Shown here: positions 1 through 37,753 of the stretch, piece by piece
Layout: each line of letters starts with the position of its first letter
How positions within the stretch are numbered: the first letter of the stretch is position 1
Origin: a bacterium BMS3Abin03
GTDB lineage: Bacteria; Bacteroidota; Ignavibacteria; Ignavibacteriales; Ignavibacteriaceae
Assembly: GCA_002898075.1 (NCBI GenBank)
Contig: BDSV01000064.1
Span: 1 to 37,753, forward strand
Length of the DNA: 37,753 bases
Direction: 5' to 3'
Notes under the pieces: model-generated
Told to the model about the DNA's origin: nothing
The model's input: only the letters and a program-made list of their open reading frames with translations
The model's database searches: none
Made by a program: the position numbers and the translations under genes

Positions 1-61
1 AGACAAGATTAATAGTAATGCAAAAGCCTAAACCAATTAACAGGTATTTGAATATTATCAT
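1..61 (-). CDS. 5' end of an unidentified gene, cut by the window edge
   Basis: An ATG at 61-59 has a strong Shine-Dalgarno (AAAGGAG at 75-69) seven bases upstream. The 20 codons visible before the edge encode a very hydrophobic stretch starting M-I-I-F-K-Y-L-L-I-G, which looks like a signal peptide or first membrane helix. It starts about 90 bp after the integrase fragment ends and is probably an independent gene. No function can be given. The call rests on the ribosome site plus the signal-like start. Confidence 0.5.
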   Translation of the reverse strand, partial: MIIFKYLLIGLGFCITINLV

Positions 62-151
62 AGTTTTACTCCTTTATATTATCAACCTAACTTTAAAGAA
101 TTTTATCTGGAAATGAGCAAAAAAATAAAATAACTTGATACAAAGTTAAAC

Positions 152-520
152 TCATTTACAGATAAAATTTTGTTGTGCGAAACTACCTTTACTTAAACTT
201 TGGCTATGGGTATTTAATCCGGTTTCTGTTTTAATAATGTTTTTGTTAAGATATAATATAACGCTCGATGCCTGGTTCTGAGTTGATGCAGACACATTAT
301 TATCTACAGCCAGGTGAGCTAATAATTTTTCAACGTTTTCTTTCTTTAATTCTTTTGGGTGGTTCGTTCCATTATAAATGATATAATCTTTTATCCATTT
401 AACATACGATTGAATTGTTTCGGGGTTGTAACTTTTGGTGTGCATATTCTGGTGGATTTGCATAAGCAGCTTTGTTCTGCTTTTTACCCGCCCGATATTT
501 GTTTTTGCGCCCATCATCAA
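152..520 (-). pseudogene. Tyrosine recombinase (integron/phage-type integrase), N-terminal fragment
   Basis: The first ~95 residues match the N-terminal SAM-like, core-binding domain of integron-type and related tyrosine recombinases: a Tyr-x-x-x-T-x-x-x-Y-x-x-W-I segment near residues 31-43, then H-P-x-E-x, L-A-H-L-A-V near 67-72, and A-S-T-Q-N-Q-A near 79-85. That domain clamps DNA at the recombination site. The family is usually over 300 residues, and the whole catalytic domain with its R-H-R-Y residues is absent. Homology stops near residue 100 and an unrelated ~20-residue tail leads to the stop. Only 151 bp remain to the window edge and another gene seems to start there, so the rest is not simply out of frame. 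I call it a truncated, inactive relic. Confidence 0.75.
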
Positions 521-569
521 TTTGCTTTCTATAGGAAAATAAGGTATTAAATTTGGAATGTCAAAAATT

Positions 570-709
570 TCACACGGGAGCGATTGTATTTATAAGTATT
601 TCTTTCATTGACACCAGGATTAATCACGGTGTTAATGGAATTGTAACCTGAATTATTAACAATTTTAAAAGTTTTAAATATGATACGATCAACTTGAGTA
701 AATTAATAA
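570..709. repeat. Degenerate copy (A) of the CTCAAGTTGACC MITE-like family
   Basis: Read on the minus strand from 709, the sequence has TTAATTTACTCAAGTTGA, then an AT-rich spacer, a decayed AAAACTTTTAAAATTGTT palindrome near 662-680, and an internal segment (ATTAATCCTGGTGTCAATG, about 606-625) that matches the interior of the complete element at 12544-12685. The far terminal repeat is too decayed to fix its end. The near end overlaps the stop codon of the M23 peptidase gene. Confidence 0.5.
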
Positions 710-1662
710 TTTACCCCAACTTGATTAAACACCAGACTGTTCCTCACCAAAAACCTTCCGTTAAAAACAACCGGTATTCCTTCGCCGGTTAAAATAGGAA
801 TTTCTTCGCCGCCCTTTTCTGCATGGATGTGCAAATGCGGTTCGCTCGTGTTGCCTGTATTTCCCACTCTTCCAACCGGCTGACCCGTAGTGATTGTGTC
901 GCCTTCAGATACCATTAAACTGTTTTTCATCATGTGTGCGATAAGAATTTTATAACCGTCACCTAAAATTACAACACGGTTGCCTGCAATGTTGTTCCTG
1001 TTTTCTTTAAAATTTTCCCTGTTTATCTGCGGCGGTATTTGATCTTCTAAATTATTTTCTGTTTCGATAACAATTCCGTTACAGGGACTGTAAACCGTAT
1101 CTCCAAATATTTCATATTTAGTTAATGTTTCCGGTAGAATTCCTTCTGCTCTTATTCCGAAGATGTTCAGCTTAACAATGTCGAGTGCAAAACGCTGAGA
1201 GGTAACTATATTATGATAATTGATAACCGGGCTGCTTCCGCCGTGCCCGACGTAGTAGATACCATTCTTTAACGGGAAAGATAAATTGATCGGTTTTTCA
1301 TTATAAAAATAACCCGATATGGCAAACGCACTAAAGAGAAGAAATATGACTATTACAATAATATTAATCCCCGTAAAAAACCACGTTTTAATATCTTTCC
1401 GGATGTAAAATGTAGCGCTGCGGTTTCCACGGTATGTTTTGTAAAGTACAATAAAAAATAAGAGAAGCCACAGATACCTGAAATAGTAACCTACCCAATC
1501 CCATCTGCCTGATAGAAAGATGTATAAAAAAAATGTGCCGACAAGAAGGGAACGTATCAGCCAGTCGAATTTAGTTTTATACTTTCCTTTCCAAAGCCAG
1601 AAGAGAAACCATGCAGGCAGAAACAGGTGAGTAAATAATAATATGGATATTTGAAACATCAT
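703..1662 (-). CDS. Membrane-anchored M23-family (LytM-type) metallopeptidase
   Basis: Residues 1-120 hold about four hydrophobic helices (near 2-24, 36-52, 57-75 and 96-118). The C-terminal ~180 residues form an M23 zinc-peptidase domain. Visible ligands are His150 and Asp161 in Y-H-N-I-V...F-A-L-D-I-V, His243 in I-A-H-M, and the H-L-H-I-H motif at 276-280. The segment V-G-R-V-G-N-T-G-N-T-S-E-P-H-L-H-I-H is diagnostic. Family members cut peptidoglycan cross-bridges, and the topology places the domain in the periplasm. It starts 23 bp after the acyltransferase stop, so the two are probably co-transcribed. The gene's 3' end lies in repeat copy A. The metal site looks complete, but the exact substrate is unknown. 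Confidence 0.85.
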   Translation of the reverse strand: MMFQISILLFTHLFLPAWFLFWLWKGKYKTKFDWLIRSLLVGTFFLYIFLSGRWDWVGYYFRYLWLLLFFIVLYKTYRGNRSATFYIRKDIKTWFFTGINIIVIVIFLLFSAFAISGYFYNEKPINLSFPLKNGIYYVGHGGSSPVINYHNIVTSQRFALDIVKLNIFGIRAEGILPETLTKYEIFGDTVYSPCNGIVIETENNLEDQIPPQINRENFKENRNNIAGNRVVILGDGYKILIAHMMKNSLMVSEGDTITTGQPVGRVGNTGNTSEPHLHIHAEKGGEEIPILTGEGIPVVFNGRFLVRNSLVFNQVGVNY

Positions 1663-1685
1663 TTATGATACGGGAGAAAAATAGT

Positions 1686-2258
1686 TCAGTTGTTATTGTT
1701 TTGCACTTTAATCTTTACCTCACTCTGTTTTTCGGGTCGTTTGCCTTTTATGTTTTTATAAAAGTTTTTAATTGTCTGCATATCTTTTTCAAGATTACCG
1801 ACCGGTACAAAGTAACCATCTATCCCAACCTGTTTTGTTCCGTAATCCATAAAGGAAAATGCAATGGGTACTTTTGCTCCAATGGCAATATGGTAAAACC
1901 CGCTTTTCCAGTATTTGGTTTTCGAGCGTGTTCCTTCGGGCATAATTCCCAAAACAAATTCATCTTTGCTGTTGAAGATTTCAATCATTCTATCGATTAA
2001 AGATGAATGAACAGAACGGTTAACAGGTATTCCACCATAGAATTTTAATATAAGTCCCATCGGACCTTTGAAGATTGAATGTTTTGCAAACCATTTGAAT
2101 CTTAACCCGAGACCAAGCGCCCCGAATAATGCTAACGGGAAATCCCAATTACTTGTATGCGGCGCACCGATCAGCACATATTTTTTTAATTCAGGCAGCT
2201 TGCCCTTAACTTTCCACCCAAAGAGCTTTAGTATGAATTTTGCGATAAATTTTAGCAT
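1686..2258 (-). CDS. PlsC-like 1-acylglycerol-3-phosphate / lysophospholipid acyltransferase
   Basis: This 190-residue protein has the acyltransferase blocks in order: H-T-S-N-W-D at 34-39 (the catalytic H-x4-D), G-G-I-P-V-N-R near 75-81, and M-P-E-G-T-R-S near 105-111, the phosphate-binding E-G-T-R block. Such enzymes move an acyl chain from acyl-ACP or acyl-CoA to a lysolipid at the inner membrane. Residues 1-15 are hydrophobic and basic, fitting membrane association. The length is at the short end for the family. It is first of a two-gene unit with the M23 peptidase. Its ribosome site is weak. Whether it makes phosphatidic acid or acylates another lipid cannot be read from sequence. Confidence 0.85.
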   Translation of the reverse strand: MLKFIAKFILKLFGWKVKGKLPELKKYVLIGAPHTSNWDFPLALFGALGLGLRFKWFAKHSIFKGPMGLILKFYGGIPVNRSVHSSLIDRMIEIFNSKDEFVLGIMPEGTRSKTKYWKSGFYHIAIGAKVPIAFSFMDYGTKQVGIDGYFVPVGNLEKDMQTIKNFYKNIKGKRPEKQSEVKIKVQNNNN

Positions 2259-2396
2259 TTGTAATAAATGATTATAATAATAAAATCATTTGAAAAATTA
2301 TTAATGATTAATAAAAATAAGTATAAAAAAAGTTTCTTTAATAAAAAAGGGATTCTCCCGCAGGATAGTTCCTTAATTATTTAAGAGTTCACTTTG

Positions 2397-2484
2397 AAAG
2401 GTATGTTTAACAAAATTATGTTTTGTTTTTATTTAAAAAGCCGGTTCGATTTCCGGTTGATTAACTTTTTTCGATCCGGCTCAT
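2397..2484. repeat. Two-copy intergenic repeat, copy 1
   Basis: The stretch beginning AAAGGTATGTTTAACAAAAT and ending near CGATCCGGCTCAT is about 70% identical to 33056-33144 in the same orientation. Both copies lie just upstream of a gene start and downstream of a T9SS gene. The rest of the 2259-2557 gap is AT-rich, with a CCCTGAC/GTCGGGG hairpin at about 2519-2536. Confidence 0.65.
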
Positions 2485-2557
2485 TATTGATATTTAATTA
2501 ATCCTATCGCATAAGTATCCCCGACTAAGGTCAGGGACTACTTCCCGAACGGCAGGG

Positions 2558-4027
2558 TTATTTGAGTAATAACATTTTCATTGTCTGTATAAAATTACCT
2601 GCACGCAGTTGATAAAGATAAACACCGCTTGAGAGATTGCCTGCATCGAAATTCACTTCGTAAGTGCCGGCGGGTTTTTCTTCGTTAACTAAAGTCGCAA
2701 CTTCATTTCCTAAAACATCATAAACCTTTAAGCTAACAAATTGTCTGCTGCTTACTGCATACTGAATACTTGTAGTTGGATTGAACGGGTTCGGGTAGTT
2801 TTGTTCCAAATAGAATTGTTCCGGTTTATTGTTGGGAGATTGTTCAACTGCAGTTACAATTCCATCCGCATTAGTTTTAATTAACAGTACTCTATCAGCA
2901 CCGAGAAATTCTGTTGTACCCACAATGATATATCCGCCGTCGTTAGTCTGCCTGATTGAATTGCCAATAGCAACCTGCTCATTCGAACTGATTCCCCACC
3001 AAAATGTTTTTGTAAAAACCGTATCGCCGTTCTCATCTGTTTTGATAGTATAAACATCATAGAGACAGGGACCGAAACTTCTCGTATATCCCGTAATAAT
3101 AAATCCGCCATTATTAGTCTGGCGAACACTATTTCCGACATCTGCATCAGAACCACCGTAAGTTTTAAACCAGAGTGAGTCACCATTTGCATTTGTTTTT
3201 AATAACAAAATATCCGAATTACCTGCGCCAAAACTATATGTAGCCCCGGTGATTATAAATCCACTATCATTCGTCTGTCGCACTGAATAGCCCTCATCGT
3301 TGTTAGAAGAAAGACCGAAACTTTTAGCCCATAACGAATCACCATCGGAACTTATTTTCATCAAATAAAGATTACTGTTACTATCCGCCCCGTTTGTAAA
3401 AACTGATCCGGTTAAAATATATCCTCCATCCTGTGTCTGTTGAACGGAAGTACCTTTTATTCCAAAGTATCTTTTAGCCCAAAGTGAATCACCGGCAGCG
3501 TTTGTTTTAATAAGAAAGATTCCATCGGCGGAAGACATAGATGAACCAGCTAGAATAAAGCCACCATCATCGGTTTGCTGAACTATATTACTGTTTTCTT
3601 CCGGGCAGGGTGGCTCATTGGGGCTGCTGTTATAGGTTTTAGCCCACAGCGAATCACCATTCGAATCTATTTTCATTAAGAAAGCCCTGCCGCAACCAGC
3701 CTGATATGAACATAACTTGCCTGTAATAATAAATCCGCCATCATTTGTTTGAATTATATAACTTCCCACGAAAGAATTTTCATTTCTATATATTTTTGCC
3801 CAGCTAGTATCGCCAAGTACATTAGTTTTTATTATTAAAAGATTGGGAGTAATATCGCCGTAATCTTGTGTGCTTCCTGTTATTATGTATCCACCATCAT
3901 TAGTTTGCTGAACACAGTTTCCTAAATAATGTGCTCCACCATCCCAGAAAGATTTTTCAAAAGTAATTTGCGCAGTCAATTGCTGACTGACTAAAATAAA
4001 TGTGAATAGCGCAATAAATTTTTTCAT
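2558..4027 (-). CDS. Secreted T9SS repeat protein (propeller-like G-D-S-L-W-A-K repeats)
   Basis: I start the gene at 4027, where the ATG has an AGGTAG ribosome site and opens a clean signal peptide ending Q-L-T-A-Q; the frame is open to 4093, but that would add a second hydrophobic stretch. The 489-residue product has about seven repeats of 45-60 residues, each with a core like G-D-S-L-W-A-K-x-Y/F-G and Q-T-x-D-G-G-F/Y-I-I-T-G. These probably form a beta-propeller-like fold. The final ~75 residues are a type A sorting domain: N-Y-P-N-P-F-N-P, a V-Y-D-V-L-G-N-E-V-A-T-L-V strand, and K-M-L-L-L-K at the end. The family exports this way to the surface or medium. Its ligand is unknown. The pseudogene at 11585-12561 is a relative. 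Confidence 0.85.
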   Translation of the reverse strand: MKKFIALFTFILVSQQLTAQITFEKSFWDGGAHYLGNCVQQTNDGGYIITGSTQDYGDITPNLLIIKTNVLGDTSWAKIYRNENSFVGSYIIQTNDGGFIITGKLCSYQAGCGRAFLMKIDSNGDSLWAKTYNSSPNEPPCPEENSNIVQQTDDGGFILAGSSMSSADGIFLIKTNAAGDSLWAKRYFGIKGTSVQQTQDGGYILTGSVFTNGADSNSNLYLMKISSDGDSLWAKSFGLSSNNDEGYSVRQTNDSGFIITGATYSFGAGNSDILLLKTNANGDSLWFKTYGGSDADVGNSVRQTNNGGFIITGYTRSFGPCLYDVYTIKTDENGDTVFTKTFWWGISSNEQVAIGNSIRQTNDGGYIIVGTTEFLGADRVLLIKTNADGIVTAVEQSPNNKPEQFYLEQNYPNPFNPTTSIQYAVSSRQFVSLKVYDVLGNEVATLVNEEKPAGTYEVNFDAGNLSSGVYLYQLRAGNFIQTMKMLLLK

Positions 4028-4556
4028 AATACTACCTGTGAATAAAAATAATGTTAGAATAAAATAGAGTGATTGAGTGATTAGTTTTTTCAACTGAAAG
4101 AAAGGAATGCCAACCCTGTATTTTGATTTGTCCGAACTGCATAAGAGAATAAACTCAAAATATTCAATTCAAAGGTACAAAACTTATGCCACCGAATAAA
4201 TAACATAATTACGGATGCACCGGTTAACAATTGTAACAGGAGCTAATAATATTTTAAACTGCAATAATTGTTTTTTATGAAATATCGTCTTTTGTGAAAA
4301 AACTTCGAATGATTTGAGCGGTTTATTATGATTTTTTTATGATGTGATAATGATTTAAAATGAATAAAACCGATGATAGCATCTTCTCATCTTTAAGATT
4401 AATTAAGCTGATAGAAAATTATTATTAAGACAGGTAATATCTTCGTTGGCAATATTACTGATTTATTATTTTTATTAGTTAAAGCAGATAAGTATTATAT
4501 AAAATATTTAAATTCTTCTACAGACAAACCTGCTTGTTTAATAATAGCCCGCAAAG
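4028..4556. other. Gene-free AT-rich interval
   Basis: No plausible ORF, tRNA or terminator was found on either strand. It must contain the promoter of the 2558-4027 gene, but no convincing promoter match could be picked. At 4219-4262 there is weak similarity to repeat copy A. Confidence 0.5.
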
Positions 4557-4595
4557 TTCTATCCGCGTATTAGCGGCAGTTTATCAGCCGCTAAT
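4557..4595. repeat. Intergenic repeat with perfect 9-bp hairpin
   Basis: ATTAGCGGC (4569-4577) and GCCGCTAAT (4587-4595) form a perfect stem with a 9-base loop. There is no T-tract, so it is not a standard terminator. Bases 4557-4583 recur at 5890-5916 with 25 of 27 identical, where the right arm is lost. Confidence 0.6.
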
Positions 4596-4633
4596 ATCAC
4601 GAATTAAAAAAAATATGTAATCTTTAAATAAGC

Positions 4634-5563
4634 TTACTTTAGAAGTATCATCTTTCTAGATCTAACAAACGAACCGGCTTTAATTGTATAATAATAAATT
4701 CCGCTGCTAAGGTTTAAAGCATCAAAATTTACTTCATAATAACCGGCAGGTTTTTCCCCGTTAACCAATTCTGCGATTTCATTACCCAGCACATCAAAAA
4801 CTTTCAGCGATACTTTTTCACTATTCGGAATTGAATAACTAATAGTTGTTGATGGGTTAAACGGATTAGGGTAATTTTGCATTAACTTGAACGAAGATGG
4901 AATTAAGCCAGATGCATCCTCGACGCCGGTAGCCCCGGAAAGTGAATAAACTTTCAAGTCGTCGAAAATTCCTTCAAAGACAAACCCCATACCAAAATTA
5001 GATGTAGATATATTTTTATCGTTACCATGTACAAGTGCAAATGAAACAGTGTCGATCAATGAACCATCCAGGTACCATTTGCCCGTTTGAGCGGCGGAAT
5101 CATAAACCACTGTAGCAGTGTGTAATATATTTAGAGAAATTGTCACTCCCGATGTAACAAAAGAACCGTTGTTATAAAATAAAGCGGCTGTCGAATCGAA
5201 TATGTAAAACCCTATCCAGCGCCATCCGGTTCCTCCAACGAAAACGGGGTTAGTCTGGGTCGAACTGATTTTAAACTTCGCTTCGATTGCAAACTTTTTG
5301 AATGTAAAACCGTCGAGCTGTGGAGTTGTTGCATCGGAGCCGTTAACAGGATCATTACCGGTGTAAATTCCGTTTAAATAAATACCGCCGTCCTGGTAAG
5401 GTGCATTCGTTAATGTGATCGGCGGATTGTTGCCGGTAGCATCGTCAGGTGTTCCGTCCAGTTTGTAATGAGCTATCAGTGTAAGATCCGGTGGAATTTG
5501 TGCAAAAGTTAAACCGGTTAATATTACAAAAAAGAGTGCGGTTTTAGTAATGATTTCTTTCAT
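4634..5563 (-). CDS. Secreted T9SS protein with LamG/concanavalin-like domain
   Basis: A signal peptide (cleaved near residue 21, L-T-F-A-Q) precedes a ~190-residue LamG-like jelly-roll. Signs of this fold are H-Y-K-L-D-G-x-x-x-D-A-T-G-N near 31-44, F-A-I-E-A-K-F-K-I, G-W-R-W-I-G-F-Y, K-W-Y-L-D-G-S-L-I-D and D-D-L-K-V-Y. This order is typical of secreted modules that bind carbohydrate or other glycans. Residues ~235-309 form the type A sorting domain with N-Y-P-N-P-F-N-P and K-M-I-L-L-K. The start is supported by AAGGAAG five to six bases upstream. No enzymatic domain is visible, so binding or matrix function is an inference. Confidence 0.85.
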   Translation of the reverse strand: MKEIITKTALFFVILTGLTFAQIPPDLTLIAHYKLDGTPDDATGNNPPITLTNAPYQDGGIYLNGIYTGNDPVNGSDATTPQLDGFTFKKFAIEAKFKISSTQTNPVFVGGTGWRWIGFYIFDSTAALFYNNGSFVTSGVTISLNILHTATVVYDSAAQTGKWYLDGSLIDTVSFALVHGNDKNISTSNFGMGFVFEGIFDDLKVYSLSGATGVEDASGLIPSSFKLMQNYPNPFNPSTTISYSIPNSEKVSLKVFDVLGNEIAELVNGEKPAGYYEVNFDALNLSSGIYYYTIKAGSFVRSRKMILLK

Positions 5564-5889
5564 GGAAATCTTCCTTTTTTAATGAAACAAATTGACAATT
5601 CATCTGTTTATAATTTCAACTAAGATTGGATGGAACCCATTCCATCTCATGTATTATGCGGTTTTAACAGGATAATGAGGACAAATGAATAATCGCTTAT
5701 AAACAATAATTATTCCATTAATAATATTGCTTTTTTAATTATAAATCAAATTATAAATGTAATTTTGTTATTATAATTGAAGAATAGAACAGTAATATAA
5801 CGGGTAATTTTTTTAAAAGAAAGGTTAACTCTAACAAATATTTTGGGATGGGAACTATAAAATATCAAATCGATAGTGACATGTAAAAA
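5564..5889. other. Gene-free AT-rich interval upstream of the LamG gene
   Basis: No ORF or RNA gene was recognised. A 7-bp inverted repeat, GATGGAA-CCCA-TTCCATC at 5629-5646, lies about 65 bp upstream of the LamG start codon and could be an operator, but a single copy proves nothing. Confidence 0.4.
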
Positions 5890-6007
5890 TTCTATTTGCG
5901 TATTAGCGGCAGTTTAAAGAGATGAAATCTTTTCAAAATATTTTATCTTTAAACAACCCTTCATAAGAAGATAATTTTAGGTAAGCTTACTTTAAGTATT
6001 TCTTTCC
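5890..6007. repeat. Second copy of the 4557 repeat, with a relic of a sorting-domain tail
   Basis: 5890-5916 repeats 4557-4583. Farther on, AAGCTTACTTTA at 5983-5994 matches 4630-4641, which in the LamG gene contains the last codons and the stop. The order of the two blocks is the same in both places, so a piece reaching into the 3' end of a T9SS gene seems to have been duplicated and then decayed. Confidence 0.55.
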
Positions 6008-6041
6008 GGGGTTCGTGTGATTACTACCCAAATGACGGGGG

Positions 6042-7541
6042 TCATTTGAGTAATAACATTTTCTTTGTCTGAACGAACTCACCTGCACGTAGCTGATAGT
6101 AATAAATTCCGCTGCTCAAATTTGAAGCATCGAATTCTGCTTCATAAGTTCCGGCAGGTTTTATTTCATTAACCAATTCTGCAACCTCTTTTCCCAGAAT
6201 ATCATAAACCTTTAAAGTTGAATACTGCTTACTATCTATTGCATAATTTATTATTGTGTTAGGATTAAACGGGTTGGGGTAATTTTGTGCCAGTTTAAAA
6301 CGATTTGGAATTTGCTCTCCACCATCAGGAACGGGATCGGTTCCCGTGGTACCCTGATCGAGTTTTGAACGGATCAAATTGACTGCATCACCGATTGCTA
6401 CATACATATCCCAATCATGCAGATTGTTCGTTACAGACGAGTCCAGGGGATCATGTCGCAAATCACCGGTGCCTTGTATATTATCAATCACCAAGCCAAA
6501 ATTAGAAGGATCGGGATTACTGATTCTGCCTGCATACATATCGGCATAGGCGATAAAGTCGGTTGTCACACCATAGAATGTGCCTGGAAAAAAGAAGCTG
6601 GCTTTTGGGTAAACAGAATATGTTACCGGCTTAGCAGGAATAAACCCAAGAGGATCTATAATAATTTGCTGAGTAAGGGAATCGAATGTGGTAAACATTA
6701 ACCCTTTGCTTACAAGTGAATTATTAAAAACAACCCTGTTCCCTGTAGGGATGCTTGAAAATGGCTGCCCGTCGTCTTTATAAGTAGCCCAGCTCATAAT
6801 GCATGCAGTATCTAACGGACTTTGACAGACGGGAATATTTTCCCACCACCCGCCGGCTGCGGTACCGTTTTGTACAAACGGACCACCGGGCATTCCAACT
6901 AATACTGAAAGGAATATTTTATCTAAATACGGCTGATACAGGGGCAGATTGGCTTCAAAAACCCGCAACATCATAGCCAGTACATAAGAACCTTGAGAAT
7001 GACCAACTAAGATTACTTTCTTTCCGTTATTATTATTTTGCATGTAATAAGTAAAGGCGGCAATTATATCATCGGCAGCAGTTTCCAGGATTTCAGCTTG
7101 TAAGCTGTCAGAGGTTGGAAACGGGGGAAGGTTATCGAAGGTTGCTAATGTTCCCTGCCTGTCATATGGAGCATAGATTCTTCCGAATTGTGAGAATTGG
7201 CTAAACGACCACTTTATAGTAAGCTTAGCTCCCAATTTGTATATTGCATTAATCGTAATATTGTGGGCGGGAGTGCCAACTTCTACTAATACGGTAGGAT
7301 GAACACAAAATAAATCATAATTACTGGTTGTATCATAATCCACTGTTATCATATCGCCTATGCTTGTATCGGGATTAACGAAGGTATAACTCGGGGAAAA
7401 TGACATATCAGAGCTGCCTTTCATTGGGTGGGAAGCCCAATTAGCGGGATCATCATAATTTGTAACTTGTGAAAACCCTTCTTTTTCAACTATCCCAAAG
7501 ACGAAAACAAATGTTGTTATAAGTAATAATAGGTTTTTCAT
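6042..7541 (-). CDS. Secreted T9SS alpha/beta hydrolase, DUF3089-like
   Basis: The signal peptide spans residues ~1-24. The core resembles DUF3089 (lipase-like alpha/beta hydrolase): D-L-F-C-V-H-P-T at 76-83, R-I-Y-A-P-Y-D-R-Q at 121-129, and the nucleophile elbow V-G-H-S-Q-G-S at 179-185, with Ser182 as the predicted catalytic serine. Candidate His lies in N-N-L-H-D-W-D-M-Y near residue 380. The type A sorting domain fills the last ~80 residues. The product should be a secreted or surface esterase or lipase, but the substrate is unknown. The ribosome site GAGG is about ten bases from the ATG. The stop codon sits inside a CAAATGAC/GTCATTTG hairpin at 6032-6051. Confidence 0.8.
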   Translation of the reverse strand: MKNLLLLITTFVFVFGIVEKEGFSQVTNYDDPANWASHPMKGSSDMSFSPSYTFVNPDTSIGDMITVDYDTTSNYDLFCVHPTVLVEVGTPAHNITINAIYKLGAKLTIKWSFSQFSQFGRIYAPYDRQGTLATFDNLPPFPTSDSLQAEILETAADDIIAAFTYYMQNNNNGKKVILVGHSQGSYVLAMMLRVFEANLPLYQPYLDKIFLSVLVGMPGGPFVQNGTAAGGWWENIPVCQSPLDTACIMSWATYKDDGQPFSSIPTGNRVVFNNSLVSKGLMFTTFDSLTQQIIIDPLGFIPAKPVTYSVYPKASFFFPGTFYGVTTDFIAYADMYAGRISNPDPSNFGLVIDNIQGTGDLRHDPLDSSVTNNLHDWDMYVAIGDAVNLIRSKLDQGTTGTDPVPDGGEQIPNRFKLAQNYPNPFNPNTIINYAIDSKQYSTLKVYDILGKEVAELVNEIKPAGTYEAEFDASNLSSGIYYYQLRAGEFVQTKKMLLLK

Positions 7542-7710
7542 TATCTTTGATCCTCTTTTTTATCGTTCATCTATCATTGAGCGATATAGCAACGCTGCAA
7601 ATAACCTGCTGCCGGGGAGTGCGATGAAAATTTACAACCATAAATTTTTAAAATTGTACGAACTTAATTTAACAAAATAACTTTGAGTAAAAATTCGGTT
7701 TTGAAAACCA

Positions 7711-7739
7711 CAACCCGGAACCTAAAAAACGCCGGGCTG
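7711..7739 (-). terminator. Weak possible terminator after the S41 relic
   Basis: On the minus strand CAGCCCGG pairs with CCGGGTTG over 8 bp (one G-T wobble), with a 13-base loop and only a short TGGTTTT tail. It is placed correctly to end the 7775-9771 unit, but the poor T-tract lowers confidence. Confidence 0.35.
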
Positions 7740-7774
7740 CTTTTGAAATTTCATAATGAACCTTATTAAAATAA

Positions 7775-8885
7775 TTACTGAATTTTTAATTGCATATAAT
7801 TTATCGCTGTCTCTAATAGAATATCCTTTCCTTCTCTCAAAGTTTGAAGAGTGTGTTTAACAATTATATCAGGCACCATACAAACGCCTTCGAGTGTTTT
7901 TCCATTTGATAGGGAAGTGATCGCTACGGGATACATAAACATCACTGCTGGCGCCCATTCCTGAAAATCAGCGACAAGAACCCGCCCTTGTGTCTGCTCA
8001 CCGGTTACTACAGCGCGCCCCAAAGCTTGCAATCCTCCTGCAAATTCTTCACTTGACGATGCACTATTCACATCGACTAACACCGCAATTTTTCCTTTGC
8101 AGGGTTTTTTCCGCCGGTTCAAGATAAACATCGTTGCGACCGCGCTCGCCATCCTGACTCCAAAGTAATGAACTGTTCAAAGCCAATTTATCTGCCAAAG
8201 CTTTTCTCACTTGAAAAAATCCACCCGGGTTATCCCTGAGATCAATTATCAATCCCTTCGTATCCATTAATTCATCCACTGCGTTTATTATTTTATCCAA
8301 AAGATCGGGGGCAAACGTGTTAAAGCGAATATAACCGATACCGGGATTTATAAATCGCGATTCAAACTCCAGAAAATTCGGCGGTACTCCATCGACTAAG
8401 ATGACTTTTCCTTCTCGTTCTGTTCTTACTAATTCAATATTTTTCGGACCTTCCATTGTTTCAAGAACAAGTTGTAACGGATCACCGCCATCCCCGTAAG
8501 TTCTGTATTGTGCTCTTAAATGGTAATTGGAAATAATGTTTCTCTCATTGTACGGTGGATATTTATATTTTTCAGATTCTTCAACTATATTCTTAAATGT
8601 AAATCCATCGACGCTTAATGTTATATCACCACGCTTTATTCCTGCAACTTTTGCCGGCGAATTATTTTTCACGGTAATAACAACAATTTTATTCTCTATA
8701 ACTCTTATTTGAAGACCGGCGCCCCCTTCTTTACCGGCAAGCTCGAATAGCGGGTCGGGCATATTGGGATAGAATACACCCAAATGTAATACATCGAATT
8801 GGAAAAACATTTCATTTAACAAACCGTAAAATTCTTCTTCGGTCTTAGCGGTTTCAATTTTAGTACGATAAGTTTCCTTGATTTT
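7775..8885 (-). pseudogene. S41 (tail-specific) protease, headless and frameshifted
   Basis: Homology to secreted S41 proteases begins abruptly with K-I-E-T-A-K-T-E-E-E-F-Y-G-L-L-N. It continues through a PDZ-like stretch (N-S-P-A-K-V-A-G-I-K-R-G-D), the L-I-I-D-L-R-D-N-P-G-G block, and, in another frame, the active-site block V-N-S-A-S-S-S-E-E-F and G-E-Q-T-Q-G. The frame changes at a run of six T at 8105-8110; removing one restores the family sequence across the join. The family's signal peptide and the first ~60-80 residues are missing. In their place the frame runs into an AraC-type regulator, with the junction near 8870-8890. The product would lack an export signal, so I infer no function. 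Confidence 0.8.
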
Positions 8886-9771
8886 ATTATTAAGCAGATT
8901 TTTAGCTTCGTTAATTCTATGATACGACAATAATTCATAAAATGACTTTTGCAGGTTTTCATTTATAACCTGCGAAATAATATGAGTTGAAATATTTAAT
9001 TTATCCGCCAATTTAGTCAGTGAAAGTGTGTTATCCTTAAATATTTTTTCAATTTCCATCAACTGTTTAATTTTAACAACAAACCGGTCGTTTTCAGCTT
9101 TTGTTAAACCGTTTTTTCATACTTTTTAGATGGATTAAAATTAATGATGTAGCCCTTATTCATAAACAGAATTAAAGAGAAATAAACGAAGCCGGAATAA
9201 ACAATAGCTCCTCCCGGGTAAGGAAAACCAGATACCGTATTTAGAAAGCAGGTAAACCAGATTGCGAATAAAAATATAGCTATAAAATAAAATTGCTTCT
9301 TAAGAAGTTCATACTCACCGCTGAGAGTATTTATTAATTTAATTGCAATAAAAATGTAAACAACATATTGAAGTAATATCATCCGGTAGATCAGGTCCCG
9401 GATGAGGAAGTTATTATCCCTAAAATTAACTACAAGCCACCATAAGCAAACAAATATTAAAGACGGAAGTATATGTAAAAATCTTTCCTGGTGAATCTAT
9501 AGTTTTTTGTAATTGCCGATTTTACAAACAGCATGAACAATGGTCATACTGCAATAAATCCGGATAAACCGAAGTTCAGAATGAAATCGTGCAAATTTTC
9601 TGAAAAAGTAAGAAGTATTGATTTCCATACACGGATTGTAAGTGCAAATACAAGCCCGGCAAAAAGGATGTTCGTAATCTTTTTCCCCCTTTTTGTAGAT
9701 AACGAATAAATAATCAGGATAAAACTGTTCAGAAAGCAGAGGGCGCTTAGTATTAATAATATGTCATGCAT
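8886..9771 (-). pseudogene. Membrane-bound AraC-type transcriptional regulator, multiply broken
   Basis: Reading the minus strand across three lesions rebuilds a known architecture: several membrane helices, then an AraC-type DNA-binding domain. The pieces are helices at 9544-9771; a TGA at 9544-9546 where Gly (GGA) is expected before P-L-F-M-L-F-V-K; a missing T in the run at 9477-9481; more helices to 9104; and a missing A in the run at 9112-9117. After that come G-L-T-K-A-E-N-D-R-F and the first AraC helix-turn-helix (L-A-D-K-L-N-I-S...F-Y-E-L-L-S-Y-H-R-I-N-E-A-K). The second helix-turn-helix is gone, replaced by S41 sequence. Two lesions are in homopolymers and might be sequencing errors. 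The nonsense codon and lost domain are harder to explain that way. Confidence 0.8.
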
Positions 9772-9804
9772 ATAAACAAAATTAATTTAAAATTTTTAAT
9801 CGGT

Positions 9805-9876
9805 AAAACTTAAACCCGATTACTGCTTTAATAGTTTTAAATTTTTTGCAGTCAACTTGAGTAAATTAATAAATTA
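9805..9876. repeat. Truncated copy (B) of the CTCAAGTTGACC MITE-like family
   Basis: On the minus strand from 9876 it reads TTAATTTACTCAAGTTGAC, then AAAACTATTAAAGCAGT, which matches the subterminal palindrome of the complete element, then TAATCGGG. Only one end is present. It abuts the stop codon of the nuclease gene, as copy A abuts that of the M23 gene. Confidence 0.55.
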
Positions 9877-9878
9877 TT

Positions 9879-10367
9879 TTAAACGAAAATATTATTTGCC
9901 CAAGTAAAGAAATTTGCCAATGAAAAAACCATAATATTTTTATTATTATTTTTTTCAGATGTATATTTTTTATTACTAACAGCTGTCTTCAACCATTCTT
10001 TTGCACCTTTTTTCCAACCATCACCGTCGATCAAAATCATAATGTCTTTTTCGGGCATAGCTTCAATTGAATTTAGATATAAGTAAGGTAATTTTTCATC
10101 TACAGAGCCTGCAACTTGTTGCCATTTACATTCAATTCTAATTCTGAGGTTATATTTTTTAGATAGTAATAAAAACTCTGTATTACCTTTATGTTTATAA
10201 ATAGTTTCAAATGGAACATTTTTGAGCAATAATTCGGCTCCAAATCTATCAGGATTTTTAACCCATTCACGATACATTTGAATGTCAAAACCTTTTCCAG
10301 AAAGTACTGTTTGAACAGCTATTTCAAGCTGATTGCCTGTTATATTGCCTTTGGTTCCTTTTTGCAT
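9879..10367 (-). CDS. Probable type II restriction endonuclease, PD-(D/E)XK superfamily
   Basis: This 162-residue protein has the core of a PD-(D/E)XK nuclease: I-R-I-E-C-K-W-Q-Q at 77-84 gives the E-x-K pair (Glu79, Lys81), and acidic residues about 15 positions earlier (Glu64 in G-N-T-E-F-L-L-L) may complete the metal site. The following Y-L-Y-L-N...I-M-I-L-I-D-G-D-G-W-K-K-G-A resembles small restriction enzymes partnered with D12-class methylases. Its start lies 44 bp inside the methylase gene, so the two are translated from one message with the methylase first, the safe order for a restriction system. The recognition site cannot be deduced. No lesion is visible. Confidence 0.75.
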   Translation of the reverse strand: MQKGTKGNITGNQLEIAVQTVLSGKGFDIQMYREWVKNPDRFGAELLLKNVPFETIYKHKGNTEFLLLSKKYNLRIRIECKWQQVAGSVDEKLPYLYLNSIEAMPEKDIMILIDGDGWKKGAKEWLKTAVSNKKYTSEKNNNKNIMVFSLANFFTWANNIFV

Positions 10368-11352
10368 AATTTACAACATCGTAATTTGTTATTAAAATTT
10401 CATTAATTGCTTTTCGTTTTGTAGCATCAGAATTTATCATTCTTTTGGCTGGAACTCTAATAATATTATATCCCTTATAAATTAAATCGAAAAAATTATC
10501 TTGCGGGTCAATATTTGTAGGATCCGAATTACTTAACATTTGAAGAATGTTCATTTCGTTTAATTCGTTAAATAAAGTTGCAAGTTTAATTTGTTCATCG
10601 TCTTTAAAATTTAACTTACTGTAAGATGTAAAATTCGAGGTTTTGCTAATAGGGCGATATGGAGGGTCAAAATAAACAAATGATGAATTTTTGATATTGT
10701 TTCTTACTTCTGTAAAATCTGCTTTTTCGATTTGAGCAATTTCTAATAACTTAGAAACATTAAGCAAATTTGTTTCATCCAAAATTTTTGGTCTTATATA
10801 TTTTCCAATTGGCGCATTAAATTCACCTTTTGAGTTAAATCTAAAAAGTCCGTTAAAACAAGTTTTATTCAAGAATATTATCTGAGCTGCACGCGGAATC
10901 CAATTTTCCGAAAATTTATTATAATCAATGTTAAATCTTTGTTGATTGAAATTATGACGCAAATCATAAAAATATACTTTCCTCTTTTCTTGGTTCAGTT
11001 TTAAATATTGTTTGCTAAATCTTTCTAAGAATTCAATTAATTTTTCAACTTTTCTTTGAATTACTTTATACACAAGTATTAACTCATCATTGATATCGTA
11101 AAGATAAGCTGAATCAATTTCATAGTTTTGTGCAATATCAAAGAAGACAGCACCACCGCCAACGAATGGTTCATAATAATGCTTTATCTTTTTTTGTTTT
11201 AATTCTAATGGATACAATTCATTAAATATTGGTAAAAGCTGGCTTTTACCACCAACCCATTTTAGAAATGGCTTTGCTCCAAGCGAATACTTATAAAATA
11301 AGTCTTTTACTTTACTTGGACTTTTATCATTATTGTTTGTATTATTTTTCAT
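10324..11352 (-). CDS. DNA adenine-N6 methyltransferase, Dam/D12 class
   Basis: The motifs of the D12 class appear in order: P-F-L-K-W-V-G-G-K-S-Q-L-L at 28-40 (SAM-binding motif X), Y-E-P-F-V-G-G-G-A-V-F at 60-70 (motif I), N-K-T-C-F-N-G-L-F-R-F-N at 162-173, and the catalytic D-P-P-Y at 229-232. The C-terminal A-I-N-E-I-L-I-T-N-Y block is also typical. It methylates adenine in a short site, protecting the genome from the overlapping nuclease. Many relatives act on GATC, but this is not certain here; GATC is frequent in this window, so there is no sign of avoidance. The gene is very AT-rich and sits between two pseudogenes, which suggests acquisition by transfer. Confidence 0.92.
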   Translation of the reverse strand: MKNNTNNNDKSPSKVKDLFYKYSLGAKPFLKWVGGKSQLLPIFNELYPLELKQKKIKHYYEPFVGGGAVFFDIAQNYEIDSAYLYDINDELILVYKVIQRKVEKLIEFLERFSKQYLKLNQEKRKVYFYDLRHNFNQQRFNIDYNKFSENWIPRAAQIIFLNKTCFNGLFRFNSKGEFNAPIGKYIRPKILDETNLLNVSKLLEIAQIEKADFTEVRNNIKNSSFVYFDPPYRPISKTSNFTSYSKLNFKDDEQIKLATLFNELNEMNILQMLSNSDPTNIDPQDNFFDLIYKGYNIIRVPAKRMINSDATKRKAINEILITNYDVVNYAKRNQRQYNRQSA

Positions 11353-11429
11353 AAAATAAATATACAGATTTTACAAAAATTTTGTTTGTTATTTTTATAA
11401 AAATCAAAAATTATATTATCACATAACAT

Positions 11430-11580
11430 TACCGTTAACCCAGCTTACTAGCCGCAGTCCTGAGCTATTGAAGCGAATATAGGAATTTCGCGCTTGCCCG
11501 AAGGAATTCCCATGGAGAAAAACAGCTTATCCCGAACTTGTATCGGGGGCTGCCCGTGTTTAGCGGTTGGTTACGGGGCA
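11430..11580. repeat. GC-richer repetitive intergenic debris
   Basis: This stretch contrasts with its AT-rich surroundings and contains repeat-like pieces, e.g. TCCTGAGCTATTGAAG near 11459 and the hairpin CCCGAACTTGTATCGGG near 11531. It lies between the restriction cassette and a broken T9SS gene. No gene or RNA was recognised. Confidence 0.4.
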
Positions 11581-11584
11581 GTTC

Positions 11585-12561
11585 TTATCTTAACAAAATC
11601 GTTTTCTTTACCGCCGAATAATTCCCGCTAATTAATCTGTAAAAATAAACGCCGCTTGGTAAATTACCCGCATCGAATTCAGTTTTGTAAATACCGGCTT
11701 GCTTATATTCATTCACTAACGTTTTAATTTCTGTTCCTAATGCATCATATATTTTTATCTGTACTATTTCTGAAGATGGGATTGAATAATTAATAGTAGC
11801 CGAAGGATTAAACGGGTTCGGGTAATTTTGTTCTAATTCAAAGGATGAAACAGTCTGCGATCCAAAATTTTCTATACCGGTTTGACCATCGGAATTTAAA
11901 CGAACCAGCCAAAGATCTTTATAACCTGCGTCGTACGACTCGGTAAATCCGCCATCCGATGTTTGCTCTATGGAAGCGCCAATATCATTACTGTTTCCGC
12001 CCAAATACCTCGTCCAGATTGTATTGCCAGTAGTATCCGTTTTGATTAACAAGAGATCTGCATCTCCAAAAGCCGAATGAGAAAAAGTAAATCCCAAACA
12101 AGAAAATCGTTGTCCAATGTTTGAATTACAGATCTACCGACATCGGTACTGCTTCCGCCAAAGGTTTTTGTCCATAATGTGTCGCCATTACTATCTGTTC
12201 TTATCAGCCAGGCATTAAGATTGCCGGCGCCGTAGGAAGCAGTAAGCCCGGTAATGATATAACCACCATCCGTTGTTTGTTGAACTGAAACACCTTCATC
12301 AACATTTAACCCGCCGAAAGTTTTTTCTCACGTTGCCTCGCCGCTACTGTTTGTTTTAATAAGCCACACATCAGAATTCCCTGCGCCGAATGAACAAGTA
12401 TATCCAATAATAATATAACCCCCATCTATTGTTTGATGCGCTGAATATCCTTCGTCATCATCAATTCCTCCAAAAGTTTTTATCCATTCTGTATTGAGCT
12501 GTGCATAGATGTGAACAGGAATTACAAAACAAAATAAAATTAACTCAAGTTGACCGGTCAT
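11585..12561 (-). pseudogene. T9SS repeat protein, broken by nonsense, frameshift and deletion
   Basis: The rebuilt protein has the same G-D-T-L-W-T-K-T-F-G-G / Q-T-x-D-G-G-Y-I-I-T-G repeats as the gene at 2558-4027 and ends in a type A sorting domain (N-Y-P-N-P-F-N-P...K-K-T-I-L-L-R). The lesions are a TGA at 12328-12330 where Trp (TGG) is expected in G-E-A-T-W-E-K-T-F-G-G, a one-base frameshift at about 12092-12098, and a short in-frame loss in the last repeat (Q-T-S-D-G-G-F directly joined to T-E-S-Y-D-A-G). The first codons, M-T-G-Q-L-E-L, are encoded by the terminal repeat of the MITE-like element at 12544-12685, so the original signal-peptide start has been replaced. Confidence 0.8.
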
Positions 12562-12685
12562 TTTGTTAAACCGTTAAAACGGTTAAATTTGTAAGTGTTT
12601 ATACCATTACCACCGGGATTAATGAAACGAAAGCCCTAATTACTAACTGTTTTAACAGTTGAAGATTTTAACCGGTCAACTTGAG
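12544..12685. mobile_element. Complete 142-bp MITE-like element with perfect 15-bp terminal inverted repeats
   Basis: CTCAAGTTGACCGGT at 12544-12558 is the exact reverse complement of 12671-12685. Ten bases inside each end lies a 16-bp palindrome: AACCGTTAAAACGGTT at 12569-12584 and AACTGTTTTAACAGTT at 12645-12660. The layout is therefore mirror-symmetric: 15-bp repeat, 10-bp spacer, 16-bp palindrome, 60-bp core. No ORF of meaningful size is inside. Fragments at 570-709, 9805-9876 and 15698-15731 share the ends, and copy A also shares the core. It looks like a non-autonomous element moved in trans, but no transposase is in the window. Confidence 0.75.
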
Positions 12686-13366
12686 AAAATTAATATAGAA
12701 AGCAGCTTTTTCATATTAACATTCCTTTCTTATTTCATCTTTTATTTAGGAGTATCGAGTGTTTCCCGGTATTTATTCCCCCATTTCAATGAATGGACTA
12801 TTAAAAGATTAACAATTCATTCTATTAATTCAATTTTCTATCGACTCGGGAAAAAAATAAAATAGGCAGTAAACAGTGCAGGTTTATTAACAACTGTTGA
12901 ACAGTAATTTTACTTTTTAGATTTAGCGGAAAAACTTTGCAAATAAGTACATAGCGGCTGGTTGGTTGGATTTTTATGTGATGTACGATTGCCATATTTT
13001 GTTTTTTCCTTTAAATACTAAACGACAAACACAATCCACATTGTATGGATTTAGGTTTAATCGTGTTATTACTCCGGTAAAAAAAAGGTTGCATTCAGTC
13101 TATTTGTAATTTGGTTTTCGGATTTTGATTTTTTAATGAACTCACCCTAATCTCTCTTCCCGCAAAAGTCGGGACAGGTAAAAAGAGAGAAGAACATGGA
13201 AAAATCCAAAAACCAAATAGGAATTGTATTATAACTTCTCCACAAATTAAATGCACAGTAAATAATTGCCGGGTTAATATAATATTTTGAAAAGAGTTCC
13301 ATTAATATTCTTTACGCGGAAATATTTAAATATAAAAATTAAAGAAGAGATTTTACTTTTGTAAAA
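12686..13366. other. Long intergenic interval without recognised genes
   Basis: No supported ORF or RNA was found. The only plus-strand frame here (to 12865) begins inside the MITE-like element and has no family resemblance. The notable structure is the nested inverted repeat at 13109-13218, listed separately. Confidence 0.5.
13109..13218. repeat. 110-bp nested inverted repeat
   Basis: The outer arms ATTTGGTTTTCGGATTTT (13109-13126) and AAAAATCCAAAAACCAAAT (13200-13218) pair with one mismatch. Inside is a second stem, TCTCTCTT (13151-13158) with AAGAGAGA (13183-13190), capped by CCCG/CGGG (13159-13162 and 13170-13173). The inner part begins CTCACCCTAATCTCTC and looks like a REP-type hairpin placed inside another element. 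Confidence 0.6.
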
Positions 13367-13729
13367 TTACATAAACGCATTTACGTAATGAGTGATCTGC
13401 GGATTGTTTTCATCTTCGAGAATAATCGCTATCACATCAAACCTGCAATCAATCTCGTAAATTTTCTTTTCGTATAAATACAGCTCTGCAATTTTTTTTA
13501 CCTGTTTCTGTTTCCCGGTAGTTATTGCGTATTCGGGTTCACCGAAATTAAGATTCTTTCTTGTTTTAACTTCAACGAATACTGTAAAACCATCATCGGG
13601 ATCTTTTGCGATGATATCAATTTCGCCTCTGCTGTACCTGTAATTCCGCAGTAATATTTCGTATCCTTTTTCTTTCAGGAATTTTACTGCAATATCTTCT
13701 CCCTTTTTTCCTATTTCTGATTTTCCCAT
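13367..13729 (-). CDS. yraN: YraN family protein (UPF0102), endonuclease-like fold
   Basis: The 120-residue length is normal for the family. The nuclease-like core is complete: G-E-D-I-A-V at 10-15, S-R-G-E-I-D-I-I at 33-40 (Glu36, Asp38), and F-V-E-V-K-T-R at 51-57 (Glu53, Lys55), followed by K-Q-K-Q-V-K-K-I-A. YraN proteins have the fold of Holliday-junction resolvases, but their role is not established. The gene follows rnhB, a neighbourhood seen in many bacteria. About 140 bp of repeat-like sequence separates them here. Confidence 0.92.
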   Translation of the reverse strand: MGKSEIGKKGEDIAVKFLKEKGYEILLRNYRYSRGEIDIIAKDPDDGFTVFVEVKTRKNLNFGEPEYAITTGKQKQVKKIAELYLYEKKIYEIDCRFDVIAIILEDENNPQITHYVNAFM

Positions 13730-13794
13730 TTGAATATCAAGTTTTAAGTTCTAAAGAGATGACTTACTAACTAAAGTTTCAAAAATGAATATAT

Positions 13795-13905
13795 CTGTCA
13801 TATTGATCGCAGAAAAATATCTCCAAATAGTGAACATTGTTAACCTTGAGATCCTTCATACCGACTTGTCTTTAATATCCGGTACGGGATTCAGAATGAC
13901 AATTT
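13795..13905. repeat. Inverted pair of TGTCATTCTGA-type repeats
   Basis: A minus-strand unit beginning TGTCATTCTGAATCCCGTAC near 13905 and including GAAGGATCTCAAGG faces a degenerate plus-strand unit (TGTCATATTGATCGCAG then ATATCTCC near 13796-13826). The minus-strand unit supplies the last codons of rnhB. Confidence 0.5.
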
Positions 13906-14534
13906 TGTGTAAAGTGAGTTATTAGTTCAAGTTCGCTTTTATTAACAAGAATTTTTCGCAGGAAAGTTTTCCTGTGCAATGGTGATGGACCGACCAACTT
14001 TATTATGCTAATGTGTTCCTTAGTCGGGTAACCTTTGTTCTTTCCCCAAAGATATGCGGGGAAGTATGCTGAAAGGCGTTTCATTATTCTATCGCGTGAA
14101 ACTTTTGCAATAATCGATGCCGCTGCGATTGCAAATGATTTCGAATCTCCTTTAACAACAGCCCTTACAGGCATCCCGTAACTGAAAGTCTTATTGCCGT
14201 CAACTAAAATCAAGTCGGGTTGAACATCCATTTTTTCTACTGCGTTCAGCATTGCAAGTAATGATGCATTTAGGATATTTATTTTGTCTATCTTTCCTGC
14301 CGATACAACCGATACTCCGCAGGCAAGACATTTATTCAAAATCTTATCATACAATTCTTCTCTTTTTTTTGCCGATAATTTTTTTGAATCGTTAACACCT
14401 TCGATAAAAACGGAAGGAGAGAAGATAACCGAAGCTGCAACTACAGGTCCTGCCAGCGGACCTCTGCCCGCTTCATCTACACCGGCAATTAAATCTATAT
14501 TATTAGTTAAAAAACTATTGTCGAAATGTTTCAT
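13872..14534 (-). CDS. rnhB: Ribonuclease HII
   Basis: RNase HII cuts RNA in RNA-DNA hybrids, including single ribonucleotides misplaced in DNA. The signature G-V-D-E-A-G-R-G-P-L-A-G-P is at 18-30 (Asp20, Glu21). The third acidic residue is in L-I-L-V-D-G-N near 117, and A-A-A-S-I-I-A-K-V-S-R-D follows. The final ~15 residues, including C-H-S-E-S-R-T-G-Y, are not family sequence: they are a translation of the intergenic repeat at 13845-13905. The natural end was probably just after F-L-R-K-I-L-V-N-K, and the repeat displaced the stop. The core is intact, so activity is likely kept. Confidence 0.93.
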   Translation of the reverse strand: MKHFDNSFLTNNIDLIAGVDEAGRGPLAGPVVAASVIFSPSVFIEGVNDSKKLSAKKREELYDKILNKCLACGVSVVSAGKIDKINILNASLLAMLNAVEKMDVQPDLILVDGNKTFSYGMPVRAVVKGDSKSFAIAAASIIAKVSRDRIMKRLSAYFPAYLWGKNKGYPTKEHISIIKLVGPSPLHRKTFLRKILVNKSELELITHFTQNCHSESRTGY

Positions 14535-14603
14535 TATTCACTTTGCTAACATTACTAATTTGTTTTCATAATAAGTATTGAGCGCATTTAGAAATTTGTT
14601 TTT

Positions 14604-14711
14604 AGGTATGGATGTATGGTTGAATGTTTGTATGGAATATAGTTCGAAACGTTGTATTAATTTTTACAGATTCTTCATCATTCATTCATACAACCCATAC
14701 ACTCATACCTG
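14604..14711. repeat. Imperfect inverted repeat rich in GTATG/CATAC
   Basis: AGGTATGGATGTATGGTTG (14604-14622) is mirrored by CAACCCATACACTCATACC near 14691-14709. Several GTATG units lie between. It fills most of the gap between the prenyltransferase gene and rnhB and could fold as a long hairpin. Confidence 0.55.
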
Positions 14712-14767
14712 CTTAAATTTCACAAATATAATCATTCTATTATATGTTTAATGCTAAATAGAATATC

Positions 14768-15607
14768 TTATCTACCAAAAAAGATTGCAATCAAACCAAA
14801 GACCATATCTAATTTTAGGATATTACTTAACTTATTCAAGTTTTGCTGCGAATCATCCTCAAAAAGTTTTTTAATAACGTAAACCAAAAGTGGATTTACA
14901 ATGACCATCACAATCACAAAAAATTCTATTTGATATATTCTATTTATAAATGGAATGAGTGTGGCAGCTATAAGCAATGCTGACAGAGAAGTAATGATAA
15001 TCTTCGTTCTTCCGAAACCCATCTTTTGAGGAAGTGTTTTTATTCCAAGCTGCGAATCACCTTCAACATCCTGCATATCTTTAATCAGTTCGCGTATCAA
15101 ATTAATCATAAAAGCAAAGAAAGCAGGGATGATAGCACTTTGAGCATTGTTCACAGCAACTCCACCGTAAATAAAAGCGAGTCCCGTTAAAAATGCCACA
15201 GTTAAATTCCCGACTAAAGGAACTCTTTTTAACTTATAAGAATATAGGAATAGAAGAACCCAGGTAACCGAAACGATAACCAGCGCAATAATGTTTATAA
15301 AAGCAGAAAGAAGCAATGCAACGGTTGTTAATAAAGTATATTCAATCACTGCTTCGGGAGATGTTATCTTTCCCGATGGTAGCGGTCTTTTGGGATGATT
15401 GATTTTATCGGAGCTTAAGTCTATAACATCGTTTATTACATTGCCCGCTCCCGCAATTAACGCAGCAGAAATTCCCGCGAGGATAATTTTTAGTAATGAA
15501 TACTCCTGCCCGATGCAAATTACCGCACCGACGATTACAACTAAAAATGTAATTAGTACATTTAACGGACGGGTTAAACTAAATAAGGATTTAATTTTTA
15601 AAAACAA
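14768..15607 (-). CDS. UbiA-family prenyltransferase (geranylgeranylglycerol-phosphate type?)
   Basis: A 279-residue integral membrane protein with about eight to nine helices. The two Mg-diphosphate motifs are visible: N-D-V-I-D-L-S-S-D at 59-67, followed by K-I-N-H-P-K-R-P-L-P-S-G-K, and D-M-Q-D-V-E-G-D near 177-184. UbiA enzymes transfer a prenyl chain onto an acceptor in the membrane. The N-H-P-K-R-P-L-P-S-G form is common in proteins annotated as geranylgeranylglycerol-phosphate geranylgeranyltransferase, but quinone (MenA-like) or other acceptors cannot be excluded. No quinone genes are nearby to decide. It is the third gene before rnhB in the same direction. Confidence 0.85.
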   Translation of the reverse strand: MFLKIKSLFSLTRPLNVLITFLVVIVGAVICIGQEYSLLKIILAGISAALIAGAGNVINDVIDLSSDKINHPKRPLPSGKITSPEAVIEYTLLTTVALLLSAFINIIALVIVSVTWVLLFLYSYKLKRVPLVGNLTVAFLTGLAFIYGGVAVNNAQSAIIPAFFAFMINLIRELIKDMQDVEGDSQLGIKTLPQKMGFGRTKIIITSLSALLIAATLIPFINRIYQIEFFVIVMVIVNPLLVYVIKKLFEDDSQQNLNKLSNILKLDMVFGLIAIFFGR

Positions 15608-15662
15608 TGTTAATATGAAATATTTTTAATAAGATGTTAAAGGAAAGATAATAAATTAGTTT

Positions 15663-15766
15663 AAAACTCATTTATAAAATCGAAATTAATTTTACTTGCT
15701 CAATTTGACCGGTTAAATTGTGAAAGCAGTCAAAACTCATTTATAATCCCGAAATGGATTTTACCT
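15663..15766. repeat. MITE-like fragment (D) between duplicated gene-end sequences
   Basis: Bases 15663-15697 and 15732-15766 are direct repeats, 29 of 35 identical. The second is the last codons of the BamA-family gene, the first a decayed copy beyond its stop. Between them lies GCTCAATTTGACCGGTTAAA (15698-15717), which matches the terminal repeat of the 12544-12685 element. Confidence 0.65.
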
Positions 15767-17496
15767 TCGCTGAAAGAATCTCCTTTTGCGAGGGCAAAGC
15801 TAACACCGAGTATCCCGATACCCGTTTCTAAATTAATTCCCAAACCGTAACCGATTTTAAATTCTTCGGCTTTGGGAATACCGAGGTTGTCATCGGCGTT
15901 TCTTAAATAATAACCCGTATCAAAGAATAAAAATGCAAATGTCCTTCTCGATAAAAAGAAACGGTATTCAAGATTCGACCAGTAAATTCTGTTCCCCAAA
16001 AACTGGTCTTCCCTGTAGCCTCTTAAAGTAAATGCGCCGCCCAACCTGTACAGGTCGCTTTGCTCGAAGAAAGGACCGCGCAGCTCTCTTCCATTTAAAG
16101 TTAATGCTACTACCTGTCTCCGGAACAGCTCATAAAAAACTGCGAGTGTTGCTTCAAATCTTTGCAGGTTAATATCTGTTTGGGTATCGGGAGTTATGAA
16201 TTCAGCCGGACCGTTAATTTTCTTCCGGCTGAATTTATAAGTGTTATTAAACAACAATCCTCCCATCGGAGCAAGGGGGTCGTCCCTAGTGTCAATCCTC
16301 AGATTTATACCTGTAGTCAGGGAGGACGAGTTAAAAACAGTAAAGACCGGTTCCTCGGTTAATGTCGGTATAACCGATTCGGAAGTGACAAACACCGAAG
16401 CTGAAACGTTTTCGGTTGCAAGATATTCCAACCCCGCATCTACATTCCTTTGTACGTAAATAGTATCCTGCTGGCGCTGATAAAATCTCAGGTTTAGATT
16501 TAAGGGGAATCCGATGAGCCAGGGTTCAAGATATTTTAATTCCAGCTCCTGCGAGTTTCTATCCAGCTTCCGCCATCTGAAAGCCGCAGCCCTTCCTGTT
16601 CCAAACAGGTTTCGCAAAGAGATGTTTATAAGCCCTGTAACGTAACCTGTTTCATTATCTTTCGCAGGGGGAATGTATCCGATTATTCCATCGAAGTTAT
16701 TTGTCTGTTTTTCTTTTATTTTTATTAAAAGCACACCTTTATTATCGGAGTCGATATAAAATTGCGGTGTGGCAACAGGAGCAAAAAACCGCAACCGGTT
16801 TAACCGCTTCGGTAACTCTTCTATTTTCTTTTGGGAATAATATTCGCCGGGCTCAATTCGTAATTCTCTTATTACAACGTAATCCTTTGTTGATGCGTTG
16901 CCCTCAACTTTTATTTTATCAATCCGGCTTTCAACACCGGTATTCAAATCGATATAAAGATCGGCGTAATTTTTCTCTTTAACAGAATCCCTGTATAAAT
17001 AAACGGATTTAATCGTAAACACAGCGAACGGGTAACCGTCATTTTCGAGTTTTGTTAACAGGTCGTTTATGTATTCTTCCAATTCATATTTATCAAAAAC
17101 CTGTCCCTCGAGAAACTTAAAGACAGGTTCGTACTCTTTTGTTTTAACGGAATCATTGCCAGAAAAGTAAGATGTCTTTATGTAGGTCGGCTCCCCTTCA
17201 TTAACGTTTAAAGTTATAAATACTTTTTGTGAGTCTGCTGAATACTCAAGTCGGGAATTTTTGAAATCGGGATAAAAGTATCCGCGCAAGCTAAGATTAA
17301 GTGCCACGCGAGACTTTAGCGTATCGAGTAATCCCGGATACACACGGGTTCCTTCGCCAATCTGTCCCCACGATTTTATATCACTATCGCTGAAAGTTCG
17401 GTTACCGTTAATATCTATTTTTTGGATGATCTGCGGGTGAAGAACTACCGGGAAAGAAACTATTAGTAATAAATATTTAATCCGGCGTATCATCAA
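15730..17496 (-). CDS. BamA/TamA-family outer membrane protein
   Basis: The protein starts with a signal peptide (1-22). At least two POTRA-like modules follow: I-Q-K-I-D-I-N-G-N-R-T-F-S at 24-36, and I-D-K-I-K-V-E-G-N-A-S-T-K with R-E-L-R-I-E-P-G-E-Y-Y near 195-220. A ~16-strand barrel fills residues ~270-588. The R-L-G-G-A-F-T-L-R-G-Y-R-E-D block near 495-508 matches the conserved L6-loop (V-R-G-Y/F) of the family, and the chain ends in Phe, as usual for barrel recognition. At 588 residues it is shorter than BamA and closer to TamA-like members. It would insert or export proteins at the outer membrane. The reading frame overlaps the upstream kinase gene by 20 bp, and its 3' end is duplicated around a MITE-like fragment. 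Confidence 0.85.
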   Translation of the reverse strand: MMIRRIKYLLLIVSFPVVLHPQIIQKIDINGNRTFSDSDIKSWGQIGEGTRVYPGLLDTLKSRVALNLSLRGYFYPDFKNSRLEYSADSQKVFITLNVNEGEPTYIKTSYFSGNDSVKTKEYEPVFKFLEGQVFDKYELEEYINDLLTKLENDGYPFAVFTIKSVYLYRDSVKEKNYADLYIDLNTGVESRIDKIKVEGNASTKDYVVIRELRIEPGEYYSQKKIEELPKRLNRLRFFAPVATPQFYIDSDNKGVLLIKIKEKQTNNFDGIIGYIPPAKDNETGYVTGLINISLRNLFGTGRAAAFRWRKLDRNSQELELKYLEPWLIGFPLNLNLRFYQRQQDTIYVQRNVDAGLEYLATENVSASVFVTSESVIPTLTEEPVFTVFNSSSLTTGINLRIDTRDDPLAPMGGLLFNNTYKFSRKKINGPAEFITPDTQTDINLQRFEATLAVFYELFRRQVVALTLNGRELRGPFFEQSDLYRLGGAFTLRGYREDQFLGNRIYWSNLEYRFFLSRRTFAFLFFDTGYYLRNADDNLGIPKAEEFKIGYGLGINLETGIGILGVSFALAKGDSFSEGKIHFGIINEF

Positions 17497-18442
17497 TTAT
17501 CTTTACTCTTTTACCGATTGGTTTGATATTCACTTTCTCCGATAAGCTTTTAATTTCTTTTGGATTCACATTACATACCTCGAAACTTTTCGCATTTACC
17601 GCTCCAAGTGCGGTTGCGATTTTCAACTGGTCGTTAAAAGTTAATTTGCGATGCCAGCCGTAAACGATGCCAGCAACAAATGCATCTCCGCTTCCTGTAG
17701 AATCCACCAATTCAATTTTAGGCACTAAGATTTTATAATGAAAGTCAAAATTGGAAGCGTAGAAATCTTTTTCGCCATCGGAAATGTAAACCTGTTTTAT
17801 TCCTTTTTCGTAAAGAGATGATAAAAATTCTATTTTCTCTTTTTCATCGTTTAAATTCAAATTCAACGATGATTTAATTTCATCAAGATTGTTGTGAACA
17901 ATTCCAGGCGAAGCATCCAGACAATCGTTGAGGTGTTTTCCGTAAGTATCGCAAACAGATATTTTATCATATTTGTTTGCCATCTCGATTCCAAGCGGGA
18001 AAATATCATCAGCTTCGGGTGATGGTGAGCTACCGGAGAAAATTACTATTTCACAATTTTGTATCATCTTATCAAGCTTAAGCAGAAACTTATCTTTCTC
18101 TTCTTTGCTGATTGCGGAGTTCTGCTGAAAGAAATAATAAGCTTTATTCCTGTTCGAATCAAAAATAACCGCGCAGGTTCGTGTTTCGGACTTTGTATTA
18201 ATTATTGAAAAATCTATCGATTCATCCTTTATTGCATTTCGTAGAAGCTTACCGTTAGTACCGCCTGCAAAAAACAGCGCAATATTCTGTATGCCGAGGT
18301 TTTTTAGCTGCCGGCTTACATTTATTCCTTTCCCCCCGGCGGCAAGTTTTAGATTCCCGTTTCTGTTTGGCTTATTGAAATTAATGTTTGCAAACGTAAA
18401 ACGGTGTTCTAATAGAGGATTTATAGTAACTGTTAAAACCAT
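17477..18442 (-). CDS. PfkB-family sugar kinase, 1-phosphofructokinase-like
   Basis: The start I-T/V-T-I-N-P-L-L-E-H and the block L-A-A-G-G-K-G-I-N-V-S-R-Q-L-K-N-L-G at 33-50 are typical of the FruK/LacC/PfkB subgroup. The C-terminal D-S-T-G-S-G-D-A-F-V-A-G-I near 246-258 holds the catalytic Asp and the anion hole. Such kinases phosphorylate fructose-1-phosphate or related hexose phosphates with ATP. No PTS transporter or other sugar gene is nearby, so the substrate is open. The 3' end overlaps the barrel-protein gene by 20 bp, suggesting coupled translation of two unrelated functions. Confidence 0.85.
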   Translation of the reverse strand: MVLTVTINPLLEHRFTFANINFNKPNRNGNLKLAAGGKGINVSRQLKNLGIQNIALFFAGGTNGKLLRNAIKDESIDFSIINTKSETRTCAVIFDSNRNKAYYFFQQNSAISKEEKDKFLLKLDKMIQNCEIVIFSGSSPSPEADDIFPLGIEMANKYDKISVCDTYGKHLNDCLDASPGIVHNNLDEIKSSLNLNLNDEKEKIEFLSSLYEKGIKQVYISDGEKDFYASNFDFHYKILVPKIELVDSTGSGDAFVAGIVYGWHRKLTFNDQLKIATALGAVNAKSFEVCNVNPKEIKSLSEKVNIKPIGKRVKIIDDTPD

Positions 18443-18444
18443 AA

Positions 18445-18593
18445 TTGAAAATTATACTTTTAGATTTAAAATAAAAAAGCTTGTTATAAAAGAAGAGTAT
18501 ATCTATGAATATCCGGGAGGAAACAAGATGATGAAAAACATACAAATAACAAATCCCAAATAAATTGTAGTCGCAAGCTTCAGCTTGCGTTTT
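18445..18593 (+). other. Possible plus-strand mini transcription unit (promoter, 11-codon ORF, hairpin)
   Basis: TTGAAA (18445-18450) and TAAAAT (18467-18472), 16 bases apart, resemble a sigma-70 promoter. A GGGAGG ribosome site (18515-18520) precedes ATG at 18528, opening an 11-codon ORF (M-M-K-N-I-Q-I-T-N-P-K) that stops at 18563. Eight bases later, CGCAAGC/GCTTGCG (18572-18589) plus TTTT has the shape of a terminator. It is the only plus-strand arrangement of this kind in the window. Chance or a gene stump are both possible. Confidence 0.35.
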
Positions 18594-18616
18594 AAGATAT
18601 TATTCCAAAATTTAAC

Positions 18617-18768
18617 GGGGCTGTCCAAAAGGTAATAATTCTTAGTGAATCTTAGAGTTTTTGTGTCTTCGTGGCAACAAAAAGTTTATAATATTGAACA
18701 AATTTGACACATCTGCCACACAGTTTCTAAGACACAAAGGTTCACAAAGTTCTTTTTTGACAGTCCTA
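18617..18768. mobile_element. About 150-bp inverted-repeat (MITE-like) element of a second type
   Basis: The left end GGGGCTGTCCAAAAGG (18617-18632) and right end TTTTTTGACAGTCCTA (18753-18768) are imperfect inverted repeats around CTGTC. Inner arms also match: CTTTTGTGTCTT-like sequence around 18641-18676 (ending CGTGGCA) against 18710-18749 (TGCCACAC...GACACAAAGGTTCACAAAG). No ORF is inside. The right end lies 8 bp beyond the stop of the GWxTD gene. Confidence 0.6.
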
Positions 18769-18775
18769 CAAAAAT

Positions 18776-20044
18776 TTAATATCGATACCTGAAGAAATCT
18801 CCATACAGCGGTGTAACCAGCCGGTAATCACCGAACCCTGTTTCATCAACAAAAACGAAATTCTGATTTAAATCGTAATACTGCCATACTTCATAGGGTT
18901 TTGCATCGTAATCAAACGGATGTCTTTCAACGTTATTAGGTGCACCGAGAATAATAAATACCATCCCGCGGTCGGAACGCCAGCCCTCGGTATAATTTGA
19001 AAAACTCTTGTTGGCATAAGAAACACGCCTGTAGTATTCTTCAAATGCTTCATTCTCCTCGTTGCCGGGCGAAGGGTCTTTCTTTTTCCAGAAATTAATA
19101 AACCTTTTTGTTTTCTCTTTTTCGTTTTTACCTTCTTCTATATAATCAAGCTCATCCGGATTAGCAATGTACCTTAGCTGCGATATTGCTTTATCTATGT
19201 CTGTAATAGTAAACGGCAAGCCCATTAAGTGGGAATAAAACTCCTTAGTTGATGAAGCGACAATATTACCTTCGTCATCTTTAATCGACACAGTAAGCCG
19301 GTAAGTGCCCATGGTAAGAGTGCTGTCTTTAATTGTGTAATTAAGCTGGTTCTTTCCCGCTTTGAACCGGTCGGTTTCGGTTTTAGAATAAATTACTTTA
19401 TCTTTCTTACCGGTTATAACATACTCGACAGATTTTCTACCGGAAGAATCTGTATAAACCTCAAAGTAAATATCTATTCCGTGCTTTTCACCGGAAATAT
19501 TTCTCGATACATTAGGAACTATCTTACTTTTACCGTTAACAACAGTTCTGTCCCTGATCAGCAAAATATCGCTGATAGACGGCTTGTGCGACAGGTCTTC
19601 AACCTTGAAAAGATTTTCGGCTGGATATTCCTGTTTGGAATCTTTATCCATCAAAACAGTTTTTATAAAATAAGTGCCTGGTTTCAGTTTGAATGAACGA
19701 TGACTGATATTAAAATTGTCCTTATTTGTTGCTTCATCGAAGGATGCAATTTTAATTTTTTCATTCCACATTTTTTCGATAATCAGGTTTTTCTTATTTT
19801 CATCATATACTGAAACTGTAACGGAATATCCACCCTGCAATCCCTTGGCAGTTCTTACAAACTGAATTCCTTTAAATGGTACCTGGACGAATACATCCAT
19901 TCTTGTATGGTTATCTTCAGCAAAATTTAGAAAATCCTCGTAGTATTTGATCTTCGGTGTTTGAAAATTGGACATGGTTTCTACTTGCGAAAACATCAAT
20001 CCTGCAGAAAAGAAAACGAACGATATAATTTTTAAGACTTTCAT
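18776..20044 (-). CDS. GWxTD domain-containing protein
   Basis: After a signal peptide (1-20), a ~270-residue beta-rich region leads to the C-terminal GWxTD module: F-W-K-K-K-D-P-S-P near 320-328, E-Y-Y-R-R-V-S-Y-A-N, then the motif G-W-R-S-D-R-G (the T of GWxTD is Ser here) followed by V-F-I-I-L-G-A-P-N-N-V-E-R-H-P, Y-E-V-W-Q-Y-Y and V-F-V-D-E-T-G-F-G-D-Y-R. The domain occurs in exported proteins of the FCB and Acidobacteria groups; its role is unknown. The ATG overlaps the rimO stop by 4 bp, so the two are translationally coupled, which is of interest because rimO modifies the ribosome. Confidence 0.88.
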   Translation of the reverse strand: MKVLKIISFVFFSAGLMFSQVETMSNFQTPKIKYYEDFLNFAEDNHTRMDVFVQVPFKGIQFVRTAKGLQGGYSVTVSVYDENKKNLIIEKMWNEKIKIASFDEATNKDNFNISHRSFKLKPGTYFIKTVLMDKDSKQEYPAENLFKVEDLSHKPSISDILLIRDRTVVNGKSKIVPNVSRNISGEKHGIDIYFEVYTDSSGRKSVEYVITGKKDKVIYSKTETDRFKAGKNQLNYTIKDSTLTMGTYRLTVSIKDDEGNIVASSTKEFYSHLMGLPFTITDIDKAISQLRYIANPDELDYIEEGKNEKEKTKRFINFWKKKDPSPGNEENEAFEEYYRRVSYANKSFSNYTEGWRSDRGMVFIILGAPNNVERHPFDYDAKPYEVWQYYDLNQNFVFVDETGFGDYRLVTPLYGDFFRYRY

Positions 20045-21354
20045 TGTTGGCTCCCTTCTGTCTGGCTTATGTCTGCAAATAAATCGTACTCATTATAATC
20101 ATAGACCCTGGTATTATAAAAATTACCTATGGTTAAATTATTATTTTTAAGCGGTATAAGCACCTCGCCGTCAACATCGGGTGCATCCCTGTATGACCTT
20201 CCAATATAGAAATCTCCTTCAACAGCTTCAAGCAAAATTTTTAGTTCTTTTCCGACAAATTCCGAGTTGTTTTTCAATGAAATTTCTTTTTGAATTTCCA
20301 TTAGTATGTCTTTTCTCTCTTCTTTTATTTCCTGCGAAACCGGATCGTTCAAAATAAAGCTCGATGTGTTTTCCTCAACAGAGTAAGTGAATGTACCGAT
20401 CCGATCAAATTTTGTTTCTTCAACAAACTTACATAAATCTTCAAAATCTTTCCCGGTTTCATTCGGATAACCGACAATAAATGTTGTCCTTAATGTAATG
20501 CCGGGAATCTTATCTCTCAAATCACTTATTAAGGCACGGGTTTGTGCACCGGTAACTCCTCTTCTCATCGACCTGAGCACATCGTCTGAAATATGCTGCA
20601 GCGGAATATCTACATAATTACAAATTTTCGGATTACCGGCAATCTCTTTTACAACGGCGGTCGGGAATCTTGATGGATAGGCATACATTAATCTTATCCA
20701 TTCAATCCCTTCTATTTCGCTGAGCTTTTTCAGCAATTCATCAAGATTTCTTTTACCATAGATATCTTTTCCATAGTCTGTCGTATCCTGGGCAATCAGA
20801 ACTAATTCTTTTGTATTATTCTTTACGAGGAATTCGGTTTCTTTTATTAACTCATCGATAGTTTTTGATTTATAATTACCTCGCATTAACGGTATTGAAC
20901 AAAACGAGCAGGGATGATCGCATCCTTCGGAGATTTTCAGATATGCAGTATGCGAAGGCGTGGTTAAAAGCCGCTCGCCTAATAATTCATATTTTAATTT
21001 GCCGCCCAATTCATTAACAATACCTTCATAGTTTTCCGTTCCGAAATAGACATCTACATCAGGGATCTCCTTTTGCAAATCTTCTTTATAGCGTTCCGAA
21101 AGACATCCTGATACGATAACCCTTTTTATTTTTCCTTCGTTCTTTAAAGCAACAGCGTTAAGGATTGTATCAATTGATTCTTCCTTTGCTGCTTCTATAA
21201 AACCGCAGGTATTAATAATAACAGTATCGGCACTATCCGGGTTATCGGTAAGCGCAATGCTGTTCAATTGCAACTGCCGCATAAGTCTTTCGGAATCGAC
21301 TGTGTTTTTAGAACAGCCGAGTGTAATTACGCTAACTTTTTCTTTTTTCTTCAT
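20041..21354 (-). CDS. rimO: Ribosomal protein S12 methylthiotransferase RimO
   Basis: RimO adds a methylthio group to an aspartate of ribosomal protein S12. The N-terminal methylthiotransferase domain has its three cluster cysteines, Cys14 (L-G-C-S-K-N), Cys50 and Cys84. The radical-SAM cluster C-D-H-P-C-S-F-C is at 145-152, followed by I-P-L-M-R-G-N. A TRAM domain ends the chain. L-G-C-S-K-N-T-V-D-S-E and C-S-I-P separate RimO from MiaB (T-Y-G-C-Q-M-N, C-V-V-P), and both occur in this window. At 437 residues it is full length. It lies 18 bp after cdsA. Confidence 0.95.
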   Translation of the reverse strand: MKKKEKVSVITLGCSKNTVDSERLMRQLQLNSIALTDNPDSADTVIINTCGFIEAAKEESIDTILNAVALKNEGKIKRVIVSGCLSERYKEDLQKEIPDVDVYFGTENYEGIVNELGGKLKYELLGERLLTTPSHTAYLKISEGCDHPCSFCSIPLMRGNYKSKTIDELIKETEFLVKNNTKELVLIAQDTTDYGKDIYGKRNLDELLKKLSEIEGIEWIRLMYAYPSRFPTAVVKEIAGNPKICNYVDIPLQHISDDVLRSMRRGVTGAQTRALISDLRDKIPGITLRTTFIVGYPNETGKDFEDLCKFVEETKFDRIGTFTYSVEENTSSFILNDPVSQEIKEERKDILMEIQKEISLKNNSEFVGKELKILLEAVEGDFYIGRSYRDAPDVDGEVLIPLKNNNLTIGNFYNTRVYDYNEYDLFADISQTEGSQQ

Positions 21355-21372
21355 TGTAATTAGATAAGTAAA

Positions 21373-22188
21373 TCAGCGTAAAAATTCAAGGTAGAGTAAA
21401 ACCACCGGTGAAGTGTAAAGGAGAGAATCGAATCTATCAAATATTCCGCCATGCCCGGGAATAATGTCAGACGAATCTTTAACATCGGCATCCCGTTTGA
21501 ATAATGACTCGATCAAATCTCCAACCTGCCCGATTGTACCGATAATTAATCCTATTACAATTATATCCTTCCAGTTTAAAAAATCAAGAATGATAAGTTT
21601 ACAAATTACAATCGTAATAACGGCAAATAAAAGCCCGAACACAGCCCCTTCCCAGCTCTTTTTAGGGCTTACACGCGGAAGAAGTTTATGCTTACCGAGA
21701 GCAGTTCCGCCGAAGAATGCTGCCGAATCGCAAACCCATATCGATGCGAAAATTGAAATAATCAGGTATCCGCCGTAAATATAATTTTCACCGGTGTAAT
21801 ATTCCCGGATCATTAATATGGTTGAAGAGAACAGCCCGATGTAAAAAACACCAAGCAGTGTAGCGCCAAGATTAGCAATTGCCGAACTTTTGTTTCTGAA
21901 AAGCTCGACTATTGTTAATAATATTATAAGGATAATTGTAAAATAATAGAATTCAATGAGCCGGAAATATTGATTGATGATGATAACAAGAACAGCTAAT
22001 AATCCTAAAGTTATATTGCTGTTTATTTTTTTATTTTCAACCAGCTTTGCGAATTCAAAATAAGCAATCATTCCGATGCCGACTACGAATGCAAGGAAGT
22101 AGATCTTCCCGAAGTAGCTTGCTAAAACAATTGCGGGAATTGCAATAATAGAAACTAAAACCCTCTTGGTTGTATTACCTAAAGCCAT
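21373..22188 (-). CDS. cdsA: Phosphatidate cytidylyltransferase
   Basis: CdsA makes CDP-diacylglycerol from phosphatidic acid and CTP, the branch point of phospholipid synthesis. This 271-residue membrane protein has about eight helices. It contains S-P-K-K-S-W-E-G near 180-187 and the C-terminal signature G-D-L-I-E-S-L-F-K-R-D-A-D-V-K-D followed by I-P-G-H-G-G-I-F-D-R-F-D-S near 225-254, with all conserved acidic residues. The start overlaps the stop of the DUF2007 gene, so it belongs to the same transcript. Confidence 0.95.
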   Translation of the reverse strand: MALGNTTKRVLVSIIAIPAIVLASYFGKIYFLAFVVGIGMIAYFEFAKLVENKKINSNITLGLLAVLVIIINQYFRLIEFYYFTIILIILLTIVELFRNKSSAIANLGATLLGVFYIGLFSSTILMIREYYTGENYIYGGYLIISIFASIWVCDSAAFFGGTALGKHKLLPRVSPKKSWEGAVFGLLFAVITIVICKLIILDFLNWKDIIVIGLIIGTIGQVGDLIESLFKRDADVKDSSDIIPGHGGIFDRFDSLLYTSPVVLLYLEFLR

Positions 22189-22541
22189 CAGTCGTTATCT
22201 TCCGACCCTGCCTGTCTTCTTTTTTCGTCTTCAATAAAGTTAAGCGCGGTTTTCACATCCGATTTTCGCACCATCAATTTTACAACAGAAAGATCGCCGG
22301 GTGCGGGAAAGTTGTGGTCTTTTTGAGAAAGCATCGTTACTTCGAGTCCACCGCTTTCTAAAATTTCTTTAAGGAACTCGATTTCATACTCATCACCGGA
22401 AGTATAAATCAAGACCCAATCCTTCTCACTTAATTCTTCAAATTTTGGCAGGTTTTTTTCATCAACTAACGGTGTTTTGCAATCAGGGCAAATTGCTACA
22501 CCTTCAACATATTCATAATTACAATTTGGACAAACTGGCAT
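22188..22541 (-). CDS. Zinc-ribbon plus DUF2007 small protein
   Basis: The first 21 residues hold two C-x2-C knuckles (Cys4, Cys7, Cys18, Cys21), a zinc ribbon. Residues ~40-105 match DUF2007, described as a putative signal-transducing domain: W-V-L-I-Y-T-S-G-D-E-Y-E-I-E-F-L-K-E-I-L-E-S-G-G at the start, then L-M-V-R-K-S-D-V near 88-95. It is cytoplasmic. It overlaps cdsA and sits 8 bp after the CPBP protease gene, so the three form a run connected with the membrane. No specific function can be given. Confidence 0.82.
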   Translation of the reverse strand: MPVCPNCNYEYVEGVAICPDCKTPLVDEKNLPKFEELSEKDWVLIYTSGDEYEIEFLKEILESGGLEVTMLSQKDHNFPAPGDLSVVKLMVRKSDVKTALNFIEDEKRRQAGSEDND

Positions 22542-22549
22542 TTTACCTC

Positions 22550-23521
22550 CTAAGATAATCTGGTTTTTGAATAATATTTATGAATTACAAAAATAATAAT
22601 TGCAAATAACATAGATAGAATAATAAATAAAAATATATTGGAAAATAACGAACCGGCATCGGAAACTTTTGAGCTGATTATTTCATCATCACCGACTATA
22701 AAATATAAAAGTACCGCCCCGAAATTATTCAGAAAATGAAGAAAGACCGGGATGAGAATTGTTTTACTTGTGTACGAAGCAAAACCGAAATAGAATCCAA
22801 GACCGATTAGCGGTAATAATCCGTAAGGGCTAAAATGATATAACCCGAAGAAAACAGCAGTTATAAGCGCAGCCCAAAACGGTTTTATTTTCTTTTGAAA
22901 ACTCCTCTGGATATAGCCTCTAAACATTATTTCTTCGGCTATTGCGGGCACAATTGCAATAACAAGAATAACCAGCAGAACTTCGGGAATGGAATTTGCC
23001 TTAAGCAGATTGCCATAAGTTTTTTCCACCAGCTCATTAAGCGAATCGAATAAAGATTTGATTGAATTTATTAAACCGGAATTTGCCGCCCACTGTTCGA
23101 TAAAATAATTTTGAATGTAGAGATAACTTTGAAGCAAGGGGATAAGAATTATGATCCCGGAAGAAAAGATGAGCACTTCAAACCAGCTTGGTATTTTAGT
23201 ATAAACGACTTCGGAAACATCACCGTAAATCCAGCGTGCAAACAGCAAAGCTGGTAAAAGAATAAATAATATCTCACCTGCCATTGTCATTAAACGCAAA
23301 CTGTTCACGTTGGCTTTTTCCAGTTCCATCCCAAAGATTGCAAGCGTAAGCAGCCCGCCAACAATTTGATAAAGGAAAAAGCATCCGATTAAACCTAACA
23401 AAGCTGCCGTTACAGGAGAAATCAGCGGGTACTGGTCTTTATAATGCCTGAAGGGCTTCAGCGGATTCTGCCCGTCTTTATCCGGCTTATGTTCTTCGGA
23501 GTTATTTTCGAAATCTGACAT
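22550..23521 (-). CDS. CPBP-family intramembrane metalloprotease
   Basis: This integral membrane protein has about eight helices after a polar N-terminal 30 residues. The catalytic set is complete: E-E-I-M-F-R-G at 196-202 (Glu196, Glu197), F-G-L-Y-H at 225-229 (His229), and F-L-H-F-L-N-N at 260-266 (His262, Asn265/266). Family members (CAAX protease/bacteriocin-processing type) cut within or near the membrane. Some give bacteriocin immunity, but no bacteriocin gene is nearby. A role in membrane protein turnover fits its neighbours better, as an inference. The 102-bp gap upstream of it holds nothing recognisable. Confidence 0.88.
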   Translation of the reverse strand: MSDFENNSEEHKPDKDGQNPLKPFRHYKDQYPLISPVTAALLGLIGCFFLYQIVGGLLTLAIFGMELEKANVNSLRLMTMAGEILFILLPALLFARWIYGDVSEVVYTKIPSWFEVLIFSSGIIILIPLLQSYLYIQNYFIEQWAANSGLINSIKSLFDSLNELVEKTYGNLLKANSIPEVLLVILVIAIVPAIAEEIMFRGYIQRSFQKKIKPFWAALITAVFFGLYHFSPYGLLPLIGLGFYFGFASYTSKTILIPVFLHFLNNFGAVLLYFIVGDDEIISSKVSDAGSLFSNIFLFIILSMLFAIIIFVIHKYYSKTRLS

Positions 23522-23623
23522 ATTTTTTGAAATGCTTTAAATTTTGATATGAAATTAAAGATAAGATTTAAAAAAAAGAAGAAACTTATCGTGTCTTTTT
23601 AATAAAAAGATCCCACATCGGTC

Positions 23624-24421
23624 TTAATGTTTAGCATCTAACGGACCAGCTAATCCCTGATAGTCTTTTAATACAGCATCTACATAACCGATTACTATTT
23701 TGGTTTTTACCCTAACAGGCATTTTCAATTCATCATCCGTCAACCAGATTATTATATTGCCGTCATGCTTAAAAAGTCCGCCTTCTTTAACCAAAGGTTC
23801 AACCATAAGACAATCGAACGTACCCGAAGGTACATCGATGGTTTCTCTGCCTAGAAATTTGACGTCGAGGTTATAGACTTTATCTTTATAGAAATTTTGC
23901 ATTTTAATTTTATCTCCGACCTTCATATTGGAATAATCTAAAGTGCGGGCGAAATAAAAAGCGGAAACGATATCATTCACATATATCGGAATTTCATACT
24001 CGCCCTCGCTTGTTTTTGCCTTACCTTTTCTCTGATCGAAGAATGCTGAAAAATCTCTTGTGTACCCGCCTTCTCTTATATGCTGTTCAAATCTCCATGG
24101 AAACAGCCCCTCAACGTCGATGTAAGTTTCATAGCGGTCTCTAACTTTATAAATCCAATCGAAACTCGGAACAGAATTAACCGTAAAAACAACATGAAAA
24201 GCTTGCCGACCGGATATTCTTTTTATTTTCGGAATTTCCATAACGGCAACGCCGGCTGTAACAAACCCGTAGTTAAGCTCGAAAGTTAATTTCTCACCAA
24301 CTTTGAATGCTTTGTTATCAAGTTTTCTAAAATTGTTACCGCCGTTATCTCCACCCGTAAAGCCATAAATTATAAGCAGGATAAAAGCTGCGAGAATTAT
24401 TCTATTTTTTAAAAACATCAT
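23624..24421 (-). CDS. DUF3108 domain-containing exported protein
   Basis: An N-terminal signal anchor (1-22) is followed by an almost full-length DUF3108 domain: F-K-V-G-E-K-L-T-F-E-L-N-Y-G near 39-52, F-P-W-R-F-E near 108-113, D-I-V-S-A-F-Y-F-A-R near 149-158, and P-S-G-T-F-D-C-L-M-V-E-P near 195-206. The domain is predicted beta-barrel-like and periplasmic, with unknown function. The ATG pair has GGAG at 4 and 7 bases, so the second ATG (24418) is equally possible. It lies 9 bp after the GT9 stop, as the last gene of the envelope run. Confidence 0.85.
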   Translation of the reverse strand: MMFLKNRIILAAFILLIIYGFTGGDNGGNNFRKLDNKAFKVGEKLTFELNYGFVTAGVAVMEIPKIKRISGRQAFHVVFTVNSVPSFDWIYKVRDRYETYIDVEGLFPWRFEQHIREGGYTRDFSAFFDQRKGKAKTSEGEYEIPIYVNDIVSAFYFARTLDYSNMKVGDKIKMQNFYKDKVYNLDVKFLGRETIDVPSGTFDCLMVEPLVKEGGLFKHDGNIIIWLTDDELKMPVRVKTKIVIGYVDAVLKDYQGLAGPLDAKH

Positions 24422-24430
24422 TTCTCCAAT

Positions 24431-25459
24431 TTAAATATTCAGTACTTTTTTAGCTGTATTAATAACATTATCAATATTTATGCTATTCATACAGTTCAAC
24501 CGTTCACACTGTTCCCGCGTGCAGTTATTACATTCTATTTCGGGCGTAAAAACAGCTTTTTTTGTCGTATATGGTCCCCATCTCTTCACCGAGCAGGAAA
24601 GGATTTTAGGATAAAAACCGATCGTAAATTTATCCAGCGCGGCTGCAATATGTATAGGTCCGGTAGAATTTGTAATAAAAAGTGTACACAAACTTGTAAG
24701 TGCAACTAATCCCGATAAATTAAACCTGCCGGATAAATTGATCGCCGGGGTCTTTCCTTTTATCTTCGAACATATTTCTTTTTCATCGTTGCTTCCGGTA
24801 ATGATCACATTAATATCATTTAATGAGGCAAGATATTTTACCAATATTGAAAACTTTTCCAAAGGTAAATCGATAGCGCTGCCGCCGCTGCCCGGATGAA
24901 CGATTATCATCTTTTTATTTAAATCAACCGATTCACTGTTCAAAACATCTTTAACTTCAGATAAACTTTTTTCATCCACACGCAAATTAAATTCAACTTT
25001 GGAAGGGGATACATTCCTTTCAATACCAAAAATTTTTAACAGGTTTACATTGAATTCAAGTTCATGTTTCCCGGCATATTTCCGATGTTCGTAAATTTTC
25101 TCGTTAAAAAGAAACGAATACCAGCGATACCCGCTTCCCACACGTGTTTTTATCCCCGAAAGGAATACTATCAAAGCAGTTATAAATGTAGGATAGACAA
25201 TAATGCTTGCATCAAACGATTTTTCTTTTAATAGTTTTACATTTTCACCTAATTTTATTTTGCCATCTATTTCTTTTAAAGTTAATACTTCATCAATAAA
25301 CGGGTTGCTTTCAGCAAGAACTTTTGTATAACTTTTTACAAGAAATGTAACTTTGCAACCGGTATAATGCTTTTTCACCATCTCAGCCAACGGTAAAGAC
25401 AGGATAACATCACCGATCCGGTCTGTTCTTACAATTAATAAATTACGGGGGATTATCAT
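24431..25459 (-). CDS. Glycosyltransferase family 9 (heptosyltransferase-like)
   Basis: The start R-N-L-L-I-V-R-T-D-R-I-G-D-V-I-L-S-L-P at 5-23 is the GT9 signature. Later blocks are V-H-P-G-S-G-G-S near 187-194 and the nucleotide-sugar site I-T-N-S-T-G-P-I-H-I-A-A-A near 264-276. GT9 enzymes add heptose or related sugars to the lipopolysaccharide core at the inner membrane's cytoplasmic face. The C-terminus has a Cys cluster (C-N-N-C-T-R-E-Q-C-E-R-L-N-C), which is unusual and might bind metal. Its ATG overlaps the stop of the glycosylase gene by 4 bp (coupled translation). Confidence 0.88.
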   Translation of the reverse strand: MIIPRNLLIVRTDRIGDVILSLPLAEMVKKHYTGCKVTFLVKSYTKVLAESNPFIDEVLTLKEIDGKIKLGENVKLLKEKSFDASIIVYPTFITALIVFLSGIKTRVGSGYRWYSFLFNEKIYEHRKYAGKHELEFNVNLLKIFGIERNVSPSKVEFNLRVDEKSLSEVKDVLNSESVDLNKKMIIVHPGSGGSAIDLPLEKFSILVKYLASLNDINVIITGSNDEKEICSKIKGKTPAINLSGRFNLSGLVALTSLCTLFITNSTGPIHIAAALDKFTIGFYPKILSCSVKRWGPYTTKKAVFTPEIECNNCTREQCERLNCMNSINIDNVINTAKKVLNI

Positions 25460-26067
25460 TTGGATAAATACGGGTTATCTTTTATAAAAAACCGCCATGG
25501 TAAATTTGCCGATCTTGTAATACCTATTCTTTTCGAAACACCTACCATCTTATTTTTTATTTTCGGTCGATCCAGAATATAAATTTCATCTCCGGTTAAA
25601 TCTATTCCTGAATGCTTAATATTAATATCCATTGCTTTACAAACCTTCCCCGGACCGCTCGTAAGATTATAGTTTTCTTTCTCACCGGTCAGGTTTCTTC
25701 CAAATCTGTTTTTTATCATTCTATCAATTCCTTCAACCGGTTCAACCGCCCTGATTAAAACTGCCGTACCTTTATCTTTTTCGCCGGTTACAACATTGCA
25801 GCAGTAATGCACACCGTAGGATAAATAAACGTACAAATATCCACCTTCTCTAAACATAATTTCGTTCCGTTTTGTTTTCCCGGAATAAGAGTGAGCTGCC
25901 TTGTCCAAACTGCCGTCGTAAGCTTCCACTTCAACTATTTTCCCTGCGTAAATTTTGCCGGTATTTTTATGTACAAATATTTTCCCGAGTAATTCCTTTG
26001 CAACAATCAGCACCTTTCGCTTATAAAAATTTTTTTCGAGTTTTGTGCTTTTCGGTGTGCCTTTCAT
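25456..26067 (-). CDS. 3-methyladenine DNA glycosylase (AAG/Mpg family)
   Basis: The protein removes alkylated purines such as 3-methyladenine, opening base-excision repair. Family hallmarks are clear: A-K-E-L-L-G-K at 23-29, G-K-I-V-E-V-E-A-Y near 42-50 (the E-A-Y block), D-K-A-A-H-S-Y-S-G-K-T-K-R-N near 55-68, and Y-L-Y-V-Y-L-S-Y-G-V-H-Y-C-C-N-V-V. At 203 residues it is of normal length. It is a DNA-repair gene inserted in an envelope run, with a 4-bp overlap to the GT9 gene and 50 bp from the TPR gene. Confidence 0.92.
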   Translation of the reverse strand: MKGTPKSTKLEKNFYKRKVLIVAKELLGKIFVHKNTGKIYAGKIVEVEAYDGSLDKAAHSYSGKTKRNEIMFREGGYLYVYLSYGVHYCCNVVTGEKDKGTAVLIRAVEPVEGIDRMIKNRFGRNLTGEKENYNLTSGPGKVCKAMDINIKHSGIDLTGDEIYILDRPKIKNKMVGVSKRIGITRSANLPWRFFIKDNPYLSK

Positions 26068-26117
26068 CAGTAAAAGAATAATTAATATTAACGGGTTAAT
26101 CGGATTGCTGAAAAGGG

Positions 26118-26834
26118 TTATAATGTATTATTACTTTTAGAACGAATCTCATTTATCTTTTCCGAATAATACTGGTGTTTAGCCGGTTCTTTTTTAATAA
26201 GCTTTTCATAAACTTTTATTGCTTCATTATATTCTTCCTGAGCCACATAAATTTTCGCAAGAGTTTCCGATATTATAAGATTATCGCCTGAAACTTTATT
26301 AACATAAGCCGGTTCTCTAAATTCCTCATCGGTTAAAGTTGAAATTTTGGCGTTTGAAATTTTCCTTGCAAGTTCATCCAATTTTTCATCGAGAGATGAA
26401 TCCGGTTTACCCGGTCTTTCAGTTGTGCCTGAAAATCCGGGATTGTTAGTATGGACGGCTTTATCTCTTAAACCCGAAGTGAATATATTACCTCTTGTTT
26501 CTTCAAATAACATGCGCTGCTTTTTAATCGACTCAATTTCTTTCACATAATATTCATAAGTTTCACCGGATTGAATCAGATCGCTGCCTTTTTTAAAATA
26601 TTCCAACGCCTTATTTATTTTACCCTTTAAGGCAAAAGTTTTTCCTAAAAGGAAAAAAGCAACAGGATGGTTTGGATAAAGCTTTAACCCTTTCTCTAAA
26701 ATCTGAAATGCCTGAAGAATATTATTTTGCTCCAGCTCGCTATTTGCTATTCTCACAAATAACGGAGAGTTATTATTATACTCGTAAATGAGATTGATCT
26801 TTTTGCTTAATATTTGTTCGACTGATTTACTCAA
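26118..26834 (-). CDS. TPR-repeat protein
   Basis: Two zones of tetratricopeptide-like helices are visible: residues ~25-95 (I-L-Q-A-F-Q-I-L-E-K-G-L-K-L-Y-P-N-H-P and I-N-K-A-L-E-Y-F-K-K-G) and ~195-232 (A-K-I-Y-V-A-Q-E-E-Y-N-E-A-I-K-V-Y-E-K-L). A low-complexity linker joins them. There is no signal peptide, so the protein is probably cytoplasmic. TPRs bind protein partners; here the likely partner is the glycosyltransferase whose stop lies 6 bp upstream. That pairing is an inference from position only. Confidence 0.75.
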   Translation of the reverse strand: MSKSVEQILSKKINLIYEYNNNSPLFVRIANSELEQNNILQAFQILEKGLKLYPNHPVAFFLLGKTFALKGKINKALEYFKKGSDLIQSGETYEYYVKEIESIKKQRMLFEETRGNIFTSGLRDKAVHTNNPGFSGTTERPGKPDSSLDEKLDELARKISNAKISTLTDEEFREPAYVNKVSGDNLIISETLAKIYVAQEEYNEAIKVYEKLIKKEPAKHQYYSEKINEIRSKSNNTL

Positions 26835-26840
26835 AATACT

Positions 26841-28295
26841 TTAATTGTTTCTAGCAAAAGCATTACGAATTGAGGTGATTGACACGAAAGCAAAACCGGT
26901 GAAGAATAATAGCTGAAACGGTAAAGCTGCAATTTCTAAAAAGTAAATACTCGATAGAACCCCTATCAAACAGTAAATAGCCATAATCGTTTCAACTATA
27001 ACGGAAAAATCGATTTTATTGTTAAAATATTTTTTGCCGAGCCACGAATCCTTTTCGTTAACCACCTTATATTTTGGTGTTCTTACAAATTCACTTTTTC
27101 TGTTCATTAATCCCTCAAATACTGCACGCGAATTATTTACAGCAAAGCCCATGCTTCCCGCCATAAACAGCGGGAACAAAACTATTTTCTTCCGCCAATC
27201 CGTTCTTATATCTTTTTGTGAATAGAGATAAAACATAAAAGTGCTGATAAATGCAAGTACAAAAACAGACATCAAAGCAAAGTAAACTTCGTGAGCACCG
27301 CTGTTTTTTATAAAAATCAACGGGACATTTAATATTGCAGCCAGCAGAATAAAAGGGAATACAAGATTATTAGTTAAATGAAAAGTTGACTGCAGTTTGA
27401 TCCGCAAATCTATATCGGATTTCCACACTAAAGGAAGAATCTTTTTCGCCGTTTCAATTGCGCCTTTCGTCCACCTGAACTGCTGCGATTTAAGAGCGCT
27501 TATATCTGAAGGAAGCTCGGCGGGTGAAGTAAAATCTTTCATGAAGACAAACTTCCAGCCGTTAAGCTGCGCTCTGTAGCTCAGATCGAGGTCTTCCGTA
27601 AGAGTATCGTCATGCCAGTTGCCTGCATCTTCGATACATTCCTTTCTCCACACTCCGCCGGTCCCGTTAAAATTAATAAAGAACCCGGCTTTGTTTCTTA
27701 CAGTTTGTTCAATTACAAAATGCCCGTCGAGTGCAAGCGCCTGTGCTTTTGTAAGGATTGAATAATCTCCGTTCAGGTGTTCCCATCTTGTTTGAACCAT
27801 CCCGACATTATTTTTATAGAAGAACGGAAGTGTTTTTTTAAGAAAGTTTTTCTTTGGAATAAAATCGGCATCGAAGATAGCAATGAATTTACCCTTTGCT
27901 GTCTGAAGCCCTTTTTTAAGGGCACCGGCTTTATATCCTTCCCTGTTTGTTCTGTGAATATGTTTAATATCGAGACCGAGCTTTTTCTTTTCATCTACTA
28001 TCTTCGCAACCAGGTCCACAGTTTCGTCGGTTGAATCGTCAAGCACCTGTATTTCAAGTTTGTCTTTCGGGTAATCGATTGCGCAAACCGAATTGATAAG
28101 CCGTTCAACAACGTAATATTCATTGTAAAGCGGAAGCTGTATTGTAACAATATCATTAAAATCGTAATCCGGTTTGGGTTTATACTGCACTCCTTTATAC
28201 TTCCTGTGATAAAAAAGCATGACGAACCCGTGCAGCCCAAATATAGATAATATTAATAACGACAGGAAATAACCTACTAAAACTATCTCATCCAT
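26841..28295 (-). CDS. Processive-type glycosyltransferase family 2 (cellulose synthase-like)
   Basis: After one N-terminal helix (4-28), the GT2 domain shows D-D-S-T-D at 86-90, D-A-D at 142-144, T-E-D at 233-235 and Q-Q-F-R-W at 271-275. This is the full D,D,D,Q-x-x-R-W set of processive or cellulose-synthase-like enzymes. Four or so membrane helices follow from ~305 to 480. It should use a nucleotide sugar to build a polysaccharide or glycolipid and push it across the membrane. No PilZ domain is visible. It is 18 bp after lptE. Product unknown; a mannan- or glucomannan-type synthase relative is possible. Confidence 0.88.
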   Translation of the reverse strand: MDEIVLVGYFLSLLILSIFGLHGFVMLFYHRKYKGVQYKPKPDYDFNDIVTIQLPLYNEYYVVERLINSVCAIDYPKDKLEIQVLDDSTDETVDLVAKIVDEKKKLGLDIKHIHRTNREGYKAGALKKGLQTAKGKFIAIFDADFIPKKNFLKKTLPFFYKNNVGMVQTRWEHLNGDYSILTKAQALALDGHFVIEQTVRNKAGFFINFNGTGGVWRKECIEDAGNWHDDTLTEDLDLSYRAQLNGWKFVFMKDFTSPAELPSDISALKSQQFRWTKGAIETAKKILPLVWKSDIDLRIKLQSTFHLTNNLVFPFILLAAILNVPLIFIKNSGAHEVYFALMSVFVLAFISTFMFYLYSQKDIRTDWRKKIVLFPLFMAGSMGFAVNNSRAVFEGLMNRKSEFVRTPKYKVVNEKDSWLGKKYFNNKIDFSVIVETIMAIYCLIGVLSSIYFLEIAALPFQLLFFTGFAFVSITSIRNAFARNN

Positions 28296-28313
28296 TATTC
28301 TCTTCCTTTCACA

Positions 28314-28856
28314 TTACCAGCCGGAAACAACCGCAAGTAACACATCTTCCGCTATTTTATCAAGCGCTACGTCGGCAGCGGAAACTCTGTCATTCTCTGT
28401 TTTACCGGGCACATAGTCTCCATAATTTGAAAATTTTTTATCGAAAACACTTATTCTTTTTACCAGGTCTTTATACTTAACCTGAACGGTAACGGTAAGA
28501 CGCCGTTGAGAAATATTTTCACCCGCTGAAACAATCGAAGGAATATCCTTAACCGAAATAATGGTACATTCAAGTATTGCATCAGCTTTCGAACGTTCTG
28601 TTACCTGCAAAGAATTATCATCAATAAATTTCCTTATTAAATCCTCGGTAAGCTTTTCTCTCATACCGGGGATAGCGGCACCGCTCCTGTCTTCAGCAAC
28701 AGGTATAGCAACTGTTTTAAGATGTTCGGGAACGGATGAACCGGTAAAAGAATAAGTGCAACAGCCCGTAAAAATAAAGAGTAAACTGCCTATTACCAAA
28801 TAATATAGCAGCAGGCAAACCGCAGCTCTTTGACCGATATTATGAGCAATTTTCAT
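28314..28856 (-). CDS. LPS-assembly lipoprotein LptE-like
   Basis: A lipoprotein signal ends in the lipobox F-T-G-C at 29-32, with Cys32 as lipid anchor. The following T-Y-S-F-T-G-S-S-V-P-E-H-L-K-T-V-A-I-P is typical of the LptE family in FCB bacteria, and the remainder fits its alpha/beta fold (I-R-K-F-I-D-D-N-S-L-Q-V, A-D-A-I-L-E-C-T-I). LptE plugs the LptD barrel that delivers lipopolysaccharide to the outer leaflet. The gene is 3 bp after the sigma-54 activator gene. The order miaB, sigma-54 activator, lptE also occurs in Bacteroidota. Confidence 0.85.
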   Translation of the reverse strand: MKIAHNIGQRAAVCLLLYYLVIGSLLFIFTGCCTYSFTGSSVPEHLKTVAIPVAEDRSGAAIPGMREKLTEDLIRKFIDDNSLQVTERSKADAILECTIISVKDIPSIVSAGENISQRRLTVTVQVKYKDLVKRISVFDKKFSNYGDYVPGKTENDRVSAADVALDKIAEDVLLAVVSGW

Positions 28857-28859
28857 AAA

Positions 28860-29978
28860 CTATTGAAGCTCATATTGTTTGATTTTTCTGTATAAAGTGC
28901 GTTCGCTGATATTCAGCAGCTTAGCCGCTAACCTTCTGCTGCCGCGTGTTTTTTCCAGCGCATTTTTAATTGCTTCTTTTTCCATTTCATCCAGCGGTAA
29001 AATATCATTATTATTATTAAACGAAGGTGTATATACTTCTTTATGTTGATGAACAACCAAATCCTTTAGTTCGATTAAATCTTTTTTTATCTCAAAGAGG
29101 GCACGGTAAAGCAGTTCCCTGTCGGCTTCTTCGGGCGATTTTCTAAGATATACAGGTAAATTTCTGGATTCTTCAATCACTTCCGGCTCGATAATTAATG
29201 AACTGAACGATTCGGGTGTAAGCACACTATTCCGGTTAAGCGTAATTGCTGTTTCTATCATATTTTTCAGTTCTCTTACATTTCCGGGCCAGGGGTAATT
29301 TAATAAAATGTTCCGTGCAGAATCCGAAAGAACCGGGCAATCAATTTTATTTTGTTTACAATAATTATCAATAAAATAATTTGCCAATAAATCAATATCT
29401 TCTTTTCTTTTTCTTAACGGCGGTATATTCAAAGTAACTGCTTTAAGCCGGAAGTAAAGATCTTCCCTGAACCGTTTTTCATCGACCTCTTTCTGCAGAT
29501 CTTTATTAGTTGCTGCAATAAATCTTACATCCACTTTAGTAACGGTTTCGGCACCGATTTTCATAAATTCTTTTAATTCTATCGCTCTTAATACTTTAAC
29601 CTGTGTTGTTAAAGGCATTTCCGCAATTTCGTCCAGAAAGAGAGTACTTCCGTTGGCTATTTCAAAATAACCTTTTCTATTTTCAAATGCACCGGTGAAC
29701 GATCCTTTTTTGTGTCCGAACAGTTCGCTCTCCAGAATGCCTTCGGGAATGGCACCGCAGTTTACACTTATTAAAGGTTTAACTGCTCTTTTACTCAGCC
29801 CATGTATGGCAGCGGCAAAAATTTCTTTTCCAACTCCGCTTTCACCATAAATAAGGACAGTAATATCGGCGGGTGCAACCTGCATCAAAATATCAACAAG
29901 GTCGTTTATTTCTTTAGACTTGCCGATAATTCCGTATTTTGCTTTACATTCTTCGCGGTTCATTTGAAAGCCAAGCAT
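28860..29978 (-). CDS. Sigma-54-dependent transcriptional activator without receiver domain
   Basis: The AAA+ domain fills residues ~15-235: Walker A G-E-S-G-V-G-K-E at 45-52, the sigma-54 contact loop G-S-F-T-G-A at 92-97 (the usual form is G-A-F-T-G-A), Walker B T-L-F-L-D-E-I at 112-118, and the R-F-R-E-D-L-Y-F-R-L arginine region. A Fis-type helix-turn-helix ends the chain (G-S-R-R-L-A-A-K-L-L-N-I-S-E-R-T-L-Y-R-K near 346-364). No response-regulator or sensor domain is present, so activity must be set by partner or expression. Start choice between residues 1 and 6 is unclear, as neither has a good ribosome site. Targets unknown; autoregulation of the envelope run is a guess. Confidence 0.92.
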   Translation of the reverse strand: MLGFQMNREECKAKYGIIGKSKEINDLVDILMQVAPADITVLIYGESGVGKEIFAAAIHGLSKRAVKPLISVNCGAIPEGILESELFGHKKGSFTGAFENRKGYFEIANGSTLFLDEIAEMPLTTQVKVLRAIELKEFMKIGAETVTKVDVRFIAATNKDLQKEVDEKRFREDLYFRLKAVTLNIPPLRKRKEDIDLLANYFIDNYCKQNKIDCPVLSDSARNILLNYPWPGNVRELKNMIETAITLNRNSVLTPESFSSLIIEPEVIEESRNLPVYLRKSPEEADRELLYRALFEIKKDLIELKDLVVHQHKEVYTPSFNNNNDILPLDEMEKEAIKNALEKTRGSRRLAAKLLNISERTLYRKIKQYELQ

Positions 29979-30081
29979 TAATTAAAATGACAAAATGACG
30001 TACACTAGTAAAATTAATTTATAATGATGCACAAATATAATAAAATCTTAGATTTGATAAATACCAAAAATTGAAATATTG

Positions 30082-30858
30082 TCAGATGTCAAAGGTCATT
30101 CCATCGAATGCAATAATAAATTTTTCTGAAAGTTCCATAGAAAGAGTTTTTATTTTCTCTTCAAATAACATATTATCCCCATCGCTTAAATGCGTTAAAA
30201 TAATTTTTCCCGGTGAAATTTCTTTACCGATTAATTCGAGCAATTCACTGAATTGAATATGAGTTACTTCGGTGATCAGATAGTTGCTATCGAATTCTTT
30301 AAAAAGTAACAGGTCGTCCGCACAGCCGATATCACCGGTATAGTGGATCATATTTCCGTTTATATTAAACAAAAAACTGCTGCAGGAAAAACTTTTATCT
30401 TTGTACCCGGGTAAATTCGATGCGTTTTTAAGATGGGAATTCTGCCGCGACCGTATCTGAATATTTTTGCCTACAGCAAAATTCTTGTCATCATCGAACT
30501 GATGATAAGTAATTTCGAATCCCATCCCTTCCGGGAACAAATAAGAGTTGATCAAAAAACTTTCGAGCGTATTGCTCAAATTTTTATGCACATAAATATC
30601 CAACTTCACTTTCCTGTTTTGCATTTTCATCTGAACGATAAGAGCAGCCAGCCCGGTATAATGATCGGGATGAAGATGTGAAAACAGAATTCCGTTGATT
30701 GAATTGTAATCAACGTTCTGTGCAAGCAGCGCTTTGGAAACACCGTCACCGGCATCCACAAGCAAATTATAATCGACGGTAGAAATTAAAAACGATGAGT
30801 GAAATCTTTTAAGAGATGTCTTCCCCGAACCGGTACCGATAAATTTTATATTTCCCAC
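30082..30858 (-). CDS. MBL-fold hydrolase, RNase Z-like
   Basis: The zinc motif H-L-H-P-D-H is at 61-66 (F-S-H-L-H-P-D-H-Y-T-G-L), and Asp is present in Y-T-G-D-I-G near 173. A further His lies in I-L-T-H-L-S-D near 224. The start, I-K-F-I-G-T-G-S-G, with D-A-G-D-G-V near 35-40, resembles tRNase Z-like and other small MBL hydrolases. The substrate could be RNA 3' ends or a small phosphodiester, and neither is shown here. Its start is 4 bp after the SPOR gene stop; a 103-bp gap follows before the sigma-54 activator gene. Confidence 0.82.
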   Translation of the reverse strand: MGNIKFIGTGSGKTSLKRFHSSFLISTVDYNLLVDAGDGVSKALLAQNVDYNSINGILFSHLHPDHYTGLAALIVQMKMQNRKVKLDIYVHKNLSNTLESFLINSYLFPEGMGFEITYHQFDDDKNFAVGKNIQIRSRQNSHLKNASNLPGYKDKSFSCSSFLFNINGNMIHYTGDIGCADDLLLFKEFDSNYLITEVTHIQFSELLELIGKEISPGKIILTHLSDGDNMLFEEKIKTLSMELSEKFIIAFDGMTFDI

Positions 30859-30861
30859 GAT

Positions 30862-31596
30862 TCACTTAGGTATTTCAGTTACTCTTCCGTTTAATTTAAA
30901 CTTATCTTCAATTGTTTGCAGAAAATTTTCCGCATCTTCTACAGAAACAAATTTACCGACATACACTACATGAAATGTTGTACCCGCTACTAACTTTTCT
31001 CTTATCTCCGAGTAGATGCCCGCTTTTTCAAACTTGCTTTGCAGAAAAACCGCATTCTCCTTTTTGCTAAATGCGCCCACTTGAATTGTATATTTAAAAT
31101 CATTTACATCTTTACCAGATATTCCAGTTTCCGTTTTCGAGCTATCTACGCCGGGAACCTCACTTTTTATTTCCGGATTTGAGGGCAGCCGGTTTTGCTT
31201 AGCAATTTTTATGTAAGGAGAATTTGGATATTGTTCTATAAGCTGGTTTAATTTTCCGTTTGCAGATTCGTATAAACCCAACGCATAATAATAAGAATAA
31301 ATTCTGTACAACGCTGCGTCTGCATATTTACTGTTAGGATAATTATCAATTATATTCTGATAGATGACAACTGCTTCCTGACCATTTTCAGTTAATACAC
31401 CCTCAAGAAACATAACCGAAGGACTTTTGAGATAATCATCTTTTAGATCGGGCAGTGCTTCGCGTACTTCATCTACCTTGCCGCTCTCAATTTTTTTAAG
31501 ATAAGGAATGATATCTACATCCTGGGAAAATGTCTCGGATGGAATGCAGTAAAACAGGACTGCAATCAAAATAATTTGGATGAGATTTAATTTCAT
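30862..31596 (-). CDS. Exported TPR-SPOR protein
   Basis: A signal peptide (1-25, ending T-F-S-Q) is followed by TPR-like helices at ~60-140 (Y-P-N-S-K-Y-A-D-A-A-L-Y-R-I, Y-P-N-S-P-Y-I-K-I-A) similar to periplasmic BamD/YbgF-type modules. The SPOR domain lies at ~168-242 (Y-T-I-Q-V-G-A-F-S-K-K-E-N-A...V-V-Y-V-G-K-F). SPOR domains bind peptidoglycan stripped of peptides, usually at division sites. A periplasmic role at the wall is thus likely. It is 61 bp after miaB in a run that also builds the outer envelope. Confidence 0.88.
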   Translation of the reverse strand: MKLNLIQIILIAVLFYCIPSETFSQDVDIIPYLKKIESGKVDEVREALPDLKDDYLKSPSVMFLEGVLTENGQEAVVIYQNIIDNYPNSKYADAALYRIYSYYYALGLYESANGKLNQLIEQYPNSPYIKIAKQNRLPSNPEIKSEVPGVDSSKTETGISGKDVNDFKYTIQVGAFSKKENAVFLQSKFEKAGIYSEIREKLVAGTTFHVVYVGKFVSVEDAENFLQTIEDKFKLNGRVTEIPK

Positions 31597-31657
31597 TTTA
31601 AACTCCGATAGCTAATTTGTGCACCGGAAATAATATTAAACAATGTATGAGCTAAAT

Positions 31658-33010
31658 TTATGCAATTAAAGCAAGATTTTCACTTTTAATATCGGTATGG
31701 GAACTATAATTACCGAACAAGGTTGCCTGGGTGGCTTTATTTATTTTCACCTTTACGTAATCACCATCATTAATTTTATCATCAACAGGAAAGATAACAA
31801 CTTTATTCGAATCTGTACGCCCGGCGAAAAAATTATCGGACTTACGACTTTTGCCTTCAACTAAAACAGTCTCTTCAGTTCCAATCAATTCCTGGTTGAT
31901 TTCATAAGATATTTGCTGCTGAAGATCGATAATTTCCTGCAAGCGTTTTGTTTTCACTTCTTCCGGAACATCATCTTTCATCTTAAATGCTTTTGTTCCT
32001 TCCCTCGGTGAATACTTAAACATGAATGCACCGTCATATCGCACCGTTCTCATTATATCTAATGTCATTACATGATCTTCGTAATTTTCGGTAGGAAAGC
32101 CCGCAATAATATCGGTTGAAAAACTTACAGCGGGAATAATGTTTCTTGCTTTTTCGATCAAATCGAGATAATGTTCAATGGTATAAGTCCGGTTCATCAG
32201 CTCAAGAATCCTGTTCGAACCGGATTGAACGGGAAGATGAATGTAATTGCAGATGTTTGAATTTTCTGCAATTGTGAAAAGAAGCTTATCAGACATATCC
32301 TGCGGATGTGATGTTGTAAACCTGATTCTCATCATGCGGTCAACTTTTGCGCAAGCCGATAACAGGTCGGCAAAATCGTTTTTATCATCGAGGTAAGAAT
32401 TAACATTTTGTCCGAGCAAAGTAACTTCTTTAAAGCCTCTCTCCGATAATTGCTTAACTTCATTTACTATAGAGCTTAATGATCGGCTTCTTTCCCTGCC
32501 CCGCGTAAAAGGAACCACACAGAAAGTGCAGAACTTATCGCAGCCTCGCATCACGGATATCCACGCCTGTAAACCATCTTCTCTGTATGGAAGAAGATCA
32601 TCATAAGTTTCGGTCTTCGATAATTTAACACCGATTCCTTTATCGCCGTTGTAAGCTATATCAATCAGTTCCGGAAGGCGCCGGTATTCATCGGGACCAA
32701 CAACGAGATCTACTATACTTTTCTCTTCAACTAAATCTTTGCGCAGTCTTTCCGCCATACAGCCAAGTATGCCTACAACAAGATGGGGGTTCCTGTTCTT
32801 CAAATTCTTAAAGTTGCCTAGTCTGCCGTATATCCTCTGTTCCGCATTATCACGAATACTGCATGTGTTAACCAGAACAACATCTGCATCCTCGGCTTCT
32901 TTCGTAACCGAGTATCCTTTATTCTGCAGAATACCCAGTACAATTTCCGTATCCGCCAGATTCATCTGGCAGCCGTAGGTTTCAATATATATTTTATTCT
33001 TCTGCATCAA
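31658..33010 (-). CDS. miaB: tRNA-2-methylthio-N6-dimethylallyladenosine synthase MiaB
   Basis: MiaB methylthiolates i6A37 in tRNAs reading UNN codons. The methylthiotransferase domain has Cys14 (T-Y-G-C-Q-M-N), Cys50 (N-T-C-S-I-R) and Cys84 (G-C-M-A-E-R). The radical-SAM cluster C-D-K-F-C-T-F-C is at 157-164, followed by V-V-P-F-T-R-G-R-E-R-S-R. A TRAM domain is C-terminal. The length of 450 is standard. It is the first gene of the long minus-strand run; the two-copy repeat lies just upstream of it. Confidence 0.96.
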   Translation of the reverse strand: MMQKNKIYIETYGCQMNLADTEIVLGILQNKGYSVTKEAEDADVVLVNTCSIRDNAEQRIYGRLGNFKNLKNRNPHLVVGILGCMAERLRKDLVEEKSIVDLVVGPDEYRRLPELIDIAYNGDKGIGVKLSKTETYDDLLPYREDGLQAWISVMRGCDKFCTFCVVPFTRGRERSRSLSSIVNEVKQLSERGFKEVTLLGQNVNSYLDDKNDFADLLSACAKVDRMMRIRFTTSHPQDMSDKLLFTIAENSNICNYIHLPVQSGSNRILELMNRTYTIEHYLDLIEKARNIIPAVSFSTDIIAGFPTENYEDHVMTLDIMRTVRYDGAFMFKYSPREGTKAFKMKDDVPEEVKTKRLQEIIDLQQQISYEINQELIGTEETVLVEGKSRKSDNFFAGRTDSNKVVIFPVDDKINDGDYVKVKINKATQATLFGNYSSHTDIKSENLALIA

Positions 33011-33055
33011 ATTTTAAATGTAATTATTTTCTTTATATAAATGCGCCTGTTCTAA

Positions 33056-33144
33056 AAAGGTGTGTTTAACAAAATTTAGCTTCGTTTTTTATTCAAAAAG
33101 TCAACTCTATTTTATCCTAATTAACCTTTTTAGATTCGGTTCAT
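33056..33144. repeat. Two-copy intergenic repeat, copy 2
   Basis: It starts AAAGGTGTGTTTAACAAAAT and matches 2397-2484 in the same orientation at about 70%. It sits 46 bp upstream of miaB. A GCCGG/CCGGC pairing in copy 1 is not kept here, so conservation of an RNA fold is doubtful. Confidence 0.65.
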
Positions 33145-33192
33145 AAATTAAAATATCCGGGGCTGAATTTAAAGAGACGAGCGTGGAAAGAT

Positions 33193-33345
33193 CTATATTA
33201 CTGTTAATGAATATAAAATTAAATTGAGAATTATAAATGCGATAAACCCAATTATTATAGTTATGATAGTTCTTTTTCTCTTCTGCTCGCGATAAATTTC
33301 ACCCCCTAATGAAGACTTATTACCAAATTTAATAAATCCGAACAT
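33193..33345 (-). CDS. Small membrane protein, 50 residues, unknown
   Basis: ATG at 33345-33343 opens a 50-codon frame ended by TAG at 33195-33193. Residues 1-25 are polar and basic (with E-Q-K-R-K-R), and 26-50 form a single uninterrupted hydrophobic helix (T-I-I-T-I-I-I-G-F-I-A-F-I-I-L). This positive-inside layout looks designed rather than random. No good ribosome site is visible, which lowers confidence. It lies alone in the gap between miaB and the T9SS cluster. Confidence 0.45.
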   Translation of the reverse strand: MFGFIKFGNKSSLGGEIYREQKRKRTIITIIIGFIAFIILNLILYSLTVI

Positions 33346-33547
33346 AGTGGTTGTTTATTCCCGCCTATTATTAGAAATGAGTTTTGTTACCCGGCAAAGA
33401 TATATAATTAAATAATTATTTGCATGCTATTTACATATAACTTGATTGTTTTTTGAGCATAATTAAAACCGCACGATTTATAGGTTATGTTGTACTGCGT
33501 TTTTAAAGATGATGTCTTAAAAAATGTTTGCTCTGATGAGTTAATTA

Positions 33548-33575
33548 GTAGGGGCGACCTGGCAGGTCGCCCTAC
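33548..33575. repeat. REP-like hairpin
   Basis: GTAGGGGCGACCT and AGGTCGCCCTAC form a 12-bp stem with one bulged G and a 3-base loop. It lacks a T-tract and lies in a gene-free stretch (33346-33682) with nothing else recognised. Confidence 0.6.
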
Positions 33576-33682
33576 AAATGTTTGTATAGAAACAGTATCT
33601 TGTTTGCAACACTAAAAGATTTGTATTTGATATATCATACTGTATCCGGTGCTTTCCGGAATCTGATTGTTGTAATTTAAAT

Positions 33683-33713
33683 AAAAACCCCTCGTTTATT
33701 CAGCGAGGGGTTT
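33683..33713 (-). terminator. Intrinsic terminator of the 33739-35097 gene
   Basis: On the minus strand AAACCCCTCG pairs perfectly with CGAGGGGTTT over 10 bp, with a 9-base loop, and the T-tract continues (GGGGTTTTTATTT). It begins about 25 bp after the stop codon. This is the clearest terminator in the window. Confidence 0.9.
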
Positions 33714-33738
33714 AAAATAATTCAAGCCGAAAAAATTA

Positions 33739-35097
33739 TTACTTGAGCAGTGTCATTTTTTTAACCTGAACAAACTCGCCTGCTTCCAGGCGATAGAAAT
33801 ACATTCCGCTATTTAAACCCACTGCATCAAAATTAACCTGGTGAGTCCCTGCTTCCATAGATTGATTAAGCAGAAGCGCAACTTCCTGACCTAAGGTATT
33901 GAATACCGTTAATGTTACAACGGTTGCTTCAGGAATGGTAAATTTAATGGTTGTACTCGGGTTAAAAGGATTCGGGTAGTTCTGCGTAAGATCGAACTCC
34001 AACGGATTAACAACATCTGCAAAGACTATATTAGAGTATTCAAAGCTGCCGTCTAAATCGATTTGTTTCAACCTGTAAGTATAATTGCCTTCTGTAAGAT
34101 TATTGTCGGTATAAGAATAATGATGGATTTCGGTAGTTGTTCCGTAACCCTGAATAAAGGCAATCTTTTCCCATACATCGGTTTGTACTGAGCGCTGAAT
34201 TTCGAAACCGGAATTGTTTAATTCTGTTGCTGTAATCCAGTTAAGAGTAACAGCATTTTCATTTACGGATGCAACGAATGAAGCTAACTCAACCGGTACT
34301 CCGGGTCCAACAACTCCCGGGTCGGGTGCAACATAAAGAGTATCCCATGTAACAAGAATATCCTCGGTGGTTTCATCGTGCCCGGTAATCCCGTTACCGC
34401 CGCTGTTAACTTCGTTGGCACCTTCAAGCTTCTCTCTCTTAGTTGAATATCCATAACCGGGATCGGTTAGTTGTAGAGGCATAGTATGCGCATCGGGTAA
34501 ATAAGTAGAAGGTGTGGTATCTGCATCGGGACCATCGACAGCAAGCCCGGTCTTATCACCAATATCGTTTGATGAGCTTGGTGTACCGAGATTGACCATA
34601 TCAATATCTTCAACAAGGTCAGACGCACCGTCCCAGAAAAACAGGCATGCATTTTCACCGGAATTCGTAAGCCCGGCACTCGTGCCAACGTCGGTTTGAA
34701 GCATATCCGGTGTTCCGGGGTCGGTCATTTTTATTTCGTAATCGGCAGCGAAACCGAAATCAGTTAAAAACCCTGCGCCGTCAAATGCAATTACAACAAC
34801 CTGCCCGGCAGCAATAACAGCACCGGATGGAAATTGTGCAATAAAATCGGATGAGCCGATATTAGGAGCAGGACCGGCGCCAAATGCACCCGGCAGAAGA
34901 GCATAATCTTCATCATCGCTCAAATAGTAGTTTGTTAAATCAACGGGAGCGCCTGTCGGATTGTAAATCTCGATGAATTCATCCGCTGTCGGCGTAAGAA
35001 CAGCTTCCGTAAGTAAAAGATGATCTTGCGCTATGATGTTTGTGCTTATTAAGAACGCACAAATTAATATTAAAACAGGAAGTAGGTTTTTTTTCAT
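33739..35097 (-). CDS. Secreted T9SS protein with lamin-tail domain
   Basis: A signal peptide (1-24, ending I-I-A-Q) is followed by a lamin-tail (LTD) domain at ~26-175: L-L-L-T-E-A-V-L-T-P-T-A-D-E-F-I-E-I-Y-N-P-T and V-D-L-T-N-Y-Y-L-S-D-D are diagnostic. An Fn3-like module follows at ~285-370 (V-E-L-A-S-F-V-A-S-V...L-N-W-I-T-A-T-E-L-N-N-S-G-F-E-I-Q-R). The type A sorting domain ends the chain (N-Y-P-N-P-F-N-P, K-M-T-L-L-K). LTDs occur in secreted surface proteins and nucleases; no catalytic domain is seen here. The Fn3 site that carries insertions in its two neighbours has only five residues here (V-Q-T-D-V). Confidence 0.85.
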   Translation of the reverse strand: MKKNLLPVLILICAFLISTNIIAQDHLLLTEAVLTPTADEFIEIYNPTGAPVDLTNYYLSDDEDYALLPGAFGAGPAPNIGSSDFIAQFPSGAVIAAGQVVVIAFDGAGFLTDFGFAADYEIKMTDPGTPDMLQTDVGTSAGLTNSGENACLFFWDGASDLVEDIDMVNLGTPSSSNDIGDKTGLAVDGPDADTTPSTYLPDAHTMPLQLTDPGYGYSTKREKLEGANEVNSGGNGITGHDETTEDILVTWDTLYVAPDPGVVGPGVPVELASFVASVNENAVTLNWITATELNNSGFEIQRSVQTDVWEKIAFIQGYGTTTEIHHYSYTDNNLTEGNYTYRLKQIDLDGSFEYSNIVFADVVNPLEFDLTQNYPNPFNPSTTIKFTIPEATVVTLTVFNTLGQEVALLLNQSMEAGTHQVNFDAVGLNSGMYFYRLEAGEFVQVKKMTLLK

Positions 35098-35192
35098 GTT
35101 TGCCCTCTTGTTAAATGTGAATAAGTTTTTCTACAATATATTAAATAGTACGATTAAAATATACAGCGAGTAAGATTTTTCTTCTACCCGGC

Positions 35193-36407
35193 TTACTTGA
35201 TTAAACTCATTTTTTTTACTTGAATAAAATTTGCCGACTCAAGCTTATAAAAATATATACCGCTCTTCAAAGTTGAAGCATTAAAACTAATCGAATATAC
35301 ACCTGTTTCTTCATACCTATCAATTAGTACACTTACAACTTCGCCCAGAATATTAAAAACCGTAAGCTTAACGTTTCCTGCTTTGGGGATTTGATATTTT
35401 ATTGTTGTCGATGGATTGAACGGATTCGGATAATTCTGGCTGAGTTCATACTGTAACGGCAAACCCAAATCAATCTCAATTACTTTTGAATACTCAAACG
35501 AACCGTCGTTATCAATTTGTTTTAATCTGTATGCATATCTCCCGGAGCTAATATCATTATCAACAAAAGAATATCTCTTTGGAGAATTGGAATTACCGTG
35601 CCCTTCCACAAATCCGATCTTCTTCCAACCACTATTTCTCCCTCCGTCGGGGAGACTAAGGATGGTTGCTCTTTCAACATCAAAACCATAATTATTAACT
35701 TCGGTTTCCGTACGCCAATTAAGTTTAACAGCATCATCTGCAATGCTTGCAGAGAAGGATGTGAGTTCTACGGGGAGAGGAGGATTGTTGATAATATCAG
35801 TTTCTTTATAAGTATCAGCACTATTATCATTGGTATCCCATCCACTGCCATTTGTACCATATGTATTATTTCCATTATTATCTTTTCTCCTCACACTCGA
35901 AGTATTGTTAGGGGCGGGTGCTGCACCAGATCCTTCAAAAGCATTGGCTAAGCCATATCCTATAAAATCTATTACATTAGGATCACTAGTTGGATCTGAG
36001 ACAGTTAATGCTATTTGGTTATTTACAAGTGCAACTTTACCTTTAGTTGCACTTATACTAATTGTTCCAATAACATTTGGTACAAAAGGAAGTGGGGCCA
36101 TATCTCCGCTCGAGCCCCCAGCTTCTTGAATTGAGTAATAGCTACCAGAAGTTATCGTACTATTTAAATTTGTAACATGCCAAGTTAATGAATTATATGC
36201 TGCATACTGAACTGACCAAGTTGAAATGTCAGTGTTAGAAGCAGTTGGATTGTAAAGTATTATATAGTCATTTGCCCAATGAGACTCATTGTTTCCACCT
36301 CCACCATATGTTTCTGCTATAACTATATGATTTGCCACTTGACCTAAAATAGCAATATTAAAGCAAGCCAAAACAAAAATAAAAATGAATGGAGCAATTT
36401 TTCTCAT
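35193..36407 (-). CDS. Secreted T9SS protein with lamin-tail domain, paralogue
   Basis: I start at 36407, where the ATG has AAGGAGG 6-7 bases upstream and a signal peptide (M-R-K-I-A-P-F-I-F...I-L-G-Q); the frame is open to 36497 but with no ribosome site. An LTD domain follows: V-I-A-E-T-Y-G-G-G-G-N-N-E, D-Y-I-I-L-Y-N-P-T, W-S-V-Q-Y-A, as in LTDs of secreted nucleases, but with no nuclease domain. The Fn3-like module (V-E-L-T-S-F...L-N-W-R-T-E-T-E-V-N-N-Y-G-F-D-V-E-R) and type A sorting domain match its neighbours. A 14-residue insertion (35628-35669) looks like a repeat caught in frame. Confidence 0.83.
   Translation of the reverse strand: MRKIAPFIFIFVLACFNIAILGQVANHIVIAETYGGGGNNESHWANDYIILYNPTASNTDISTWSVQYAAYNSLTWHVTNLNSTITSGSYYSIQEAGGSSGDMAPLPFVPNVIGTISISATKGKVALVNNQIALTVSDPTSDPNVIDFIGYGLANAFEGSGAAPAPNNTSSVRRKDNNGNNTYGTNGSGWDTNDNSADTYKETDIINNPPLPVELTSFSASIADDAVKLNWRTETEVNNYGFDVERATILSLPDGGRNSGWKKIGFVEGHGNSNSPKRYSFVDNDISSGRYAYRLKQIDNDGSFEYSKVIEIDLGLPLQYELSQNYPNPFNPSTTIKYQIPKAGNVKLTVFNILGEVVSVLIDRYEETGVYSISFNASTLKSGIYFYKLESANFIQVKKMSLIK
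35628..35669 (-). repeat. In-frame 42-bp palindromic insertion in the LTD paralogue
   Basis: It encodes A-T-I-L-S-L-P-D-G-G-R-N-S-G between V-E-R and W-K-K-I-G-F. On the DNA, TCTCCC and GGGAGA face each other around CGACGGA. The site equals that of the insertion at 37091-37144. Confidence 0.6.
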
Positions 36408-36649
36408 ACATTCCTCCTTCTCATTGTTTGCAATGTGTTTGAACTTACAACTCTGAACCGGTATGTTTTTTCCCATATCATATAGCCCTGATAACAAACG
36501 TAATTAATTTTCAGCAAAAGTGCTATTAAATAATTGTTAAGAAATGCTTTTTTTTCAAAATAACTGACAAATATTGCCTTTTATTACCGTGGGAAGCTAA
36601 AATATGCAAAAAAAGTTGGGGTTATTAGTTACTATTATGACATTTGGCA

Positions 36650-37753
36650 CTATTTCAATAGCAGCATTTTCTTTATTATGGAATGAGTAGATGTGGTAAG
36701 CCGGTAAAAATATACACCGCTTGGTAAATCTGTTCCGTTAAATTTTAGATTATAAATTTTACCCGCTTCTGCATTGCCGTTAAACAGCGTGGTAACTTCT
36801 TCACCAAGTTCATTATAAATTTTTAATGAAACAGTTTCATTTTTATTAATTGCAAATTTTATAGAAGTTGAGGGATTAAACGGATTAGGATAATTCTGTT
36901 CGAGCACAAAACCATTTGGTATCTCTCCTGCATCTGCTTCTATAACATCACTGTATTCAAATGTTCCGTCGTTATCTATTTGCTTTAAACGGTAAGCATA
37001 CTTTCCGTATTTTATTCCTTCGTTAATAAATGAATAATATTTGGGTGAGTTACTGTTGCCATGTCCTTCAACGAAACCAATCTTTTCCCAACCACCCCCA
37101 GCTTCGCCACCCCCTTCTTGGTAAGGAGGGGGAAAGGGGGAGGTTCTCTCTACTTCAAATCCGTAATTATTAACTTCAGTTTGAGTTACCCAATTTAGTT
37201 TTACTCCATTAGAAACAATTTTATATGTAAATGAAGATAGCTCGACAGGTAAAGCTGATACACCAATTTTACCAAATACAGTTCCCCACCTGCCATCTTC
37301 GGTTGGATAGTATGGTAAAATTGTACCTCTTGATAATGCATATTCGTTAAAAACATAGAATGTTTGGTCATCGGAAGGATCGACTGATGCACCGGAATAA
37401 TCACCCCATCTATTCTTGGAACCGCCGAATTTTCTTACATAATAATCAACTCCTGCCTTTACAACACCAGGGGTAATTGTAGTACCAGCCGGATCTGTCG
37501 ATAACCTGCCTGTATAATAAAAACCCGGGAAAATTGAAGATGCTGATACTGAAAATCCAACAACCATATCACCGCTTGAATTAACTGCAATGGAAGGGAA
37601 AAAAGTATAAGCACTTGTAGCAATATCTTCACCGCCGATGAACCCGCCGTCGCTGGAACTAAGAGTACTAACTCCATCCGCAGATATTTTAAACCAATAC
37701 GCTGTTGCCTCCCCGGCATCAGTTCCGGAAGGCGGGACAACCGTTGTTGTCGC
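36650..37753 (-). CDS. Secreted T9SS protein, 5' end beyond the window
   Basis: The frame is open through the right edge, so any start inside (e.g. at 37567) would be false. The visible ~170 N-terminal residues have F-P-S-I-A-V-N-S-S-G-D-M-V-V-G-F-S, then R-W-G-D-Y-S-G and V-D-P-S-D-D-Q-T-F-Y-V-F-N-E-Y, a pattern common in secreted proteins of unknown role. An Fn3-like module (V-E-L-S-S-F...L-N-W-V-T-Q-T-E-V-N-N-Y-G-F-E-V-E-R) and type A sorting domain (N-Y-P-N-P-F-N-P, K-M-L-L-L-K) follow. An 18-residue repeat-derived insertion interrupts the Fn3 module at 37091-37144. The 240-bp gap after it toward the next gene holds nothing recognisable. Confidence 0.82.
   Translation of the reverse strand, partial: ATTTVVPPSGTDAGEATAYWFKISADGVSTLSSSDGGFIGGEDIATSAYTFFPSIAVNSSGDMVVGFSVSASSIFPGFYYTGRLSTDPAGTTITPGVVKAGVDYYVRKFGGSKNRWGDYSGASVDPSDDQTFYVFNEYALSRGTILPYYPTEDGRWGTVFGKIGVSALPVELSSFTYKIVSNGVKLNWVTQTEVNNYGFEVERTSPFPPPYQEGGGEAGGGWEKIGFVEGHGNSNSPKYYSFINEGIKYGKYAYRLKQIDNDGTFEYSDVIEADAGEIPNGFVLEQNYPNPFNPSTSIKFAINKNETVSLKIYNELGEEVTTLFNGNAEAGKIYNLKFNGTDLPSGVYFYRLTTSTHSIIKKMLLLK
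37091..37144 (-). repeat. In-frame 54-bp G/C-rich palindromic insertion
   Basis: It encodes T-S-P-F-P-P-P-Y-Q-E-G-G-G-E-A-G-G-G between V-E-R and W-E-K-I-G-F. On the minus strand CCCCCTCCTT and AAGAAGGGGG can pair around ACC. The composition contrasts sharply with the AT-rich gene around it. Confidence 0.7.

What the first reader, a model, noticed from the sequence alone, without database searches (positions are those of the whole stretch)
35628..37144. Different palindromic repeats inserted in frame at the same site of two paralogues
In adjacent T9SS genes the residues between V-E-R and W-(E/K)-K-I-G-F are 14 residues (A-T-I-L-S-L-P-D...) in one and 18 (T-S-P-F-P-P-P-Y-Q-E...) in the other. 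Both derive from unrelated G/C-rich palindromes. The third paralogue has only five residues there. A surface loop seems to be a repeated landing place for coding repeats, similar in principle to Rickettsia palindromic elements, and could vary exposed epitopes.
Basis: partly seen in the sequence, partly recalled or inferred. Interest (0 to 1): 0.7.

Follow-up and report, generated by a model that had tools for sequence, protein, structure and literature searches.

The report
Nuclease-linked palindromic repeats inside proteins
Short G/C-rich palindromes in loops of secreted proteins belong to a widespread repeat class whose means of spread was unknown; across bacteria these repeats bracket genes of one nuclease family (DUF559), cassettes of which also sit in frame inside essential genes, so the nuclease is the first testable candidate for what spreads them.

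Summary
In two adjacent T9SS genes a β-hairpin loop carries 18 and 14 extra coding residues made of pyrimidine/purine palindromes; the third paralogue has six ordinary residues there. In this genome 7 of 28 such loops and 25 of 69 loops in the neighbouring sorting domain carry repeat-like inserts. Several inserts match repeats that bracket the genome's DUF559 nuclease genes (up to 47 of 52 nt).

Following that link gave the larger result. Palindromes with a 5' pyrimidine arm lie within 300 bp of 32/34 and 65/80 DUF559 genes in two samples (many phyla and one archaeon), at 30-125 times the density beyond 1 kb. Controls: 1/30 RAYT loci, 0/30 HNH loci, and no purine-first palindromes next to DUF559. 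Repeat-DUF559-repeat cassettes sit in frame, unspliced, inside MetH, IleRS, LeuRS, MetRS, UvrC, HsdR, CinA and others; MetH is filled in 9 of 58 genomes and empty in the same genus.

The repeats fit the published 'intrastrand triplex motif' class, for which no mobilising enzyme had been found. Best reading: DUF559-associated mobile repeats, tolerated in loops when in frame. That DUF559 itself moves them is inferred, not shown. Epitope variation is untested.

The parts
37091..37144 (-). 18-codon in-frame insert TSPFPPPYQEGGGEAGGG: outer arms plus inner palindrome plus mirrored third strand (GGGGGAGG)
   Evidence: second copy in G000:C233 (L002)
37110..37132 (.). inner pyrimidine/purine palindrome CCCCCTTCTT(GGT)AAGGAGGGGG
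35628..35669 (-). 14-codon in-frame insert ATILSLPDGGRNSG, worn single-copy palindrome TCTCCCtccgtcgGGGAGA with ACCA/TGGT outer ends
   Evidence: (no significant match to DUF559-flank repeats)
34174..34191 (-). empty version of the loop in the third paralogue (SVQTDV, six residues)
35193..36497 (-). T9SS-sorted protein, host gene of the 14-aa insert
36650..37753 (-). T9SS-sorted protein (5' end beyond the contig), host gene of the 18-aa insert
33739..35097 (-). T9SS-sorted paralogue without insert

Best explanation
The inserts are solo copies of a dispersed G/C-rich repeat whose 5' arm is all pyrimidine and 3' arm all purine, often followed by a mirrored third strand (the published 'intrastrand triplex motif'). 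The same repeats form the ends of cassettes repeat-DUF559-repeat, where DUF559 is a small Vsr-like PD-(D/E)xK nuclease. Proposed mechanism: DUF559 cuts DNA at repeats or at fixed target sites, and repair copies in the cassette or a repeat. Recombination between the flanking direct repeats, or movement of a repeat alone, leaves solo repeats. Copies in genes survive only when in frame, stop-free and in a surface loop or linker, hence their concentration in the two hairpin loops of the many T9SS modules. Shown here: dispersal, same-site insertion into paralogues that are otherwise empty, sequence link to DUF559 flanks, genus-level filled and empty alleles of MetH, in-frame cassettes in many host genes. 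Inferred: that DUF559 performs the movement, the cut site, and that the fused proteins are made unspliced.
For: Density of pyrimidine-first palindromes per kb at 0-300 / 300-1000 / >1000 bp from DUF559: 4.0/0.18/0.03 (34 loci of the window's class) and 2.99/0.195/0.095 (80 loci from many phyla); purine-first palindromes 0 within 300 bp; RAYT loci 0.058; HNH loci 0/30. All four DUF559 genes of this genome have such repeats beside them. T9SS inserts match those flanks: sort-loop insert L007 vs L045 47/52 nt, L110 vs L046, Fn3 insert L033 vs the MetH cassette end, L002 and window 37091 cores vs L044; 0 of 111 control segments as good. Direct repeats up to 271 bp bracket DUF559: score >=40 in 37/101 loci vs 4/101 mismatched pairs. 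Host profiles are split around DUF559 in IleRS, LeuRS, MetRS, MetH, UvrC, HsdR, CinA; AroC is cut by the contig end. MetH: 9 of 58 filled, same-genus allele empty. Closely related cassettes sit in metH and in an unrelated GH2-like gene (L067). DUF559 matches the Vsr-like mobile-intron nuclease 3r3p, E 5e-6. Third-strand mirror in 27% of strand-hairpins vs 1.6% of shuffles.
Against: No cleavage or transposition was observed. The 14-aa insert in the window does not match DUF559 flanks above chance. The genome census correlation (DUF559 vs repeat count, rho 0.47) is not specific: RAYT count gives 0.52. Two genomes with many repeats (G030, G047) show no DUF559. In E. coli the ycjD-negative strains examined carry another gene cluster at the site, so no clean empty site was seen. 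The repeats could be a target or passenger of DUF559 rather than its cargo.
Confidence: 0.6

Rival explanations
1. The repeats are targets, not cargo: they spread by some other route (replication slippage, RAYT in trans), and DUF559 genes merely home into existing repeats, which are safe sites.
For: Direct repeats on both sides of DUF559 are what homing into a solo repeat by repair would leave. RAYT count correlates with repeat count as well as DUF559 count does.
Against: Cassettes with repeats at both ends sit at one fixed site in metH whose empty alleles hold no repeat; ileS, leuS and hsdR also hold cassettes. RAYT flanks carry a different palindrome type (1 of 30 with the pyrimidine-first type).
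Confidence: 0.25
2. The loops are ordinary fast-evolving, low-complexity loops; palindromes and similarity arise from G/C-rich codons for Pro and Gly.
For: Folding energies of single inserts are at most 1 to 2.4 sd beyond shuffles, and some are not beyond them at all; several inserts are worn.
Against: Inserts match intergenic repeats nearly base for base (47/52), the copy shared with C233 is more alike than its flanks, and the reversed pattern is rare.
Confidence: 0.07
3. The inserts are selected, for example as variable exposed epitopes or phage-receptor variation in secreted proteins.
For: Exposed disordered loop; different sequences in different paralogues.
Against: Cassettes of the same repeat class occur in cytoplasmic enzymes, and in the repeat-rich relative surveyed 42 of 45 repeats lie between genes.
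Confidence: 0.08

Closest known systems
Intrastrand triplex motifs / PIT / TMECO (Holder et al. 2015, PMC4666352)
   Same: Pyrimidine-arm/purine-arm G/C hairpin with mirrored third strand, dispersed in many genomes; in E. coli K-12 two such motifs lie just 3' of the DUF559 gene ycjD.
   Different: That work found the E. coli motif only between genes and no mobility gene nearby; here the class is tied to DUF559 and occurs in frame inside genes.
REP elements and RAYT transposases (REPtrons)
   Same: Short palindromes bracketing a small gene for a DNA-cutting enzyme, plus solo copies elsewhere.
   Different: Different enzyme family (PD-(D/E)xK instead of Y1 tyrosine) and different palindromes; RAYT loci in the same class carry mixed-arm palindromes, and none of the listed RAYT hits lies in an open frame over 273 aa.
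Rickettsia palindromic elements (RPE)
   Same: In-frame palindromic inserts in unrelated protein genes, tolerated in loops (RPE side from general knowledge).
   Different: No DUF559 link is known to me; sequence families not compared here.
Vsr-like homing endonucleases such as I-Bth0305I (PDB 3r3p); inteins
   Same: Related nuclease by sequence; occupation of a fixed site in a conserved gene, patchy across lineages.
   Different: No intron (Rfam) and no intein domain; the cassette appears to stay in the translated protein.

Membership tests
Intrastrand triplex motif (TM/PIT) | G/C-rich hairpin, stem 6-15, pyrimidine and purine arms | tested here: met
   37110-37132, one mismatch; flank hairpins of 97 of 114 DUF559 loci
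Intrastrand triplex motif (TM/PIT) | mirrored third strand after a short loop | tested here: met
   Window: AAGGAGGGGG-AAA-GGGGGAGG; 27% of strand-hairpins vs 1.6% shuffled. Not clear for the 14-aa insert
Intrastrand triplex motif (TM/PIT) | forms a triplex physically | not testable with these tools
   needs CD/NMR
REP/RAYT system | repeat flanks a Y1 (PF01797) transposase gene | tested here: not met
   1 of 30 RAYT loci has a pyrimidine-first palindrome within 300 bp
Rickettsia palindromic element | in-frame insertion in unrelated protein genes | tested here: met
Rickettsia palindromic element | sequence membership in an RPE family | not tested
   no RPE sequences compared
Homing endonuclease element | nuclease of a homing family | tested here: met
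   profile match to 3r3p, E 5e-6; 3hrl, E 5e-35; sequence only, activity unknown
Homing endonuclease element | same-site occupation with empty alleles in relatives | tested here: met
   MetH 9 filled / 49 empty; all cassettes read lie at the same linker
Homing endonuclease element (intron/intein type) | lies in a self-splicing intron or intein | tested here: not met
   no Rfam intron in 8 loci, no intein domain in 9 proteins

The most novel reading that the evidence does not exclude
A new kind of mobile element: a Vsr-like nuclease gene bounded by triplex-forming palindromes that spreads by homing into conserved genes and persists as an unspliced, translated insert, while its end repeats scatter as the bacterial triplex-motif repeats.
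Probability: 0.45. Interest if true: 0.93.

Novelty: new variant of a known kind. Interest (0 to 1): 0.85.

Why it matters
Triplex-motif repeats have been reported in hundreds of genomes, including E. coli, with no known way of spreading; the paper that catalogued them states that no mobility gene was found nearby (PMC4666352). The DUF559 link gives the first candidate enzyme, small and easy to purify, and makes the question testable in laboratory E. coli through ycjD. It would also give a function to a large DUF family and show a way by which mobile DNA survives inside essential genes without splicing, adding loops to proteins.

Tried and rejected
The search for related loci with a diverse DUF559 alignment failed; repeated with four closer rows. 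E. coli ycjD (3365 of 5426 genomes) looked like a presence/absence test, but the ycjD-negative strains examined have an efflux gene cluster there, so no clean empty site. Census of repeats against DUF559 count: positive but matched by RAYT count, so not used as evidence of cause. Hairpin energies: too weak to decide. Introns and inteins considered and rejected. Assembly error rejected for the cassettes as a class: single-contig genomes hold them too (G165 metH, G119 hsdR). Literature searches for DUF559 with repeats or with tRNA synthetases found no report of the link, within an open-access library only.

Full report
The window lies in a 3.76 Mb draft genome (contig C64 of G000) whose relatives in named collections are Ignavibacterium-like. 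The finding concerns three adjacent genes for proteins with an Fn3-like module and a T9SS sorting domain. The inserts are as described, 18 codons at 37091-37144 and 14 at 35628-35669, with six ordinary residues in the third paralogue.

Scale in this genome. I read the loop in the modules I could parse; the pattern requires an open frame, so out-of-frame inserts would be missed. Seven of 28 Fn3-like loops are 13-18 residues long and C-run/G-run rich; the other 21 have 5-10 residues. In the sorting domain, 44 of 69 loops between the 'SIP' and 'V.LKVYD' strands have five residues and 25 have 10-19. Most of the 25 are one family (SPLPGGDGRGG...) probably copied with the genes, two are a second family, others single, and four are palindromes tagged GTAG, the type usual for RAYT-linked repeats (the GTAG attribution is from general knowledge, see PMC3733652). 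The window's 18-aa insert and its twin in contig C233 are 83% identical while flanking DNA is about 60% identical, so this is a dispersed repeat placed in two paralogues (gene conversion of the insert alone is the less likely alternative). The orthologue of the other gene in a related genus has a short loop, and another genus has its own repeat in the same Fn3 loop (L267). AlphaFold2 (mean pLDDT 87) shows a disordered loop between two confident strands.

The link to a nuclease. Two of the genome's nine strict palindrome sites proved to bracket a DUF559 gene on C18, and two another on C106. All four DUF559 genes have such repeats beside them, and one cassette lies in frame inside methionine synthase. 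In-frame T9SS inserts match these flanks: L007 sort loop against L045, 47 of 52 nt; L110 against L046; L033 Fn3 insert against the MetH cassette end; the window and L002 cores against L044. None of 111 control segments scores as high. The 14-aa insert at 35628 does not pass this test.

Generality. I scored hairpins with exact stems of seven or more, calling 'YR' those with a pyrimidine 5' arm. Within 300 bp of DUF559 there are 4.0 per kb in 34 loci of the class and 2.99 per kb in 80 loci from a GTDB-wide scan, against 0.03 and 0.095 per kb beyond 1 kb. Purine-first palindromes, the composition control, are absent within 300 bp. Thirty RAYT loci from the same class have one YR palindrome and many of a different, mixed-arm type; 30 HNH loci have none. 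Both flanks carry YR repeats in 63 of 105 DUF559 loci with enough sequence and in 0 of 26 RAYT loci. Long direct repeats holding one or two palindromes bracket DUF559 in many loci (up to 271 bp). In E. coli K-12 two such motifs lie just 3' of the DUF559 gene ycjD.

In-frame cassettes. Of about 150 listed DUF559 hits in the class, 25 lie in open frames over 800 codons; the longest RAYT frame listed is 273. Pfam and NCBIfam place DUF559 between two halves of IleRS, MetRS, CinA (profile 141 then 145), MetH, UvrC, LeuRS and HsdR; in AroC only the downstream half is on the contig. The MetH cassettes I read all lie at one linker before the B12 domain; nine of 58 genomes of the order have the long frame, and the same-genus relative is empty (five cassettes read in full, the rest judged by frame length, two of them also by an adjoining DUF559 hit). 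In a tree of 106 DUF559 domains the HsdR cassettes group together (98/97, with one other row) although hosts span Bacteroidota, Spirochaetota, Chloroflexota and an archaeon. A second, well-supported group (99/93) holds metH, ileS, leuS, metG, cinA, aroC and a GH2-like gene, so cassettes both stay at a site across lineages and change gene. Some record titles of metagenome bins are doubtful, so phylum names are as deposited. No intron or intein was found.

From the repeat's side. In 260 kb of a repeat-rich relative (chosen for its DUF559 genes) 42 of 45 YR palindromes are intergenic although 82% is coding, the single clearly internal one is in frame, and 15 of 45 lie within 400 nt of a DUF559 gene against 1.8% expected. 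This fits purging of most coding insertions and survival in tolerant loops.

Comparison with the literature. Holder et al. (PMC4666352) describe this architecture as intrastrand triplex motifs, common in bacteria, linked to instability, with no mobility gene found nearby. One paper studies a DUF559 protein in Caulobacter as a Vsr-like nuclease tied to DNA damage in methylation mutants (PMC12907096). I found no paper linking DUF559 to repeats or to in-frame insertion, in an open-access library only.

What is shown and what is not. Shown: the inserts, their dispersal, the DUF559 association, in-frame cassettes with empty alleles. Inferred: that DUF559 moves the repeats, how, and that the proteins are made unspliced. 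Not tested: any effect on antigenicity.

Noticed in passing
window 33548-33579; also L002, L017, L103, L108 sort-domain loops: A palindrome of the GTAG-tagged type (TAGGGGCGACCTGG..CAGGTCGCCCTA) lies between genes, and GTAG-type palindromes also sit in frame in four sorting-domain loops: a second, RAYT-type repeat class uses the same loop.
   Followed up: partly
window 664-713, 9827-9876, 12651-12700, 12538-12585: A 50-nt repeat containing TCAACTTGAG occurs in direct and inverted copies around a Dam-like methylase and a nuclease-like gene (9879-11352).
   Followed up: no
window 152-520 (-): A short ORF resembling the N-terminal part of a tyrosine recombinase (integrase), apparently truncated.
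   Followed up: no
L268, L269, L272: In related genomes the same Fn3 loop holds A/G-rich AGAAGTCAGAAGTC-like coding repeats, possibly a third repeat class using this loop.
   Followed up: no
L288, L289 (E. coli fabI-sapF): Two E. coli genomes lacking ycjD have parts of a TetR/RND/MFS efflux gene cluster next to fabI or sapF, where ycjD would be.
   Followed up: partly
G030, G047 (class genomes): Many YR palindromes (24 and 32) but no DUF559 hit; either lost, missing from the draft, or another mobiliser.
   Followed up: no
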